DNA from: Bacteroides caecimuris
GTDB taxonomy: Bacteria > Bacteroidota > Bacteroidia > Bacteroidales > Bacteroidaceae
Reading direction: 5' to 3'
Assembly: GCF_001688725.2 (NCBI RefSeq)
Contig: NZ_CP015401.2
Span: 3,410,001 to 3,474,000, forward strand
DNA: 64,000 nucleotides
The notes beneath the pieces were generated by a model. The model saw nothing but the letters and a program-made list of their open reading frames with translations. It had not been told where the DNA came from and searched no databases. A program made the position numbers and the translations under genes. Shown piece after piece: positions 1 through 64,000 of the stretch (the first letter of the stretch is position 1; the number at the start of each line of letters is the position of its first letter).

Positions 1-116
1 CACTGCGAAATCGGTGGAGATGATTTGAATGATTGAAAACCACGATTGAGCATCAGAGATTTATAAGATATTGGTGAGCCCCAGGCGGATCACTGAAAAC
101 AAAAGAAAAATCAAGC

Positions 117-158
117 AAATCCCTGATAATCAGATATTATCAGGGATTTCTTTTTTTC
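117..158 (+). terminator. Rho-independent terminator at left edge
   Basis: A 14-bp perfect stem (117-130 with 136-149, loop CAGAT) is followed by a T run. It would end a plus-strand gene lying left of the window. The first 116 bases show no gene I can name; a short open tail in frame 1 stops at position 36. Confidence 0.6.
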
Positions 159-200
159 TGGCAGGTAGCAGAAAATAGCCGTTTCAAGCATATTATCGGC

Positions 201-722
201 TCAGTTAGCTTCCTCCCTGGCATCCGTGTCAGCCTGGATGGTGTCCCATCTGTAGGCGATGCGCATCTCCTGCAAGGCATCGCAGGCGAGTTTCTGTATA
301 TGGAAGCGGTCGATAGTCCGTATGGCATTGGGAAAACAGCGTTTGGCGATAAGGCGCATGGAATTTGACATATCCATGGTTATTTCCTTAACCATTAGCC
401 TCTTATTCGCGTCAATGCGCATAAGGGTCTCTGTCACGGCAGCAGCGGTCACACCCTTTACAATGGCTATGATGGTCACTTTCCCTCCGCGCGACGCCCG
501 GTTAGTGACAACCGTATACAACTCGCCATTGCTCGGGGCTGTCTCGTCAATGCAGATGCTTTCACCGATGTTCTCAGGAAAAACGAGCCATTCCTCCGCA
601 TGGGAGAGTTCACTCCATTCACGATAGCCGCTGAGTATCTCCTTGTACTGCCTTTCAAACGTATCCCCGTTTATGTGGTAATAGTGGTCAAGCGAACGGG
701 AGGTCGTAGGGAGCGTCTCCAT
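201..722 (-). pseudogene. ISAon1-family transposase, C-terminally truncated
   Basis: The 173-residue product carries the start of an ISL3/DDE transposase core: an acidic residue in SICIDETAP near residue 58, TMDMSNSMRLIAKRCFPNAI, then the DRFHIQK motif near residue 140. Full-length relatives run to roughly 300 residues or more, with a third catalytic acidic residue that is absent here because the frame ends at EEAN. It overlaps the upstream ORF by about 35 bases, as expected for a coupled or frameshifted two-ORF transposase. This is a broken gene, and transposition activity is not expected. Confidence 0.7.
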
Positions 723-1041
723 ACACTTTTAAAAAAGCCGCGAACTCCTTCGAGTAGCGGGCCCCTTCGGCCTTGAGGTGATAAGTGTCCGAGAAATAAC
801 GGTTGTTCTCTTTGTCATACCATCTGCGCCTTCTGACAATCAGGTCCACACCTTTGTTGCGAATTGGGAAGTCACGGATGGTTACGGCATCACAAAAAAA
901 CTTGGATTCAATATCGGGATTCTCCTTGTATTCAGCCTTAACCGATTCGTCAAGGTAGATACGGATAAGCGAGGAGTCTTCTTCTAAACCTACTACTTCA
1001 AAATTTGAAAGTATCTCTAATGGCAGGATTAACTGCGCCAA
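688..1041 (-). CDS. ISAon1-type transposase N-terminal region protein
   Basis: This open frame (open as far as 1140) encodes the N-terminal-region partner of the adjacent transposase. Recognisable segments are ILPLEILSNFEVVGLEED and the basic VDLIVRRRRWYDKENN, consistent with a DNA-binding part of a split transposase. I place the start near a TTG at 1041 because the likely -7 box (1070-1077) would begin transcription inside the longer frame; no ATG lies close by, so the start is uncertain. It reads into the truncated transposase, so it is a relic even though its own frame is open. Confidence 0.5.
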   Translation of the reverse strand: MAQLILPLEILSNFEVVGLEEDSSLIRIYLDESVKAEYKENPDIESKFFCDAVTIRDFPIRNKGVDLIVRRRRWYDKENNRYFSDTYHLKAEGARYSKEFAAFLKVYGDAPYDLPFA

Positions 1042-1069
1042 TACTAATAGTCCTGGATGATTCAGGATG

Positions 1070-1077
1070 CAAAGGTA
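1070..1077 (-). promoter_or_regulatory. Bacteroides-type -7 box, IS promoter
   Basis: The minus strand reads TACCTTTG, an exact TAnnTTTG match, inside the long open frame of the IS first ORF. It points toward the transposase genes. No convincing -33 element is seen. Confidence 0.4.
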
Positions 1078-1133
1078 GAATTTTATTGATGAATAAAAGA
1101 AGCATCCCCCTAGATTTATCCGGTGAGCCATCA

Positions 1134-1583
1134 TTACCATTTTACAGGTTCACTTAAGATGTTGCCGTCTGCTGCATCTTCTGAATTAAAGGTATTACTT
1201 TTATATTGAATGCAAAGCACTACAAGTGGCTCTGTTCCATTATTGCGGATAGAACGTTTTCCTTCAGGAACTACACGTACCACACTTCCTTCCGAAATGG
1301 GGAATACTTGACCGTCTACCTGAAACTCGCCATTTCCACTAAGGAAAAAATAAAGTTCTTCATGTGTTTTGTGAGTGTGAAGAAATCCTGTTTCTGTTCC
1401 CGGTTGGAATAGCTGGAATGAAAATTCGCTTCCTGTGGTTTGAAGTGCAGAACCGCAGAATACTTTACCCGGAATTTTAATTTCAGGAGTAAGTTCCAAC
1501 ACGTAATCTCCTAATTCATTTAACTTACCTAAGTTGATAACATCGAAGTTTGTTGCTGATGTTGTTTTCTCAATCTGTTTCAT
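1134..1583 (-). CDS. Cupin-domain protein
   Basis: A 149-residue single-domain cupin. Motif 1 is clear at residues 62-85, with metal-ligand candidates His69, His71 and Glu75 in the run HTHKTHEELYFFLSG. In motif 2 (VPEGKRSIRNNG) the usual histidine position is Ser111, so one classical metal ligand looks replaced. Proteins of this type bind small molecules or act as simple oxygenases or isomerases; the substrate cannot be told from sequence. It is transcribed divergently from an HxlR regulator 184 bp away, which often controls such a neighbour. The IS remnant abuts its 3' end. Confidence 0.8.
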   Translation of the reverse strand: MKQIEKTTSATNFDVINLGKLNELGDYVLELTPEIKIPGKVFCGSALQTTGSEFSFQLFQPGTETGFLHTHKTHEELYFFLSGNGEFQVDGQVFPISEGSVVRVVPEGKRSIRNNGTEPLVVLCIQYKSNTFNSEDAADGNILSEPVKW

Positions 1584-1726
1584 TGCTTTTAATTTTGAAT
1601 ATGAATATTTCTATTGGTTATATATCGCAAATTAGCTAACTTTGCATTGAATTGTTGCTTCTTTTAGATACTGCAAATTTACAAAGCATTTATTTATCAC
1701 ACAAGAAGTTACAAATATGTATAATA

Positions 1727-1747
1727 GTTACCAAAAGGTTACTTTTG
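1727..1747 (+). promoter_or_regulatory. Candidate HxlR operator overlapping a -7 promoter box
   Basis: GTTACC-AAAA-GGTTAC at 1727-1742 is an imperfect inverted repeat (5 of 6 paired positions). It overlaps TACTTTTG at 1740-1747, an exact TAnnTTTG -7 box. A third GTTAC occurs at 1708. The layout fits autorepression of the downstream HxlR gene; this is inference from position and symmetry. Confidence 0.45.
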
Positions 1748-1767
1748 CAGAAAAACAATAGATTACA

Positions 1768-2151
1768 ATGACGAAAAAAGAAGAAAAAAAATCTATCATT
1801 GAAATTTGTCCTATTCGGAATGTTATTGCCCGTTTTGGCAACAAGTGGGCATTATTGGTTATTTACATATTGAATGAAAATGGCTCAATTCGTTTCAATC
1901 AATTAGCAAGGCAAATACCTGATATATCAACAAAAGTATTATCCAATACATTACACATATTAGAAGCTGACGGATTGGTAAAGCGAACCGTCTTCCCGGA
2001 AGTTCCCATAAGGGTGGAGTATGAATTAACAGAAACAGGAAGAAGCCTTGTTCCTATCATTATATCATTGACAGAATGGGCGCAAAATAATATGAAATCA
2101 ATAATGGCACACAGAAAAAAGTTAGAGAACTCCGCAAACAAATCCAACTAA
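1768..2151 (+). CDS. HxlR-family winged-helix transcriptional regulator
   Basis: A 127-residue MarR/HxlR-like regulator. The HxlR signature begins at Cys14 (ICPIRNVIARFGNKWALLV), followed by the recognition-helix region DISTKVLSNTLHILEADGLV and the wing containing PIRVEYELTETGRSL. The conserved N-terminal cysteine is used for redox or electrophile sensing in some family members (HypR, YodB), so a stress-sensing role is possible but unproved. Divergent from the cupin gene, which is its most likely target along with itself. The start follows a -7 box at 1740-1747, leaving a short leader. A group II intron ends 34 bp beyond its stop. Confidence 0.85.
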   Translation: MTKKEEKKSIIEICPIRNVIARFGNKWALLVIYILNENGSIRFNQLARQIPDISTKVLSNTLHILEADGLVKRTVFPEVPIRVEYELTETGRSLVPIIISLTEWAQNNMKSIMAHRKKLENSANKSN

Positions 2152-2193
2152 TAGACCGTTGTTTAGTACAAGTTAATTTTTTAGGTCGAGTAG

Positions 2194-2257
2194 GTCTGGG
2201 CATTTCAGCCCAAACTTCTCACAGAACCGTACGTGAAAGTCTCCCCTCATACGGCTC
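2194..2257 (-). ncRNA. Group II intron domains V and VI
   Basis: Domain V at 2224-2257 opens with GAGCCGTATGAGGGGAGACT and closes with ACGTACGGTTC, the hairpin that carries the catalytic core. Domain VI at 2194-2215 is a GTTTGGGC/GCCCAGAC hairpin that would hold the branch-point adenosine. Both strands of each stem are complementary, so these parts look undamaged. Confidence 0.75.
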
Positions 2258-2260
2258 CTC

Positions 2261-3371
2261 TCATCCAAACGGTTTCAATCGATTGGGTTTAACACCATGT
2301 TGCCAATGGTAAAACAAGGCAGGATTTTTGGAAGCCACTCTTACCAGCCATTTATAAGCATCATTAGGCTTTCGCCTGAACCGCTTATATTTTCTCTCTG
2401 CCCACCGGGCTAATTTCAAATTGACACATTGTAGAAAAGCCTTTAATTGACTACCGTAAAACTTACCATAGTAATTCATCCACCCACGTACTTCTGCATT
2501 TATTTCAACTGCAATATCAGAGAGTTTTAGCTGAACCCGCCTGTTCAAGTGCCAACCACGCATCGTTTCTGTGATGCGCTTCTTTGACTTTCTACTGATT
2601 GCCGGAGCATAGCCATTAAAGACTTGTCCTTGCTTATTCCTCTGACCTCGTGGCTGAAAGGTATAGCCTAAGAAATCAAAAGTGATATCCTTATACTCTT
2701 CCCTCCGTTTACCGTCCTTGCAATAAACAATACGCGTCTTCTTTTCATTTAGTCTCAATTTACACGCAGCGAAGCGTTCCACTATGGATGCTTTTAGCAT
2801 TTGGGCTTCTTCAAGGCTATAACAATGACAAATAGTATCATCAGCATAGCGTTCAAAAGGAATGGTTGGATGATAAAGCAGTATCCACTTTTCTTGCACG
2901 TGACGCTCGACAGCTTTCATTAGCAGGTCATGGTCTATGGTATTAAAGAACTTGCTTATATCCACAATTATAATGCCAACAACGCTCACGGGCTTTTCCT
3001 ATTGCATCATGGGCACTACGATTAGGACGATAACCATACGAGTCTGTATGAAATATCGCCTCCAATCTGTCCTCAATCAACAATACAACCGACATTTGGG
3101 CTATACGGTCACCCACCGTAGGAATGCCCAATGGACGAGTTCCTCCGGAAGATCTAGGTATATCCACTAACTTTACAGCTTCGGGAAAATAACTTCCCGA
3201 ACTCATGCGGTTCCACAACTTGTACAGGTTCTTTCCAAGATTACTCTCGTAATCATCCGTACAGACATTGTCAATGCCAGCACTGCCCTTGTTTTCTTTT
3301 ACCCGTTTCCATGCATTCATTATCAAACGCTTGTCGATTGTAAACGGTTTTGTGACTTGATGTTGCATCAT
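2261..3371 (-). pseudogene. ltrA: Group II intron reverse transcriptase/maturase, frameshifted and deleted
   Basis: The N-terminal fragment (3371 down to about 2950) has the RT start region with KENKGSAGIDNV and GTRPLGIPTVGDRIAQMSV, ending at RERCWHYN. The next fragment resumes in another frame at VDISKFFNTIDHDLL, so a few bases are lost near 2960. A second lesion joins EKWILLY directly to HPTIPFERYADD near 2880. Intact relatives carry several dozen residues there, including the PQGG motif. YADD and the C-terminal maturase domain (RGWHLNRRVQLKLSDIAVEI, then RGWMNYYGKFY) remain. No HNH endonuclease is seen. The fragments are nonfunctional as reverse transcriptase. Confidence 0.8.
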
Positions 3372-3956
3372 CCTAATAACATTAATCAATTAGTTGTACA
3401 AAATAAATACACCGGACAAGCTGCCCCCTTTGCTCCTTCGCCATTACAGCAATATCAACGCTACTACGAGACAGTCCGCCCCCTCCATAGGCATCGGTAC
3501 TCAAGCCTTACGGGTTTACCGTTTTTGGTCGCTCCCTTAGCATCCTATGGCGAGTTCCCGTGTTCCCACAACACAGCCTTCATACAGGTCATGCCACCTC
3601 TACGCCGGATGCCGTTCAGACTGTAAGCAGGTAACCTCTGAACTTGTCCCACACTCCTTGCATAAGCATGGGGGTGACATCACCCATTGCATTTCGACGC
3701 ATCATCAATGGTTCCCTTACGGTCATCTCCTGTACGGTCATCTGGCAGTTCATCACTGCCTTTTAAATGTATCGTTCACTACCTTAACCCTTTCGGGAGA
3801 AAGCAGCATACACCGGTTTGCAACCTCTTCCTGCAAAGCGATTGCGAGAGACCTACTCTCATCTGTATCGCAGTTACGAATGTGACAGCCATACCACATT
3901 CTCACGGCACACTGCAAGGTGCAAGTATATATCTATATATAGCTTGCACCTCGCAC

Positions 3957-4138
3957 TAATCGTAGAATATTTACTTTCAGCGATTTGCGTATTTCAAAAT
4001 AAAGTTGTATCATAGAACCGAAGATAAAGGCAAACACAATCCCGGCAAGAGAAACCAAATGTTCTTTGAAAAAAGTGCCCAATTCGTCCTCCCTAAAAGA
4101 TTGAGGTACGCTAAAATATTGATTTTAAGAAAATAAGA
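3957..4138 (-). other. Short membrane-peptide reading frame adjoining the intron 5' splice site
   Basis: Reading minus strand toward the intron, an open frame after a TAA near 4127 encodes a hydrophobic helix (SLAGIVFAFIFGSMIQLY) flanked by charged residues, continuing to LKVNILRL at the splice site. Joining across the intron gives LLKN and a stop. No ATG lies at its beginning; a TTG follows a purine-rich GGGAGGACGA near 4095. It may be a tiny membrane protein, or a relic of a gene hit by the intron. Confidence is low. Confidence 0.25.
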
Positions 4139-4209
4139 GTCTGCGGATTTTCCAGTTCACAATCTTTTATTACACATCTCTTAATCTTGCTATTTTCAAT
4201 AGAAAATTG

Positions 4210-4217
4210 TACTTTTG
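4210..4217 (+). promoter_or_regulatory. -7 box of the urea transporter gene
   Basis: TACTTTTG matches TAnnTTTG exactly and lies 31 bp before the ATG at 4249, giving a short leader. It supports that ATG over the upstream TTG at 4207, which would precede transcription. Confidence 0.45.
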
Positions 4218-4248
4218 TCATCACTTTATCAGTCAATGTTTTATACAA

Positions 4249-5109
4249 ATGGGCTTTATACACAATTTATTTCTTATTTTGGGACGTGGAATAGGGCAAG
4301 TGATGTTCCAGAATAATGCGTTCTCCGGATTATTAATGCTAGTCGGAATATTTCTAAACTCATGGCAAATGGGAATATTAGCAATCTGCGGTAATATAAT
4401 AAGTACACTAACAGCCTATTTTTCGGGATATAAGCATGATGATATTAAGAATGGACTATATGGATTTAATGGAACTTTAGTAGGTATAGCAGTGGGCGTA
4501 TTTCTACAATTATCGGTAGGAAGTTTAATCATGTTGATTATCACTTCCGCCCTTTCCACATGGATTGCCTATTTTTTCAGTCGGCAACGTTTGCTCCCCG
4601 GATTTACTGCCCCTTTCATTCTTGCTGTATGGGGAATGTTGGGAGTTTGTAGCTGGCTTATACCAGATTTACTAGTCGTTTCCGATACGATTATTGATAC
4701 CACACAGAATATTAATTATTTCAAGGCCTTCTGTTTAGGTATAGGCCAAGTCATGTTTCAGGGAAATACAGTTCTCGCTGGATTATTTTTCCTCATAGGC
4801 ATTTTGGTTAATTCTTGGAAGGCAAGTCTCTATACTATCCTAGGAGCACTTCTTCCTATTCCCCTAGCCATTTTACTTGAAGCAGATGCTACATACTTAA
4901 ATGCCGGATTAATGGGCTATAATGGTGTATTATGTGCCATAGCTTTAGGAGGAACGGGCTGGAAAAGCGGTGTATGGGCAGGATGCTCCGTCTTACTGTC
5001 CACCGTATTACAGATTCTAGGAATGAGTTTGGGTATCATTACCTTAACAGCTCCCTTTGTTATATCTGTATGGATCATATTCAGACATCAAGCCAACGGG
5101 AAAACGTAA
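4249..5109 (+). CDS. Urea transporter (UT family)
   Basis: A 286-residue, highly hydrophobic inner-membrane protein with the internal duplication typical of UT channels. The first half has GIGQVMFQNNAFSGLLML and LYGFNGTLVGIAVG; the second repeats these as GIGQVMFQGNTVLAGLFFL and LMGYNGVLCAIALG. Each half has a family-like pore segment (GFTAPFILAVW and LTAPFVISVW). It should pass urea down its gradient. No urease or nickel genes are visible here, so use of the urea depends on genes elsewhere. It ends two bases from the convergent FAD oxidoreductase stop. The ATG at 4249 is preferred because the longer frame runs through the promoter. Confidence 0.85.
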   Translation: MGFIHNLFLILGRGIGQVMFQNNAFSGLLMLVGIFLNSWQMGILAICGNIISTLTAYFSGYKHDDIKNGLYGFNGTLVGIAVGVFLQLSVGSLIMLIITSALSTWIAYFFSRQRLLPGFTAPFILAVWGMLGVCSWLIPDLLVVSDTIIDTTQNINYFKAFCLGIGQVMFQGNTVLAGLFFLIGILVNSWKASLYTILGALLPIPLAILLEADATYLNAGLMGYNGVLCAIALGGTGWKSGVWAGCSVLLSTVLQILGMSLGIITLTAPFVISVWIIFRHQANGKT

Positions 5110-5111
5110 TC

Positions 5112-6338
5112 TTACGACCCATACTTTTCAATCCTTTCATAACCGAAGACTTTACTACGCTCATCTTCCAGCCCTTGCAGCTTTTTACATATAATCTGTG
5201 CTCCAATCATACTGAAAGTAATGCCATTGCCACCATATCCCAAATCAAAAAACATCCGTTTCTTACCCGGCCAAGTTCCGATAAAAGGCAAACCGTCTTT
5301 CGTCGTACTGAACGTACCACACCATGCCATCTCCGTTTTGAAAGGAATATCCGGAAACAACTTTCTGAATTTCTTCTCCAATATACGGATTTTCTTTCTA
5401 AGCAACGCATCACGACGTTCCGGTTCACAGAATTCCTCGTCTTCACCACCCACAATAATACGGTTGCCGCCAGTAGTCCGAATGTACAAATATGGATCGG
5501 CCGTCTCCCAAATCAGACAATGTTCAGGCCAAAGTTCACCGGGATCCACCGGATGAGACACTAGTGCATAAGTCGATGTCAAATCCATAATCTCCCGGGG
5601 CAGGAATTTCCCGGCTTCAAATCCGGCTGCCACAATCACATATTTACATTTAATTTTATACCCTCCGTCTGTTTCGACAACATATCCTCCACGCTTCTCA
5701 ACACATTCCTTTACACCTGTATGAGTGAAAACCTCCAGCCCATCTTTCTTTATATGGTAAAGCAACAGACCGGTAGCTGCTCTATAAGCATCAATCTGCG
5801 CCGACTCTTCATTCAACAGCCCACAACCCGGCACCTGCAACTTATAACGCTCCTTTATTTCTTCTTTCCCGAGCAGCGAAACGGGTAGATGATGCTTTTT
5901 CCGCATCTCATATTCTTCCTTCACCAGTTTCACATCTTTCTGAGTACTCGCATAAAACAGACTGGGCACCCTCTCGAATCCGGCCTCTACCCCAGTGGAC
6001 TCCAATACCTTTTCAATGTCGGAAATAGATTGCAAACATGCACGGTATGCAGTCACTGCATTATCCTCTCCAATCATTTCCGCCATCCGGCAAAGAGGGA
6101 CATCTATCTCATACTGCAACAAAGCAGTACTTGCCGCAGAACTCCCCGTTGCAATACTACGTTTATCTATTACACAGCATTTTAAACCAGCATTGCACAA
6201 TTCGTGCACCATCAAAGCTCCGGTGATACCGGTGCCTATCACCACAATATCTGTAGAAAAATCATCCTTCAACGGATGAAAATAGTCCAATAACGAATTT
6301 TTAATAACCCAATAGGGCAATCCTGAATGTAAGTCCAT
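5112..6338 (-). CDS. FAD-dependent oxidoreductase (DAO/glycine oxidase-like)
   Basis: A 408-residue flavoprotein of the D-amino-acid/glycine oxidase fold. The Rossmann motif VVIGTGITGALMVHEL occupies residues 32-47, followed by the family-typical IDKRSIATGSSAASTALL. The C-terminal FAD-contact segment FDLGYGGNGITFSMIGAQII is intact. The layout resembles gamma-glutamylputrescine oxidase-like (PuuB/OrdL) proteins, which oxidise amines, but the substrate is not readable. It carries no signal peptide and is probably cytoplasmic. Convergent and nearly abutting the urea transporter; no shared operon is possible, so a joint nitrogen role is only suggestive. Confidence 0.8.
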   Translation of the reverse strand: MDLHSGLPYWVIKNSLLDYFHPLKDDFSTDIVVIGTGITGALMVHELCNAGLKCCVIDKRSIATGSSAASTALLQYEIDVPLCRMAEMIGEDNAVTAYRACLQSISDIEKVLESTGVEAGFERVPSLFYASTQKDVKLVKEEYEMRKKHHLPVSLLGKEEIKERYKLQVPGCGLLNEESAQIDAYRAATGLLLYHIKKDGLEVFTHTGVKECVEKRGGYVVETDGGYKIKCKYVIVAAGFEAGKFLPREIMDLTSTYALVSHPVDPGELWPEHCLIWETADPYLYIRTTGGNRIIVGGEDEEFCEPERRDALLRKKIRILEKKFRKLFPDIPFKTEMAWCGTFSTTKDGLPFIGTWPGKKRMFFDLGYGGNGITFSMIGAQIICKKLQGLEDERSKVFGYERIEKYGS

Positions 6339-6604
6339 AATATATCCAAACTATACTGATCCAACATTAGTTACGCTCTCATTTGAAACAACAGTACATC
6401 AAAAAATATAGTTCGAAGGTTACAAATGTATTTAACATCTATTTAAATAAAAACAAATCATATAGAGCAGTGTCGCATGAGCCCCTATTCATTTTTTAAC
6501 ACAAGAATAAAGTATCATCACACAAATTATCAAACAAAAAATCTTTTTGCACTGTTTCTTTTTCTGAAGTATGAATACATTATTAACTTAAAAACCTTAC
6601 AATT

Positions 6605-7639
6605 ATGAGAAAATTAAGTTTGGCTGACCTTAAGGGCAGAGTCTCCTGGGGCAGCGTTTTCGGTGGTGTAATGACCGTCTTGGCGATTTCCGTATTGCTA
6701 TCTATTCTAAATTCAAGTATCGGACTATTCATGCTAGATCCTTTATCCGAACATCCGGCTTCGGGGATAGGTGCAGCCGTTGGCATCGGCTCTGCCATCA
6801 TACTGATTGCCAGTATGGCGGCAGGCGGATTTGTTGCAGGCAAATTGGCAGGCATGGACGGAATCATACACGGTTTTCTTGTTTGGGCAACCACCTTGAT
6901 TGTTGCCGCTATCTTAGGAATTTTCTTAGCTGTTGGAGCAGCTAAAATGACAGCAAATGCCTTAGGAGCTGTTTCATCTGTTACCGGAAACGTCATATCC
7001 GGAGCAGGAGGTATTGTTGGGAATGGTGTTTCCGCATTATCAGAGAAAGCAGAAGATTTGTTCGGAAAGATTGATTTCAATGCTACGCTGAAAGAGGAAA
7101 ACATACCGCAAAACATCCGTACCGCACTTATCAAAAGCAATGTGAAGGAGTTGCAACCAGACTACCTGAACAAACAACTGGAAGAGGTAAAGGATGACTT
7201 AAGCAAATCTGTCAAAGAAATTGTGGCTTCTCCCCAAGAAACGGATGAAACCATTAATGGTTTCCTAGAACGTCTGAAACAACGTGCAGAAAATCTTAGT
7301 CAAAAGATCAATAAGAACGATCTGTCTAAAGCGATAGCCAATAATACCAATATGTCCAAAGCAGAAGCGGACAAAACGGTTGAAGAATATATGAATCTAA
7401 TAGATAATGCACGTGCGGAAGCCGGCAAACAGATAGATAAGCTGGAAGCAAACCTGCAAAAAGCGGAACAAGAATGGAAAGAAATCAAACATAAAGCATT
7501 AGTGGCTGCTGATAAGGCAACAGACGCAGCAGCACGCTCCGCTTTAATTTCATTCTTCGCTCTGTTAGTCGGAGCAGCAGTGTGTTGTGTAGCCGGCGCT
7601 TATGGCGGCAGAAAAACACAGGAAAGAGTAGATATCTGA
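6605..7639 (+). CDS. Membrane protein with periplasmic or cytoplasmic coiled coil, unknown function
   Basis: A 344-residue protein. Residues 15-43, 53-80 and 86-112 form a Gly/Ala-rich hydrophobic cluster resembling the small YrzE/TIGR04086-type membrane module. Residues about 145-310 are strongly charged and helical with many Lys/Glu/Gln (coiled-coil-like), and a final hydrophobic helix at about 313-335 precedes a short basic tail. So a helical domain is tethered to the membrane at both ends. I do not recognise a named family for the whole. It is monocistronic, followed by a perfect 15-bp hairpin. No catalytic motif is seen. Confidence 0.65.
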   Translation: MRKLSLADLKGRVSWGSVFGGVMTVLAISVLLSILNSSIGLFMLDPLSEHPASGIGAAVGIGSAIILIASMAAGGFVAGKLAGMDGIIHGFLVWATTLIVAAILGIFLAVGAAKMTANALGAVSSVTGNVISGAGGIVGNGVSALSEKAEDLFGKIDFNATLKEENIPQNIRTALIKSNVKELQPDYLNKQLEEVKDDLSKSVKEIVASPQETDETINGFLERLKQRAENLSQKINKNDLSKAIANNTNMSKAEADKTVEEYMNLIDNARAEAGKQIDKLEANLQKAEQEWKEIKHKALVAADKATDAAARSALISFFALLVGAAVCCVAGAYGGRKTQERVDI

Positions 7640-7722
7640 TTCTTATTAAATTAACGTGAGTTCAATACAAGTCAATATTATTACGATTTTTTGGAAAGAA
7701 TGACTAAAAAATCGGTACCATC

Positions 7723-7756
7723 TCCATTCTTCTCCTTTAGGAAGGAGAAGAATGGA
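7723..7756. repeat. Perfect 15-bp palindromic hairpin (REP-like)
   Basis: TCCATTCTTCTCCTT (7723-7737) pairs with AAGGAGAAGAATGGA (7742-7756) across a TAGG loop. There is no T run, so it may stabilise the upstream mRNA 3' end or be a dispersed palindrome. Its core resembles CCTTCTAGAAGG at 49206-49217. Confidence 0.6.
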
Positions 7757-7832
7757 ATCACTATTGAGTGTTACCCCACTCTCCTTTATCTATAAAATCT
7801 CCACCTAACCTCTCAAAAACTTTCTCCAGACC

Positions 7833-7864
7833 TTTGCTCATATAAATTAAAAGATATAATTTTG
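7833..7864 (+). promoter_or_regulatory. Housekeeping promoter of the metalloprotease-lipoprotein operon
   Basis: TTTG at 7833-7836 and TAATTTTG at 7857-7864 are separated by 20 bp, matching the Bacteroides -33 TTTG / -7 TAnnTTTG arrangement. Transcription would start near 7871, about 50 nt before the ATG. Confidence 0.6.
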
Positions 7865-7919
7865 CGCCCCGTTTTTTTAAGAAATTTCAAATTTAATCTA
7901 ATTTTTAATCAAGCAAAGA

Positions 7920-10013
7920 ATGAAAAAATTTCTTCCTACCGGTTTATTGATGCTGACAAGCGCCCTTATGCTGATCAGTTGTGAAGAGAGTGAGATTCTG
8001 AACAATGAGAACGGAAACGGCAATGAAAACAATGTCATAAACCACAATTTCCCCATCCAAATGTCCGAAGCCGACTACAACTCGGACAACACATATTATA
8101 TACTGAACGACGACGAATCGCCCGATGTCTATTTCGACGCCAATCAGCGAAGTTTCTATGTCAACCAGCCCATGCAGGTCATGCTAGACGATGAACACTA
8201 CTTCCAACTCCGTTTCTACAGCCCTCGAGCAGTGAAAAACATTACCGTGTGGGCGAAGATAGAAGGCTACGAAGAAGAGTTCAAATTCATCGAACTTGAA
8301 AAGGTACAAGCCTTCCAGCAGCTTAGAGTACATATCCCGTTTGCTACGGAAAACCTGACAGCGTATACACGTAGCGGCAAAAAGATGCAAATCGTGGCAA
8401 ACCCCTATCTTACCAACGAGAACCTGACATTCACCATAGAAAGCGATGATCCCTATTGGGAAAAATTGCAATCCAACAAATGTCGGTGGAGAATCTCTTT
8501 TGGAAGATATAGCGGTAACCAGTGGAGAGACAAAATGAAGGCAACCCACACGCGAGAAGCTGTAGCCATATCACTGAACATGAGCTATATGTTTTCGACA
8601 GATGAGTTTGTGACAGCCATGAAAGAGTTCGCACCATTCTACAGCGACGCTAACCTCACCCAAGTAGTCGATAAGGACGCCCTAGTGATAAAGGCACGCA
8701 ATCACGGCGCATTATTGTTCGGTCACTGTATCGGATCGAACGGTTTGGGCGGTGGCTCTACATACGGTCTGAACGAATGGTGCTACCTGGAACACTATGC
8801 CGATGACAACAATATGACGCATACTCTTTTCCATGAATTCGCGCACTGTATGGGATTCGGCCATTCGGGCAACATGACTTATGACTCACAAGCTCATCCA
8901 GGATGGCAAACACTGTGTGGACAAGTGTACACCAAAATGTCGATAGAAAAGAAACTTCCCATCTACTCCCGCCGTTTCCTGCATACCCGTCTGAACAAAA
9001 ACAGATATGGAAACAATATCTACTTGGCCTCCAAGTACATCATCGAAGACCCTGAGTTGGATGCCATCGACGGCGGACTGTCACCTCTGAAGGGAGAAAC
9101 AGACATGGGTGGAAACGACAAAGAAGCACTGACTCTCAAACTTGACTATACGGACATGCCCGGAGCTACGGCAACGACTTTCCGTCCCAAAGACGTATAT
9201 GTGTACGGAGACACGCTGTATGTGGTAAACGATGCCGATAAGAACTACAGCCTTGAAGTGTTCAGCACCGCCCAAGGCAACAAGAAACATTTAGGCAGCA
9301 TCAAAGAATGGAAGAACGGTAAAAACACGGAAACCTTCCTCGGACGTCCGAACAGCGTGACACGTGCCAACGACAAAATATACGTCACCCACGAAAGCAG
9401 CCGCACGGAAATCTTCGATGCCAAAGACCACAGCTTCATTACCCACATCGGAAGCCAAGACGGCAAATGGGGAGCAGACCTGACGCATACTGTACATGCC
9501 TTCGATGTGTTGGTATACAAAGGAATTGTCATGATCCGCGACAAACGCTACGTGGACTTCGTAGAAGAACGTCTGATACAGCCTGCAACAAAGCAGTTCA
9601 TATATGCACGTACTTCCAAAATGGGTGAAGTGACCAGCACCTACGGAATGGCGATAGACGAACGCAACGGATTGCTGTACTCCACATTCCCCGGCAAGCG
9701 CATCGATATATTCACTCCTGCCGATATACGCAACGGAGCCACTTTAGTACGCACCAAGCAATTGCCTTGCAACGCCCAGCCTTACGCGCTGGATTTCTAC
9801 AAAGACCGCTTGTTTGTCAGCTTCGCTGGCGCGACCAAGTTCTGCGAAGTCAATGCCGAGACAGGAGAAATCGTGAAAGACTACACCACCATCGGTGGCA
9901 CCACCCTGCAAGCTCCCGAAAAGTTCTGCATACGCCGCAACACTTTGTTTGTGGTCGACCGCGTGAAAAATGGAGAATGCGTTTACGCCATCCCCGCAAG
10001 TGAACTTAACTAA
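7920..10013 (+). CDS. Zinc metalloprotease lipoprotein with C-terminal propeller-like region
   Basis: A 697-residue lipoprotein (lipobox LMLISC, Cys21). After a beta-rich N-terminal segment comes an extended zinc-binding motif HEFAHCMGFGH at residues 305-315, the HExxHxxGxxH form of metzincins, with a Met further on that could serve the Met-turn. From about residue 410 onward, repeated strands of the kind DVYVYGDTLYVVNDADK, NSVTRANDKIYVTHESS and YGMAIDERNGLLYSTF suggest a beta-propeller. It probably sits on the outer membrane and cleaves or binds host or dietary protein. The next gene repeats the propeller-like part without the protease, and the two are 32 bp apart. Confidence 0.75.
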   Translation: MKKFLPTGLLMLTSALMLISCEESEILNNENGNGNENNVINHNFPIQMSEADYNSDNTYYILNDDESPDVYFDANQRSFYVNQPMQVMLDDEHYFQLRFYSPRAVKNITVWAKIEGYEEEFKFIELEKVQAFQQLRVHIPFATENLTAYTRSGKKMQIVANPYLTNENLTFTIESDDPYWEKLQSNKCRWRISFGRYSGNQWRDKMKATHTREAVAISLNMSYMFSTDEFVTAMKEFAPFYSDANLTQVVDKDALVIKARNHGALLFGHCIGSNGLGGGSTYGLNEWCYLEHYADDNNMTHTLFHEFAHCMGFGHSGNMTYDSQAHPGWQTLCGQVYTKMSIEKKLPIYSRRFLHTRLNKNRYGNNIYLASKYIIEDPELDAIDGGLSPLKGETDMGGNDKEALTLKLDYTDMPGATATTFRPKDVYVYGDTLYVVNDADKNYSLEVFSTAQGNKKHLGSIKEWKNGKNTETFLGRPNSVTRANDKIYVTHESSRTEIFDAKDHSFITHIGSQDGKWGADLTHTVHAFDVLVYKGIVMIRDKRYVDFVEERLIQPATKQFIYARTSKMGEVTSTYGMAIDERNGLLYSTFPGKRIDIFTPADIRNGATLVRTKQLPCNAQPYALDFYKDRLFVSFAGATKFCEVNAETGEIVKDYTTIGGTTLQAPEKFCIRRNTLFVVDRVKNGECVYAIPASELN

Positions 10014-10045
10014 TATGTCCCCCCTTGCAACAAAGAAAAAACATT

Positions 10046-11107
10046 ATGAAAAAATATACTTATATCCTGTTAATGATACTTGGAGTCATGATGGCTCAAT
10101 GCACTCCGGAAGATTTAGCGACACCGGACAACAACGTACTACCCGAAGAAAAAGAGGAGGATGAATACACCAACAGCTATTGGTACTACTCTTACGAAGC
10201 AACCAATCTCATCACGTGGGAAACGTTGGAGATGGAAAACAAGGACGAGTTTATTCCCTACACTGTCGCCCATTTGGGCGACACCTTGTTTGTGGCAAAC
10301 ATCGGAACAGCCGGAAGTAGCCTGACAGTGTTCAGCCAAAAAGAGAACAAAGCGCTCACTACGTTGAGGACTTGGGAGTTCGGCGGCAAGGAATGGAAGT
10401 TCGGCAGCAACATAGAATCCATCGTGCCGGCAAGCAATCGTCTGTACGTAACCGAACGCCAGTCATACATCCATGTATTCCAACTTCCGGAGCTGAGCTA
10501 TATCACCAGCATCGGCAACGGCCTGTGGAGCGGTCCCGTGTTTCAGGCACAAGCGGTCACTGTCAAAGACAGACTCATCTTTGCACGCGACAAGAACGGA
10601 AAAATCAGCATTTACAAAGAATCGGACGCCACTACCGAAAACCACGGTAAAGCCAACCGTTACCGCCAAGCTTCAGACAATGGCAGCCATGGCAACAACG
10701 GATTTGCCACCCATTATATGCAACCAGACGATGAGGGAAATATCCTGCTCACCGAATATACAGGAAATAAGATACGTGTACTTAATCCCGCATTGGTGAA
10801 CGACGACATGGTAAACGGGGATAACATCGACATTGAAGACCGCACCATGACACTCGACTTCAGTCCCAAGACGCTGGCACTAAGCAAAGACCGTTGGTAT
10901 GCGACCGGCAATAACAATGCCATCAACATCTACGACTGCCAAAAGAAGGAATGGATCAGTAGCATCAAATCCGTCAAGGGCTACAGTTTCGTACAGCCTG
11001 AACGTATCTATGCGCAGAACGATTCCGTTTTCTGGATTTCAGATATAAACAGCAATAAACGCACGCTGGTGAAAATGGAAGTACACAAGGGAGAGATACG
11101 CGACTAA
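10046..11107 (+). CDS. Propeller-like lipoprotein, partner of the metalloprotease lipoprotein
   Basis: A 353-residue lipoprotein; Cys19 follows MMAQ. The body has repeated propeller-like strands (HLGDTLFVANIGTAGSSLTV, NRLYVTERQSYIHVF, KDRLIFARDKNGKISIY) that parallel the C-terminal half of the preceding gene, so the pair likely arose by duplication with loss or gain of the protease domain. I use the ATG at 10046 (MKKYTYILL, a clear signal peptide); an upstream TTG at 10025 would spoil it. Same operon as the metalloprotease, closed by a terminator at 11155-11184. Binding role inferred; no enzyme motif is seen. Confidence 0.7.
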   Translation: MKKYTYILLMILGVMMAQCTPEDLATPDNNVLPEEKEEDEYTNSYWYYSYEATNLITWETLEMENKDEFIPYTVAHLGDTLFVANIGTAGSSLTVFSQKENKALTTLRTWEFGGKEWKFGSNIESIVPASNRLYVTERQSYIHVFQLPELSYITSIGNGLWSGPVFQAQAVTVKDRLIFARDKNGKISIYKESDATTENHGKANRYRQASDNGSHGNNGFATHYMQPDDEGNILLTEYTGNKIRVLNPALVNDDMVNGDNIDIEDRTMTLDFSPKTLALSKDRWYATGNNNAINIYDCQKKEWISSIKSVKGYSFVQPERIYAQNDSVFWISDINSNKRTLVKMEVHKGEIRD

Positions 11108-11154
11108 ATCTTTTACACACAATGCTGTATCCAACCGGATATATATGCAAAGAA

Positions 11155-11184
11155 AAAGAGGGTTTTCAACAAACTCTTTTTTTC
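11155..11184 (+). terminator. Terminator of the lipoprotein operon
   Basis: AAGAGGGTTT pairs with AAACTCTT (small bulge) across a short loop, followed by a T-rich run. It lies about 50 bp after the stop of the second lipoprotein gene. Confidence 0.55.
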
Positions 11185-11246
11185 TTTGTATGACCGTAAG
11201 TTTATGATTTTACCTATCATCCCCCCACTGTGGGGACTCCTCCTTC

Positions 11247-11279
11247 ATGTCGGATTCATGTCGGATTCATGTTGGATTC
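11247..11279. repeat. Three tandem 11-bp repeats across the ogt stop codon
   Basis: ATGTCGGATTC occurs at 11247-11257 and 11258-11268, and ATGTTGGATTC at 11269-11279. The ogt stop codon (minus strand, 11256-11258) lies inside the array, so the last residues of that protein are repeat-encoded. A GC-rich CCCCAC/GTGGGG hairpin lies just left, near 11223-11235. Confidence 0.75.
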
Positions 11280-11783
11280 CAAATCCAGCAACCTCTTTTT
11301 AGCAGAAAGTCCGCCGGCATACCCTACAAGCGCTTGATTACTGCCAATCACCCGATGGCACGGAGCAAAAATAGAAATTGCGTTCGCCCCGTTAGCAGCA
11401 GCAACCGCACGGACAGCCTTCGGCACATTCAGTTGTCGTGCCAACTCACCGTATGACACAGTCGAACCGTATGGAATCTCCAACAATTTACGCCATACGC
11501 TCTTCTGAAATTCCGTACCAACAAAAAACAAAGGCACCTCAAACACAGTCCGCTTGCCATCGAAATATTCATCCAACTGCCTAACCGCTTCCCGTATCAC
11601 ATCCGAAGTACTTTCCTCATATCCGGCTTTCAGCATTTTCCGCAATCTCCTGTCTACAATATCCCGGTGGCTTTCAGCCGCCCAGTCACAAAGACAAAGC
11701 TTATCCTCAACCGAGCCAAGCATCAAATCACCACAAGGAGAATGATAACGCTGTATCTGAATTATATTCGTTTTATCTTCCAT
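11256..11783 (-). CDS. ogt: Methylated-DNA--protein-cysteine methyltransferase
   Basis: A 175-residue suicide DNA-repair protein that takes the methyl group from O6-methylguanine (and O4-methylthymine) onto its own cysteine. The active-site motif PCHRVIG is present in IFAPCHRVIG, preceded by the DNA-binding helix-turn-helix region (SYGELARQLNVPKAVRAVA). The length is normal for the family. The start at 11783 (MEDKTN) fits alignment, but a -7 box ends five bases upstream, so the mRNA would be nearly leaderless or the promoter call is wrong. A longer frame reaches 11831. The last codons lie in an 11-bp tandem repeat. Confidence 0.9.
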   Translation of the reverse strand: MEDKTNIIQIQRYHSPCGDLMLGSVEDKLCLCDWAAESHRDIVDRRLRKMLKAGYEESTSDVIREAVRQLDEYFDGKRTVFEVPLFFVGTEFQKSVWRKLLEIPYGSTVSYGELARQLNVPKAVRAVAAANGANAISIFAPCHRVIGSNQALVGYAGGLSAKKRLLDLESNMNPT

Positions 11784-11788
11784 ACTTC

Positions 11789-11796
11789 CAAAGATA
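11789..11796 (-). promoter_or_regulatory. Possible -7 box just before ogt
   Basis: The minus strand reads TATCTTTG, an exact TAnnTTTG match, five bases before the chosen ATG. It may be a chance match, or it may indicate a very short leader. Confidence 0.3.
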
Positions 11797-11925
11797 CAGT
11801 TATTATAGTTACTCTTCAATTTAATCCTCAATTATTTTTAGTACACAATTTACTCTAACACCTGACTTGTATTCCTCTGTTCATCGCCCCTATCACACAG
11901 GAGCATCTCCATACTGTTCCGTATT

Positions 11926-13008
11926 TTACCGTGGAATCTTAACCATTTCAATCGGTTGCTCCTGTATCTTATCCAACGGCTGTGATTGATATTTTACCTT
12001 TGAGAAATCAATAGCCTTCAAATCGATGCAACGTATCGAATTGTTATAGGCCGTTTTATAATAAACCTTCCGATTCGTCAGGTCGATAGCCGAAGTCCAT
12101 TGCGTAGCACTGGGAATATCCGGAATATCACCAACCTGTGAATATTCTATACCGATGGGGATATCAAAATTATTAAGCAAGTGGAAACATTGCTGTACGG
12201 TATCAAAGCCTGTGGCACGTTGCGGAGCTGTCCCCCGATAAAAAGCCGCACGCACAAACCGCGAAGGAGGCGTGGCATCGCCCGGAATACCGAGAAAACC
12301 GGAATTGCTACCGGTGGGCTGCAACGTAATGCCGCTCAATTTCCGCACGGAAGCGTCACCCGGATAAAGATTGACGTAGTTGTTCAAATTAGTAAGTTGC
12401 CATTCAAAGCCGGGGGCATTCGTCAATACTCCTACTCCATTCTCATAAAAATGCGGCACGCCACCTACTATTTCCAACACCACCTGACGTCCCGACGGTT
12501 CACCGATACGCCAATGTACTACCGCTGTCTTTTCCAATCCTACAACACGTACAGAAGAAAGGGCTGCCTTCACCTCATCGATAGTGGAAAACTGCGACAA
12601 CATCCACTCCGTCACTTGAAGGTCTGCCAGTGTCCGTCGGTTCTGTGCAGCATCATACGTTTCATATCCCCCATAATGAGGAAAGAAAAATAGTCCGGCG
12701 GAAAGTCCTGCCTCATTGATTCCTTCGGCAATAAATTCTTTTTGTACAACAGTCAGGCCAACCACTCCATATTTTGCCGTAAACGTTAATCCATTGACAC
12801 CTGTAGGAGTGAATGACGTGAGCTGTTGGCCACGTGGAATAATCACATATTCACTTTGCAACACACCGCGCGCCCATTCAATCGTACGGGCTTGCACATA
12901 ACTGCCGTCACGAGATGTGAGCGAGATTCCCGTACAAGCTACAGCCTGAAAAGTGCTGCCACATACGGCAGCAATCCCTAACAATAAGTTCTTTGTCATC
13001 TTCATCAT
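11926..13008 (-). CDS. bsh: Choloylglycine hydrolase / bile salt hydrolase
   Basis: A 360-residue Ntn-hydrolase exported by a signal peptide (residues 1-24). Cleavage after Ala24 would expose Cys25 as the N-terminal nucleophile (AVAC-TGISL), as in Bacteroides bile salt hydrolases. Other family residues are visible: Arg in ARTIEWARG, Asp-rich loops, Asn in VLTNAPGFEWQL, and Arg in PSRFVRAAF. It should hydrolyse the amide of glycine- or taurine-conjugated bile acids in the periplasm. Linear-amide hydrolases of other specificity (for example penicillin acylase-like) share the fold, so bile salts are the favoured but unproved substrate. Monocistronic, divergent from the antiporter. Confidence 0.85.
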   Translation of the reverse strand: MMKMTKNLLLGIAAVCGSTFQAVACTGISLTSRDGSYVQARTIEWARGVLQSEYVIIPRGQQLTSFTPTGVNGLTFTAKYGVVGLTVVQKEFIAEGINEAGLSAGLFFFPHYGGYETYDAAQNRRTLADLQVTEWMLSQFSTIDEVKAALSSVRVVGLEKTAVVHWRIGEPSGRQVVLEIVGGVPHFYENGVGVLTNAPGFEWQLTNLNNYVNLYPGDASVRKLSGITLQPTGSNSGFLGIPGDATPPSRFVRAAFYRGTAPQRATGFDTVQQCFHLLNNFDIPIGIEYSQVGDIPDIPSATQWTSAIDLTNRKVYYKTAYNNSIRCIDLKAIDFSKVKYQSQPLDKIQEQPIEMVKIPR

Positions 13009-13237
13009 TATTTATATATTTATTCGCTAAAAACTCAATACTGTATAAAGACAACAAAATATGAGTTATTTTAGTTTGCAGATGCGACATTTGTATTCAA
13101 AAAACCTCTCTCCCGCCCCACCATGCAAATTACCGGACGCACATTCTGCCTTCTATCGAACTTATGTTACCTAATACTTTTTTAGAAGCATTTTTTTAAG
13201 TTATTTTGCAACGAAAATATCACGAACTTGTCAAATT

Positions 13238-15367
13238 ATGAATTGGATTGGCCTTGATTTAACATTCCCTATTACCGACCCTACATGGATATTTCTCCTT
13301 GTACTCCTAATTATATTGTTTGCTCCGATATTATTGAATAAACTGCGCATCCCTCATATTATCGGTATGATCCTGGCGGGACTGGCTATTGGCGAACATG
13401 GATTTAACATTCTGGCACGAGACAACAGTTTTCAGTTATTCGGGAAAGTCGGGCTTTATTATATCATGTTCCTGGCTGGCCTGGAAATGAATATGGGAGA
13501 TTTCAAAGAGACGCGAAACAAAGCATTGGTGCTCGGATTACTGGCTTTTATCGTTCCCATCGGGATTGGATTCGTGGCAAATGTATCTTATCTGAGATAT
13601 GGTGTAATCACTTCTGTGTTATTAGCCAGCATGTATGCTTCCCATACGCTCGTGGCATACCCCATCGTCACCCGCTTCGGCATATCACGCCATCGTAGCG
13701 TAAGCATTGCCGTAGGAGGAACGGCCGTAACGGATACACTCACACTGTTGGTACTGGCTGTTATAGGCGGATTGTTCAAAGGAGAAACCGGAGGATTGTT
13801 TTGGATTTGGCTGGTGGTAAAAGTAATCTTTCTAGGAGCATTGATCATTTATTTCTTTCCGCGCATCGGTCGTTGGTTCTTTCACTGGTACAATGACAAC
13901 GTGATGCAATTTATTTTCGTGCTTGCGATGGTCTTTTTAGGAGCGGGGCTGATGGAGCTTGTGGGCATGGAAGGTATTTTAGGAGCTTTTCTCGCCGGAT
14001 TGGTACTTAACCGGCTCATCCCACACGTCTCTCCATTGATGGATCATTTAGAGTTCGTTGGTAATGCACTGTTTATTCCTTATTTCCTTATCGGAGTGGG
14101 AATGTTAATCAACCTACGTGTTATTTTCGGAGAGGGGGATGCCTTAAAAGTTGCCGCCGTGATGATAACTATGGCACTGACAGGCAAATGGATTGCTTGC
14201 TGGCTCACTCAAAAGATATACAAGATGTCTGTTCTAGAACGAAATCTGATGTATGGTTTGAGCAATGCACAGGCAGCAGCCACATTGGCGGCAGTGTTAG
14301 TTGGATACAACATTATTCTGCCCACCGGCGAACGTTTATTGAATGATGATGTACTGAACGGAACAGTCTTGCTTATCCTGGTCACTTGCGTAGTGAGTTC
14401 ACTGATTACCGAACGGACAGCCAGAAAAATGGCAATGGATGATTCACAACCTGAAAATGAACCTTCAAAAGAAACAGAGAAGATTTTAATATCCATAGCC
14501 AACCCGAACACTATCGAGGACATGGTGAATCTTTCTCTAGTCATACGTGACCCCAAATTGAAAGATAATCTCCTGGCATTAAATGTTATCAACGATGATA
14601 ATAATTCTGATAATCAACGAATTCGAAGCAAATATTATCTGGAAAAAGCCGAAATGACAGCAACGGAAACGAATGTATCACTCAAAAAGGTCACCCGATA
14701 TGATTTGAATATAGCTTCCGGCATTATCCATTCAGTCAAGGAGAATGGGGTTACGAGTATTATCACCGGCTTGCACCGCAAAAAAAACATCACAGATTCA
14801 TACTTTGGAATACTTGCCGAACATTTGTTGAACGGATTAAACTGTGAAATAATTATCTCTAAATTTCTGATACCGGTCCATACGATCAAACGGATTGTCG
14901 TTGCCGTCCCTCCTAAAGCTGAATATGAATCCGGTTTTCCGCATTGGATGGAGCACTTCTGTCGCATGGGAAGCACTCTCGGATGCCGGGTACATTTCTT
15001 TGCCAATGAAAAAACAACCATCCGCCTGCAAGCGTGGATAAAGAAAAGGCACAAACAGACGCTTACCGACTTCTCTATCTTAGAAGACTGGAATGACCTG
15101 CTGGTATTGACAGGGCAGGTAAGTTACGATCATTTATTGGTTATTATCAGTGCACGACCGGGAACTCTTTCGTATGACAGTTCTTTTGAGAAGTTACCGA
15201 GACAGCTCGGGAAATATTTCTCCAACAATAGCTTTATCGTGCTATATCCCAATCAGTCGGGAGAACCGTTGGATACGTCTTTCTTCTCCAAGCTATATAC
15301 TGATACCGAAACCCTACATTACGAAAAGGTCGGTAAATGGTTTTACAGATGGTTTAAGAAAGAGTGA
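13238..15367 (+). CDS. CPA2-family cation:proton antiporter
   Basis: A 709-residue protein. The first about 400 residues are a 12-13 helix Na+/H+ exchanger domain of the CPA2 (KefB/NapA) type, with LRIPHIIGMILAGLAIGEHG near residue 37, GLYYIMFLAGLEMN, the exchanger core AVGGTAVTDTLTLL and GILGAFLAGLVLNRLIPHVS. The remaining about 290 residues are cytosolic and resemble two universal-stress-like alpha/beta repeats (SIANPNTIEDMVNLSLVIRD; RIVVAVPPKAEYESGFPHW). Likely moves Na+ or K+ against H+ for pH and ion homeostasis. The USP assignment is from pattern only. Confidence 0.85.
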   Translation: MNWIGLDLTFPITDPTWIFLLVLLIILFAPILLNKLRIPHIIGMILAGLAIGEHGFNILARDNSFQLFGKVGLYYIMFLAGLEMNMGDFKETRNKALVLGLLAFIVPIGIGFVANVSYLRYGVITSVLLASMYASHTLVAYPIVTRFGISRHRSVSIAVGGTAVTDTLTLLVLAVIGGLFKGETGGLFWIWLVVKVIFLGALIIYFFPRIGRWFFHWYNDNVMQFIFVLAMVFLGAGLMELVGMEGILGAFLAGLVLNRLIPHVSPLMDHLEFVGNALFIPYFLIGVGMLINLRVIFGEGDALKVAAVMITMALTGKWIACWLTQKIYKMSVLERNLMYGLSNAQAAATLAAVLVGYNIILPTGERLLNDDVLNGTVLLILVTCVVSSLITERTARKMAMDDSQPENEPSKETEKILISIANPNTIEDMVNLSLVIRDPKLKDNLLALNVINDDNNSDNQRIRSKYYLEKAEMTATETNVSLKKVTRYDLNIASGIIHSVKENGVTSIITGLHRKKNITDSYFGILAEHLLNGLNCEIIISKFLIPVHTIKRIVVAVPPKAEYESGFPHWMEHFCRMGSTLGCRVHFFANEKTTIRLQAWIKKRHKQTLTDFSILEDWNDLLVLTGQVSYDHLLVIISARPGTLSYDSSFEKLPRQLGKYFSNNSFIVLYPNQSGEPLDTSFFSKLYTDTETLHYEKVGKWFYRWFKKE

Positions 15368-15399
15368 TAAAGAGCGTCAGAAAGCCGGAACTGATAAAA

Positions 15400-16020
15400 T
15401 CAGCTTTCGACCTTTTGGCTATAAATTAAGTTATTTCTTTGGCTGATTGTCCACAAACCATCTATCAAGCGTACATTTTTCGTATCATCATCTTCCACGT
15501 TCCATGCATAACCTCCTGAAGGCAGTCCACGTCTCTCCAATATTTCATTGGGCTGATTATTGGAAAAGAAAAGTTCCAGTTTCGTAGAGTCGGGACTAAA
15601 CACAATGAAAGCAGAAGCATTGCTACCGTCCACCGCTTCCGTGCGGATTCCTTTCTCAAACAGGCGGATACAGTCTTTTTGCACTTCACACCATACATAT
15701 CCGGCAGAACCGATACAGCCATGTTCATCCCGGTCACCTCCCATAAGTGGAGATTGCGGATACTGAACTAATTTAGAAGCCTGCATTCCCGGTGTATAGT
15801 TTCCGGTATAGAACACTTCCAACGTATCATTCAGAAGCAAACTGTTGACTTCATCTTTATTTGCCTCCACTGTACTGAACGAAAGAGTATCGTTCTTATC
15901 GGTAACAATCGTTACCGTATTCATGGTTGCATCACTTACGATTCCTTTTGAGCTTGCCTCTTTTGACGAGCAACCTGCCATGAGGCAGAGCGTACCTACT
16001 GCTAATAATATTGTTTTCAT
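15400..16020 (-). CDS. Lipoprotein of unknown function
   Basis: A 206-residue lipoprotein with lipobox LMAGC (Cys17). Residues about 25-90 look like a small beta domain (VTIVTDKNDTLSFSTVEAN, DTLEVFYTGNY). Further on, a cysteine-bearing motif GYVWCEVQKDCIRLFE near residue 107 recalls a widespread short motif in secreted bacterial proteins. The rest is beta-rich (FIVFSPDSTKLELFF). I cannot name a function. It converges on the antiporter gene (32 bp apart), so it is transcribed separately. Confidence 0.65.
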   Translation of the reverse strand: MKTILLAVGTLCLMAGCSSKEASSKGIVSDATMNTVTIVTDKNDTLSFSTVEANKDEVNSLLLNDTLEVFYTGNYTPGMQASKLVQYPQSPLMGGDRDEHGCIGSAGYVWCEVQKDCIRLFEKGIRTEAVDGSNASAFIVFSPDSTKLELFFSNNQPNEILERRGLPSGGYAWNVEDDDTKNVRLIDGLWTISQRNNLIYSQKVES

Positions 16021-16157
16021 TTTTTTTAATTGGAGCTTTGTTTTTAAATTAATGCAAAGATAAAGGTTATACTGCCAATATTTCGCTTTTACAAAATAAA
16101 TTAATTCCCGGGCAGATTGTTCACCAACCTATCGAGCAAAAATACAATATGGAACAG

Positions 16158-16628
16158 CTATATATGTATTCCATATTGATGCTTCACTTCCGCCATCACA
16201 AATGTACTTTCCAGTGATCCCAAGCTATCAATCGTCCCCAACACATTCAGAATAAACTCCTGATAGTATTTCATGTTGGGAGCATGAATCTTCAACAGAT
16301 AATCATAACTTCCTGATATGTTATAACATTCGGTGACTTCAGGAATGTCCTGTATGATCTGTGTAAACTCTGCCGCTATATCCCTATTCAGGCGTCTAAG
16401 CTTCACACGACAGAACACGACAAATCCCTGATTCAGCTTTTCCGCATCCAATACGGCAATATACTTCTTTATATAACCTCCATTCTCCAACCGTTTAAGA
16501 CGTTCGAAAACAGGAGTGGAAGAAAGACTCACCCGTGCAGCCAACTCTTTCGTTGTCAATCGGGCATTCTCTTGCAAAGTACGGAGTATTTGCAAATCTA
16601 CTTTATCCAGCTTATCAAAAGTATCCAT
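16158..16628 (-). CDS. Lrp/AsnC-family transcriptional regulator
   Basis: A 156-residue Lrp/AsnC protein: an N-terminal helix-turn-helix at about residues 8-55 (ILRTLQENARLTTKELAARV, SSTPVFERLKRLENGGYI), then the RAM/ACT-like ligand-binding domain (GFVVFCRVKLRR, VTECYNISGSYDYLLKIHAP). Such proteins form octamers and respond to an amino acid. It is divergent from metY, and a 10-bp-armed palindrome lies between them at 16669-16694. Control of metY and itself in response to methionine or a related amino acid is the natural inference. Confidence 0.88.
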   Translation of the reverse strand: MDTFDKLDKVDLQILRTLQENARLTTKELAARVSLSSTPVFERLKRLENGGYIKKYIAVLDAEKLNQGFVVFCRVKLRRLNRDIAAEFTQIIQDIPEVTECYNISGSYDYLLKIHAPNMKYYQEFILNVLGTIDSLGSLESTFVMAEVKHQYGIHI

Positions 16629-16668
16629 AAGAAAAATATTCTTCTAAAAGGTGATTTCCAGGAATAAC

Positions 16669-16694
16669 GCAGTTGTATTATTCCATACAACCGC
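16669..16694. promoter_or_regulatory. Candidate Lrp/AsnC operator
   Basis: GCAGTTGTAT (16669-16678) and ATACAACCGC (16685-16694) form an inverted repeat with 9 of 10 positions paired and a 6-bp spacer. It sits 40 bp from the regulator start and upstream of the metY promoter. Confidence 0.5.
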
Positions 16695-16731
16695 ACAAAA
16701 ATAGTATTATTTTCTATATTTCAGCCGTATC

Positions 16732-16762
16732 TTGTTCAATATATCTACACCTCATAACTTTG
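16732..16762 (+). promoter_or_regulatory. metY promoter
   Basis: TTG at 16732-16734 and TAACTTTG at 16755-16762, spaced 20 bp, fit the Bacteroides -33/-7 pattern. The leader to the ATG at 16806 is about 37 nt. Confidence 0.55.
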
Positions 16763-16805
16763 CAAGAAAATAAAGAAAAAATAGTAAACTTAAAAATATA
16801 CGATT

Positions 16806-18092
16806 ATGGTAACAAAGAAATTACACTTCGAGACTTTACAGGTTCATGTAGGACAAGAACAAGCAGACCCGGCAACAGATGCCCGCGCAGTTCCTATTTA
16901 CCAGACCACCTCTTATGTATTTCACAACTCCGCCCATGCAGCCGCACGCTTCGGACTGCAGGACCCGGGAAACATCTACGGCCGTCTGACCAACTCCACT
17001 CAAGGAGTTTTTGAACAACGCGTAGCCGCTCTTGAAGGAGGGGTAGCAGGACTGGCAGTCGCTTCGGGTGCCGCTGCCATCACTTATGCTTTCGAAAATA
17101 TCACTCGTGCAGGCGATCATATTGTAGCAGCCAAAACTATTTACGGAGGAAGTTATAACCTGCTGGCTCATACCTTGCCCAGCTATGGCATCACAACAAC
17201 ATTCGTTGACCCAAGCGATTTGTCGAACTTTGAAAAAGCTATTCAAGAAAATACGAAAGCCGTATTTATCGAAACTTTGGGAAATCCGAACTCAAATATC
17301 ATGAACATAGAAGCAGTGGCAGAAATAGCCCACCGCCACCAAATACCTCTGATTATCGACAACACATTCGGAACTCCGTATTTAATCCGCCCCATCGAAC
17401 ACGGAGCAGATATCGTAGTACATTCCGCAACAAAGTTCATTGGCGGACACGGTTCCTCATTGGGAGGAGTCATTGTAGATTCAGGCAAATTCGACTGGGT
17501 AGCCTCCGGCAAATTCCCACAGTTGACCGAACCCGATCCATGCTATCATGGCGTACGCTTTGTCGACGCAGCCGGTCCGGCTGCCTATGCAATCCGCATC
17601 CGTGCCATTTTGCTGCGTGACACAGGAGCTACCATCAGCCCATTCAACGCTTTTATCCTGCTACAAGGTCTGGAAACTCTTTCCTTACGTGTAGAGCGTC
17701 ATGTAGAAAATGCTTTAAAGGTAGTGAATTTCTTAAACAATCATCCGAAAGTGAAGAAAGTGAATCATCCGTCATTATCCAACCATCCCGACCATGCACT
17801 GTATCAGCGTTATTTTCCGAACGGTGCTGGTTCTATCTTCACTTTCGAGGTAAAAGGCGGACAAGAAGAAGCACACCGCTTTATCGACAGTCTGGAGATT
17901 TTCTCCCTGCTTGCCAATGTGGCCGACGTGAAATCATTGGTGATCCATCCGGCGAGCACGACCCATTCGCAGCTCAATGCACAGGAACTAGCCGAACAGG
18001 AAATTTATCCGGGCACCGTACGCCTATCCATTGGAACAGAACATATCGATGACCTGATTGCAGATTTGGATCAGGCACTTGCCGAAATCTAA
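16806..18092 (+). CDS. metY: O-acetylhomoserine sulfhydrylase (MetY-type, PLP enzyme)
   Basis: A 428-residue Cys/Met-metabolism PLP enzyme. The cofactor lysine is Lys210 in [14 protein letters not shown]-terminal signatures include [25 protein letters not shown] and [18 protein letters not shown]. The length near 430 and the segment around [15 protein letters not shown] fit O-acetylhomoserine (thiol)-lyase rather than the shorter (about 390-residue) cystathionine synthases. It would make homocysteine directly from O-acetylhomoserine and sulfide. Methionine gamma-lyase activity is an alternative for the same fold. It pairs logically with the Glu111-type MetA at 42.3-43.3 kb. Likely controlled by the divergent Lrp-type regulator. 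Confidence 0.88.
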
Positions 18093-18166
18093 CATTCAAT
18101 CATTGAAATGGAAGATGATTATCTTTGATTGTTCGTTCTATTTCTTTATAATCAAATATGACATTT

Positions 18167-18424
18167 CTATTCATATATTTTTCCCATATATAGAATCCTC
18201 GCAAGCAACGAATAATCAACCTTTCCCCAATCAATATCATTAAACTCTGATGAAGAATAATCCTCTATCCACGATTGCATGGCGTTAAGAAATTCATCTA
18301 TTGTCCGATTTTCCCATTCTTCAGAATTTTTCAGGAAACTGCTATTCAGTTCGTCCAAGAATGCCAAAAAGGCTTTTTTGGACGATATTTCTTCGATACG
18401 TTTAGAAATACAATCCATAGTCAT
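18167..18424 (-). CDS. Small acidic protein, DUF7660-like
   Basis: An 85-residue acidic protein with the pattern WENRTIDEFLNAMQSWIEDY, which matches small immunity-like or DUF7660-type proteins in which a Trp-Asn-X-Ser/Thr-X-X-Phe-Leu segment is conserved. It has no signal peptide, membrane helix or catalytic motif. Lies between metY (convergent) and the DJ-1 gene (same strand, 49 bp upstream), with no clear operon. The assignment is by pattern and is tentative. Confidence 0.55.
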   Translation of the reverse strand: MTMDCISKRIEEISSKKAFLAFLDELNSSFLKNSEEWENRTIDEFLNAMQSWIEDYSSSEFNDIDWGKVDYSLLARILYMGKIYE

Positions 18425-18473
18425 TTGTTATGATTCAATACTTCATATTCCATGTGATTCAATATCCATACAA

Positions 18474-19085
18474 TCATTGTTTACCGGAAAGCAAGCAAAA
18501 GCCTTGCTTGTTGAACTGATAGTACATTTCGATGCGTTCAGGCGTTTCGTTTTCAAGCAGCAGAAGCAGTTCTTTGGCAAATTCAAGCGTTGCCGAACCG
18601 TTTGCCGTCACAATGTTTTTGTCGCAGATCGCTTGCGCATGAACATATCCGTCAGGATGAGTATAGTTGTGGCCTCCCCAAAGTTGTAGCTGTTCCAAGC
18701 CATTGCCGGTATGCTTGACTGCATTGAGGAATCCGTGTTTTGCCATAAATGAAGCTCCATTACAGATTGCACCGACAATCTTTCCTTTCTCAATGGCTTG
18801 TTGAACAATCGGTACAACCTGCTCTGCAACAGGAGTAGTCCAACCAAAACCGCCAATCAGCACTAACGCTGCATAATCATCGGGCATCGTTTCAAACGAA
18901 TAATCAGGTAAAGTTCGAAAGCCACCGATGGATTTTACCGGCTCCATTGTCGGAGCGACAGCCTTATTGACATATTTCGGGTTCTCTTTCAGAGCGAACT
19001 CATCAGAGGCTATGGCTTGTGAAAGATATACAATTTCATGTGCCGCATAATCCGGCAGGAGGATATATAGAATTTCGTTGCTCAT
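18474..19085 (-). CDS. DJ-1/PfpI-family protein
   Basis: A 203-residue class-I glutamine-amidotransferase-like protein. The nucleophile elbow is GAICNGASF with Cys108. The N-terminal strand EILYILLPDYAAHEIVYLSQ and an acidic residue (Glu17) near the cysteine match the DJ-1/PfpI layout. Family members are stress chaperones, glyoxalases, deglycases or isonitrile hydratases; nothing here selects among them. It is cytoplasmic. The next gene upstream (mscS) is on the same strand but starts beyond a 50-bp gap. Confidence 0.8.
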   Translation of the reverse strand: MSNEILYILLPDYAAHEIVYLSQAIASDEFALKENPKYVNKAVAPTMEPVKSIGGFRTLPDYSFETMPDDYAALVLIGGFGWTTPVAEQVVPIVQQAIEKGKIVGAICNGASFMAKHGFLNAVKHTGNGLEQLQLWGGHNYTHPDGYVHAQAICDKNIVTANGSATLEFAKELLLLLENETPERIEMYYQFNKQGFCLLSGKQ

Positions 19086-19135
19086 AACATCATTTTTCTA
19101 ACGTTTAAAATACGGGAAGAATGGGCGTATCATAA

Positions 19136-20038
19136 TTAATTTCCCTGATGTACTGTAAGTTGAGGGAAAGGGAAGTTGATACCTTTTTCATTGAAGGTTT
19201 CGTAAATCGCTTTATTTATATCGAAATAAACACCCCAGTAATCTCCGCTATTTACCCATACACGTGCCACTACATTCACACTGCTGGCGTCCAGCGCGTG
19301 AAGAGCCACAAAAGGAGCCGGTTCTTTCAGAATACGTTGGTCAGCAGCAAGAATATCATAAACGATTTTCTGCACTTTCTCATAATCTTCTCCATAATCT
19401 ACCCCAACAATCCATTCCACGCGACGGGTTTCCTGATGACTATAGTTGGTTACCACTCCACTACTCATTGCACCATTCGGCACATAAATCACTTTATTAT
19501 CTGCAGTAGTCAAAATAGTATGAAAGATCTGTATTTCTTTCACTGTACCAGAAACTCCCTGACTTTCTATCCAATCTCCCACTTTATATGGCTTAAACAA
19601 CAATACAATCAAACCTCCCGCAAAATTCTGCAAATTACCGGATAAAGCCATACCGACAGCCACACCGGCAGAAGCCAACAAAGCAGCAAACGAGGTGGTT
19701 TCAACGCCAAGAGCACCTACTACAGAAATGATTAACAATACAGTCAACGTAATATTCGCCAAGCTTTTTACAAAAGTCTTGATACTTACATCCACTTTCC
19801 TTTTATCCATCAAACGCCCGACAAACTTATTAAGCATAGAGATAAGGAAACGTCCGACGATAAAGACAATGACCGCAATCAGTATACGTTCTCCGGCACG
19901 AATGGCAAAGTCTATCAATTGTTGGGTAATCAGCGAGAGTTTGTCCAATCCGTCAGCATTGGCAATCGCTTCTTTCATTAATTTATCTGCGGCCACTTGT
20001 ACAGAATCCGCAGCTTGTGTTGCTTGTAATAATAGCAT
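19136..20038 (-). CDS. mscS: MscS-family mechanosensitive channel
   Basis: A 300-residue small-conductance mechanosensitive channel. Three hydrophobic segments lie at about 48-72, 92-112 and 115-150. The third carries the Gly/Ala-rich pore helix (ASAGVAVGMALSGNLQNFAG) followed by FKPYKVGDWIESQGVSGTV, the start of the conserved beta domain. The C-terminal cytosolic part is complete. It releases osmolytes on hypo-osmotic shock. It is divergent from the thiamine operon and has no operon partner. Confidence 0.92.
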   Translation of the reverse strand: MLLLQATQAADSVQVAADKLMKEAIANADGLDKLSLITQQLIDFAIRAGERILIAVIVFIVGRFLISMLNKFVGRLMDKRKVDVSIKTFVKSLANITLTVLLIISVVGALGVETTSFAALLASAGVAVGMALSGNLQNFAGGLIVLLFKPYKVGDWIESQGVSGTVKEIQIFHTILTTADNKVIYVPNGAMSSGVVTNYSHQETRRVEWIVGVDYGEDYEKVQKIVYDILAADQRILKEPAPFVALHALDASSVNVVARVWVNSGDYWGVYFDINKAIYETFNEKGINFPFPQLTVHQGN

Positions 20039-20131
20039 AATTAAAAATGTATATTAAAATGAGTAAACAGTTATATGGCTATTCTAATAAGTTACAAAGT
20101 TATATTGTTTTTAGTGAATCTAAAAGTTTTT

Positions 20132-20163
20132 TTTGCTTTCCTCCTGCAAAAGCTGTATTTTTG
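20132..20163 (+). promoter_or_regulatory. Promoter of the thiamine salvage operon
   Basis: TTTG ending at 20135 and TATTTTTG at 20156-20163, spaced 20 bp, match -33/-7 consensus. Transcription would begin near 20170, immediately before the TPP riboswitch. Confidence 0.6.
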
Positions 20164-20169
20164 TAACCG

Positions 20170-20252
20170 ATTCACTGGTAGGGGTGCCTTAACATGACGG
20201 GCTGAGAACATACCCATAGAATCTGATCCGGGTAATGCCGGCGTAGAGAACT
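20170..20252 (+). promoter_or_regulatory. TPP riboswitch (THI element)
   Basis: The conserved thi-box elements occur in order: GGGGTGCC at 20181, CTGAGA at 20202, ACCC at 20212, and CTGATCCGGGTAATGCCGGC at 20223, followed by GTAGAGAACTA. It lies directly before the TonB receptor gene, 15 bases from the ATG. Binding of thiamine pyrophosphate should lower expression of the transport and salvage operon. With so little sequence before the ATG and no terminator hairpin, control of translation is more likely than transcription termination. Confidence 0.92.
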
Positions 20253-20266
20253 AATTAATAAGCAAG

Positions 20267-22516
20267 ATGAAAAAAGTTATATGGATGGCCATCGCCTTAT
20301 CAGGCGTAGGCATCCCTGTTCATGCACAGACGAGTGTAAAGGATAGTATGAAAGTAGTAAACCTGCAAGAAGTGCAGGTAGTATCCACGCGTGCCACCGC
20401 CAAAACTCCCGTGGCATTCACCAATATAGGCAAAGCAGAATTGAAGAAGGTTAACTTCGGACAGGATATCCCTTATCTGTTAAGCATGACTCCTTCTACA
20501 CTGACCACATCGGATGCAGGAGCAGGTATCGGCTACACGACTCTTCGCGTGCGCGGAACCGACGGTACACGTATCAACATCACGGTAAACGGCATACCGA
20601 TGAACGATGCCGAAAGCCATAATCTGTTCTGGGTAAATATGCCCGACTTTTCTTCCTCCGTAAAAGATATGCAAGTGCAACGAGGCGCAGGTACGTCTAC
20701 CAACGGGGCAGGTGCCTTCGGAGCCAGCGTTAATATGCAGACTGAAGGTGCATCCATGAAGCCGTATGCCGAATTCAACGGTTCATACGGTTCATTCAAC
20801 ACGCACAAGGAAACGGTGAAAGTAGGAACCGGTTTGCTCAATAATCATTGGACGTTTGACGCCCGTCTTTCCAATATCGGTACGGACGGATACATAGACC
20901 GCGCTTCGGTAGACTTGAACTCTTACTACTTGCAAGGAGGCTACTTTGCAGAAAACACATCTGTGAAACTGATTGCATTTGCCGGAAAAGAAAAGACATA
21001 TCATGCCTGGGGATACGCAACCAAAAAGGAAATGGAGGATTTCGGCAGACGCTACAACCCCTGTGGCGAGATGTACACCGACGCCAACGGCAACAAGCAT
21101 TTTTATGACGACCAAACGGATAATTATCTGCAAAAGAATTATCAGCTTCTCTTCAATCATACTTTCTCGACAGCCTGGAATCTGAATGTTGCCTTGCATT
21201 ATACCAAAGGCAACGGCTATTACGAAGAGTACAAAGACGGCAGATCCCTTATAGAATATGGTCTGAAACCATTCACAATTGATGGAATCGAAATAACCAA
21301 AAGCGATTTAATCCGTCAGAAGAAGATGGACAACAAATTCGGTGGCGGCGTTTTTTCTCTCAATTATACGGTCAACAGGCTGAATACGTCTCTAGGAGGC
21401 GGGGTGAATCAATACCGGGGCAATAACTTCGGAAGAGTTCCCTGGGTGAAGAATTATGTGGGCACTCTATCTCCCGACCATGAATATTACCGCAATAAAT
21501 CCCAAAAGACCGATGGAAATATTTATCTGAAAGCAAACTACGATCTTACCAAAGGATTAAGCGCGTATGCCGATCTTCAGTATCGACACATCGACTATAC
21601 CATCGATGGCAACAATGATAAATATGACTGGAGCAAAAATGCCCTGCGTCCATTGGCAGTAGACAAGAAGTTCGATTTCTTTAACCCGAAAGTCGGATTA
21701 AACTGGAACATCACGTCCAACCATCGCGTTTATGCCTCTTTCTCGGTTGCTCAAAAGGAACCGACAAGAAACAATTATACAGATGGCGATCCGGATTCGT
21801 ATCCAAAAGCTGAAAAACTGCTCGACTATGAAGCAGGATATACTTTCGCCAACCAATGGCTGACGGCAGGTGCAAACTTCTACTACATGGATTATACCGA
21901 CCAACTGGTTCTGACCGGAGCTTTAAACGATATAGGTGAAGCACTAACCGAAAACGTGCCGGACAGTTATCGTATGGGAGTTGAGCTAATGCTGGGAATC
22001 AAACCGTGTAAATGGTTTCAATGGGACATCAACGCTACATGGAGCAAAAACCGCATCCAGAATTTTGTAGAAAGCCTGCCGGGCTACCACTATAATGACG
22101 ACGGTAGCTCTACTTCCCTCCCGACTGTTCAGATCAAGCATAAAGACACTCACATCGCTTTCTCACCCGACTTTCTATTTAATAACCGCTTCTCATTCAT
22201 TTATAAGGGATTCGAAGCAGCTCTGCAATCACAGTTCGTAAGCAAACAGTATATGACAAATGCGGAAGTAGAAGAATTGATTCTTGATAAATATTTTGTC
22301 AGTAACCTCAATCTGGCGTACTCCTTCCGTCCCAAGAAGGTGTTGAAAGAAGTCACGGTAGGGTTCACTGTGTACAATCTGTTTAATGAAAAATATGAAA
22401 ACAACGGTTGGGCTTCGAGCGACTACACCGATACGGTGGAGAATCGGGGAAACTATGCCGGATATGCAGCGCAGGCAGGAACAAACGTTATAGGACATGT
22501 TTCTTTCCGCTTTTAA
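20267..22516 (+). CDS. TonB-dependent outer-membrane receptor for thiamine
   Basis: A 749-residue receptor: signal peptide (residues 1-20, ending VHAQ), a TonB-box-like stretch and plug domain (LRVRGTDGTRINITVNGIPM, QRGAGTSTNGAGAFGASVNM), then a beta barrel ending in the aromatic terminus HVSFRF. It lacks the carboxypeptidase-regulatory extension found on SusC. Placement under a TPP riboswitch and ahead of a PnuC-family permease and ThiN kinase identifies thiamine as the cargo, as reported for the equivalent operon in Bacteroides thetaiotaomicron. Confidence 0.88.
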   Translation: MKKVIWMAIALSGVGIPVHAQTSVKDSMKVVNLQEVQVVSTRATAKTPVAFTNIGKAELKKVNFGQDIPYLLSMTPSTLTTSDAGAGIGYTTLRVRGTDGTRINITVNGIPMNDAESHNLFWVNMPDFSSSVKDMQVQRGAGTSTNGAGAFGASVNMQTEGASMKPYAEFNGSYGSFNTHKETVKVGTGLLNNHWTFDARLSNIGTDGYIDRASVDLNSYYLQGGYFAENTSVKLIAFAGKEKTYHAWGYATKKEMEDFGRRYNPCGEMYTDANGNKHFYDDQTDNYLQKNYQLLFNHTFSTAWNLNVALHYTKGNGYYEEYKDGRSLIEYGLKPFTIDGIEITKSDLIRQKKMDNKFGGGVFSLNYTVNRLNTSLGGGVNQYRGNNFGRVPWVKNYVGTLSPDHEYYRNKSQKTDGNIYLKANYDLTKGLSAYADLQYRHIDYTIDGNNDKYDWSKNALRPLAVDKKFDFFNPKVGLNWNITSNHRVYASFSVAQKEPTRNNYTDGDPDSYPKAEKLLDYEAGYTFANQWLTAGANFYYMDYTDQLVLTGALNDIGEALTENVPDSYRMGVELMLGIKPCKWFQWDINATWSKNRIQNFVESLPGYHYNDDGSSTSLPTVQIKHKDTHIAFSPDFLFNNRFSFIYKGFEAALQSQFVSKQYMTNAEVEELILDKYFVSNLNLAYSFRPKKVLKEVTVGFTVYNLFNEKYENNGWASSDYTDTVENRGNYAGYAAQAGTNVIGHVSFRF

Positions 22517-22528
22517 TACCACAGGGCT

Positions 22529-23140
22529 ATGGAATTGAATTTTCTGGAAATATTCGGTACGATTGTCGGTCTAGTCTATCTTTGGTTGGAGTACCGGGCA
22601 AGTATCTACCTTTGGATAGCAGGTATTGTGATGCCTGCCATCTATATCTTCGTATATTACAAAGCAGGACTGTATGCCGATTTCGGTATCAATATCTACT
22701 ATCTGATAGCTGCCATCTACGGTTGGTTCTTTTGGATGTGGGGACACAGAAAAAAGGAAGGTGAACAGTCAGCAGATGCTTCTGCTGATAACAAGCCCCA
22801 AGACCTTCCCATCGTGTACACTCCACAAAAATGTTATTCACCTCTTTTTCAGGTATTTATCTTTGCATTTATCGGCATTGCCTGGATACTCATTGAATAC
22901 ACGGACAGCAATGTACCATGGCTGGATAGCTTCACCACGGCACTGAGCATTGTCGGCATGTGGATGCTGGCACGCAAATATATCGAACAATGGTTTGCTT
23001 GGATACTTGTAGACATCGTTTGTTGCGGGCTGTATATCTATAAAGACCTTTATTTTACCTCTGCTTTATATGGACTTTACTCCATTATAGCTATCTTTGG
23101 CTACTTCAAATGGAAAAAATTAATGAGCATACAACAATGA
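22529..23140 (+). CDS. pnuT: PnuC-family thiamine permease (PnuT)
   Basis: A 203-residue inner-membrane protein with about seven hydrophobic helices and the PnuC-type Trp-rich pattern (GIVMPAIYIFVYYKAGLYAD, YYLIAAIYGWFFWMWGH, GMWMLARKYIEQWFAWILVD). Family members carry nicotinamide riboside, riboflavin or thiamine; the riboswitch and neighbours indicate thiamine. A polar loop rich in charged residues at about 75-100 splits the bundle. It starts 12 bp after the receptor stop and its last codon overlaps the next gene's ATG in an ATGA arrangement, implying translational coupling. Confidence 0.88.
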   Translation: MELNFLEIFGTIVGLVYLWLEYRASIYLWIAGIVMPAIYIFVYYKAGLYADFGINIYYLIAAIYGWFFWMWGHRKKEGEQSADASADNKPQDLPIVYTPQKCYSPLFQVFIFAFIGIAWILIEYTDSNVPWLDSFTTALSIVGMWMLARKYIEQWFAWILVDIVCCGLYIYKDLYFTSALYGLYSIIAIFGYFKWKKLMSIQQ

Positions 23141-23763
23141 TAAACGAAGACTATACGCCCGAAGCCGTGATATTGGCTAACGGTGAATATCCTACTCACA
23201 CTCTTCCCTTGCGAATATTGGAAGAAGCTAAATTCGTAGCTTGTTGTGACGGTGCAGCCAATGAATATATCTCTCGTGGACATACACCGGACGTGATTAT
23301 CGGTGACGGTGATTCTCTTTCACCGGAATATAAAGAACGTTTCTCTTCTATCGTACACCAGATAGCCGACCAGGAAACGAACGACCAAACCAAAGCTGTT
23401 CTCTTTCTGCAAGAGAAAGGATTCCGCAAGATTGCCATTGTCGGAGCTACCGGCAAACGGGAAGACCATACGCTGGGAAATATCAGCCTGCTGATTGACT
23501 ATATGAAAGAGGGCATGGAAATAAGGACAATTACGGACTACGGTGTATTTATGTCTGTGAACGGTACACAGACATTCGAGTCCCATCCCGGACAACAGAT
23601 TTCGATTATCAATTTCGGAGCAAAAGGATTAAAGGAGGAAGGATTGGTTTATCCGCTCAGTGACTTCACTAATTGGTGGCAGGGTACGCTTAACGAAGCA
23701 ATAGCCGATGAGTTTACCATTCATTGTACAGGAGAGTATTTGATATTCCTAGCTTTTGTGTAA
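23137..23763 (+). CDS. Thiamine pyrophosphokinase
   Basis: A 208-residue ThiN/TPK that converts imported thiamine to thiamine pyrophosphate with ATP. Signatures: AEFVACCDGAANEY-like strand (CDGAANEY), the phosphate-binding IIGDGDSLSPEYKERF, DQETNDQTKAV and GATGKREDHTLGNI, then a C-terminal beta-sandwich (FGAKGLKEEGLVYPL). I choose the ATG at 23137, which overlaps the pnuT stop (ATGA); an in-frame ATG at 23110 would give nine more residues. It completes the receptor-permease-kinase salvage pathway, and its product TPP feeds back on the riboswitch. Confidence 0.9.
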   Translation: MINEDYTPEAVILANGEYPTHTLPLRILEEAKFVACCDGAANEYISRGHTPDVIIGDGDSLSPEYKERFSSIVHQIADQETNDQTKAVLFLQEKGFRKIAIVGATGKREDHTLGNISLLIDYMKEGMEIRTITDYGVFMSVNGTQTFESHPGQQISIINFGAKGLKEEGLVYPLSDFTNWWQGTLNEAIADEFTIHCTGEYLIFLAFV

Positions 23764-23806
23764 ACTACATTTAAACGGCAGACTTGTACCAAGCCATTGT
23801 CACAAC

Positions 23807-23870
23807 TGTGCCACCGTGTTGGCACAGCCGTGACACCTCAATGGCACAACCGTGCCAACACGGTGGCACA
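23807..23870. terminator. Long palindrome between convergent genes, likely bidirectional terminator
   Basis: Arms 23807-23825 and 23852-23870 are 19-bp perfect inverted repeats (GTGCCACCGTGTTGGCAC core), with a 26-bp loop that itself holds partial copies (CCGTGACACC, GGCACAACC). It lies between the stops of the kinase gene and thrC. There is no clear T run on either side. Confidence 0.6.
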
Positions 23871-23891
23871 AACTCATTCCTAAGAAGAAAA

Positions 23892-25193
23892 TTAAAGCGT
23901 CAGCAGATACTTCTTGAAGTCCGCAAAGTCTTTTGTCATTTGAAGGCTCTTCTTCTCGCCTTTCATAAATTCCTGCAATTTGGCAGGTATTTCCACCGTT
24001 TCACCAATGATACTTTCTACCGTTTCGAGGAACTTGGCAGGATGGGCTGTTTCAAGGAATACACCCGTTTCGCCCGGTTGTAAACCTTCTGCTAATGCAC
24101 GATAGCCACATGCCCCATGAGGGTCGAGCAGATAATGGTATTCTTTCCAAGTCTCTTTCACAGTTTCACGGATTTGTTCGTCGGTATAGGTAGTTCCCGA
24201 AATCTCGGCGGAGATAGCGGCATGAGAACCTTTATACAAATCGAGTACACGGGCAAAGTTGCTCGGATCGCCTACATCCATGGCGTTAGCGATGGTTGCA
24301 ATAGACGGACGCGGGTTGTATTCGCCTGTTTGCAGGTATTGATAGAAAATATCGTTGCGGTTGTTGGCTGCAATAAAACGTTTCACAGGCAATCCCATTT
24401 TCTTACCGAACAGACCTGCAGTGATATTTCCGAAGTTTCCGCTAGGCACGCAGATTACTGCATTGTCAGCTTTTCCGGCGCGCTTCAACTGGGCGTAAGC
24501 ATAGAAATAATAAAATGCTTGCGGCAGGAAACGGGCTACATTGATGGAATTGGCAGAAGTCAATGATAGATGTTCATTCAGCTCCTTATCCATGAAAGCA
24601 GCTTTTACCAATGCCTGGCAATCATCAAACGTTCCGTCCACTTCGAGGGCAGTGATGTTCTGTCCCAGTGTGGTGAATTGCTTTTCCTGTATTTCGCTGA
24701 CTTTTCCTTTCGGATAAAGCACATATACATGAATACCGTCCACACCCAGAAAACCGTTAGCCACAGCACTTCCCGTATCACCGGAAGTGGCTACCAGTAC
24801 ATTTACATTCTTCTGACCTTCCTTCTTAATAAAGTATCCCAGCAGACGCGCCATGAAACGACCGCCCACATCTTTGAAGGCTAGTGTCGGTCCGTGGAAA
24901 AGTTCGAGTGAGTAGATATTCTCCGCTACTTTCACCAAAGGTACATCGAAACTTAAGGTATCATATACAATCTGTTTCAGAGTATCGGCAGGAACGTCCT
25001 CACCGAAGAAAGCATCGGCTACACGATAAGCAATCTCCTGGAAGGACAAGCTTTCAATCGAATCGTAAAAATCTTGTGGAAGCGGTTTGATGGACATAGG
25101 CATAAACAGCCCTTTATCGGCAGCAAGTCCTTTCACCACCGCTTCTTGCAGTGAGGCATTAGGCGCTTGTTTATTCGTACTATAATATTTCAT
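23892..25193 (-). CDS. thrC: Threonine synthase
   Basis: A 433-residue PLP enzyme that makes threonine from O-phosphohomoserine. The N-terminal YYSTNKQAPNASLQEAVVKG and the cofactor-lysine motif LAFKDVGGRFMARLL (Lys near residue 109) are typical, as are the phosphate-binding VATSGDTGSAVANGF and PSGNFGNITAGLFGKKMGLP. The length fits the shorter bacterial form. It is the last gene of thrA - candidate homoserine kinase - thrC, separated from the middle gene by a 22-bp-armed inverted repeat. Confidence 0.95.
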   Translation of the reverse strand: MKYYSTNKQAPNASLQEAVVKGLAADKGLFMPMSIKPLPQDFYDSIESLSFQEIAYRVADAFFGEDVPADTLKQIVYDTLSFDVPLVKVAENIYSLELFHGPTLAFKDVGGRFMARLLGYFIKKEGQKNVNVLVATSGDTGSAVANGFLGVDGIHVYVLYPKGKVSEIQEKQFTTLGQNITALEVDGTFDDCQALVKAAFMDKELNEHLSLTSANSINVARFLPQAFYYFYAYAQLKRAGKADNAVICVPSGNFGNITAGLFGKKMGLPVKRFIAANNRNDIFYQYLQTGEYNPRPSIATIANAMDVGDPSNFARVLDLYKGSHAAISAEISGTTYTDEQIRETVKETWKEYHYLLDPHGACGYRALAEGLQPGETGVFLETAHPAKFLETVESIIGETVEIPAKLQEFMKGEKKSLQMTKDFADFKKYLLTL

Positions 25194-25212
25194 GGGATGA
25201 TATTTTTAGTGC

Positions 25213-25307
25213 TCACTACAGATTACACAGATTTACACAGATATTTTCTCTATTATTACATAATACAAAAGTCTCTTTTCATTTTAAATCTGTGTAATCT
25301 GTAGTGA
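25213..25307. repeat. Intergenic inverted repeat, ACAGATTACAC family
   Basis: A perfect 22-bp inverted repeat (25213-25234 and 25286-25307) with the core CTACAGATTACACAGATTT encloses about 50 bp inside the thr operon, between the middle gene and thrC. The same core recurs at 43687-43717 and 43846-43876, so this is a dispersed family. Confidence 0.75.
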
Positions 25308-25310
25308 ACA

Positions 25311-26519
25311 TTATTTCATAAATTCTTTAATGAACTCGTCTTCTTTCAACACACCATAACTACCATTGCAGGCAGATACTTCGTCGTAAGTTTGCACCTC
25401 GTCCGGCTCAATTCCCGGATACCAGATAAGGAACGGGATAGGATCGGAAGTGTGCGTACGAAGTTCGCAGGGAGTAGGATGGTCAGGCAATACGGCTATT
25501 GCTACCGGTTCATCCCAATCTTTCACTGCTTCGTAGATAGGTCCTACGGCACGTTTATCCAAATTCTCGATAGTGAGAAGTTTCAAGTCGATGTCTCCTT
25601 CGTGTCCTGCCTCATCGCTGGCTTCGATATGAAGGTAGACAAAGTCATCGATTTTTAAGGCTTCCAATGCAGCAGCCACTTTATTTTCATAATTCGTATT
25701 ATACAAGCCGGTTGCCCCTTCTACTACAATGCGACGCAATCCGGCATAATAACCGATTCCGTTTATCAGATCGACTGCCGAAATCACCGCACCTTTTTTC
25801 ACTTGCGGGAAAGTTTCGGAGAAAGTAGTCATCTGCGGACGATAACCGGGGCTCCAGGGCCAAATACTATTGGCGGGGTCTTTGCCTTCTGCCATACGTT
25901 TCAGGTTCAGCGGATGGTCTTTCAACAATTCCTGTGATTTCAGAATCAGGTCGTTAATCAGGTCAGCCGTTTCTTGAGCTTCCGGTACCAATGGTTTCAC
26001 CATTAGCGGACGGAAAGGCTTCAAGGGCACATCGTGCGGTGGAGTACAGTCCAGTTCCTTGTTTCCCCCTTTGATAACCAACAGGTGGCGGTACTGGACT
26101 CCCGTATGAAAACGCACGCGGTCGTTGCCCAGTTTCTCTTGCAAGTATTGAATCAATACGTCCGCTTCTTCCGTAGATATATGCCCGGAGGAGTGATTCT
26201 TCAGAATCTCTCCTTCCACACAAATCAGGTTACAACGCATTGCCATCTCGCCCGGTTTCAGATCCACGCCGATACTGGCAGCTTCGAGCGGTCCACGACC
26301 TTCGTACACTTTCGGAAGATTATATCCCAACACAGACATGTTGGCTACTTCACTACCCGGATGGAAACCTTCTGCCACGGTAATCAGGCGGCCGTTACGT
26401 CCCATACGGGCCAACTGATCCATATATGGCGTTTTCGCATATTGCAGGAGCGTCTTGTCCCCTAATGACTTCACCGGCCAGTCGGCCATTCCGTCTCCCA
26501 ATATGATGATATGCTTCAT
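25311..26519 (-). CDS. Phosphoglycerate-mutase-like protein, candidate homoserine kinase
   Basis: A 402-residue member of the alkaline-phosphatase superfamily, archaeal-type cofactor-independent phosphoglycerate mutase. Metal-ligand regions: LGDGMADWP at the start, the catalytic-serine region GSEVANMSVLGYNLP near residue 55, EASDEAGHEGD, and VLPDHPTPCELRTHTSDP. It sits 6 bp after thrA and before thrC, and no GHMP-type thrB is present. TIGR02535-type proteins have been proposed as alternative homoserine kinases on exactly this context. So the likely product is O-phosphohomoserine, though mutase activity cannot be excluded. Confidence 0.85.
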   Translation of the reverse strand: MKHIIILGDGMADWPVKSLGDKTLLQYAKTPYMDQLARMGRNGRLITVAEGFHPGSEVANMSVLGYNLPKVYEGRGPLEAASIGVDLKPGEMAMRCNLICVEGEILKNHSSGHISTEEADVLIQYLQEKLGNDRVRFHTGVQYRHLLVIKGGNKELDCTPPHDVPLKPFRPLMVKPLVPEAQETADLINDLILKSQELLKDHPLNLKRMAEGKDPANSIWPWSPGYRPQMTTFSETFPQVKKGAVISAVDLINGIGYYAGLRRIVVEGATGLYNTNYENKVAAALEALKIDDFVYLHIEASDEAGHEGDIDLKLLTIENLDKRAVGPIYEAVKDWDEPVAIAVLPDHPTPCELRTHTSDPIPFLIWYPGIEPDEVQTYDEVSACNGSYGVLKEDEFIKEFMK

Positions 26520-26525
26520 AAGGCT

Positions 26526-28961
26526 TTAAACGTTTGCGATGCTCATGATGTCGGCAAATACTCCGGCAGCCGTTACTCCGGCGCCGGCGCCGTATCCCTG
26601 AATCATCATCGGATATTCTTTATAACGTTCTGTAGTAAGCAGGATAATGTTGTTGCTGCCTTCCAAGCCGTAGAACGGGTGGTTGGCGCCTACTTCCTGT
26701 AAGCCGACAGAGGCTTTTCCGTTCTCCAGTTTGGCTACGAAACGCCAGTGTTTATTTTCTTTCTCCAATACCTGACGGCGAGCTTCAAAGTCTGCGTCGA
26801 GACTTGGAACACGTTTCCAGAAATCTTCCAGAGAACCTTCGAAGAAATCGTTCGGAACAAAGAGGTTCTTTTCTACGTCTTCCTGTTCGATGCGGTATCC
26901 GGCTTCACGTGCCAGGATAACCAGTTTACGGATGACGTCTTTTCCGCTCAGGTCGATACGCGGATCCGGTTCGGAGTAGCGTTCTTCCTGTGCCATTTTG
27001 ATGGTACGGCTGAAAGGAATATCGGCGCTGATTTTATTAAAGATATAGTTCAGTGTGCCTGAAAGCACTGCTTCAATCTTCAGAATCTTATCGCCGCTAT
27101 GAATCAGGTCGTTGATTGTATTGATAATCGGAAGACCTGCACCTACGTTTGTTTCGAACAGATATTTCACGCCACGTTGGCGGGCAATTGTTTTCAGTTC
27201 GCGATAGTTTTCGTAAGCAGAAGAAGCGGCAATCTTGTTGGCTGCTACCACAGAGATATTGTGTTGCAGGAAATCTTTGTAAAGCGATGCAATGTCAGCG
27301 CTGGCGGTACAGTCTACAAAGACGGAGTTAAAGATGTTCATTCCGATAATCTCGTCGCGAATGGTTTGCAGGTTACTTTCTTTTCCTTTCTCCAACAGTT
27401 CCTGACGGAAACTAGAAAGATCGAAACCTTCACGGCTGAACATTGCCTTGGCAGCATCAATGACACCTACCACATGGAGTTTCAATCCGTTTTCCATCAT
27501 AAGTTTCTGCTGTTGGCAACGAATCTGTTCTACGAGGCTGCCACCTACCGTACCGATACCGCAGATAAAGAGGTTCAATACCTGGTATTCGGACAAGAAG
27601 AAAGAGTCATGGATGACGTTCAGTGACTTGCGTAAGGATTTGGAATCGACAACAAAAGAGATGTTGGTTTCCGAAGCACCTTGTGCACAAGCGATTACGT
27701 TGATACCGTTGCGTCCCAACGTACCGAATAGCTTACCTGCGATGCCCGGTGTATGTTTCATATTCTCGCCTACAATAGCAACAGTAGCCAAATCGCTTTC
27801 CGCGAGAATTGGAGAAATCTCGCCCATCTCTATTTCTTTGGCAAATTCTTCGTTCAGCACTTCGCAAGCCAGGTCGGCATCGGCATTACGCACACCGATG
27901 GAAGTACTGTTTTCCGATGAAGCCTGCGACACGAGGAATACACTGATTCCGTTCTTAGCCAATGCTTTAAAGATGCGGTAGTTTACACCGATCACACCCA
28001 CCATACCAAGTCCCTGAACAGTAATCAGGCTGGTGTCGTTGATGGAGGAAATACCTTTGATAGCCTTGCTCTGCGGATTGGAAACTTCTTGTTTGATAAC
28101 CGTTCCCACTCCGTCCGGATTGAAGGTATTCTTTATTATAATAGGAATATTTTTGTGACATACGGGATAGATAGTTGGCGGATAAACCACCTTTGCACCG
28201 AAGTTACAAAGTTCGGTCGCTTCTACATAACTCAATTCCGTAATGGTATAAGCAGTTGAAATGACACGCGGGTCAGCCGTCATAAATCCGTCTACATCCG
28301 TCCAGATTTCCAGACTTGCCGCATCCAGAGCCGCAGCAATAATGGCAGCCGTATAATCTGAACCACCACGTCCGAGATTCGTCACATCTCCCGTCGTCTT
28401 ATCCGAAGAGATGAATCCCGGCACCAATGACACTTTAGGGATAGATTGGAAAGCCTCTTTCACCAACTTATTAGTCAGGTCGGTATCCAACGTGTGTTTG
28501 CTATGTTTTCTTTCGGTCTTGATAAAAGTACGCGAATCGAACCATTTGGCTCCGTCAATCAGTTCGGTAACGATGATGGATGAAAGGCGTTCACCATAGC
28601 TGACGATTGTATCCGAGGTCTTGGCAGAAAGGTCTCTAATCAGGTAAATTCCCTGAAAGATGTCCTTCAACTCGTTCAGCAGTTCGCCAATCTGACGTTG
28701 CAACGACACTTGCTTTTCTCCGGCAGGAATCACCTCCTTAATCATCTCCACATGACGGTAAACGATTTCGCGGAACTCGCCCTCGTATGCTGAATCTCCT
28801 GCTGCCGCCATCTTTGATGTATTTATCAATTTGTCAGTGATGCCTCCCAATGCGGAAACAACTACAATTACCGGCTCACTTGCCGACTCTACAATTCTCT
28901 TTACGCTTAAAATGCTGTTCACGGAACCTACGGACGTTCCGCCGAATTTCATTACTTTCAT
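26526..28961 (-). CDS. thrA: Bifunctional aspartokinase / homoserine dehydrogenase
   Basis: An 811-residue fusion. Residues 1 to about 290 are the aspartate kinase (KFGGTSVGSV at the start, LVPGFISSD, GRGGSDYTAA). Residues about 310-460 are two ACT domains (VQGLGMVGVIGVNYRIFKAL; VAIVGENMKHTPGIAGKLF), where threonine would inhibit. From about 465 comes homoserine dehydrogenase: NAD(P)-binding FICGIGTVGGSLVEQI, then VAANKIAASSAYENYREL and GAGLPIINTINDLI. It performs the first and third steps from aspartate to homoserine. Preceded by a Thr-rich leader peptide and possible attenuator. Confidence 0.95.
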   Translation of the reverse strand: MKVMKFGGTSVGSVNSILSVKRIVESASEPVIVVVSALGGITDKLINTSKMAAAGDSAYEGEFREIVYRHVEMIKEVIPAGEKQVSLQRQIGELLNELKDIFQGIYLIRDLSAKTSDTIVSYGERLSSIIVTELIDGAKWFDSRTFIKTERKHSKHTLDTDLTNKLVKEAFQSIPKVSLVPGFISSDKTTGDVTNLGRGGSDYTAAIIAAALDAASLEIWTDVDGFMTADPRVISTAYTITELSYVEATELCNFGAKVVYPPTIYPVCHKNIPIIIKNTFNPDGVGTVIKQEVSNPQSKAIKGISSINDTSLITVQGLGMVGVIGVNYRIFKALAKNGISVFLVSQASSENSTSIGVRNADADLACEVLNEEFAKEIEMGEISPILAESDLATVAIVGENMKHTPGIAGKLFGTLGRNGINVIACAQGASETNISFVVDSKSLRKSLNVIHDSFFLSEYQVLNLFICGIGTVGGSLVEQIRCQQQKLMMENGLKLHVVGVIDAAKAMFSREGFDLSSFRQELLEKGKESNLQTIRDEIIGMNIFNSVFVDCTASADIASLYKDFLQHNISVVAANKIAASSAYENYRELKTIARQRGVKYLFETNVGAGLPIINTINDLIHSGDKILKIEAVLSGTLNYIFNKISADIPFSRTIKMAQEERYSEPDPRIDLSGKDVIRKLVILAREAGYRIEQEDVEKNLFVPNDFFEGSLEDFWKRVPSLDADFEARRQVLEKENKHWRFVAKLENGKASVGLQEVGANHPFYGLEGSNNIILLTTERYKEYPMMIQGYGAGAGVTAAGVFADIMSIANV

Positions 28962-29082
28962 GAAGATACTTATTTAAATGCAATGTCCTGCAGTTTGCTT
29001 TTTACAGAACGATTGGTTGTTTACGAATAAAATTGAATTTGAATTTTGCCTGCTTATACAAGCGTGAATCACGTAGATACAC

Positions 29083-29154
29083 AAAAACTATCCATCAACC
29101 CCTAAGGGTCATGGTACACATGGATGTGACTGTATGCGGATAGTACTTCATCAT
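29083..29154 (-). promoter_or_regulatory. Candidate threonine attenuator
   Basis: Minus-strand RNA: ACTATCC (29144-29138) and ATCCAT (29125-29120) can each pair with the single segment ATGGATAGT (29095-29087), which is followed directly by a five-T run. CACAT/ATGTG (29128-29117) gives a competing small hairpin. The leader peptide overlaps these elements, so ribosome position could choose the structure. Confidence 0.5.
29095..29154 (-). CDS. thrL: Putative thr operon leader peptide
   Basis: A 19-residue open frame, MMKYYPHTVTSMCTMTLRG, contains four threonine codons in ten residues (TVTSMCTMT) plus methionines. AAGGA lies seven bases before the first ATG, and a -7 box lies 37 bp upstream. It ends about 130 bp before thrA, overlapping pairing segments of a terminator-like structure. 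This is the expected layout of an amino-acid attenuation leader, here responding to charged tRNA-Thr (and perhaps Met, although Met codons are common at starts). It is too short for routine gene calling. Function is inferred from composition and position. Confidence 0.6.
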   Translation of the reverse strand: MMKYYPHTVTSMCTMTLRG

Positions 29155-29190
29155 AGTCCTTGTTTCTACTCTTGTTTTTGATAAGTGTCG

Positions 29191-29198
29191 CAAAAGTA
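29191..29198 (-). promoter_or_regulatory. thr operon -7 box
   Basis: The minus strand reads TACTTTTG, matching TAnnTTTG. Transcription from here would begin about 30 nt before the leader-peptide ATG. No convincing -33 box is seen. Confidence 0.5.
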
Positions 29199-29328
29199 AT
29201 AATAAAAACGTTCAATCTATCACTTTTTTCGGTTTTTTTCTGATAAAAAGAATCTTCCGTCTTCTATCCGTCCTGTCATCCGCCTTTACTTTTATGACAT
29301 TTTGCTACTTATATATCAAATATATTAT

Positions 29329-29336
29329 TATATTTG
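29329..29336 (+). promoter_or_regulatory. ansA -7 box
   Basis: TATATTTG matches TAnnTTTG and lies 26 bp before the ATG at 29363. A TTTG at 29301-29304 is slightly too far (24 bp) to be a standard -33 element. Confidence 0.45.
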
Positions 29337-29362
29337 CGAAAACAATCGCACAAAATCAGCTT

Positions 29363-30400
29363 ATGAATCCATTAAATACTTCCGTATTGCTAATATACAC
29401 TGGTGGAACAATTGGCATGTTCGAGAATGCCACGACAGGTGCTCTGGAGAACTTTAACTTCGAGCAACTGCAAAAGTATATCCCCGAACTGCAAAAATTC
29501 AACTTTCCGATTGACACCTACCAGTTTGATCCTCCAATGGATTCGTCGGACATGGAACCGGATATGTGGCGGAAGCTGGTACGCATCATTCATGAAAATT
29601 ACGACCGCTACCATGGCTTCGTCATCCTGCACGGAACGGATACGATGGCTTACACTGCTTCTGCATTGAGTTTTATGCTCGAAGGACTCGATAAACCTGT
29701 TATCCTCACAGGTTCACAACTTCCCATAGGTGTACTCCGCACGGACGGAAAGGAAAACCTGATGACCAGCATCGAGATTGCCGTCGCACAAAATAAGGAA
29801 GGGAAAGCGCTCGTACCGGAAGTATGTATCTTCTTTGAAAACCATCTGATGCGGGGAAACCGCACGACGAAAATGAATGCCGAGAACTTCAATGCGTTCC
29901 AGTCTTTCAATTATCCGGTGTTGGCAGAAGCGGGGATTCATATTAAATATAATAATGTACAGATTCACGTAAATGATAAAGAGCGGGAATTGAAGCCTCA
30001 TTATCTGCTAGATACCAATGTTGTGGTACTGAAACTCTTCCCAGGCATCCAGGAAAATGTGATTGCCGCCATTCTGGAGATTGACGGACTCAAGGCTGTC
30101 GTGCTCGAAACGTACGGTTCGGGCAACGCTCCCCGGAAAGAATGGTTTATCCGTCGGCTTTGCCAGGCTAGCGCACGTGGTATCGTGATTGTCAACGTGA
30201 CACAATGCAACGCGGGGACGGTAGAGATGGAACGTTACGAAACGGGATACCAGTTATTGCAGGCGGGCGTTGTCTCCGGTTATGACAGTACGACAGAATC
30301 GGCTGTCACTAAATTAATGTTCCTGTTAGGACATGGATATACACCGGATGAAGTGCGCGACCGGATGAACCGTTCGATGGCGGGAGAGATAACTCTATAG
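29363..30400 (+). CDS. ansA: Type I L-asparaginase
   Basis: A 345-residue asparaginase/glutaminase-family enzyme, hydrolysing asparagine to aspartate and ammonia. The first catalytic threonine lies in YTGGTIGMFEN and the second in VILHGTDTMAYTASAL; GSQLPIGVLRTDGKENL and ETYGSGNAP are also conserved. It has no signal peptide, so it is the cytoplasmic type I form. The ATG at 29363 follows a -7 box, whereas an upstream ATG at 29294 would precede it. Aspartate made here feeds the ThrA/MetA pathway nearby. A terminator overlaps the radA promoter after its stop. Confidence 0.93.
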   Translation: MNPLNTSVLLIYTGGTIGMFENATTGALENFNFEQLQKYIPELQKFNFPIDTYQFDPPMDSSDMEPDMWRKLVRIIHENYDRYHGFVILHGTDTMAYTASALSFMLEGLDKPVILTGSQLPIGVLRTDGKENLMTSIEIAVAQNKEGKALVPEVCIFFENHLMRGNRTTKMNAENFNAFQSFNYPVLAEAGIHIKYNNVQIHVNDKERELKPHYLLDTNVVVLKLFPGIQENVIAAILEIDGLKAVVLETYGSGNAPRKEWFIRRLCQASARGIVIVNVTQCNAGTVEMERYETGYQLLQAGVVSGYDSTTESAVTKLMFLLGHGYTPDEVRDRMNRSMAGEITL

Positions 30401-30422
30401 GGGTCATCTATTTCTATTAGGC

Positions 30423-30458
30423 AGGGATAACTTATTTCTAATAAATTATCCCTATTTT
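30423..30458 (+). terminator. ansA terminator
   Basis: AGGGATAA (30423-30430) pairs with TTATCCCT (30446-30453) and TTATT with AATAA inside, followed by ATTTTTG. The T run is also the radA -7 box. Confidence 0.6.
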
Positions 30459-30460
30459 TG
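30453..30460 (+). promoter_or_regulatory. radA -7 box overlapping the ansA terminator
   Basis: TATTTTTG matches TAnnTTTG, 26 bp before the radA ATG. It shares its first base with the terminator stem and the rest with the T run. Confidence 0.5.
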
Positions 30461-30486
30461 TACCCTACAAGAAGAAAGGAATTTCG

Positions 30487-31854
30487 ATGGCAAAAGAGAA
30501 AACCGTATATGTATGCAGTAATTGCGGACAGGATTCACCGAAATGGGTGGGTAAATGTCCGTCGTGTGGAGAATGGAATACGTATGTTGAGGAAATCGTA
30601 CGGAAAGAACCGACCAACCGCCGGCCGGTGTCGGGCATTGAAACACAGAAACCCAAACCACTGGCACTTAGCGATATTGAAGTGGACGACGAGCCACGCA
30701 TCAATATGCACGATGATGAGTTGAACCGTGTGTTGGGTGGCGGACTTGTGCCGGGTTCTCTTGTCCTGATAGGCGGCGAACCGGGAATCGGCAAATCCAC
30801 ACTCGTCATGCAGACCGTACTGCACATGCCGGAAAAGAAGATTCTTTATGTGTCCGGTGAAGAAAGCGCACGCCAACTGAAACTTCGCGCCGACCGCCTT
30901 TCCGGTGTTTCCAGCGATTGCCTGATTGTTTGTGAGACTTCGCTCGAACAGATTTATGTGCATATCAAGAATACAAATCCCGATTTAGTGATCATTGATT
31001 CTATACAGACTATTTCAACTGAGAGTATCGAATCGTCTCCCGGAAGCATTGCACAAGTCAGAGAGTGTTCGGCATCTATTCTTCGTTTCGCGAAAGAAAC
31101 GCATACGCCTGTGTTGCTGATCGGACATATCAATAAGGAAGGAAGCATCGCAGGTCCCAAAGTACTGGAGCATATCGTTGATACCGTTCTCCAGTTTGAA
31201 GGCGACCAGCATTATATGTACCGTATTCTACGCAGCATCAAGAACCGTTTCGGCAGTACGGCAGAACTGGGTATTTATGAAATGCGTCAGGACGGGTTGC
31301 GTCAGGTAAGCAATCCATCGGAGCTATTGCTGAGTCAGGACCATGAGGGAATGAGCGGAGTAGCCATCGCTTCCGCTATCGAAGGGATCCGCCCGTTCCT
31401 GATTGAGACACAGGCTTTGGTCAGCTCTGCTGTTTATGGAAATCCTCAACGCTCGGCAACCGGTTTCGATTTGAGAAGAATGAATATGCTGCTGGCTGTA
31501 CTCGAAAAACGTGTCGGATTCAAACTGGCGCAAAAAGATGTGTTTCTGAATATTGCCGGAGGACTGAAGGTAAATGACCCGGCTATCGACTTGCCGGTTA
31601 TCAGCGCTATCCTTTCGTCCAATATGGACGCAGCCATTGAACCGGAAGTTTGCATGGCGGGAGAAATCGGACTGTCGGGAGAGATTCGACCAGTGAACAG
31701 AATAGAGCAACGTATCGGTGAAGCCGAGAAATTAGGATTCAAACGTTTTCTGTTGCCGAAGTATAATTTACAAGGGATTGACACCAAGAAACTGAAGATT
31801 GAGTTAGTTCCGGTGAGAAAGGTGGAAGAAGCGTTCAGAGCTCTATTCGGATAG
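30487..31854 (+). CDS. radA: DNA repair protein RadA
   Basis: A 455-residue branch-migration helicase acting in recombination. The N-terminal zinc finger uses Cys10, Cys13, Cys24 and Cys27. The RecA-like core has Walker A GEPGIGKST (residues 97-105) and Walker B VIIDSIQ, the RadA-specific KNRFG motif appears near residue 255, and the C-terminal Lon-protease-like domain (VGFKLAQKDVFLNIAGGLKV, EIGLSGEIRPV) lacks protease function in this family. Length and domain order are normal. Confidence 0.96.
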   Translation: MAKEKTVYVCSNCGQDSPKWVGKCPSCGEWNTYVEEIVRKEPTNRRPVSGIETQKPKPLALSDIEVDDEPRINMHDDELNRVLGGGLVPGSLVLIGGEPGIGKSTLVMQTVLHMPEKKILYVSGEESARQLKLRADRLSGVSSDCLIVCETSLEQIYVHIKNTNPDLVIIDSIQTISTESIESSPGSIAQVRECSASILRFAKETHTPVLLIGHINKEGSIAGPKVLEHIVDTVLQFEGDQHYMYRILRSIKNRFGSTAELGIYEMRQDGLRQVSNPSELLLSQDHEGMSGVAIASAIEGIRPFLIETQALVSSAVYGNPQRSATGFDLRRMNMLLAVLEKRVGFKLAQKDVFLNIAGGLKVNDPAIDLPVISAILSSNMDAAIEPEVCMAGEIGLSGEIRPVNRIEQRIGEAEKLGFKRFLLPKYNLQGIDTKKLKIELVPVRKVEEAFRALFG

Positions 31855-31934
31855 GGCACTGATAAATAGTCACTGATGAATAAATAATCCGCTTTATCAA
31901 TTTTATAGTCGAAAATAATATCAATAACAACTAA

Positions 31935-33587
31935 ATGATACAAGAATACCAACTCCGCATACTTCCCGAAATCGCAGCAAACGAACAGAAACTAAAGGAA
32001 TATCTTTCTAAAGAAAAAGGAGTGAACCTACGTGAAATCACCGCTACCCGCATCTTGAAACGGAGCATCGATGCACGGCAGCGGACTATCTTCGTCAATC
32101 TGAAGGTACGGGCATACATCCGCGAGATGCCCAAGGATGACGAATACGAACATACTATATATAATAAGGTAGAGGGAAAGCCGCAAGTGATTGTTGTGGG
32201 CGCAGGTCCCGGCGGACTATTTGCAGCCCTACGTCTTATCGAACTTGGTTTGCGCCCGATTATCGTAGAACGCGGAAAAGACGTGCGCGAGCGGAAAAAG
32301 GATTTGGCGCAAATCAGCAGGGAACACGCGGTTGACCCGGAATCGAATTACAGTTTTGGCGAAGGAGGTGCAGGAGCCTATTCGGACGGAAAACTCTATA
32401 CCCGGAGCAAAAAGAGAGGGAACATAGATAAAATCCTGAATGTATTCTGCCAGCATGGGGCCTCTACGGCAATATTAGTAGACGCTCATCCGCATATCGG
32501 GACAGACAAGTTGCCGCGTGTCATCGAAAATATGCGGAACACCATCATCGAATGTGGCGGTGAAGTGCATTTCCAAACACGAATGGAAGCATTGATTATC
32601 GAGAATGAGGAAGTCAAAGGCATCGAAACAAATACAGGAAAAACTTTTCTCGGTCCTGTGATACTGGCAACTGGACATTCGGCAAGAGATGTATATCGTT
32701 GGCTGGCGGCAAACAATGTGGCGATTGAAGCGAAAGGCATTGCAGTCGGAGTCCGTCTGGAGCATCCGGCTATGTTGATTGACCAAATACAATATCACCA
32801 TAAGAACGGAAGAGGAAAGTACCTTCCCGCTGCCGAATACAGTTTCGTCACGCAGGTTGAAGGTAGAGGAGTGTACAGTTTCTGCATGTGTCCCGGCGGT
32901 TTCATCGTCCCTGCCGCCAGCGGACCGGAGCAAGTGGTAGTAAACGGTATGTCTCCTTCCAATCGCGGCTCGCGTTGGAGCAACTCGGGAATGGTGGTGG
33001 AGATACAACCGGAAGATTTGACAAGCGCAGAGCGGAAAGCGGAGAACGGAGAGTTGACTACGCAACAAACCGAGCAGTTGTTAGCACTTAATCCATCTCT
33101 GAGCAATTCCCAACTCTCCATACTCAATACCCAACTTCTTCCCGTCCTTCATTTTCAGGAAGAATTGGAACGTCAGTGTTGGTTGCAAGGCGGCAGAAGG
33201 CAGACGGCTCCTGCACAACGCATGCTGGATTTCACCCATAAGAAACTAAGTTATGACTTACCCGAATCGTCATACGCACCGGGACTGATTGCTTCACCGC
33301 TTCACTTTTGGATGCCGGAGTTCATCAGCCGGAGGTTATCTCACGGTTTCCAGCAATTCGGACGCAGCAGTCAGGGTTTCCTCACCAATGAAGCGGTGAT
33401 GATTGGGGTGGAGACACGCACTTCTTCTCCCGTCCGCATCGTACGCGACAAGGAGACGTTGCAACATGTGACTGTCCGCGGACTATTCCCTTGCGGGGAG
33501 GGCGCAGGCTACGCCGGAGGAATCGTTTCTGCCGGAGTGGACGGCGAGCGATGTGCGGAAGCGGCAGCACAGTATATCAACCGTTGA
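31935..33587 (+). CDS. FAD/NAD(P)-dependent dehydrogenase-like protein with repeat-like insert
   Basis: A 550-residue flavoprotein. A small N-terminal alpha/beta part precedes the dinucleotide motif VVGAGPGGLFAALRLIELGL near residue 80. The centre has SFGEGGAGAYSDGKLYTR and CPGGFIVPAASGPEQVV, and the C-terminus GEGAGYAGGIVSAGVDG contacts FAD. It belongs to the family of conserved bacterial FAD proteins once compared with thiazole/geranylgeranyl reductases; the substrate is unknown. Residues about 365-400 (from TSAERKAENG to SQLSILNTQL) are low-complexity, interrupt a normally compact loop, and their DNA looks like intergenic repeat sequence. Confidence 0.8.
   Translation: MIQEYQLRILPEIAANEQKLKEYLSKEKGVNLREITATRILKRSIDARQRTIFVNLKVRAYIREMPKDDEYEHTIYNKVEGKPQVIVVGAGPGGLFAALRLIELGLRPIIVERGKDVRERKKDLAQISREHAVDPESNYSFGEGGAGAYSDGKLYTRSKKRGNIDKILNVFCQHGASTAILVDAHPHIGTDKLPRVIENMRNTIIECGGEVHFQTRMEALIIENEEVKGIETNTGKTFLGPVILATGHSARDVYRWLAANNVAIEAKGIAVGVRLEHPAMLIDQIQYHHKNGRGKYLPAAEYSFVTQVEGRGVYSFCMCPGGFIVPAASGPEQVVVNGMSPSNRGSRWSNSGMVVEIQPEDLTSAERKAENGELTTQQTEQLLALNPSLSNSQLSILNTQLLPVLHFQEELERQCWLQGGRRQTAPAQRMLDFTHKKLSYDLPESSYAPGLIASPLHFWMPEFISRRLSHGFQQFGRSSQGFLTNEAVMIGVETRTSSPVRIVRDKETLQHVTVRGLFPCGEGAGYAGGIVSAGVDGERCAEAAAQYINR
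33030..33140. repeat. Repeat-like segment inside a coding region
   Basis: The segment opens with 7-bp units (GAGCGGA, AAGCGGA, GAACGGA) and closes with a C/T-rich stretch (CAATTCCCAACTCTCC, then ACTCAATACCCAAC). GGAGAGTTG at 33048-33056 is complementary to CAACTCTCC at 33111-33119, giving hairpin ends. It is in frame with the host gene and has no stop. Confidence 0.45.
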
Positions 33588-33589
33588 TC

Positions 33590-34207
33590 ATGACACACAG
33601 AGTTATGAATACATCACCCGAAATAGCCATTATAGAACCGAATACCCTCACCTGTCTCGGTCTGAAAGGAATCCTCGAAGAGATGATTCCAATGGCAACG
33701 ATACGTATCTTCCGGCGTTTCAATGAGCTAATGGACGATACTCCGGATATGTATGCCCATTACTTCATCTCCGCACAGGTCTACGTGGAGCACAATGCCT
33801 TCTTCCTTCCGCGAAAACGCAAAACGATTGTGCTGGCAAGCGACAGTCCGCAGTTTCAGCTAAGCGGCGTGCCCGTGCTCAACATTTACGAAGGAGAAGA
33901 AGAATTGGTGAAGAGTATCCTAAAACTTCACCAACACGCCCACCACGGCGGCTATCCGATGAAGGACATGCCACCCGTGCCTGCGCAGCAACCTTGTCAG
34001 GAACTGCTGTCCGCACGCGAGATTGAAGTGCTCGTGCTCCTCTCCAAAGGACTGATTAATAAAGAGATTGCAGACAAACTGAACATCAGTCTGACCACTG
34101 TCATCACTCACCGGAAGAATATCACTGAGAAATTGGGCATCAAGTCCGTCTCAGGACTGACTATCTATGCCGTGATGAACGGATATATCGAGGTAGACCG
34201 CATCTGA
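33590..34207 (+). CDS. LuxR-type response-regulator-like transcription factor
   Basis: A 205-residue protein. The C-terminal 60 residues are a LuxR helix-turn-helix (ELLSAREIEVLVLLSKGLIN, KEIADKLNISLTTVITHRKN). The N-terminal 120 residues resemble a receiver fold (IAIIEPNTLTCLGLKGILEE) but show no aspartate where the phosphorylation site should be, so it is probably an orphan or atypical regulator. I take the ATG at 33590, two bases after the preceding stop; an in-frame ATG at 33605 is equally possible. Close spacing suggests co-transcription with the FAD protein. It faces the convergent lipoprotein gene. Confidence 0.75.
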   Translation: MTHRVMNTSPEIAIIEPNTLTCLGLKGILEEMIPMATIRIFRRFNELMDDTPDMYAHYFISAQVYVEHNAFFLPRKRKTIVLASDSPQFQLSGVPVLNIYEGEEELVKSILKLHQHAHHGGYPMKDMPPVPAQQPCQELLSAREIEVLVLLSKGLINKEIADKLNISLTTVITHRKNITEKLGIKSVSGLTIYAVMNGYIEVDRI

Positions 34208-34250
34208 CGGCGACAAGAAATGCACACAGGCCGCCGCCACACAGATTCGT

Positions 34251-35582
34251 TTAATTGCCCCATGCTATGGCGCTGTATGTCATATCGGTAGCAGTATGGA
34301 CAGGTGCTTGCCATTCGCCTTGGTTCCAGTCATAATCGGCAACCGTATATGTGCCGTCCTTTTCGGACAATACGGTAAATGTGCCGGGGCGCTCAAAGTT
34401 GTGCGACACAGAGATTACCTTACCCCGCAAAACGGCAAACGGCTCTTGCGTCCACCACTCGCTTTGGGGGACGTCCAACAAGTAAAAACGGCTGCCGCCT
34501 TTATCGGCAGAATCCGAAACCACATACCCTACCTTCGTGGCAAAAGTATCCCCGCTTTCTGTTGCCGGAAGGCGCACGCTGAAATAAAACGGGATAAGCG
34601 CATCGGCCTCTACAGTTTCCTGTACATGAAATCTTGAGGGACTGTAAAGCACAGGCGCCCATTTTCCCTCACCGATTTTTGCCGACAATAGAATAAGCAA
34701 CCGTTGGTCTTGCGCAAACACTCCGGGATAGTCGCCAAACTGCTCCGCACTCAATCCTTCAGGCAGCGGAGATGCACTACCCATAACAGAACCGGAACCG
34801 ACATTCATCCGGGTCGGAACGGCATAGTTGCTTTGTTCCAAATCAGCGGAGATATTATCAAGGTAGTAGGAACCCTTTTGATTTCTCACAAAAGCAGAAA
34901 CCATACTATGTTTTCCGGTAACCAATGCCAATGTACCATAACCAGTGGTATACAACGGCCTCCATTCACCGGTACAGAAATCGAGGAAGAAGGGTTGCTG
35001 TATGCCGTGCGCTTTCGAAAGTCCGCACAATCCATAGGTATATACGCAGTTGGCGATGGAATGGAAATCCGGCCGTGTGCTGATGTCCCATACATTTGCT
35101 GATGCATTCGCTGTGCCATCCGCCCCTATCCTGTCAATCGTGTGCCGTTGGCTGTCGAGTGCATAGAGCCGGAAATCTTTGGGTGTCTGCCCGTCTGACA
35201 GCAATATCTTGCCCATCAACATTCTGTCGCCTTCTCTACGCAAGAATATATCGACACGGGAAGGCGGCATGCGGTAAGGCATACGCACGTCTATCCCATC
35301 CGGACGGCTCTCTGCAATCTCGGCAGCGACAGGACCTCGAAATCCTTCGGGAAACATCTGCTCACCGGTGTCCCAACGGAAGTCGTACTCCACACAGTCG
35401 TTTGCCTGAAAGCCATTGCCGTAAATATGTACGATATCGCCCGGCCGGAGCGTTTGCCCGGCTTCCGTCACTCCGTAGTCGGTCACTAATTGTATTTGTG
35501 ATGAATCGTCATCGTTGCCACATGCACTAAAAAGCCCGCAAAGAGAGAGGGTCAGGAGAATGGAGGAAAGAATAGATTTCAT
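34251..35582 (-). CDS. Surface lipoprotein with IPT/TIG-like N-terminus
   Basis: A 443-residue lipoprotein (lipobox LFSAC, Cys21, followed by GNDDDS, the acidic +2/+3 pattern linked to surface export in Bacteroidetes). Residues about 30-130 have the strand pattern of an IPT/TIG or PKD-like domain (LRPGDIVHIYGNGFQANDC). The remainder is beta-rich with repeats such as AVLRGKVISVSHNFERPGTF, possibly a propeller. It is divergent from the TonB receptor downstream (286 bp), so the two may serve one uptake system. No enzyme motif is seen. Confidence 0.65.
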   Translation of the reverse strand: MKSILSSILLTLSLCGLFSACGNDDDSSQIQLVTDYGVTEAGQTLRPGDIVHIYGNGFQANDCVEYDFRWDTGEQMFPEGFRGPVAAEIAESRPDGIDVRMPYRMPPSRVDIFLRREGDRMLMGKILLSDGQTPKDFRLYALDSQRHTIDRIGADGTANASANVWDISTRPDFHSIANCVYTYGLCGLSKAHGIQQPFFLDFCTGEWRPLYTTGYGTLALVTGKHSMVSAFVRNQKGSYYLDNISADLEQSNYAVPTRMNVGSGSVMGSASPLPEGLSAEQFGDYPGVFAQDQRLLILLSAKIGEGKWAPVLYSPSRFHVQETVEADALIPFYFSVRLPATESGDTFATKVGYVVSDSADKGGSRFYLLDVPQSEWWTQEPFAVLRGKVISVSHNFERPGTFTVLSEKDGTYTVADYDWNQGEWQAPVHTATDMTYSAIAWGN

Positions 35583-35867
35583 AGTTAATTTTATTTAGTG
35601 AATTAGTGAATAAGAATAATGGGTTGTAAATATAAGATAACCATGCAGTAAAGTATACGGTAGACGATTGCTTTTTATAAATTATTCACAAAGAATAGCC
35701 GGTCCTAATGGAATGAATGTGTCAAGCAGAATCAATGAATGCGTCAAACAGAATCGGAAACAAAAATCGGATGTGACGGAATAGAGCATACAACCGAAAT
35801 CCTAATAAATGAGGATTGCCCGTTTCTCTTATTTGCCGTTACTTTGCATCCGGTAAATGAACAACAA

Positions 35868-38315
35868 ATGAAGACAAAAAAGATTATGATTGCCCTCATG
35901 CTCCTGACAGCGGGGACAGCATGGGCGGAGAATTTCCCAAAAGACTCACTAAAAATAGTAGACATCGAAGAAGTGGTAGTGATTGCCACCCCGAAAGAGA
36001 ACCGTAAATTGCGTGATCTGCCGATGGCAGCCACTGTTTTATCGCAAGAGAACATGCGTGCCAATCAGGTGAACTCTGTGAAAAAACTGACAGGCATCGT
36101 CCCCAATCTGTTTATCCCCGATTATGGTTCCAAACTGACCACTTCCATTTATATCCGCGGAATCGGCTCACGCATCAACACCCCGTCCGTAGGACTTTAT
36201 GTAGACAATATCCCTTATATTGATAAATCTGCATTCGATTTTAACTATGCTGATATTGAACGTATCGACGTGCTTCGCGGGCCTCAAGCCACTCTCTACG
36301 GACGTAACACGATGGGCGGGCTTATCAAAGTGCATACCAAATCCCCCTTCACCTATCAGGGAACCGACATACGCATGGGAGCGGCAACCTACAATGACTA
36401 CAACATATCGTTGACCCACTATCACCGCCTGTCCGACCGTTTCGCATTCTCTACCGGTGGCTTTTACGAACACACGGGCGGTTTCTTTGAGAATTCGGCA
36501 CGCGACAATGAGAAGGTAGACAAAAGCAATGCCGGAGGCGGACGTTTCCGGGGTATCTATCTGCCGACATCCAATCTGAAAATAGGTCTGGCACTTAGTT
36601 ATGAATATAGCGATCAGGGTGGTTATCCTTATTATTACACCGGGATTACCCCCAGTGCGATAGCTAAAGCGAAAGAAAAGGGTAAAGAAATGACAGAAGA
36701 CCGGGCAGATTATATCGGTAAGATTTCGTATAATGACCGTAGCAGTTACCGCCGTGGGTTACTCAACACGGGTGTTAATATCGAATATCAAGCTCAAAAT
36801 TTTATATTAAGTGCTGTCACAGGGTATCAAAACTTGAACGACCGCATGTTTCTCGATCAGGATTTCACAGAAAAAGCAATCTATACACTGGAACAAAAAC
36901 AGAAGTCTAACACTATTTCTGAAGAAATTGTATTCAAATCGAAGGCAAATAAAAGATACCAATGGGCAACAGGAGTTTTCGGTTTATATCAAACATTGAA
37001 TACAAAAGGTCCTGTGACATTTTGGGAAGACGGGGTTAAAAATGTTATTGAAGGAAATGTAAACAACATTTTTGATGGCATGAAGCCTTCGGCTCCCAAA
37101 TTACACTTGGCTGTCAACAACCCTACATTATTGGTAGGCGGAGACTTCAGTACTCCTATTTGGAATGCGGGAGTTTTCCATCAATCGACATTGAATGACC
37201 TCTTTGTAAAAGGATTGTCTTTTACTATCGGCTTACGTTTGGATTACGAAAAGATGAGTATGAAGTATACTTCTGTGAGCGACCCCACCGATTTCAACTT
37301 CAGCATGAAAATGATGGCTCCTCCCCCAATGCCATCTATGTCGTTAGAAGCTAAAAATCTGCTCGCAAATGCTGGTTATGACGGGAAAATATCAGACGAT
37401 TATGTTCAGCTTCTCCCCAAATTCGCATTACAATATGAATGGGGAAAAAGAAACAATGTGTATGCAACCGTATCAAAAGGTTATCGTTCTGGCGGCTACA
37501 ACGTACAAATGTTTTCTGACCTTATCAGTGGAGATTTAAAAAACTCAATGATAGATGCCATAAAAGAGAGTGACGAGTTCTCCAAATTTGCTGCTATGAT
37601 TGACCAATATGTAGAGAAAGATGAAGTTCCTGAAGTAAAAGAAGCCACTCGCTATAAACCTGAATATTCATGGAACTATGAAGTAGGAAGCCATCTCACT
37701 CTTTGGGAAGGTAAACTTTGGGCAGACCTTTCCGCTTTCTACATGGATATGCATGACCAACAAATCTCTCAGTTCGCTGCAAGCGGTTTAGGACGTACAA
37801 CCCTTAATGCCGGAAAAAGTCGCAGCTATGGTGCAGAAGCCTCTCTCCGTGCCAACCTGACTAATAAACTAAGCCTGAACGTAAGCTACGGATATACTTA
37901 TGCTACCTTTACAGACTACGTTGAATATGAAAAGGATAAAGAGGGAAAACTTACTATAAAAGATGACTATAACGGCAAATACGTCCCTTTCGTTCCCAAA
38001 CACACCTTGAATATCGGTGGGGAATATGCCATCACTTGCAGCCCACGCTCCATATTCGACCGTGTAGTATTCCAAGCTAATTATAACGCTGCCGGACGCA
38101 TCTACTGGACAGAACAGAATGACGTAAGCCAATCTTTCTACGGAACATTGAACTGGAGAACGAATCTCGAAATCGGAGATGCCATGATTAGTTTTTGGGC
38201 ACGCAATTTCTTGAATAAGGACTACGCAGCTTTCTATTTTGAAACAATGAATAAAGGATTCATGCAGAAAGGACGTCCGATGCAGTTCGGGATAGACCTC
38301 CGATGCCGGTTCTAA
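35868..38315 (+). CDS. TonB-dependent outer-membrane receptor
   Basis: An 815-residue receptor: signal peptide ending AWAE near residue 20, a TonB-box-like IVDIEEVVVIATPKENR, a plug domain (YIRGIGSRINTPSVGLYVDN, IDVLRGPQATLYGRNTMGG) and a barrel ending FGIDLRCRF. It has no SusC-type N-terminal extension and no SusD partner, so it resembles siderophore, cobalamin or metal receptors more than glycan importers. The substrate is unknown. I use the ATG at 35868 because it opens a good signal peptide; upstream in-frame codons do not. Internal codon use around 36900-37700 is more A+T-rich than its ends. Confidence 0.85.
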   Translation: MKTKKIMIALMLLTAGTAWAENFPKDSLKIVDIEEVVVIATPKENRKLRDLPMAATVLSQENMRANQVNSVKKLTGIVPNLFIPDYGSKLTTSIYIRGIGSRINTPSVGLYVDNIPYIDKSAFDFNYADIERIDVLRGPQATLYGRNTMGGLIKVHTKSPFTYQGTDIRMGAATYNDYNISLTHYHRLSDRFAFSTGGFYEHTGGFFENSARDNEKVDKSNAGGGRFRGIYLPTSNLKIGLALSYEYSDQGGYPYYYTGITPSAIAKAKEKGKEMTEDRADYIGKISYNDRSSYRRGLLNTGVNIEYQAQNFILSAVTGYQNLNDRMFLDQDFTEKAIYTLEQKQKSNTISEEIVFKSKANKRYQWATGVFGLYQTLNTKGPVTFWEDGVKNVIEGNVNNIFDGMKPSAPKLHLAVNNPTLLVGGDFSTPIWNAGVFHQSTLNDLFVKGLSFTIGLRLDYEKMSMKYTSVSDPTDFNFSMKMMAPPPMPSMSLEAKNLLANAGYDGKISDDYVQLLPKFALQYEWGKRNNVYATVSKGYRSGGYNVQMFSDLISGDLKNSMIDAIKESDEFSKFAAMIDQYVEKDEVPEVKEATRYKPEYSWNYEVGSHLTLWEGKLWADLSAFYMDMHDQQISQFAASGLGRTTLNAGKSRSYGAEASLRANLTNKLSLNVSYGYTYATFTDYVEYEKDKEGKLTIKDDYNGKYVPFVPKHTLNIGGEYAITCSPRSIFDRVVFQANYNAAGRIYWTEQNDVSQSFYGTLNWRTNLEIGDAMISFWARNFLNKDYAAFYFETMNKGFMQKGRPMQFGIDLRCRF

Positions 38316-38427
38316 AATCCCTCAGCCCTCCACGAACATCATAGATGTGACTGCTGTTCATCGATTTCACCTGATTCTTGAAACACCGATAAATAAGGTG
38401 ATAACGGGTGAAAGCAAGGTATAAACA

Positions 38428-38459
38428 AAGGTGAAACCGTTCAATATCGGTTTCACCTT
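38428..38459 (+). terminator. Hairpin after the TonB receptor gene
   Basis: AAGGTGAAACCG (38428-38439) pairs perfectly with CGGTTTCACCTT (38448-38459) across an 8-nt loop, followed by ATTTCTC. It may be a weak terminator or part of the enclosing repeat element, whose GGTGAAA motif it shares. Confidence 0.5.
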
Positions 38460-38477
38460 ATTTCTCAAAATATCCCT

Positions 38478-38550
38478 TGAGCTAAAACAAATATCATTAT
38501 AGCTAATCCCGATATGCTTATAGCTAATCGGAATATGCTTATAGCAAATT
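38478..38550. repeat. 21-bp tandem degenerate repeats, sub-family A
   Basis: Units begin at 38478, 38499 and 38520 with a partial copy at 38541. The shared pattern is ATAGCTAATC followed by a few variable bases and ATATGCTT. The second and third full units differ at about three positions; the first is more diverged. Confidence 0.75.
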
Positions 38551-38750
38551 CACTGTCAGGTATTAATAGATAAACTGTCAGATATTAACAGTCTGGCCGT
38601 CAAGTATTAACTATCTGATGACAATATATTAATAGTTGAGTTACAGCATATATAGATTCAACACGTTGGACATATATAGCCAATACGTTGGAGCTATATA
38701 CCGGCCACATTGGATCTATATGCCCAACAACCGATATAAACAACTCCAAT
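38551..38750. repeat. 22-bp phased degenerate repeats, sub-families B and C
   Basis: Sub-family B: TATTAA recurs at 38561, 38583, 38605 and 38627, each 22 bp apart, preceded by CTGTCAG-like sequence. Sub-family C follows in the same phase: ACGTTGGA at 38663 and 38685 and ACATTGGA at 38707, each followed by a CTATATA-like stretch, with diverged units on either side (38641, 38729). The period is kept exactly while the sequence changes. Confidence 0.75.
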
Positions 38751-38912
38751 AGATGAAAGCGATAACAAGGGGCTTCACCTTATTTCACCCCACGCTTTCA
38801 CCCGTGACCTTCTTATTTACAAGGATTTCAGTTATAAGGTGAAATCGGTGGAACTTACGAATCAAAAGTTGATAGTACTTATACAAATCAGTAGGGAAAA
38901 ACAAATTCTCAT

Positions 38913-39422
38913 TCATTCCCGTACAACCATAGTCCGTATTTTCTGATAAGCAATACGCTCCGTACCATCCTTTACATAGATGATACCGCAACGCTGAAAC
39001 CCATGCTTCTCCAAGATATGCTGCATGACCTTATTATCCCGATGTGTATCCACCCGGACATTCGGCATCCGTTGAAAACACCAGTCCAGACAAGCTGCCG
39101 CCACCCCTTTCCTTGTGCCGTTCGTTGCCAACCGGTGCACTACCCCATAAGGTTCGTCATTCAACCATGCTCCCTCATAAATATGCTGATAAGTAGGGTC
39201 ATCACCCAATATAAAACAAAAAGTACCTGATATCACTCCTTGTTCATCCGCACAGACAAAGCTATGCCCCTCTTCAATCTCCTGACGAATCAATACTTCA
39301 GAAGGATAACCGTCAATCCATTGAGTAGTATTTCCGGTTGCACGCATAAAGGCACGGGCATAGTCATAAATCTCCATCACTAAAGGGAGATCTTTTATTT
39401 CGGTAGATCTGATTTCCATCAT
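38913..39422 (-). CDS. GNAT-family N-acetyltransferase
   Basis: A 169-residue GCN5-related acetyltransferase. The N-terminal strand-helix (IRSTEIKDLPLVMEIYDYAR), acetyl-CoA loop region (LATNGTRKGVAAACLDWCF, a variant of the usual R/QxxGxG/A) and C-terminal VRVDTHRDNKVMQHILEKHG with GFQRCGIIYV are in order. The acceptor is unknown. Transcribed alone on the minus strand; its 3' side faces the phased-repeat element. Confidence 0.85.
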   Translation of the reverse strand: MMEIRSTEIKDLPLVMEIYDYARAFMRATGNTTQWIDGYPSEVLIRQEIEEGHSFVCADEQGVISGTFCFILGDDPTYQHIYEGAWLNDEPYGVVHRLATNGTRKGVAAACLDWCFQRMPNVRVDTHRDNKVMQHILEKHGFQRCGIIYVKDGTERIAYQKIRTMVVRE

Positions 39423-39458
39423 TTGAAAAGTTATTCAAGAATAAAACAGATAATAAAA

Positions 39459-40517
39459 TTACTCATTGATAGCTCCACAATGGGGGCATACACCTTTTTG
39501 CTTCAACTTTTCCCCACAACGCCCACAACGATACTTATACCCAATGTTCCGATGGACTTTCTTCGCAAAAACCAGCATAAAAAAGGCAAGGAACAGATAA
39601 CCGATATAAATGTGTGTCATCAGGATAAAGAAGAAATAGCAGAAAATACAACAAGACATCAACCCCAACAAATAAAAAATTGCCGCTGCAGGAGTCAACT
39701 GACGGAACAAATCATCAAGCACCGCCAATGCGACAATTAAAAACAGCCAGATACTCAGCAAAAAGACTGAAAGAATGAAAGGAACTTTAAAAGGCGACAA
39801 GGTAGGATTGAAATAGAAATGTTCCCATGTTTCCGGTGTAAAAACCTGTATGGACTCATAAATCGTTGCACTGAAAGCCATCAACAAACAGAGGAACAAC
39901 GGATAAACACTGTCAATATCATTAAAATACACCATCTGCAGCTGTTTCCGACGGAAAGCACGAAGCAGCCAAACACCGACAAACAACGCGAATATAACCA
40001 CAAAATAGGAAGCGTGCGTATCACTAAACAAATGAATGGCCTGCGAGATACTATCCGTAGGAACAAAAGACCGCTTCAGTTCCACCTCACGTATCCACCC
40101 CTGTTCGTCCTGTGTATGTGCCAGCTTCACCCAAATACTATCCACACTATCGGCAGGGTGCACGGCAAATTCGGCTACCACCACGCGGTCACCCCGGTAG
40201 AGATTGATATACGTATCCTTGATAGGCAGGCACTCCAACGAGATGGAATCCGCCGTTAATTCCAGGTTCGTGTTCCAGGTATAATGCCGTTCATAAAGGT
40301 AATTCAGAGAGTCCTTCGTTTTCTGCGACATCCCTTCAGAGGAAAGATTGGGACGAGTATAATGACAAGACGAGAAGAAAAACAGCAGAACCACCACAAA
40401 GGGTACGAAAGAGACAAAGGAAAACAGATTCTCCCACCAACCATCCAACAAGCCGGTTTCGGGGAAATACCCTGATACTCTGTGTCCTCCGCATCCTCTG
40501 CGATGAATTATTCTCAT
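39459..40517 (-). CDS. Multi-pass membrane protein with SH3-like and zinc-ribbon parts
   Basis: A 352-residue protein with a hydrophobic N-terminal segment (about 30-50), an extracytoplasmic part holding an SH3-like stretch (YRGDRVVVAEFAVHPADSVD, TQDEQGWIREVEL), then four to five helices, and a C-terminal zinc ribbon CGRCGEKLKQKGVCPHCG. I know no named family for the whole. The ATG at 40517 overlaps the peptidase U32 stop (ATGA), implying coupling; a longer frame to 40553 would overlap more. Third gene of metA - U32 - this gene. The function is not evident. Confidence 0.65.
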   Translation of the reverse strand: MRIIHRRGCGGHRVSGYFPETGLLDGWWENLFSFVSFVPFVVVLLFFFSSCHYTRPNLSSEGMSQKTKDSLNYLYERHYTWNTNLELTADSISLECLPIKDTYINLYRGDRVVVAEFAVHPADSVDSIWVKLAHTQDEQGWIREVELKRSFVPTDSISQAIHLFSDTHASYFVVIFALFVGVWLLRAFRRKQLQMVYFNDIDSVYPLFLCLLMAFSATIYESIQVFTPETWEHFYFNPTLSPFKVPFILSVFLLSIWLFLIVALAVLDDLFRQLTPAAAIFYLLGLMSCCIFCYFFFILMTHIYIGYLFLAFFMLVFAKKVHRNIGYKYRCGRCGEKLKQKGVCPHCGAINE

Positions 40518-42343
40518 TGTTCCGCTTTTACTTTCATTTGACAATGCTTGCAATCAAATTCCAGACGGAAACGTTTGCCATCATTTGACACCAGATAATA
40601 AGGTTCTTTATAAGGTGAGCGCACCCGCTGATGAATGGGACACCATCCCATGCTATAACGCAAACAATGTTTGCAGAACATCAATACCGCATCTTCTACC
40701 GCCGCTTTCTCGTAAGCCATGGCGACACGCTGTACGCCATGCTCTTCATAGAAAGACACCGCACGGCTGTTCATCACATTCCCCAAATAGGTCAATGCCG
40801 TTTGCGGAAAAGCATGATCGGTCTGTTTCCACATTGCCAATTCCTGACGATAGTTTATCCGACGGGCAGCTATCAGCTTATCTGTTGCCTGCCGACGGAA
40901 GTCCGCCAACACGGAAACAGGCAGAAACCAGTTTTTTGCAAACGATATTTTTATCTCTTTCGCTTCGAAAGGTGTATTCCCCAATTTGGCAAGCTGTGTT
41001 TTCAGATTCTCCGTCTGTGGCGTACGTGCCAATTCCTTTTCGCGGGAAAGGCTCAGCGTGACGCTGTTGTCATCTTCATCGGTCAACGTCAGCGAGAAGC
41101 CGAACTCATTATCGGCAAACAATATGCTTACAGCAATCTTCCTTTCAGCCGACTTCCGTGAAAGCACTCGCTCAAATTCCTGATCAAAATTACGATATAA
41201 TGTGGTACGAGGCTTGATGCGAGGCATTTCCTGTGGATATAGTTTGTTGCTGTCCACCCGGTTGATGCGGAATCCCTGTAAACGTCCCTGTTCGTCGATA
41301 TAGCAAACGCCGTCACCGTTATTAAAGGATTTCAGCCCGGCAACTGTCAGATAATTGCCGCGAATCTCCTTCACAGTCCCCATCTCCTCGCCCAACGACT
41401 TGGGAGTGTTGAAAGAGAAAATCTCTTTGTCACGTCCATGCAGGAAATAATGTGTGAATCCGCGACTGAAACTCTTATCCAGTTGCGGCTTAAACTCGAA
41501 ATTGCACGTACCCGAAGAAGCCCTTACATATTCCGGACGACGGGCAAAGATGGCATCCAGCTTCTGACGATAAGCAGCCGTTACATTCTTCACGTAAGAA
41601 ACGTCTTTCAGTCGCCCTTCTATCTTGAACGAGGAAGCTCCGGCATCCAGCAATTGCTCCAGTTCGTCACTTTGATTCATATCTTTCAGGGAAAGCAGAT
41701 GTTTGTCTTTAACAATCACTTTCCCGTCCACGTCTACCAGACTAAAAGGCAACCGGCAGAATTGCGCACATTCACCCCGGTTGGCACTGCGACCGAAACA
41801 GGCTTGGCTGACGTAGCACTGCCCGCTATAGCTGACACAAAGTGCCCCATGTACGAATACCTCTAAAGGCACTTCCGGACAATTTTCGTGTATCTTCTTT
41901 ATTTCACGCAACGATAGTTCCCGCGCCAGGACTACTTGCCGGAAACCCGCCTCCCAAAGGAATTTTACTTTTTCCGGTGTACGGTTGTCCATTTGTGTAC
42001 TGGCATGAAGCGGTATCGGAGGAAGATTCAACTTCGTGATCCCCATATCCTGCACAATCAGCGCGTCCACGCCAATCCGATAAAGTGCATGAATCATCTC
42101 CTCCGTCTCTTTCAACTCTTCTTCTTTCAGAATCGTATTGACCGTGACATAAATACGTGCATGATACAAATGGGCATGCTGCACCAATGCTTCAATATCT
42201 TCCAATGAGTTCACAGCCGCCGCACGTGCGCCAAACTTGGGAGCACCGATATATACGGCATCCGCCCCATGATTGATTGCTTCAATACCACATTCCAGTT
42301 TTTTTGCCGGAGCGAGAAGTTCTATTTTACGCTGCTTTATCAT
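40514..42343 (-). CDS. Peptidase U32-family protein
   Basis: A 609-residue protein of the U32/YhbU-RlhA-TrhP group. The N-terminal TIM-barrel begins [20 protein letters not shown] and includes [24 protein letters not shown] and the cysteine-bearing segment [20 protein letters not shown]. Family members are radical-free RNA hydroxylation factors or collagenase-like peptidases; long forms like this with a C-terminal extension (ending [14 protein letters not shown]) are more like the RNA-modification group. The ATG at 42343 overlaps the metA stop as ATGA, so the frame extending to 42430 inside metA is not used. Confidence 0.85.
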
Positions 42344-43257
42344 TGAATATCGTTGATGTTGTAAGGTGTTTCCTGATAAACGAAGTAATTCAACCAATTG
42401 GAGAACAACAAATTGGCATGAGCACGCCAACGTACCAACGGGCCTTTTTCAGGATCATTGTCTATATAATAATTGCGGGGCATCTCTATCGGCAAGCCTT
42501 TATTGAGATCGCGACGGTATTCCGTGTCCAGCGTCAGCGGAGAATATTCGGAGTGTCCCGTGACAAAGAATTCACGACCGCCCCGTGCCATTGCCATATA
42601 GACACCGGCATCTTCCGATTCGGAAAGCAACGTCAATTCCGGAACTTTCAGAATGTCTTCCCTGCGCACTTCCGTATGACGGCTATGCGGCACATAGAAA
42701 CAATCATCAAAACCACGGAAGATGGAGTGGAAAGGTTCCAATACCCGATGTTCAAAGATACCGAACATCTTCTCTTTCAACGGATATTTAGGAACTCCAT
42801 AATGATGATACAATCCGGCCTGCGCAGCCCAGCATATATATAAAGTAGAAGTGACATGCGTACGTGCCCAATCAAAGATTTCCGTAATCTCATCCCAATA
42901 GGTCACCTCTTCGAAGTCCATCTGTTCTACAGGAGCTCCGGTGATAATCATACCATCATACTTCTCGTGACGCATCTGGTCAAAATCCGTATAGAACGTT
43001 TTCATGTGTTCTATCGGCGTATTCTTTGACGTGTGGCTCTTGATCTTCATAAATGAAATCTCCACCTGAAGAGGTGTATTGGAGAGTAAGCGCACCAAGT
43101 CCGTTTCCGTTGTAATTTTCAACGGCATCAGATTCAGAATCACAATCCGTAGCGGACGAATATCCTGTTGCGTAGCGCGGGAAGTATCAATAACAAAAAT
43201 ATTCTCTTCCTTCAAAAGCTCTATCGCAGGTAGTTTATCGGGTAAATTTAAAGGCAT
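42340..43257 (-). CDS. metA: Homoserine O-acyltransferase MetA, Glu111 type
   Basis: A 305-residue MetA/HTS-family enzyme acylating homoserine for methionine synthesis. The catalytic Cys142 lies in [11 protein letters not shown], with His235 and Glu237 in GHSEY. Residue 111 is glutamate (GAPVEQ). In this family Glu at 111 directs acetyl-CoA use and Gly directs succinyl-CoA, so O-acetylhomoserine is the expected product despite the usual succinyltransferase label. That matches MetY at 16.8 kb. First gene of a three-gene coupled operon. Confidence 0.93.
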
Positions 43258-43284
43258 AATCGCTATATATTAGTAATTTGAGTG

Positions 43285-43292
43285 CAAAAATA
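43285..43292 (-). promoter_or_regulatory. metA -7 box
   Basis: The minus strand reads TATTTTTG, an exact TAnnTTTG match, 27 bp before the metA ATG. Confidence 0.5.
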
Positions 43293-43391
43293 CGAAAAAT
43301 ATAGCAGATTATAGGGAGGTAGCTTATTTAGAAGACGTACAAATTAAGTCAATTTAAACATAGAAGCATAACAACCAATCAATAAAAGCCT

Positions 43392-43399
43392 TATTTTTG
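43392..43399 (+). promoter_or_regulatory. Ferredoxin gene -7 box
   Basis: TATTTTTG matches TAnnTTTG, 38 bp before the ATG at 43438. No clear -33 element is seen. Confidence 0.5.
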
Positions 43400-43437
43400 C
43401 CGGAGAAATTAGTACTAATAATTTAAATCTTAGAAAA

Positions 43438-43608
43438 ATGGCATACGTAATTAGTGACGATTGTATTGCTTGCGGAACTTGCATTGACGAGTGTCCGGTA
43501 GAAGCTATCTCTGAAGGTGATATCTATTCTATCAACCCAGATGTATGTACTGAATGTGGTACTTGTGCAGACGTTTGTCCGTCTGAAGCAATTCATCCGG
43601 CTGAATAA
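43438..43608 (+). CDS. 2x[4Fe-4S] ferredoxin
   Basis: A 56-residue clostridial-type ferredoxin, complete with two CxxCxxCxxxCP motifs: CIACGTCIDECP (residues 9-20) and CTECGTCADVCP (37-48). It carries single electrons for anaerobic enzymes such as pyruvate:ferredoxin oxidoreductase. It stands alone with its own -7 box and a strong terminator 22 bp beyond the stop. Confidence 0.95.
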   Translation: MAYVISDDCIACGTCIDECPVEAISEGDIYSINPDVCTECGTCADVCPSEAIHPAE

Positions 43609-43629
43609 TACAAGTTACAAAAAGAGTAT

Positions 43630-43660
43630 AGGCTGCTTTCTACGGAAGGCAGCCTTTTTT
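43630..43660 (+). terminator. Ferredoxin gene terminator
   Basis: AGGCTGC (43630-43636) pairs with GCAGCCT (43649-43655), with extra TTC/GAA pairing inside, followed by six T. Confidence 0.85.
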
Positions 43661-43686
43661 ATTGCTCTACATTTTCTTGTTTTCTC

Positions 43687-43876
43687 CACCACAGATTACA
43701 CACATGAACACAGATTATTTATATTCAACTGAAAAAAAATGGAACGATGTGTGCTCTCTTGAAAACAAAAAAATTCCCTTACTACACAACATGTTGTAGC
43801 AAGGGAATCACAATCTAAATATTTCTCAAACAATAAATATTCTTTTAATCTGTGTTCATCCGTGCAATCTGTGGTG
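43687..43876. repeat. Inverted repeat of the ACAGATTACAC family enclosing a terminator
   Basis: Arms 43687-43717 and 43846-43876 (31 bp, three mismatches; core CACCACAGATT and GAACACAGATT) flank about 130 bp. The same core forms the 22-bp repeat inside the thr operon at 25213-25307. The right arm ends six bases before the aspartate aminotransferase stop. Confidence 0.75.
43763..43808 (-). terminator. Aspartate aminotransferase terminator
   Basis: On the minus strand ATTCCCTT (43808-43801) pairs with AAGGGAAT (43780-43773), with a CTACA/TGTAG extension inside, and is followed by a seven-T run. It ends the gene at 43882. Confidence 0.8.
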
Positions 43877-43881
43877 AACTC

Positions 43882-45075
43882 TTATTTCAACTTAGCCAAT
43901 GCTTCTTTGATACGACGGATAGCCTCTACGATATTTTCATCGCTTGTAGCATAACTCATACGGATACATTCAGGAGCACCGAAAGAGGCACCACCTACAC
44001 AAGCCACGTGAGCTTCTTCAAGCAAGTACATTGCCAAATCATCTGAATCTGCAATCTTACGTTCGCCGTTGCTCTTTCCAAAGAAAGCATCGCATTTCGG
44101 AAACAGATAGAAAGCACCTTGCGGAACGTTTACCTCAAATCCCGGAATTTCCTTAGCCAACTTCACAATCAGGTCACGACGGCGTTGGAATGCTTTCTGC
44201 ATTTCTTTTACCGGTTCTTGTGTTCCTGTATATGCAACTTCAGCCGCTTTTTGAGAAACAGAACAAGGACCTGAAGTGTACTGACCTTGCAACTTGTTGC
44301 AAGCTTTTACAATCCATTCCGGTCCGGCAATGAACCCGATTCTCCATCCTGTCATAGCGTAAGCCTTGGATACACCGTTTACAATCACTGTACGTTCCTT
44401 CATCTCTGGGAACTGAGCGATACTCTGATGCGCACCGATATAATTGATATGTTCGTAAATCTCGTCAGCGATTACTATCACCTGCGGATGTTTAGCCAAT
44501 ACAGCTGACAATCCAGCCAATTCTTCTTTCGTGTATACAGAACCTGTCGGATTAGACGGAGAACAAAGAATCAATGCTTTCGTCTTCGGGGTGATAGCCG
44601 CTTCCAGCTGTTCAGGAGTAATCTTGAAATCTTGTTCGATACCTGCCGAAACAATTACGGGAGTACCTTCTGCCATTTTCACCATTTCCGGGTAGCTTAC
44701 CCAGTAAGGAGCCGGTACGATGACTTCGTCACCCGGATTTACCAATACAAGAATTGTATTACAAACAGATTGTTTGGCACCGTTGGCACACGAAATTTGA
44801 GCGGCTGTATATTCCAGACCGTTTTCTTTTTTCAGTTTCTCAACAATAGCATTGCGCAAAGCCGGATAACCCGGTACCGGAGAGTAACGAGAAAAGTTAT
44901 CATCTATGGCTTTTTTCGCAGCTTCCTTGATGTGATCAGGAGTATTAAAATCCGGTTCTCCTACACTTAAGTTAATAACATCAATACCCTGTGCCTTGAG
45001 CTCGCTGCTCTTTTGCGACATGGCAAGCGTCGCCGATGGCGACAAGCTGTTCAAGCGATCTGACAATTGATTCAT
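43882..45075 (-). CDS. aspC: Aspartate aminotransferase (class I, PLP)
   Basis: A 397-residue fold-type I aminotransferase of the subgroup Ib aspartate type. The N-terminal LSPSATLAMSQKSSELKAQG and NLSVGEPDFNTPDHI are typical; the cofactor lysine lies in NGVSKAYAMTGWRIGF, and the substrate-carboxylate arginine is in the C-terminal CIRMSYATS. It interconverts aspartate/2-oxoglutarate with oxaloacetate/glutamate, supplying aspartate for the threonine and methionine branches. It might instead act on a prephenate or alanine substrate. Transcribed alone, closed by the terminator at 43763-43808. Confidence 0.92.
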   Translation of the reverse strand: MNQLSDRLNSLSPSATLAMSQKSSELKAQGIDVINLSVGEPDFNTPDHIKEAAKKAIDDNFSRYSPVPGYPALRNAIVEKLKKENGLEYTAAQISCANGAKQSVCNTILVLVNPGDEVIVPAPYWVSYPEMVKMAEGTPVIVSAGIEQDFKITPEQLEAAITPKTKALILCSPSNPTGSVYTKEELAGLSAVLAKHPQVIVIADEIYEHINYIGAHQSIAQFPEMKERTVIVNGVSKAYAMTGWRIGFIAGPEWIVKACNKLQGQYTSGPCSVSQKAAEVAYTGTQEPVKEMQKAFQRRRDLIVKLAKEIPGFEVNVPQGAFYLFPKCDAFFGKSNGERKIADSDDLAMYLLEEAHVACVGGASFGAPECIRMSYATSDENIVEAIRRIKEALAKLK

Positions 45076-45157
45076 TTTGTATCTATTTTATTATTATTGA
45101 GTGAAAATCGTTGCAAAATAAGCGATAACATTTGATATATGAAAACAAATTAATGAT

Positions 45158-46375
45158 TTACTTATTAAAATGCAAAGTATGTCCCATTCTTTCTTTCTTT
45201 GTTCGCAAGTATCGTTCATTATACGGATTAGGGACTGTTTCAACAGGTACATTTTCTACTATCTCCAATCCGTATGCTTCCAAGCCAACACGTTTCACCG
45301 GATTATTTGTCAAAAGTCTCATTTTGTGTACTCCCAGCTCACGAAGGATTTGTGCGCCTACTCCATAATCGCGTTCGTCGGCAAGGTGTCCCAAACAAAT
45401 ATTAGCGTCAACGGTATCCATACCGTCTTCCTGCAGTTTATAGGCTTTCATCTTTTCCATCAGACCGATGCCGCGTCCTTCCTGATTGAGGTAAATCACC
45501 ACCCCTTTTCCTTCTTTTTCGATCATTTCCATCGCTTTATGCAGCTGCTCGCCACAGTCACAACGCTGTGAGCCAAGAATATCTCCGGTAGCACAAGAGG
45601 AGTGGACGCGTACCAAGATAGGTTCGTCTTCATTCCATGTTCCTTTAAATATAGCCATGTGCTCCAATCCGTTTGATTTCTGGCGGAAAGGAATCAGACG
45701 GAACTTTCCGTGTTCGGTAGGCATATCTACTTCTACTCCTTTTTCTACAATGGATTCCTGTTTCAGGCGATAAACGATCAGGTCACGGATAGAAATCAAT
45801 TTCAATCCGTATTGGTCTGCCATCTGACGGAGTTCGGGCAAACGTGCCATTGTTCCGTCTTCACTCATGATTTCCATCAAGGCACCTGCGGGGTAAAGTC
45901 CTGCCAGACGAGCCATATCAATCGTAGCTTCTGTATGTCCGGCACGGCGAAGTACTCCTTTTTCTTGCGCATACAACGGATTGATATGTCCGGGACGTCC
46001 GAAAGTAGCCGGTGTAGAAGTCGGATCGGCCAACGCCTGAATAGTAGCGGCACGGTCGGAAGCGGAAACACCTGTTGTGCAGCCTTCCAGTTTGTCGATA
46101 GTAACCGTGAAAGGAGTTCCCAACACGGAAGTATTGTCACTTACTTGATGTGGTAAGTCCAACTCCTTGCAACGAGACACTGTGACAGGTGCACAAAGTA
46201 CGCCACGTGCATGTTTCAACATAAAATTTACTTTTTCGGGAGTTATTTTTTCAGCTGCAATAATCAAGTCGCCTTCGTTTTCGCGGTCTTCATCATCCAC
46301 TACTATGACAAACTTGCCTTCTTTGAAGTCGGCAATCGCATCTTCTATTCTATCCATTTTAATAGTCTCTTTCAT
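45158..46375 (-). CDS. ribBA: Bifunctional DHBP synthase / GTP cyclohydrolase II
   Basis: A 405-residue riboflavin enzyme. Residues 1 to about 205 are RibB ([18 protein letters not shown], the DHBP synthase signature, and [19 protein letters not shown]). Residues about 210-400 are RibA, with the three zinc cysteines in [20 protein letters not shown] and the catalytic region [19 protein letters not shown]. It makes both precursors of riboflavin from ribulose 5-phosphate and GTP. It starts 5 bp after the LptF/G-type gene, so the two are co-transcribed. No FMN riboswitch is visible. Confidence 0.95.
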
Positions 46376-46380
46376 AACGC

Positions 46381-48279
46381 TTATTTATTGATTTTCTGTA
46401 TGATGAATTGAATTTGTTCATTGTTCTTTATAATCCGTTCCATGTCCTTAGCCAGACGAACGCGGAACGTCCAAATGCGGAAATAGAAAAACAAACCGAT
46501 AGGGAAAATGACTCCGGCTGCCAGATTCAACCAATATATATGAAACGGGCGCACGTGAGCCGAAACGGAGATAACCGGATAATTGTTTAATGCACCGATC
46601 AAAGTGGCAGATTTCGTATTGGACATTTCTTCAACCAACGCTTCCAGCTTTTCATTGATTGCCATCACCTCGTTATCATCCTCACTCGCCATCCATAGCT
46701 TAAAGTAATTCGGTGCTTTTTCCAATCGTTTCCTGGTGGCATACGTTTTACACTCTGCCGAGAGTTGTTCCAAATCACCCATCAGACGTGCGTAATCAGG
46801 ATCATGGATAATCACTTCTTTCTTAAATATATGGCGCACACTACGAATTCCCACAATCTTTTTAAACCAGTTGATATAGGCATCTGCATTAAGCACCACA
46901 GAGTCTTTATTCGATTTATAAGTAAGGAAGATTCCTAACGGGGCAAGGACTGCGCTACTTGTCCACATCCCCATCCAAACAACCCACTTACCGTCGCGGG
47001 CCATTTTATATCCTGTATTATCAATGATATAGTAAATGATAAATACCAACACTGACACGATGACCGGCATTCCCAAACCTCCTTTGCGGATAATACCACC
47101 CAACGGAGCTCCGATGAAGAAGAACAGCAGACAAGAAAGTGAAATCGTTATCTTCTTATGCCATTCCGTCTTATGTTTTCGGATACTATAATCATTGTTC
47201 TCCATGGTGAATTTCTTGAACCCAAGATCGCTGGCCACGTTCTCCGCACGACTGACAGCAGAAGAAATCACCTTCTGTTTCTGCGTTAAAGAGGCTACTT
47301 CGTAAAGACTATCTACATTATATTCATGGATATCCGCCTTTTCTATTTTGACCGTATCTTCTTTTGTCAATCCATAAGAAGGACGGAAAGTTCCTTCTGA
47401 CACTTCCTTGTAATACTGTCGTCCGATACTGTCACCCACAACCGTCATCGAGTCAATGGAACTCTGCAACTTCGCCATGTCTTTAGCACTGGACTGCTTG
47501 CCCATAATCTCACCATCAACCATATTGAAATCGGAATTAAACTCGATAATGGTATGTTTTTCCCTGAATTCCTCGCGTCGATAAGGCACATTCTCCGATT
47601 TCATACTTTGGGCTTTCAGATTCTCGAATAAATCTCCGCTATACAAATGTAGCCAAAGGTGCTGTTTATCCGCGGTCATCTCCAAACGCCCGGAATCAGC
47701 ATATATGATACGTGCTTTCTCAAAGCCATCTTTCATACTATAAATCAGCACATCATATAGCATACCGGTCTTCCGGTTCTTCTTAGCTACCTTTAAATTA
47801 TAGTCCTTGATTTCAGAATAGAAAACTCCTTCCGGAATGTCCAACTCCGGAGATTTTTGTTTCATCGAAAGGATCAGGGTTCCCAGTTTAGCCTGGGCGA
47901 TAGGACCTACTACATTTTGGAAATAGAATGAGACGCCGACAATCCCGCAAACGAAGAAAGCAAGCGGACGCATGATTTTAAGGAGAGAAATACCTGCGGC
48001 TTTCATCGCGAGCAATTCATAACGCTCACCAAAGTTACCGAAAGTAATCAAAGAAGCCAGTAGCACTGCCAATGGCAACGATACTGGCACTAATGTCAAC
48101 GCGGAATAAAAGAAGAATTGAGCCATTACGCTCATCTCCAACCCCTTTCCAACCAATTCGTCTACATATCTCCACAGGAACTGCATCATGAATATGAACA
48201 GACAGATGAAGAATGTACCAATAAAGAGCATCAAAAAACTCTTTACGATGAATATATCTAATTTCTTTATGCGTAGCAT
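46381..48279 (-). CDS. LptF/LptG-family permease (YjgP/YjgQ)
   Basis: A 632-residue inner-membrane protein. Three helices at the N-terminus ([20 protein letters not shown], then [20 protein letters not shown]) are followed by a large periplasmic domain and three helices near 400-470 ([20 protein letters not shown]) plus a further C-terminal hydrophobic segment. With LptB it would drive lipopolysaccharide transport to the outer membrane. It is longer than the about 360-residue E. coli proteins because of the large middle and C-terminal domains common in Bacteroidetes. The ATG at 48279 is preferred over the TTG at 48297. Confidence 0.9.
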
Positions 48280-48305
48280 CTTAATAGGTTCGTGCAATTA
48301 GGATG

Positions 48306-48313
48306 CAAAATTA
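48306..48313 (-). promoter_or_regulatory. -7 box of the LptF/G-ribBA operon
   Basis: The minus strand reads TAATTTTG, an exact TAnnTTTG match, 26 bp before the ATG at 48279. Confidence 0.5.
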
Positions 48314-48355
48314 GCACAAAAAAAGGAGCATCGAAAATTTTTAGTTGAAAGTTAA

Positions 48356-48742
48356 CTAAAAACCACAAGTTCTTCTTAATTTAGCTACTTGTGACTCCCA
48401 CAATTCTTTCATATCATCCACTTCGTCCGGCTCTGCGAAATCAGTTATTTCCAGCACATAATCACTAGTCAGCTCATTATAAGTCATCTTGATTTCAAAA
48501 TAATCGCGTTCGTTTTCATCATCCAGCCAACGGAAGCGGATAAAAGAGAAAGAGCGGATGGCTGTAATCTCTGCTTTCCTCAGCTCTGTCTTCCCCCAAT
48601 GGAACTCTACTATTTTATCGTCAGAAATAACTTTGTCGGCAAACCAATCCTCCAACCCAGTCGGTGTACTTATAGCTGACCAAAGAATATTTTTAGACGT
48701 TGCATTCAGCAAATACTCTAAATGAATCTTTTCCTTTTTCAT
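48356..48742 (-). CDS. START-like (SRPBCC/AHSA1-related) protein
   Basis: A 128-residue protein with the helix-grip pattern of small START-like domains: KIHLEYLLNATSKNILWSAI, then TGLEDWFADKV, FHWGKTELRKAEITAI and a long C-terminal helix (VDDMKELWESQVAKLRR). The family is widespread in Bacteroidetes and its ligand is unknown. It is separated by 43 bp and a promoter from the LptF/G-type gene. Confidence 0.75.
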   Translation of the reverse strand: MKKEKIHLEYLLNATSKNILWSAISTPTGLEDWFADKVISDDKIVEFHWGKTELRKAEITAIRSFSFIRFRWLDDENERDYFEIKMTYNELTSDYVLEITDFAEPDEVDDMKELWESQVAKLRRTCGF

Positions 48743-48913
48743 AGCAATTTCGAATTATTTTACGTGTACCAAGATAAATACTTTTTTCTAAATACATCGC
48801 ATAAATCAGACACTTTATTTTATTATTCTCTCATTATCGGGCCTCAAGTTCCCTGTTTATAGGGGAAATTGAGGGCCTTCTTACAGAAAAAACACAAAAA
48901 AGTTATGAATTGT

Positions 48914-48944
48914 TTTGGAGATTATAAAAAAACATCTATCTTTG
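48914..48944 (+). promoter_or_regulatory. tRNA-Met promoter
   Basis: TTTG at 48914-48917 and TATCTTTG at 48937-48944 are 19 bp apart, matching the -33/-7 consensus. The tRNA starts 21 bp downstream. Confidence 0.65.
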
Positions 48945-48965
48945 CACCCGCAATCGAGAAACGAT

Positions 48966-49039
48966 GGCGGGATAGCTCAGCTGGTTAGAGCGCATGATTC
49001 ATAATCATGAGGTCCCCGGTTCAATCCCGGGTCCCGCTA
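48966..49039 (+). tRNA. tRNA with CAU anticodon (Met)
   Basis: A 74-nt cloverleaf: acceptor GGCGGGA/TCCCGCT, T8-A9, D arm GCTCAGCTGGTTAGAGC, anticodon arm with loop TTCATAA, T arm CCGGG/CCCGG with TTCAATC, discriminator A39. CAU could be elongator Met, initiator Met or the lysidine-modified Ile tRNA. The first pair here is G-T rather than a C-A mismatch, which argues against the initiator. CCA is not encoded. Confidence 0.93.
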
Positions 49040-49179
49040 CTAAGCCGAAAGGCTTGCGAATTAGGCAATTAGGAGGCTTCCACTCTTGGTTGTCTTTTTT
49101 TGTTTATAAGGGCATTTGCACAGATTTTGCACGAATTTCGATGTAAAGGCGGATCAGGGGGCACCGGATAAATCTCCGA

Positions 49180-49217
49180 CTCCCCCGTTATCGGGGGGAG
49201 AGCAACCTTCTAGAAGG
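49180..49217. repeat. Hairpin plus palindrome (REP-like)
   Basis: CTCCCCC (49180-49186) pairs with GGGGGAG (49194-49200), and CCTTCTAGAAGG at 49206-49217 is a perfect 12-bp palindrome. The latter resembles the core of the hairpin at 7723-7756. Confidence 0.55.
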
Positions 49218-49275
49218 AGGAGAAGCTATGCAGAGCACTTGCGAGACTTGAAGTACCATAATATGCCCGCAGTTT

Positions 49276-49332
49276 TTTCAGGCTGACCCGCAGGGTTTTC
49301 AGACTGACCCGCAGGGCTTTCAGACTGACCTG
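49276..49332. repeat. 21-bp tandem repeat, 2.7 copies
   Basis: TTTCAG followed by RCTGACCCGCAGGG recurs with CTGACC at 49283, 49304 and 49325, exactly 21 bp apart. The third copy is partial and ends CTGACCTG. Confidence 0.75.
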
Positions 49333-49623
49333 TTTGTTTCCATCCGATGCCGTTCTTGGTTAAATGGGCTCAACCGCGCTGTAATTATGCTTCAATGCAG
49401 TCAACAATCACTGGCGGGAGAAAGTTTTCCGACAGGCGCCCCGTTCTGTTAACGGATGCAAACGCAATAGAAGAGAGTTTGTCCGCATTTTTAAAAACGT
49501 AACAAGCCACCCGTTGATTTACATCATTTAACAATCAAGCATCAAAATCCGCTTTATCATCGCTTCATGAAGCATTCATTTTCGTTTCTTCACGGATATT
49601 AAGTAAATATTTATTCAATTTTA

Positions 49624-49701
49624 GAACGAAGAGGGAACGAAGAGGAAACGAAGGGGATACGAAGGGGATACGGAGAAGTGACGAAAAAGCAGCGGAGAAG
49701 C
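49624..49701. repeat. 11-bp phased A/G-rich repeat, seven units
   Basis: CG dinucleotides fall at 49627, 49638, 49649, 49660, 49671, 49682 and 49693, exactly 11 bp apart. Units read like GAACGAAGAGG, AAACGAAGGGG and ATACGGAGAAG. Spacing is strict while the A/G bases vary. The phase breaks after 49701. Confidence 0.75.
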
Positions 49702-49939
49702 GAGGAAAAGACAAAAAAGCGGAATCTTCGGGAAGGCTCCGGAAGGAGCTTGTTTTTTCGTTTTTTTATCAGTCTGTTAACCAAGATTAAGCGTCCGGAG
49801 TGAACCGCCGAATGGAAAACCTTGGGGTTCGTATATGGTATGTCACTCTAAAGTAAATAAAGAATTTACACCCATGTAAATCATATATCAATCAGATTAC
49901 ACATCCGTCAAGTTCAATGTGGCAAGGTTCAGCATATAC

Positions 49940-49976
49940 AAAAAAATAGCCTCAACTTATAAAAAATTGAGGCTAT
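49940..49976 (-). terminator. Terminator of the guaA remnant
   Basis: ATAGCCTCAA (49946-49955) pairs with TTGAGGCTAT (49967-49976); on the minus strand the stem is followed by a seven-T run. It is fully intact although its gene is broken. Confidence 0.85.
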
Positions 49977-50000
49977 CGAAATATCACTTAAAAAGTTTGT

Positions 50001-50912
50001 CTATTCCCATTCTATAGTCGCGTTAGGTTTCGGCGACATATCATAACAAACGCGATTTACATTCTTCACTTCTTTCAGGATACGGTCTGTTATCTTCATC
50101 AGGATAGGCCATTCTATCGGTTCGATAGTAGCCGTCATAGCATCTACCGTGTTGACAGCGCGAATAATCACCGGCCAATCAAAAGAACGGGCATTATCAC
50201 GCACACCAACCGATTTAAAATCGGGTACTACCGTAAAGTATTGCCATACCTTTTTATCCAATCCGGCAATCCGAAACTCTTCACGCAAAATAGCATCGGA
50301 CTCACGTACAGCCTCCAAACGCTCACGCGTTATAGCACCTAAACAACGTACGCCCAAACCTGGACCAGGGAAAGGTTGACGGTAGACCATCTCATAAGGC
50401 AATCCCAACTCCAAGCCACAAGCACGAACTTCATCTTTAAATAATTGGCGCAACGGCTCTACAAGCTCGAATTTAAGGTCTTCAGGCAGACCACCTACGT
50501 TATGGTGAGACTTCACCATTTTAGCAGTTTTCGTTCCACTTTCCACAATATCCGGATAAATAGTCCCTTGCCCCAAGAAGTCAATACCATTCAGCTTACG
50601 CGCTTCTTCTTCGAACACACGAATAAACTCACCACCAATAATTTTACGTTTCTGTTCCGGATCTTCCACACCTGCCAGCTTATTCAGGAAACGATCGGTT
50701 ACATCTACATAAATAAGATTTGCTTTCAACTGGTTGCTGAATACCTCAACCACATCTTCTGACTCTCCCTTACGCATCAAACCATGATTAACATGTACGC
50801 AAACCAGCTTGTTGCCAATTGCCTTCTAAACTCCTAATGCACGGATGGAGCGAGCCAACACCGTATTCTCATGACTACCCAAGTCAAGGATAACAATCAT
50901 ATCCTGCTTCAT
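50001..50912 (-). pseudogene. guaA: GMP synthase remnant with large internal deletion
   Basis: The frame opens MKQDMIVILDLGSHENTVLA, the normal start of a Bacteroides GuaA, and runs to ALGV. An in-frame TAG follows at 50826-50828, and the frame then continues [20 protein letters not shown] through the complete C-terminal dimerisation domain to ATIEWE. Roughly 200 residues are missing at the junction: nearly all of the glutamine amidotransferase domain and the start of the ATP-pyrophosphatase domain with its SGGVDS loop. No GMP synthesis is possible. A functional guaA must lie elsewhere. A C-terminal fragment could still be translated from 50777 or so. Confidence 0.88.
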
Positions 50913-51164
50913 CTGATTTTGGTTGTTTTTTAAGTTATCGTATTGTTTATTATTCACTATCGTTTCCAAACGGCCTGCAAATATAAAGATTTTTAGAGAG
51001 ACTATAATGCATTGATTCTCTAAAGTTTCAGAACAGAGTCGCGTTTTTGGGTGTTATATTATTCCAATGAAAAAAAATGAAGTTATACAGACAAGTAAAA
51101 AGAAAAAAGAAGCATTCACAAACACTATAGAGTTTGAAAGACTTCTTTTATCCTAGATATTTTA

Positions 51165-51172
51165 TACATTTG
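51165..51172 (+). promoter_or_regulatory. -7 box of the ECF sigma gene
   Basis: TACATTTG matches TAnnTTTG and lies 24 bp before the sigma gene ATG, suggesting basal expression by the housekeeping sigma factor. Confidence 0.45.
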
Positions 51173-51196
51173 CTGCATAAAACATAATATTCCACC

Positions 51197-51778
51197 ATGA
51201 ACGAAGAGAAAAGTTCCTTTATAAAAGGCATAAATGAACAACACCCAACCGCTTATCATCAGCTTTATAATGAGTATTATAAAGCATTGGTGTTGTATGC
51301 CATCAACTTTCTCTCTTCCCAACAAGCTGCCGAAGATATCGTACAGGATCTTTTTGCAACTATGTGGGAAAAGAAAATGAGATTCTTATCATTACCTTCT
51401 TTCCGGACTTATCTTTATAATTCTATACGAAACGCCTCTCTTAATTATTTAAAACATCAGAATGTAGAATCTCTCTACCTTGAACGCTTGGCAAGCACTT
51501 ATCGAGAAATCACAGAAGAAGAAGATACCAACGAAGAAGAAGTATACCGGCTACTATTTCGTGCTATCGATAAATTGCCAACACGCTGCCGGGAAATATT
51601 CCTATTGCACATGGATGGAAAAAAGAATGAAGAAATAGCTACTGCACTAGGAATTTCGATCGAAACAGTAAAGACACAAAAGAAAAGAGCTATACAATCT
51701 ATCAAAGAACAGATGGGCACATGCTACTTCTTGCTCCACTTATGTGACATTTTGTATAGTTCGAAGTTTTTTTCGTAA
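51197..51778 (+). CDS. ECF RNA polymerase sigma-70 factor
   Basis: A 193-residue Bacteroidetes ECF sigma. Region 2 (about residues 18-85) includes NFLSSQQAAEDIVQDLFATM and region 4 (about 125-180) includes LPTRCREIFLLHMDGKKNEE and ATALGISIETVKTQKKRAIQ. It is followed by a FecR-type anti-sigma and a SusC with an N-terminal STN domain, the standard trans-envelope signalling trio. It should activate the SusC/SusD operon when the receptor senses its ligand. Its last 15 residues are unusually hydrophobic (CYFLLHLCDILYSSKFF), perhaps reflecting a stop-codon shift. Confidence 0.92.
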   Translation: MNEEKSSFIKGINEQHPTAYHQLYNEYYKALVLYAINFLSSQQAAEDIVQDLFATMWEKKMRFLSLPSFRTYLYNSIRNASLNYLKHQNVESLYLERLASTYREITEEEDTNEEEVYRLLFRAIDKLPTRCREIFLLHMDGKKNEEIATALGISIETVKTQKKRAIQSIKEQMGTCYFLLHLCDILYSSKFFS

Positions 51779-51821
51779 CCAAAATAATCTTTTTTAGAAA
51801 GTTTGTACCTCCTTTTAATCT

Positions 51822-51855
51822 TCATGTTGTCTTATTAGCAAATAAGACAACATGA
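51822..51855. repeat. Perfect 15-bp hairpin before the anti-sigma gene
   Basis: TCATGTTGTCTTATT (51822-51836) pairs with AATAAGACAACATGA (51841-51855) across AGCA. The ATG of the anti-sigma gene begins six bases later, so the stem covers or adjoins its ribosome-loading region. Confidence 0.7.
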
Positions 51856-51861
51856 AAATAT

Positions 51862-53052
51862 ATGAAAATTAAATCTGGTACAGAGGAATTAATAGCCAAA
51901 TATCTCTTCGGTGATATTACAGAGCACGAAAAAAAACAACTTGACAATTGGATCAAAACCTCTCCACAACACGAAGAGCTTTTCAACCGTTTACGAACAA
52001 GCACATCATTTCGTAAGCGCTACGAAGCATATACACACATTAACTCACATCAGGCATGGAAACATTTCAAAAAGAAATATTGCCAAGTATCAGTCACATC
52101 AATTCTCCTAAAATATGCAGCTATTTTAATATTACCTATAATAATAACAGCAGGAGGATGGTACTTTTATACTGCTTCTGAAAAACAAATATCTGACAAT
52201 CCAGCCTTAGGAGATGCCATACAGCCAGGAATTCCTAAAGCTACATTAATTTTAGCCGGGAATGACAAGCAATCACTTACCCCAACATATCCTACACCAG
52301 TTAAAGTTAATCATTCCACAACTGCTATAGCTCAAAATGGTGCGCTCATCTATCCATCAACACCCAATACAAATATAGATATACCTCAAAAACAGCAGCC
52401 TGAAACGGTAGAAAAAAACACATTAACAACCGAACAGGGAAACGAATTCAGAGTAACCTTTGAAGATGGAACAACCGTACACCTCAATTATAATACAGAA
52501 ATACGGTATCCTGTAAAGTTTAACAAGTCTAAACGCATGGTTTACCTAAAGGGGGAAGCCTATTTTAAAATAGCCAAAGATGCTCGTCCTTTCTACGTTG
52601 TCACTGACCAAGGAATAATCAAACAGTATGGTACAGAATTTAATGTTAATACATTCACCCCTGGACGAACAGAAGTCGCATTAGTGAAAGGGAGTATCAG
52701 TATTATTCTTCAAGAAAGTACACAAGAACAACTCATAGAGCCGGGCCAACTGGCACACATTGAACAGGAAGGTAACAATATATCTATATACAATGTAGAT
52801 CTCACTCCCTACATAGCATGGAATGAAGGACGACTTATTTTCGAGAATCGTACTTTAGAAAATATTGTCGAAATTCTAGAACATTGGTATAATGTTAATA
52901 TTTCTTTTAGCACTTCCGAGCTTAAACAACTGCGATTTACCGGTAATATGGATCGTTATGCCACAATCAGCCCGATATTAAAAGCAATAGCACGTACTAC
53001 GAATTTACAAATAGAAATAGAAGGAAGAGAGATTTTAATCACAGACAATTAA
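51862..53052 (+). CDS. FecR-family anti-sigma factor
   Basis: A 396-residue single-pass inner-membrane regulator. The N-terminal cytoplasmic part (about 1-80) binds the sigma factor; one helix lies near 84-105 (ILLKYAAILILPIIITAGGW). The periplasmic FecR domain at about 190-290 has GNEFRVTFEDGTTVHLNYNT and GEAYFKIAKDARPFYVVT, and a DUF4974-like end follows (RTLENIVEILEHWYNVNISF). It transmits the signal from the SusC STN domain. It is separated from the sigma gene by 83 bp with a perfect hairpin, wider than in many such pairs. Confidence 0.9.
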   Translation: MKIKSGTEELIAKYLFGDITEHEKKQLDNWIKTSPQHEELFNRLRTSTSFRKRYEAYTHINSHQAWKHFKKKYCQVSVTSILLKYAAILILPIIITAGGWYFYTASEKQISDNPALGDAIQPGIPKATLILAGNDKQSLTPTYPTPVKVNHSTTAIAQNGALIYPSTPNTNIDIPQKQQPETVEKNTLTTEQGNEFRVTFEDGTTVHLNYNTEIRYPVKFNKSKRMVYLKGEAYFKIAKDARPFYVVTDQGIIKQYGTEFNVNTFTPGRTEVALVKGSISIILQESTQEQLIEPGQLAHIEQEGNNISIYNVDLTPYIAWNEGRLIFENRTLENIVEILEHWYNVNISFSTSELKQLRFTGNMDRYATISPILKAIARTTNLQIEIEGREILITDN

Positions 53053-53076
53053 TTACTAATTAAACAAGAAGAAAGA

Positions 53077-56000
53077 ATGAGAAAGACAAAAAGTAGAGAA
53101 AGAATCCGAATACTTTCTCTGGTAGTAGTATTATCACTATTACCCACAGTGCTGTTTGCCATTCCAGAAAGTGGCAAAAAAGTAACTTTAAATCTGGAAT
53201 CTGTCACTGTCAAAGATTTTTTTGAAGCTTTAAGACAACAAACCGGATTAAGCTTTGTCTACAATACAGAACAGACAAAGTCACTGAAACCCATCACTAT
53301 CCATGTAAAAGATGAAACAGTGGATAACGTACTACGTACTGTGCTTAATGGTACAGGACTTACTTATAGTATGGAAAGAGATATTGTTACCATCTCTAAA
53401 GTGGAACAACAAGGGGATAAACGTTCCGCAACCGGTATTGTATCAGATGAAGAAGGATACCCCCTGCCTGGTGTTAATGTTGTGATTAGTGATCTTCAAC
53501 GATTTGCCATAACCGACAACAATGGTAAATATAATATAGAGATTCCAACTAATACCGCATGTACTATCACCTTTTCATATATCGGTATGTCCACTCAGCA
53601 AGTAATGATTAATAGCGGTCGGAATGATGTACGAAAAAATATTACTCTAAAAAGTGATACCAAATTAGATGAGGTTATCGTTACTGGAATTTATACTCGT
53701 AAAGCGGAAAGTTTTACTGGAGCAGCAACTACTATTTCGAGCAAAGATCTGATGCGTGTCGGAAACCAGAATGTGTTCCAAAGTTTGAAAAATCTGGATC
53801 CTACAATATACATTGCAGATAATTTTGATATGGGCTCCAATCCCAATAGTGTTCCGGATATGTCAATGCGTGGAACTTCCAGTTTTCCAACGACAGAAAG
53901 CAGTTCTTTGCGCAGCAACTATCAAAATCAACCTAATCAACCCTTATTCATTCTTGATGGTTTTGAAACAACTGCCGAAACTGTGATGGATATGGATATG
54001 AATCGCATTGAAAGTATCACAATCTTAAAAGATGCCTCTGCTAAAGCATTATATGGATCAAAAGCAGCCAATGGCGTTATTGTAATTGAAACCAAACGGT
54101 TGGCAGGAAATGAACAACGCATCACTTATAATGGAAGTCTTTCGTTTGAAATGCCTGATTTAACAAGCTATGATTTATGCAATGCACTGGAAAAACTTGA
54201 AGCAGAACGTTTAGACGGAGTATATAGAAGTAGTAGCACCAATACACAAATCCAATTAGATCAATTATATAATGGACGACGAAAACTTGCATTAGAAGGA
54301 TTAGATACATACTGGTTATCCAAGCCACTTCACACTGGCATAGGACATAAACATAACCTAAATATAGAATTAGGCGATTCCCAAAATTTACGTGCAATCT
54401 TAGACCTTACTTATAATCAGATTACTGGGGTTATGAAGGGATCTGACCGCCGCAATATATCGGGTGATATAAATTTATCATACAGACATAACAAACTATT
54501 ACTAAAGAATATCCTATCAATCATATCTAACAAAAGTAATGAGTCCCCCTATGGAGAATTTAGCGAATATTCCAGAATGAATCCATATTGGCAAGCAACT
54601 GATGAAAATGGGAATATAGTTCAATGGGTAGAACAAATTGGCTCAACATCAACCAAAGTAGCTAACCCTATGTATAATTCTATTATCGGAACCTGCTTTA
54701 CTTCCAGTTATTTACAATTCACCAATAATTTTTATGCAGAATGGCAAGTTGATAAAAATTGGAAAGCAACAGCACGTATAGGAGTCTCTGAAAAACGAAA
54801 TGATATGGATGATTTCTATCCCGCCTCACATTCCATTTTTGCAAATGTTAATGATATACTTAAGCGTGGTAAGTATATTATGGAAAATGGTAAATCCAGT
54901 TCTATTTCCGGAGACTTGAATATAAACTATAATAATCAATTTGGTAAACATACTATCTTTGGAAATGCCGGTGCCTTTATCTCCGGAGAAAAATCATCGG
55001 CATATCGACACACGGCAGAAGGTTTCCCCAATAATCAGAAGGCAGATATTTCATTCGCAAAACAATATGCAGAAAACAGTACCCCTACTGGTTATTCCAC
55101 AATTAACCGTGAAGCCAGCTTCCTATTAGCCGCTTCGTATGATTATGACAATCGTTATTTAGCCGATGCAACTGTGCGGGAAAGTGCATCTTCCTTATAC
55201 GGTTCAGATAACCGTTGGGCCAATAGCTGGTCTTTTGGTATTGGATGGAACCTGCACAATGAAGCCATCTTGAAAGGTGTTGGATGGATTAAACAGTTAA
55301 AACTTCGGGCCTCAATTGGTTTGACTGGAAATCAAAACTTTGATACCAACGCAGCAATTGCTACATATAATTATTACACAGGCGTCGTATATGGAGGCTT
55401 AGCTGGCAAATTTACAGGAGCTTATTTAGCTTCCATGCCTAACTCCAAATTAAAATGGGAACAGAAAAAGGATCATAATATAGGAATCGATATGAGAGTT
55501 GCCGGATTATCCCTTTCTGTTGACTATTACTCAGCAGATACCAAAAATATGTTAACCGATGTAACAATCCCAACTTCTACAGGATTCGCAATAGTAAAAG
55601 ATAATTTAGGATTGGTACGTAATTCTGGAGTTGAAGCTAAAGCTAATTATACAATATGGCAAGGAAAAGAAGGTTTTGTAAATGTATATGGAACATTTGC
55701 CTATAACCGAAATAAAATAATTCGTTTGTCAGAGAGTATGCGGGCTTATAATGAAAAAATGATGAAACAAGCAGAAGATAATAATACCTCTGCACCTGTA
55801 TTAATGTATCAAGACGGATTATCTATGAAAACAATATGGGCAGTCCCTTCAGCCGGTATTGATCCGCAAACCGGACAGGAAACATACATTAAAAAAGATG
55901 GTACCTACACTTATACTTATTCAGCCAATGATATGGTCGCTGCTGGTAACTCCGATCCTAAGTATCGTGGTACAGGCGGTTTCACAGCCGAGTATAAAGG

Positions 56001-56406
56001 TATCGGATTAAGCGCTACTATAAGTTATCTTGCTGGTTGTCAAATGTATAATTCAACCCTCGTCAGTCGGGTGGAAAATGCAAATATTGCTTACAATGTG
56101 GATCGCCGATTGCTAATTGGTCGTTGGACTACTCCCGGACAAGTAACACCATACAAGAAATTTAACTCTAAAACAACCACACGTGCTACCACTCGCTTTG
56201 TACAGGATCGACGTGAATTATCACTCTCTTCCATCAGTGCATATTATGAGTTTCCCAGTTCCATTTATAAGAAATTAAGTATGCAACGCCTGCGTTTATC
56301 ATTCTATTTAAATGATATTGTAACGTTCTCTTCTATAAAAATAGAACGAGGTTTAAATTATCCTTTCGCAAGAAATATGTCGTTCTCATTAACAGCCACT
56401 CTCTAA
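53077..56406 (+). CDS. SusC-family TonB-dependent transporter with STN signalling domain
   Basis: A 1109-residue outer-membrane importer. Order: signal peptide (1-28), secretin/TonB short N-terminal domain (about 30-105, VTLNLESVTVKDFFEALRQQ), carboxypeptidase-regulatory-like domain (about 115-200, GIVSDEEGYPLPGVNVVISD), plug (about 205-330, with QPLFILDGFETTAETVMDMD and LKDASAKALYGSKAANGVIV), and a barrel to FSLTATL. The STN domain marks it as the ligand sensor for the FecR/ECF pair. It forms the channel capped by the SusD protein. The substrate is not readable; neighbouring proteases suggest peptides rather than glycans. Confidence 0.93.
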   Translation: MRKTKSRERIRILSLVVVLSLLPTVLFAIPESGKKVTLNLESVTVKDFFEALRQQTGLSFVYNTEQTKSLKPITIHVKDETVDNVLRTVLNGTGLTYSMERDIVTISKVEQQGDKRSATGIVSDEEGYPLPGVNVVISDLQRFAITDNNGKYNIEIPTNTACTITFSYIGMSTQQVMINSGRNDVRKNITLKSDTKLDEVIVTGIYTRKAESFTGAATTISSKDLMRVGNQNVFQSLKNLDPTIYIADNFDMGSNPNSVPDMSMRGTSSFPTTESSSLRSNYQNQPNQPLFILDGFETTAETVMDMDMNRIESITILKDASAKALYGSKAANGVIVIETKRLAGNEQRITYNGSLSFEMPDLTSYDLCNALEKLEAERLDGVYRSSSTNTQIQLDQLYNGRRKLALEGLDTYWLSKPLHTGIGHKHNLNIELGDSQNLRAILDLTYNQITGVMKGSDRRNISGDINLSYRHNKLLLKNILSIISNKSNESPYGEFSEYSRMNPYWQATDENGNIVQWVEQIGSTSTKVANPMYNSIIGTCFTSSYLQFTNNFYAEWQVDKNWKATARIGVSEKRNDMDDFYPASHSIFANVNDILKRGKYIMENGKSSSISGDLNINYNNQFGKHTIFGNAGAFISGEKSSAYRHTAEGFPNNQKADISFAKQYAENSTPTGYSTINREASFLLAASYDYDNRYLADATVRESASSLYGSDNRWANSWSFGIGWNLHNEAILKGVGWIKQLKLRASIGLTGNQNFDTNAAIATYNYYTGVVYGGLAGKFTGAYLASMPNSKLKWEQKKDHNIGIDMRVAGLSLSVDYYSADTKNMLTDVTIPTSTGFAIVKDNLGLVRNSGVEAKANYTIWQGKEGFVNVYGTFAYNRNKIIRLSESMRAYNEKMMKQAEDNNTSAPVLMYQDGLSMKTIWAVPSAGIDPQTGQETYIKKDGTYTYTYSANDMVAAGNSDPKYRGTGGFTAEYKGIGLSATISYLAGCQMYNSTLVSRVENANIAYNVDRRLLIGRWTTPGQVTPYKKFNSKTTTRATTRFVQDRRELSLSSISAYYEFPSSIYKKLSMQRLRLSFYLNDIVTFSSIKIERGLNYPFARNMSFSLTATL

Positions 56407-56417
56407 ATTTTATAAAG

Positions 56418-57920
56418 ATGAAAAAATACATATTAATCCTATTAACGTCCGTAGTAACATTATCCTCTTGCAGCGACTGGTTCGATGTTACTTCAGGGTC
56501 TGAAATTCGAGAAAAAGATCATTATAGCACTTTAGCCGGATTCCAACAATCTTTAATAGGTTGTTATATTAGCATGACAGACAATGCCCTTTATGGTAAA
56601 GAATTATCCTGGTATGCAATTGAAATATTAGGTCATCAATTTAATCCTGTGACTTCCAATTCAAGTAATAGTAGAGAAATGCAAGAATATGAAAAATTCA
56701 ATTACGACCACACACAAATATTCTCGGACATCGAAAATATCTGGGCTAAAGCATATTCTGTAATAACCAATGCCAATGAAGCATTAACTAATATGGAAGG
56801 ACAGGAGGCAAGTCTGAATGAAGTCTATTATCATGTTATCAAAGGAGAACTTCTTGCCATTCGTGCGTATATGCATTTTGATCTGTTGCGCCTGTATGGA
56901 TATGGCGATTGGAAAAACCGTTCCGCAGAATTAAATTCTAAGAAAACGATTCCATATGTAACAACCTTATCATCGATACCAACTCCTCAACGTACAGGAA
57001 AGGAGACACTTCAAATGATTATCAACGATTTGGAAGCAGCAGAAAAATTTTTGAAAGAATACGACCCTATCACAAAAAAACATCCGGCTTCTTATTACAC
57101 AAGTATAGATGCAGATGGTTTCTTTAAAGATAGAACTTTACGACTCAATTATTATGCAGTCAAAGCACTGGAAGCACGTGTATATTTATGGGAAGGCAGT
57201 AAAGAAAGCATAGACAAAGCTTTAAATGCCGCTGAAGAAATAATCAAAGCGATCGGTGATAATGGGATTGTTATGGACGATATGTATACTTACTCCTACC
57301 TGTTACCGGAAATTTCTCAATCCAACCGTTCTTTAGCATCCGAAGCTTTATTTAGCCTAGATGTTTCAGACGTTACATCCAAAATAACCTCATATATAAT
57401 CCCCAACTTCGTCAACACAGACTATACGGCTATGTATATATCTCCGACAGATGTTGAAAGTATATATGAAGGCATAAATTCAGATGTTCGTTTCACACGA
57501 ATGTTGGATCAAACCCAAGGTGATTCCAGAGGATATGTCCCTATGAAAATTCATCAAGCAAGCTTGGATGCATTCAATAAGAACCGCTTGTCTCTAATAC
57601 GCTTGCCTGAAATATTCTATATTGCTGCAGAATGCTATGCAACAAGTGCAACCCCAAATCTTGACATGGCATTACAAAGGCTAAATAAGATTCGCGAAAA
57701 CAGAGGTATCAGCACCCCTCTTGAAAATCTAAATGCAGATCAAATCATAAAAGAAATACAAAAAGAATATCACAAAGAATTCATTTCCGAAGGTGTCATG
57801 TTCTATTACTATAAGCGAACAGGCTGTAAATCCATTCCTAATTATAGTGAAGAGATGACAGATACGCAATATTTATTGCCTTATCCTACCTTCGAAATAC
57901 AATCCGGTCGTGTACAATAA
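56418..57920 (+). CDS. SusD/RagB-family surface nutrient-binding lipoprotein
   Basis: A 500-residue lipoprotein (lipobox TLSSC, Cys18). The SusD TPR-like helices are recognisable: KAYSVITNANEALTNMEGQE, IKGELLAIRAYMHFDLLRLYGYGDW and, at the C-terminus, LQRLNKIRENRG. It forms the lid of the SusC barrel and captures ligand. It starts 11 bp after susC, so it is co-transcribed. The ligand class is unknown. Confidence 0.92.
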   Translation: MKKYILILLTSVVTLSSCSDWFDVTSGSEIREKDHYSTLAGFQQSLIGCYISMTDNALYGKELSWYAIEILGHQFNPVTSNSSNSREMQEYEKFNYDHTQIFSDIENIWAKAYSVITNANEALTNMEGQEASLNEVYYHVIKGELLAIRAYMHFDLLRLYGYGDWKNRSAELNSKKTIPYVTTLSSIPTPQRTGKETLQMIINDLEAAEKFLKEYDPITKKHPASYYTSIDADGFFKDRTLRLNYYAVKALEARVYLWEGSKESIDKALNAAEEIIKAIGDNGIVMDDMYTYSYLLPEISQSNRSLASEALFSLDVSDVTSKITSYIIPNFVNTDYTAMYISPTDVESIYEGINSDVRFTRMLDQTQGDSRGYVPMKIHQASLDAFNKNRLSLIRLPEIFYIAAECYATSATPNLDMALQRLNKIRENRGISTPLENLNADQIIKEIQKEYHKEFISEGVMFYYYKRTGCKSIPNYSEEMTDTQYLLPYPTFEIQSGRVQ

Positions 57921-57931
57921 ACAATATTAAT

Positions 57932-58792
57932 ATGAAAAAAATAGTTATAAAATCAGTCTTAGCGATAAGCTGTTTCTCTTTATGCCTCATTAGTTGCGGC
58001 AAGGAAGAAATACCATATTTTGACAGTCAATATAATGCTGTCAGATTCAATTCTACGAATGAGTACGATGCAGAAACGGACATATTTAAAGGGAATTATT
58101 CTTTTCTGGAGAATCCCTTTGATGAATATGGTGAATATGAATTGCCTTTAGTTCTGGTCGGAAATGTATCGGCAGAAGACCGTACTGTGAATTATGTAAT
58201 CAATGTGGAGGAAACCACCGCCCCCGAAAACAGTTATGAAATAACTGCTGCAGTGATTCCCGCAAATAGTTTAAAAGGAACAATAAAAATAAGGCTGTTT
58301 AATACTGATGAAATACAAAATGGAGCATCATATAAACTTTATATCCAGCTAAAGGAGTCATCAACTCTAGGGTTAGGACCTAAAGAATATATCACAGCAA
58401 CGTTAAGTTGGAACAGCAATATCATTGCCCCTCCGGCAACTGAACGATATTTATGGATGACATATAATTCACTAATAAAATCATCTCTAGCTCCAACCTC
58501 TTCTTCTACAACGGCTTATAGTTCCAATGCTTTAAAAACAATTGTAACAGCTTTAGACTGGGATGATTGGGACGATATGACTGCGCATCCTGACCAGCCA
58601 CAGAGACCAACATATTTTACATATAAATATCTCGCCAATTATAGATTATTCGTAACCGACAAATCATATGAAGCTTATGCTGCAAAATTAGCGGATTATC
58701 TAAAAAAGTATCAGAAAGAACATCCCGATGCCCCCCTAGTTCATAACGAAGGTAATTTGAAAGGACAAATTATAGAAGCCAGAACATATTAA
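57932..58792 (+). CDS. DUF4843-type lipoprotein
   Basis: A 286-residue lipoprotein (lipobox CLISC, Cys22, then GKEE). The pattern AVRFNSTNEYDAETDIFKGN, VLVGNVSAEDRTVNYVINVE and KGTIKIRLFNTDEIQNGASY matches the DUF4843 family, which regularly follows SusD together with a PKD-like lipoprotein and metalloproteases. Probably a surface accessory binding protein. The start is 11 bp after the susD stop. The family call is by pattern. Confidence 0.75.
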   Translation: MKKIVIKSVLAISCFSLCLISCGKEEIPYFDSQYNAVRFNSTNEYDAETDIFKGNYSFLENPFDEYGEYELPLVLVGNVSAEDRTVNYVINVEETTAPENSYEITAAVIPANSLKGTIKIRLFNTDEIQNGASYKLYIQLKESSTLGLGPKEYITATLSWNSNIIAPPATERYLWMTYNSLIKSSLAPTSSSTTAYSSNALKTIVTALDWDDWDDMTAHPDQPQRPTYFTYKYLANYRLFVTDKSYEAYAAKLADYLKKYQKEHPDAPLVHNEGNLKGQIIEARTY

Positions 58793-58813
58793 TTTATATA
58801 ATTCTATAAAATT

Positions 58814-60493
58814 ATGAAGAAAAATAATATAACTCAATTAATAATATTATTGCTGCCTAATATTCTCTGGTTTACTTCTTGTTATGAGGATAAAAGTTCA
58901 TTTGTAACAAACCTTATTCCAGAAGTACAAATTAGTATAAACGATAAAAATCAAGAAAATTCAATATACGTAGGTTATCAATCTCCTGTCGATATTGTAC
59001 CATCTATTACCCAAGATGGTTTTGATGGTTCTAATTTGCGCTATGAATGGGCTGTAACCGAGGAACCCTCAACTAGCAATCCTGTTTATGAAATTATTGG
59101 TACAGAAAAAGACTTTCATGGTATTATAAATCGTCCTATATCAAATGGAGCCTATACGTTAAAATTGACTGTAACAGATGTAGCAAATGATAACTTACAA
59201 TATATTTATTCTTGGGAATTATATGTACAAAGTAGCTTTCTAGACGGATTGTTAATCGCAGATAGTGAAAACGGAACAACAACAGATTTCACTTTGATTA
59301 ACAATTCTCAAATAACAAATCAATATACAAAAGAAGAAAGAATATTTCGTCACATACTAGAAACTGCTAATGGAGCAGCATATGATGAATTATTAACTTC
59401 ATTAACCTATGAGGTGATGGGGAACACAGCAATACTTGGTAGTTCTCACTTAAATCAGATTTGGGCTATTTCTTCCACAGGAAAAAGCATTCGTTTCAAC
59501 TGTGAGGACTATTCAATAAACGGGACATGGGAAGATGAAAAAATATTTTTATATTGCCCCACCGATTTCCAAATAAAATCTTATATTCGTTCTTCACAAC
59601 TTTTCATCGCTTATACAAATAATGGACTATATTCATTCTTAAACGTAGCAGGTAATAAATTCTCTATGCCTAATTCTGTTTTTAATGGATTTGAAATCAA
59701 TAACAATGTATATGCAGCAAATTCTTCATATAGTATTGGTGACAATCATTTAGTATGGTTAGATAAACCCAAAGGTGCCTTTTATTCCTTAAATGGCACG
59801 AGTTATAACACATGTACTCCGTATATCTCAAATCCAGATTTCGATCCTAATGACATGGGGAGTCAAACAGCTATTGCCGCAACAAGTTCTCAAGATGGCT
59901 CATTGGCCACTTTCTTACTTAAAGACGATAATAGTGGAAATTATGCTATTTACACTTTAAGCCAATATAAAGCAGAAGAAGGACATTATGAAGATCCTGA
60001 TAATTGGGAGGGATGGATTGTGACTTCACCAGAACAACCAGCAGCTGCAAAAAACAAATATATTATTCCAGCGGCAGGCAAAAACTTATTAGACAAAGCT
60101 GTATCTATTTTCTTCGGACATACAAATAATGTATTATATGTAGTAACAGATGCAGCTATATATTCATTCACATATGGTATGGGAAATGAAGTATCTGTCT
60201 CCACCACCTCACAGTTTACCCCCAGTAACGGAGAAAAAATCACAAAAGCCAAGCTATATCAACAAGGACAATACACTAATCAATTAGATGTAATGACTGG
60301 TAATCCACCAACTATTTCCCCCAATGCATGGAATAACAAAGCCCTCATTATTGTGACACAATCCGCAGAATTTAACGGAAAAGTTTCAATAGTTCCGATG
60401 AAACAGGCCGGTGCAGGTACCTTGGACGTATCCCAAGCACTTGTTTATGATGGTTTTGGCAAAATTCTAGATGTAACGACAACAGGATATTAA
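58814..60493 (+). CDS. PKD-like-family lipoprotein
   Basis: A 559-residue lipoprotein (lipobox WFTSC, Cys23, then YEDKSS). Residues about 30-145 form a PKD-like immunoglobulin fold (DGFDGSNLRYEWAVTEEPST, GAYTLKLTVTDVANDNLQY). The rest is beta-rich and may be a propeller (KSIRFNCEDYSINGTWEDEK, LYVVTDAAIYSFTYGMGNEV). It is typical of SusCD loci of the metalloprotease-bearing type. It starts 21 bp after the DUF4843 gene. The sequence is notably A+T-rich. Confidence 0.78.
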   Translation: MKKNNITQLIILLLPNILWFTSCYEDKSSFVTNLIPEVQISINDKNQENSIYVGYQSPVDIVPSITQDGFDGSNLRYEWAVTEEPSTSNPVYEIIGTEKDFHGIINRPISNGAYTLKLTVTDVANDNLQYIYSWELYVQSSFLDGLLIADSENGTTTDFTLINNSQITNQYTKEERIFRHILETANGAAYDELLTSLTYEVMGNTAILGSSHLNQIWAISSTGKSIRFNCEDYSINGTWEDEKIFLYCPTDFQIKSYIRSSQLFIAYTNNGLYSFLNVAGNKFSMPNSVFNGFEINNNVYAANSSYSIGDNHLVWLDKPKGAFYSLNGTSYNTCTPYISNPDFDPNDMGSQTAIAATSSQDGSLATFLLKDDNSGNYAIYTLSQYKAEEGHYEDPDNWEGWIVTSPEQPAAAKNKYIIPAAGKNLLDKAVSIFFGHTNNVLYVVTDAAIYSFTYGMGNEVSVSTTSQFTPSNGEKITKAKLYQQGQYTNQLDVMTGNPPTISPNAWNNKALIIVTQSAEFNGKVSIVPMKQAGAGTLDVSQALVYDGFGKILDVTTTGY

Positions 60494-60525
60494 TCTAATT
60501 TCATAAAAATACATTAAGAACTGAT

Positions 60526-63111
60526 ATGAGAAAAAAAATCCTCTTACTTGCAGCAATGGTGGTAGCTTCGTCTACCACCATTGACGCACAGCGCAAATTT
60601 CCATTCTTCTGGAAAAAAAAGAAGGCAAAAATGGAACAAACAACTCCTGCTAAAAAGGAAAGTGAATATGATAAACTCTTTAAGAAGAAGCATGAAACAG
60701 CCAAAGGGCTGATTACCCTCCATCTGCTGGATGGAAAAGTATATTTTGAACTTCCTGTGGATTTAATCAATAAAGATATGCTTATTGGATCCACTGTGAC
60801 CAGCATCTCTGATAATGGTAATGCCGTGGTCGGTTCCAAACCAACCGATCTACTCCATGTCATGTTTACACGCAATAAAACACATGTACAGTTACGCCAG
60901 GTAAACACTGACTATATTACTGGTAACACACAAATTGATGAAGCTTTACGCAAAAGTACACTAGGAGCAATTATTAGCAACCAGAAAATTCAAGCATATA
61001 ATAATGACTCAACGGCTATCGTATTCGATATGACCGGAGTTTTCTTAAGCGACAACAAAAAAATGAGTCCGTTCGATCGCAATTCAATTTATGGAATGTA
61101 TAATCGTACAGAAAATTATCAATCCGACTGCTCGTACATTTCACAAATCAAGGCTTTCAAAGATAATGTTTCTATTAAAAGCTGTCTGTCATATACATTC
61201 TCTGTCAGCAATTCACAAGGGACATCACTCATAAAAGACCGTCCATTCACCGCAGAAATGACACGTTCCATCATGCTGTTAAAAGAAACACCTTACCGTC
61301 CACGTATGGCAGATTACCGGATCGGTGTATTCTTTACCGGACGCGAACAACTAGGCGAAGGAGCTAAAACGACCGCACCCGTTTACTATGCCAATCGATG
61401 GGATATACAACCGTCTGACACCGCCGCCTACCTACGTGGTGAGAAAGTGAAACCCACTAAACAGATTGTCTTCTACATCGATAATACTTTCCCGGAAAAA
61501 TGGAAACCATATCTGCGGGAAGGAGTCACCCAATGGAATGAATTATTTGAACAGATTGGATTCAAAGATGTTGTAGCAGCCAAAGATTTCCCGACAGATG
61601 ATCCGGAATTCGATCCCGACAATATCAAATATTCATGTGTCCGCTATGCTCCATCAAGCATTGAAAATGCAATGGGACCATCATGGGTAGACCCACGAAG
61701 CGGAGAAATCCTGAATGCCTCCGTATATCTATATCACAATGTCATCAAACTTATCAGCAATTGGTTGTTCGTTCAAACAGCACAAGCCGATAAAGATGTA
61801 CGCACAGTCAATATTCCGGATGAAATGGTTGGAGATGCGTTGCGCTATGTACTTTCACATGAAATCGGACACTGTTTAGGATTTATGCACAACATGGGAG
61901 CTTCTTCCACCTTCCCGGTAGATTCTTTACGTTCACCGGAATTCACGCAGAAGTATGGTACCACTCCTTCCATCATGGACTATGCCCGCTTCAATTATGT
62001 AGCACAACCTGGCGATAAAGAACGTGGCGTTAAATTGACTCCTCCCCGCTTTGGTGAATACGACAAATACCTCATTAAATGGACGTATACTCCGGTATTC
62101 AATGTTAATTCTGCAGAGGAAGAAGCAATTATAACAAGCAAATGGATCAGTGATGCCATTAAAGAAAATCCTATGTACCGATATGGAAAACAACAAGTAT
62201 ATGGAGTTGTTGATCCCCGTTCACAAACGGAAGATATTGGTGACAACTCTGTGAAAGCAACTCAATATGGCATCAAGAACCTTAAGTATATCATGAATAA
62301 TCTGGAAAGTTGGATTTCCGAAGGTGACGATACATACGAATACCGTGAAGATTTATTTATTGGTATCGTAGAACAACTTGCAATGTATGTTACCCATGTA
62401 GCAGGCAATGTAGGCGGCTATTTTGTCAACGAAGTTAAGGAAGGAGACACAATGCCACGTTTTGCACAGATTCCGAAGGCACAACAAAAAGAAGCCCTGA
62501 ATTACCTATTCGAGATTTATAACGATCTGGATTGGCTTGACAACCAAAACTTGTTAACTAAATTCCCGGTTTCCGGTTCCCCTAAACAAACTATTCAAAA
62601 CTTCATGTTAAGATATATACTGCCTGTACCTTTCCAGGTATCACAATACGAAGGATTAGAAAAAGATTCATTTACTGCTACCGAGGCTTTCAACATGATA
62701 TACAATTTTGTATGGAAACCGACCATTTCCGGACGTACATTAACAGAATCCCAAATGAATCTCCAGAAACAATATATATACATGATGATGCAAACTGCCG
62801 GCTTCACAATCAAAGGAGCCGGGAAAGCATTGGCCGGAGAAAAACCACTTGACATCAATCACCGCCAGTTCGGATATACTTGTTGCCAGGGACATACTAT
62901 CAAAGAGGACGTTATACACAACCCTGTAGCAGGTTTTGAATGGAAACCGTTGAATCGTTTTTCTATGACAGCCAAAGTTACTCAGGCAGATGTATACGCA
63001 TATATAGCTAAAGCGAAACAACTGATGAAGCAAAAGGCAGCCAGTGCACCAGGGAAGACTAAAGCTCACTATGAATTATTATTAAAGATGCTCGACATCA
63101 ACTTAAAATAA
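60526..63111 (+). CDS. Secreted zinc-dependent metalloprotease (DUF5117/DUF4953 type)
   Basis: An 861-residue protease. Signal peptide 1-21 (TTIDAQ), a lysine-rich linker (FWKKKKAKMEQTTPAKKE), an N-terminal domain with VYFELPVDLINKDMLIGSTV typical of DUF5117/DUF5118, and the zinc site HEIGHCLGFMH at residues 445-455 (HExxHxxGxxH). STPSIMDYARFNY about 40 residues later supplies the metzincin-like Met. The C-terminal DUF4953-like domain is complete. It is exported, probably to the periplasm or surface. Last complete gene of the SusCD operon and tandem paralogue of the next gene, which starts 14 bp after its stop. Confidence 0.88.
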   Translation: MRKKILLLAAMVVASSTTIDAQRKFPFFWKKKKAKMEQTTPAKKESEYDKLFKKKHETAKGLITLHLLDGKVYFELPVDLINKDMLIGSTVTSISDNGNAVVGSKPTDLLHVMFTRNKTHVQLRQVNTDYITGNTQIDEALRKSTLGAIISNQKIQAYNNDSTAIVFDMTGVFLSDNKKMSPFDRNSIYGMYNRTENYQSDCSYISQIKAFKDNVSIKSCLSYTFSVSNSQGTSLIKDRPFTAEMTRSIMLLKETPYRPRMADYRIGVFFTGREQLGEGAKTTAPVYYANRWDIQPSDTAAYLRGEKVKPTKQIVFYIDNTFPEKWKPYLREGVTQWNELFEQIGFKDVVAAKDFPTDDPEFDPDNIKYSCVRYAPSSIENAMGPSWVDPRSGEILNASVYLYHNVIKLISNWLFVQTAQADKDVRTVNIPDEMVGDALRYVLSHEIGHCLGFMHNMGASSTFPVDSLRSPEFTQKYGTTPSIMDYARFNYVAQPGDKERGVKLTPPRFGEYDKYLIKWTYTPVFNVNSAEEEAIITSKWISDAIKENPMYRYGKQQVYGVVDPRSQTEDIGDNSVKATQYGIKNLKYIMNNLESWISEGDDTYEYREDLFIGIVEQLAMYVTHVAGNVGGYFVNEVKEGDTMPRFAQIPKAQQKEALNYLFEIYNDLDWLDNQNLLTKFPVSGSPKQTIQNFMLRYILPVPFQVSQYEGLEKDSFTATEAFNMIYNFVWKPTISGRTLTESQMNLQKQYIYMMMQTAGFTIKGAGKALAGEKPLDINHRQFGYTCCQGHTIKEDVIHNPVAGFEWKPLNRFSMTAKVTQADVYAYIAKAKQLMKQKAASAPGKTKAHYELLLKMLDINLK

Positions 63112-63125
63112 GGGAGGGACAAAAG

Positions 63126-64000
63126 ATGAAAAAATTATTTTTATGGTTAATACCAATTTTGTTGATTATCGGATCAGCAAATGAAGCCAATGCCCGCTCC
63201 AAAAAGAAAAAAGGAAAAGCAAAAACCGAACAACAGACTGACAGTGTTCAAAAGAAAAAAAAGAGTGTCTACGACAAGCTTTTCAAAGATAAGAAGAAAC
63301 ATACAGTCAATAAAGGGACAATCACAGTTCATCAGTACGAGGATAAGATTTATCTGGAACTACCGGTTGAATTAATGGGACGGGATTTTTTAGTAAACTC
63401 TGCCATCACTACTGCAAGTGACATTTCACTGGCAGGCACAAAAGCTGCTCAAAGCAGGTATCTGATTATTGATAAAACCGATTCATTAATATTATTCCGA
63501 GATCCGAAATACAATGTTCGTCTCAACGAACAAGATGATAATCAAGAAGCGGCTTTTGCATTATCTCGTAGTAATGCTATTTACAAAGCATTTCCAATTG
63601 AAGGATACACCAGCGATTCAACGGCTGTTGTATTTAATGCCACTTCCTATTTCTCTTGTTCCAATAAAGATGTACTCAATCTTAGCGGACGCAGCTATGG
63701 AGGTATGCTCACAATTGTAAGCGCTTCCCCTCAAAGCAAAACATCTTTTGTAGACTCTGCAGACGCATTCGACAATTGTATCAGTATCACCCAAAACTGT
63801 ACCGCAAAGTTGAGCATCAGCATCATGGGATTCGTCTCCAAAGAACAACCGGAATTAACCATGTCGGTGCAAACAACCCTGGCCCTACTGTCGAAAGAAA
63901 ATATGAACACCCGCGAAGCCAATCCACGTGTAGGGACAGGTTATATCTCATACACAGACTATCGTAATGAAAAACGTTTCAAGAAAGGATATTATGTAAC
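63126..64000 (+). CDS. Second zinc-dependent metalloprotease, N-terminal part (runs off window)
   Basis: An open frame from the ATG at 63126 to the window end (291 residues seen). Signal peptide about 1-23 (SANEANA), then a lysine-rich linker (RSKKKKGKAKTEQQTDSVQK) and SVYDKLFKDKKKHTVNKGTI. IYLELPVELMGRDFLVNSAI parallels VYFELPVDLINKDMLIGSTV of the preceding gene, so this is a diverged tandem duplicate of the DUF5117-type protease. The zinc motif would lie beyond the window. Same operon. Confidence 0.82.
   Translation, partial: MKKLFLWLIPILLIIGSANEANARSKKKKGKAKTEQQTDSVQKKKKSVYDKLFKDKKKHTVNKGTITVHQYEDKIYLELPVELMGRDFLVNSAITTASDISLAGTKAAQSRYLIIDKTDSLILFRDPKYNVRLNEQDDNQEAAFALSRSNAIYKAFPIEGYTSDSTAVVFNATSYFSCSNKDVLNLSGRSYGGMLTIVSASPQSKTSFVDSADAFDNCISITQNCTAKLSISIMGFVSKEQPELTMSVQTTLALLSKENMNTREANPRVGTGYISYTDYRNEKRFKKGYYV

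What the first reader, a model, noticed from the sequence alone, without database searches (positions are those of the whole stretch)
38362..38847. Hidden 21/22-bp phased repeat array in three sub-families inside nested inverted repeats
Seen directly: about twelve consecutive units with period 21 (38478-38550) then exactly 22 bp (38551-38750). Sequence identity switches twice (ATAGCTAAT.. to CTGTCAG..TATTAA to ACGTTGGA..CTATATA) while the period stays. Two perfect inverted repeats (11 bp at 38362/38837, 12 bp at 38404/38794) and a 12-bp hairpin enclose the array. Keeping the period while changing sequence suggests that the period, two helical turns, is what matters: a bent or protein-wrapped DNA track, or a structured RNA built from modules. 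It is not CRISPR, since there are no constant repeats separated by unique spacers.
Basis: partly seen in the sequence, partly recalled or inferred. Interest (0 to 1): 0.75.

Follow-up and report, generated by a model that had tools for sequence, protein, structure and literature searches.

The report
Intergenic two-turn repeat arrays in Bacteroides
Between two genes of a gut Bacteroides lies a dispersed stretch of DNA whose sequence changes twice while a marker keeps recurring every 21-22 letters (two turns of the double helix), and similar arrays with unrelated sequences sit in about one in ten of the sampled gaps between its genes, which suggests rows of docking sites for a protein not yet identified.

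Summary
Twelve units run 38480-38719 at pitch 21, then 22 bp. Three four-unit families (A, B, C) follow one another without losing register, inside imperfect 100-bp inverted repeats. It is one of seven copies (one truncated) of a non-coding repeat in this genome. Copies also occur in B. acidifaciens, B. xylanisolvens, Bacteroides sp. GM023 and a B. finegoldii plasmid.

The period is a genome-wide property. In 20 evenly spaced stretches of the genome, 16 of 22 non-coding self-similarity runs between lags 12 and 40 fall at lags 20-23, in unrelated sequence families. Two more sampled Bacteroides genomes agree; E. coli gave none. Across 16 aligned copies, bases within 3 bp of the centres vary less than the rest (0.094 against 0.255). 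In another genome, 40 of 40 examined arrays hold four TGTACA-like centres exactly 22 bp apart, without an indel.

An RNA fold is not supported (no covariation, no strand bias). Best reading: phased DNA-binding sites for an unidentified protein, carried by a MITE-like repeat. Unit palindromy, significant in 14 of 29 arrays, is not significant for A, B or C. The nearest known element, BrickBuilt of P. gingivalis, differs in period and ends. Protein, function and spread are unknown.

The parts
38359..38458 (+). left arm of the imperfect inverted repeat, rich in GGTGAAA/TTTCACC motifs; includes the 12-bp hairpin 38428-38459
   Evidence: I1, I9; matched in the other copies
38470..38553 (+). array A, period 21, four units (first degenerate), centre TAGC
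   Evidence: limits approximate
38554..38641 (+). array B, period 22, four units, centre TTAA
   Evidence: limits approximate
38642..38733 (+). array C, period 22, four units, centre TATA-rich
   Evidence: limits approximate
38751..38850 (+). right arm of the imperfect inverted repeat
   Evidence: I1
23785..23876 (.). another member of the class: 22-bp array of TTGGCAC..GTGCCAA units between convergent genes
   Evidence: unit palindromy p 0.005; kept in G012 without gap columns, 88% identity; two further matches in the own genome
49259..49342 (.). another member of the class: 21-bp array of CCCGCAGGG units, not palindromic by test
   Evidence: palindromy p 0.79; the interval between aligned blocks in G012

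Best explanation
The feature is a dispersed, non-coding, MITE-like repeat of Bacteroides that carries three consecutive arrays of four DNA-binding sites each. The sites lie two helical turns apart on one face of the double helix and stay in one register although the site sequence changes from array to array. Shown: the pitch, the register, the dispersal, the conservation concentrated at the centres, and the genome-wide recurrence of the same pitch in unrelated families. Inferred: a DNA-binding protein, probably dimeric, occupies each site, and several units act together. Which protein, and whether it serves the chromosome (nucleoid structure, an insulator or buffer between genes) or the spread of the element (transposase or integrase sites), is open.
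For: Pitch and register: (A-to-B distance 21 in 14 of 16 copies). Periodic conservation: mean pairwise divergence within 3 bp of a centre 0.094 (72 sites) against 0.255 (189 sites), Mann-Whitney p 1.8e-8, with the contrast reversed when the register is shifted by half a unit. An independent A-B-C array in the same register without the inverted repeats: L049. Genome-wide pitch: 16 of 22 runs at lags 20-23 in 20 even stretches; dinucleotide shuffles of the same stretches plus window give about none. TGTACA family of G003: 40 of 40 examined loci have a chain of four centres at exactly 22 bp (39 with all four exact), 0 gap cells, 1 substitution in 960 core bases against 251 in 1920 spacer bases; in 200 kb of G003 sampled without regard to the motif, all 13 neighbouring TGTACA pairs within 60 bp are 22 apart. 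Unit palindromy beyond a column-permutation control in 14 of 29 arrays, Fisher 2.6e-12. No RNA-type signal.
Against: No protein is identified. A, B and C of this window are not individually significantly palindromic (p 0.31, 0.34, 0.14), and 15 of 29 arrays tested are not. The best register for conservation is 1 bp off my centres. Between orthologous loci only 1 of 15 array differences lies within 3 bp of a centre, but the test is marginal (P 0.053). In the TGTACA family the contrast is largely subfamily-level: singletons alone give 1 of 960 against 10 of 1920, p 0.11, so selection in place is not proven there. The 40 TGTACA loci are the scored part of 86 candidates and so lean to similar copies. 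Both strands fold far better than shuffles (z -7.8 and -7.0), which a hairpin model would also predict. Arrays show no common gene theme and no promoter-side preference. 29 Fisher p-values include four copies of one family (TGTACA) and repeated families, so that combined p is not from independent arrays.
Confidence: 0.45

Rival explanations
1. Selfish MITE with an embedded minisatellite, like BrickBuilt: the inverted repeats are mobilised by some transposase, and the 22-bp units are a passenger tandem repeat that grows and shrinks by slippage, without a binding function.
For: Seven dispersed copies; copies differ by whole units; a non-homologous element of the same build (142-bp arms 93% alike, 22-bp array) at the locus where G000 carries a copy; precedent in P. 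gingivalis (PMC4596501, sections 5, 7 part 1, 8 and 13 read).
Against: Slippage does not explain one pitch shared by unrelated families, nor the register across A, B and C. Clear flanking inverted repeats were found for only 3 of 36 arrays. No target-site duplication or clean empty site was found. Conservation is periodic.
Confidence: 0.3
2. Recognition array for the element's own mobility: the units are transposase or integrase binding sites needed in cis for transposition.
For: High copy number of TGTACA quartets (40 examined loci) with near-invariant cores; inverted-repeat arms also carry repeated motifs at about 10-12 bp (read).
Against: The one Y1_Tnp (RAYT-like) gene of the genome has no array beside it. 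No transposase with these ends was seen, but short ends were not searched for specifically. Arrays of many families in one genome would need many enzymes.
Confidence: 0.14
3. Structured RNA, terminator or mRNA-end stabiliser: the transcribed inverted repeats and units act as hairpins.
For: Very stable predicted folds on both strands; a terminator-like hairpin at 38428-38459, 1 found against 0.3 expected in shuffles; 4 of the 7 own-genome copies lie between convergent genes.
Against: Covariation term -0.06 (15 of 119 pairs have a two-sided change); GU 27 against AC 24 in strand-neutral stem pairs; Rfam finds no family. The plus-strand fold alone shows GU 159 against AC 48, but that fold selects for GU.
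Confidence: 0.08
4. A mutational bias that makes tandem duplications of about 22 bp (two turns), without any function.
For: One pitch in unrelated families.
Against: Coding DNA of the same sample shows no peak at 21 (3 runs in 417 kb, 18 and 24 having 4 each). Arrays are mostly old and degenerate rather than fresh exact duplications. Whole quartets disperse as units.
Confidence: 0.03

Closest known systems
BrickBuilt MITE of Porphyromonas gingivalis (Klein et al. 2015, PMC4596501; abstract and sections 5, 7 part 1, 8, 13 read)
   Same: Non-coding, dispersed, strictly intergenic element of a Bacteroidales genome with imperfect tandem repeats of about two helical turns between flanking segments that end in inverted repeats; repeat number varies between copies.
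   Different: BrickBuilt has one 23-nt repeat family and short IS5-type ends (GAGACCTTTGCA). Here there are three families in one register with periods 21 and 22, 100-bp inverted repeats without that end, and unrelated families with the same pitch elsewhere in the genome.
MITEs in general (review PMC10969869, passages seen)
   Same: Short, AT-rich, intergenic, multicopy, inverted repeats, no gene.
   Different: Inverted repeats are 100 bp and only 71% complementary, against about 4-30 bp in the review; no target-site duplication or partner transposase established.
REP/BIME palindromic repeats (recalled, no call)
   Same: Dispersed intergenic palindromic units, often near gene ends.
   Different: No fixed two-turn pitch; no Y1 transposase gene adjoins an array here.
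Iteron arrays of plasmid origins (recalled, no call)
   Same: Tandem protein-binding repeats of about 17-22 bp in helical phase.
   Different: Here many dispersed chromosomal arrays of different sequence, without a neighbouring replication gene at this locus (TonB-dependent receptor and GNAT acetyltransferase).

Membership tests
MITE | short non-coding element in several copies at different sites | tested here: met
   seven places in the own genome; no gene-length ORF inside
MITE | terminal inverted repeats | tested here: met
   38359-38458 / 38751-38850, 71% complementary; longer and less perfect than usual
MITE | target-site duplication | tested here: inconclusive
   flank comparison of orthologous sites gave no clean empty site
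MITE | ends matching an autonomous transposase | tested here: inconclusive
   whole-element BLAST shows the arms only in copies and fragments; short ends not searched separately
BrickBuilt | 23-nt tandem repeat | tested here: not met
   periods 21 and 22
BrickBuilt | IS5-type ends GAGACCTTTGCA | tested here: not met
   two matches with 2 mismatches in the window, neither near the element; 4.7 expected
CRISPR array | constant repeats separated by unique spacers | tested here: not met
   uninterrupted degenerate units
structured RNA | compensatory base changes | tested here: not met
   covariation term -0.06; no strand bias of wobbles
REP/RAYT system | cognate Y1 transposase beside repeats | tested here: not met
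   one PF01797 gene, no array within its 3.3-kb locus
Lrp/AsnC operator array (octamer wrap) | array beside the regulator's own gene | tested here: not met
   three PF01037 genes, best score 17 of 30 in their flanks; autoregulation is recalled, so this weakens rather than excludes
protein-bound operator array | occupancy by a protein | not testable with these tools
   needs experiment

The most novel reading that the evidence does not exclude
Bacteroides genomes carry a class of intergenic elements defined by geometry rather than sequence: short rows, often four, of binding sites exactly two helical turns apart, in many sequence families, each read by its own member of an unknown family of DNA-wrapping or DNA-lining proteins. 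Such rows may shape chromosome topology or insulate neighbouring genes.
Probability: 0.3. Interest if true: 0.85.

Novelty: new variant of a known kind. Interest (0 to 1): 0.6.

Why it matters
If the reading holds, 13 of 122 sampled intergenic regions of at least 100 bp in this genome carry a phased array with no known role. A fixed pitch with free sequence is what an architectural protein would leave behind, and the main such proteins of Bacteroides are poorly known (recalled). The arrays give ready probes for fishing the protein out, and they offer an explanation for a share of intergenic DNA that annotation leaves blank.

Tried and rejected
RAYT/REP link: one Y1_Tnp gene, no array beside it. 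Lrp/AsnC octamer wrap: I liked it because four dimers on about 88 bp would fit, but no array adjoins any of the three AsnC genes. Structured RNA. A-tract bending. Flanking inverted repeats as a general feature: only 3 of 36 arrays, the window element being counted in two rows. Empty sites: no clean one. At the L056 site G012 holds a gene for an SGNH-like hydrolase (named from its sequence, not by a family search), and at the L053 site G021 holds an unrelated element of the same build. Gene theme of TGTACA arrays: none evident from a list of neighbours, which were not searched against families. Context: of 30 fetched rows of that family (29 distinct loci) 11 convergent, 14 tandem, 5 divergent. 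Neighbouring genes of this element: a TonB-dependent receptor and a GNAT acetyltransferase, nothing telling. Literature: eight searches of a partial open library showed no report of a genome-wide 22-bp pitch in Bacteroides; that is no proof that none exists.

Full report
What is there. The region 38359-38850 lies between a TonB-dependent receptor gene (35739-38315, +) and a GNAT acetyltransferase gene (38913-39422, -), which converge on it. Two imperfectly complementary arms of 100 nt (71%) enclose twelve tandem units. The first four (A) have period 21, the next eight (B, C) period 22. In each array stretch 0 of 300 dinucleotide shuffles reached the observed lag signal. The centres of the units run in one register through both changes of sequence family: 21 bp from the last A centre to the first B centre, 22 bp from the last B centre to the first C centre (the first C centre is placed by alignment with other copies and the first A centre is read by eye).

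It is a dispersed element. BLAST of the region against the own genome finds six copies over the full length and one truncated copy beside transposase-like genes. Among 40 relatives searched with it, four more genomes match: G009 and G012 with full copies, G021 with one nearly full copy, and G001 only with array pieces. A scan of named genomes with a 37-base pattern found 13 stretches in Bacteroides acidifaciens DSM 15896, Bacteroides sp. GM023, B. xylanisolvens XB1A and an uncultured Bacteroides. Contig lengths and positions show that G009 is that B. acidifaciens record and G012 that GM023 record (inference). A B. finegoldii plasmid record carries a full copy at 76% identity; three phage-like records match in part. 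Copies differ by whole units: 21 bp in A or 22 bp in C. Among 16 aligned copies the A-to-B distance is 21 in 14. The exceptions are a copy with a 38-bp insertion (L061) and a degenerate one (L072).

Conservation follows the register. In the 16-copy alignment the mean pairwise divergence within 3 bp of a centre is 0.094 (72 sites), and farther away it is 0.255 (189 sites; p 1.8e-8). Shifting the register by half a unit turns the contrast round. The strongest contrast is at a shift of 1 bp, so my centres may be off by a base. In B and C the profile has further low points about 7 bp on either side of the centre. At the same locus in GM023 (G012) the element is 93.5% identical over 492 sites with no gap column. 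Coding sequence there averages 86.5%, and seven other intergenic segments average 88.2% with 61.5 gap columns per kb; one of those seven reaches 92.4% with 2 gap columns, so the element is well conserved but no extreme case. Of 15 differences in the array 1 lies within 3 bp of a centre, which is marginal (P 0.053). In B. acidifaciens the element is identical over 501 bp while the end of the receptor gene is only 73.6% alike, a sign of recombination.

The pitch is genome-wide. I sampled 20 evenly spaced 20-kb stretches of the genome and counted runs of self-similarity (21 of 30 bases) in DNA outside ORFs. Sixteen of 22 runs between lags 12 and 40 fall at lags 20-23. With the window added it is 22 of 28, and five shuffles give about none. 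Evenly sampled stretches of two more genomes of the genus show the same (G021 8 of 13, G003 7 of 11), and the stretch of G012 syntenic to the window, not an unbiased sample, 3 of 4. Outside the genus the picture is mixed: G026 2, G027 1, G032 1, G031 0 and G039 0 runs in samples of 60-120 kb from the same order; 12 and 1 in two genomes of the same class (G042, G072); 0 in two of the same phylum; 0 in 200 kb of E. coli K-12. In G042 several arrays share the unit GTCATTGCGAGG, which I recall as a widespread bacterial repeat. Thirteen of 122 intergenic regions of 100 bp or more in the even sample carry an array. The families differ in sequence. Coding DNA shows no peak. My ORF calling is mechanical, so 'non-coding' is approximate.

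A second family makes the geometry plain. In G003 the array search turned up TTCTTYTGTACARAAGAA units. BLAST scored 40 of 86 first-look candidates. I fetched all 40 distinct loci: all 40 have four centres at exactly 22 bp, 39 with all four TGTACA exact, and there are no gap cells. The cores have 1 substitution in 960 bases, the spacers 251 in 1920. Most spacer differences are shared by several copies; counting singletons alone the contrast is 1 of 960 against 10 of 1920 (p 0.11), so selection in place is suggested, not proven. In the 200 kb of G003 sampled without regard to the motif, the 13 neighbouring TGTACA pairs within 60 bp are all 22 apart.

Units are often palindromic, but not here. 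Against permutation of the unit's columns, 14 of 29 testable arrays (7 short ones of 36 were dropped) are palindromic at p<0.05. The window's A, B and C are not, taken singly (p 0.31, 0.34, 0.14). That weakens the step from 'phased' to 'dimer sites' for this element in particular.

RNA or DNA? Both strands fold much better than shuffles, as any long inverted repeat must. The consensus fold of 16 copies has a covariation term of -0.06 kcal/mol, with 15 of 119 pairs changed on both sides somewhere. In pairs of the inverted-repeat stem that both strand folds share, plus-strand wobbles (27) and minus-strand wobbles (24) are equally common. Rfam has nothing. I take the signal to be at the DNA level.

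Build without sequence. At the place where the own genome carries the copy L053, G021 carries another element: arms of 142 bp, 93% alike, around a 22-bp array, with no meaningful similarity to the window element. A further composite (22-21-22) lies in L081 and, inverted, in L088. Yet only 3 of 36 arrays have clear flanking inverted repeats, so the array rather than the inverted-repeat element is the common unit.

Explanation and doubts. A phased row of DNA-binding sites accounts for one pitch in many sequences, for the register across families and for conservation at the centres. Slippage within a passenger minisatellite accounts for whole-unit changes but not for those three. I could not name the protein: arrays do not adjoin the three AsnC/Lrp genes or the single Y1 transposase gene. 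Mobility is inferred from dispersal alone; no target-site duplication or clean empty site was found.

Known relatives. BrickBuilt of P. gingivalis (PMC4596501; abstract and sections 5, 7 part 1, 8 and 13 read) is the nearest: intergenic, 23-nt repeats, inverted-repeat ends of IS5 type, 19 places in one strain. That paper also mentions 41-, 23- and 22-nt repeats in strain W83 from an earlier report which I have not seen. The element here fails the period and the ends of BrickBuilt. Two other papers were seen in passages only (PMC5771137; PMC10969869). Eight literature searches gave no report of a genome-wide pitch.

Noticed in passing
window 49620-49722: Purine-rich repeat (ACGAAGGGGAT) with an 11-bp period that also shows at lag 22, not palindromic (p 0.27).
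   Followed up: partly
window 2185-2259 and 3740-3860, - strand; 20170-20266, + strand: Rfam matches to group II introns (two pieces) and a TPP riboswitch.
   Followed up: no
L021 (G009) against window 36960-38315: Receptor gene only 73.6% alike while the neighbouring element and acetyltransferase gene are identical: a recombination breakpoint near 38100.
   Followed up: partly
L042:2260-2600 (G000:2840760-2841100): Array A units between GGTGAAA/TTTCACC-type sequences: an E-A-E build without B and C.
   Followed up: no
L045:2363-2575: Another 22-bp family (AACAGAGCCTCTGTT) running in front of C-type units.
   Followed up: no
L081:15486-15766 and L088:10547-10744: A second three-array composite (periods 22, 21, 22), present twice in opposite orientation; the outer arrays are inverted copies of each other.
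   Followed up: partly
G042 samples L228, L229, L231: A same-class genome with an even higher density of 20-23-bp arrays, several with the unit GTCATTGCGAGG.
   Followed up: no
G000:1922114-1922452 (L123): The only Y1_Tnp (RAYT-like) gene of the genome sits overlapping between two co-directional genes, as if domesticated.
   Followed up: no
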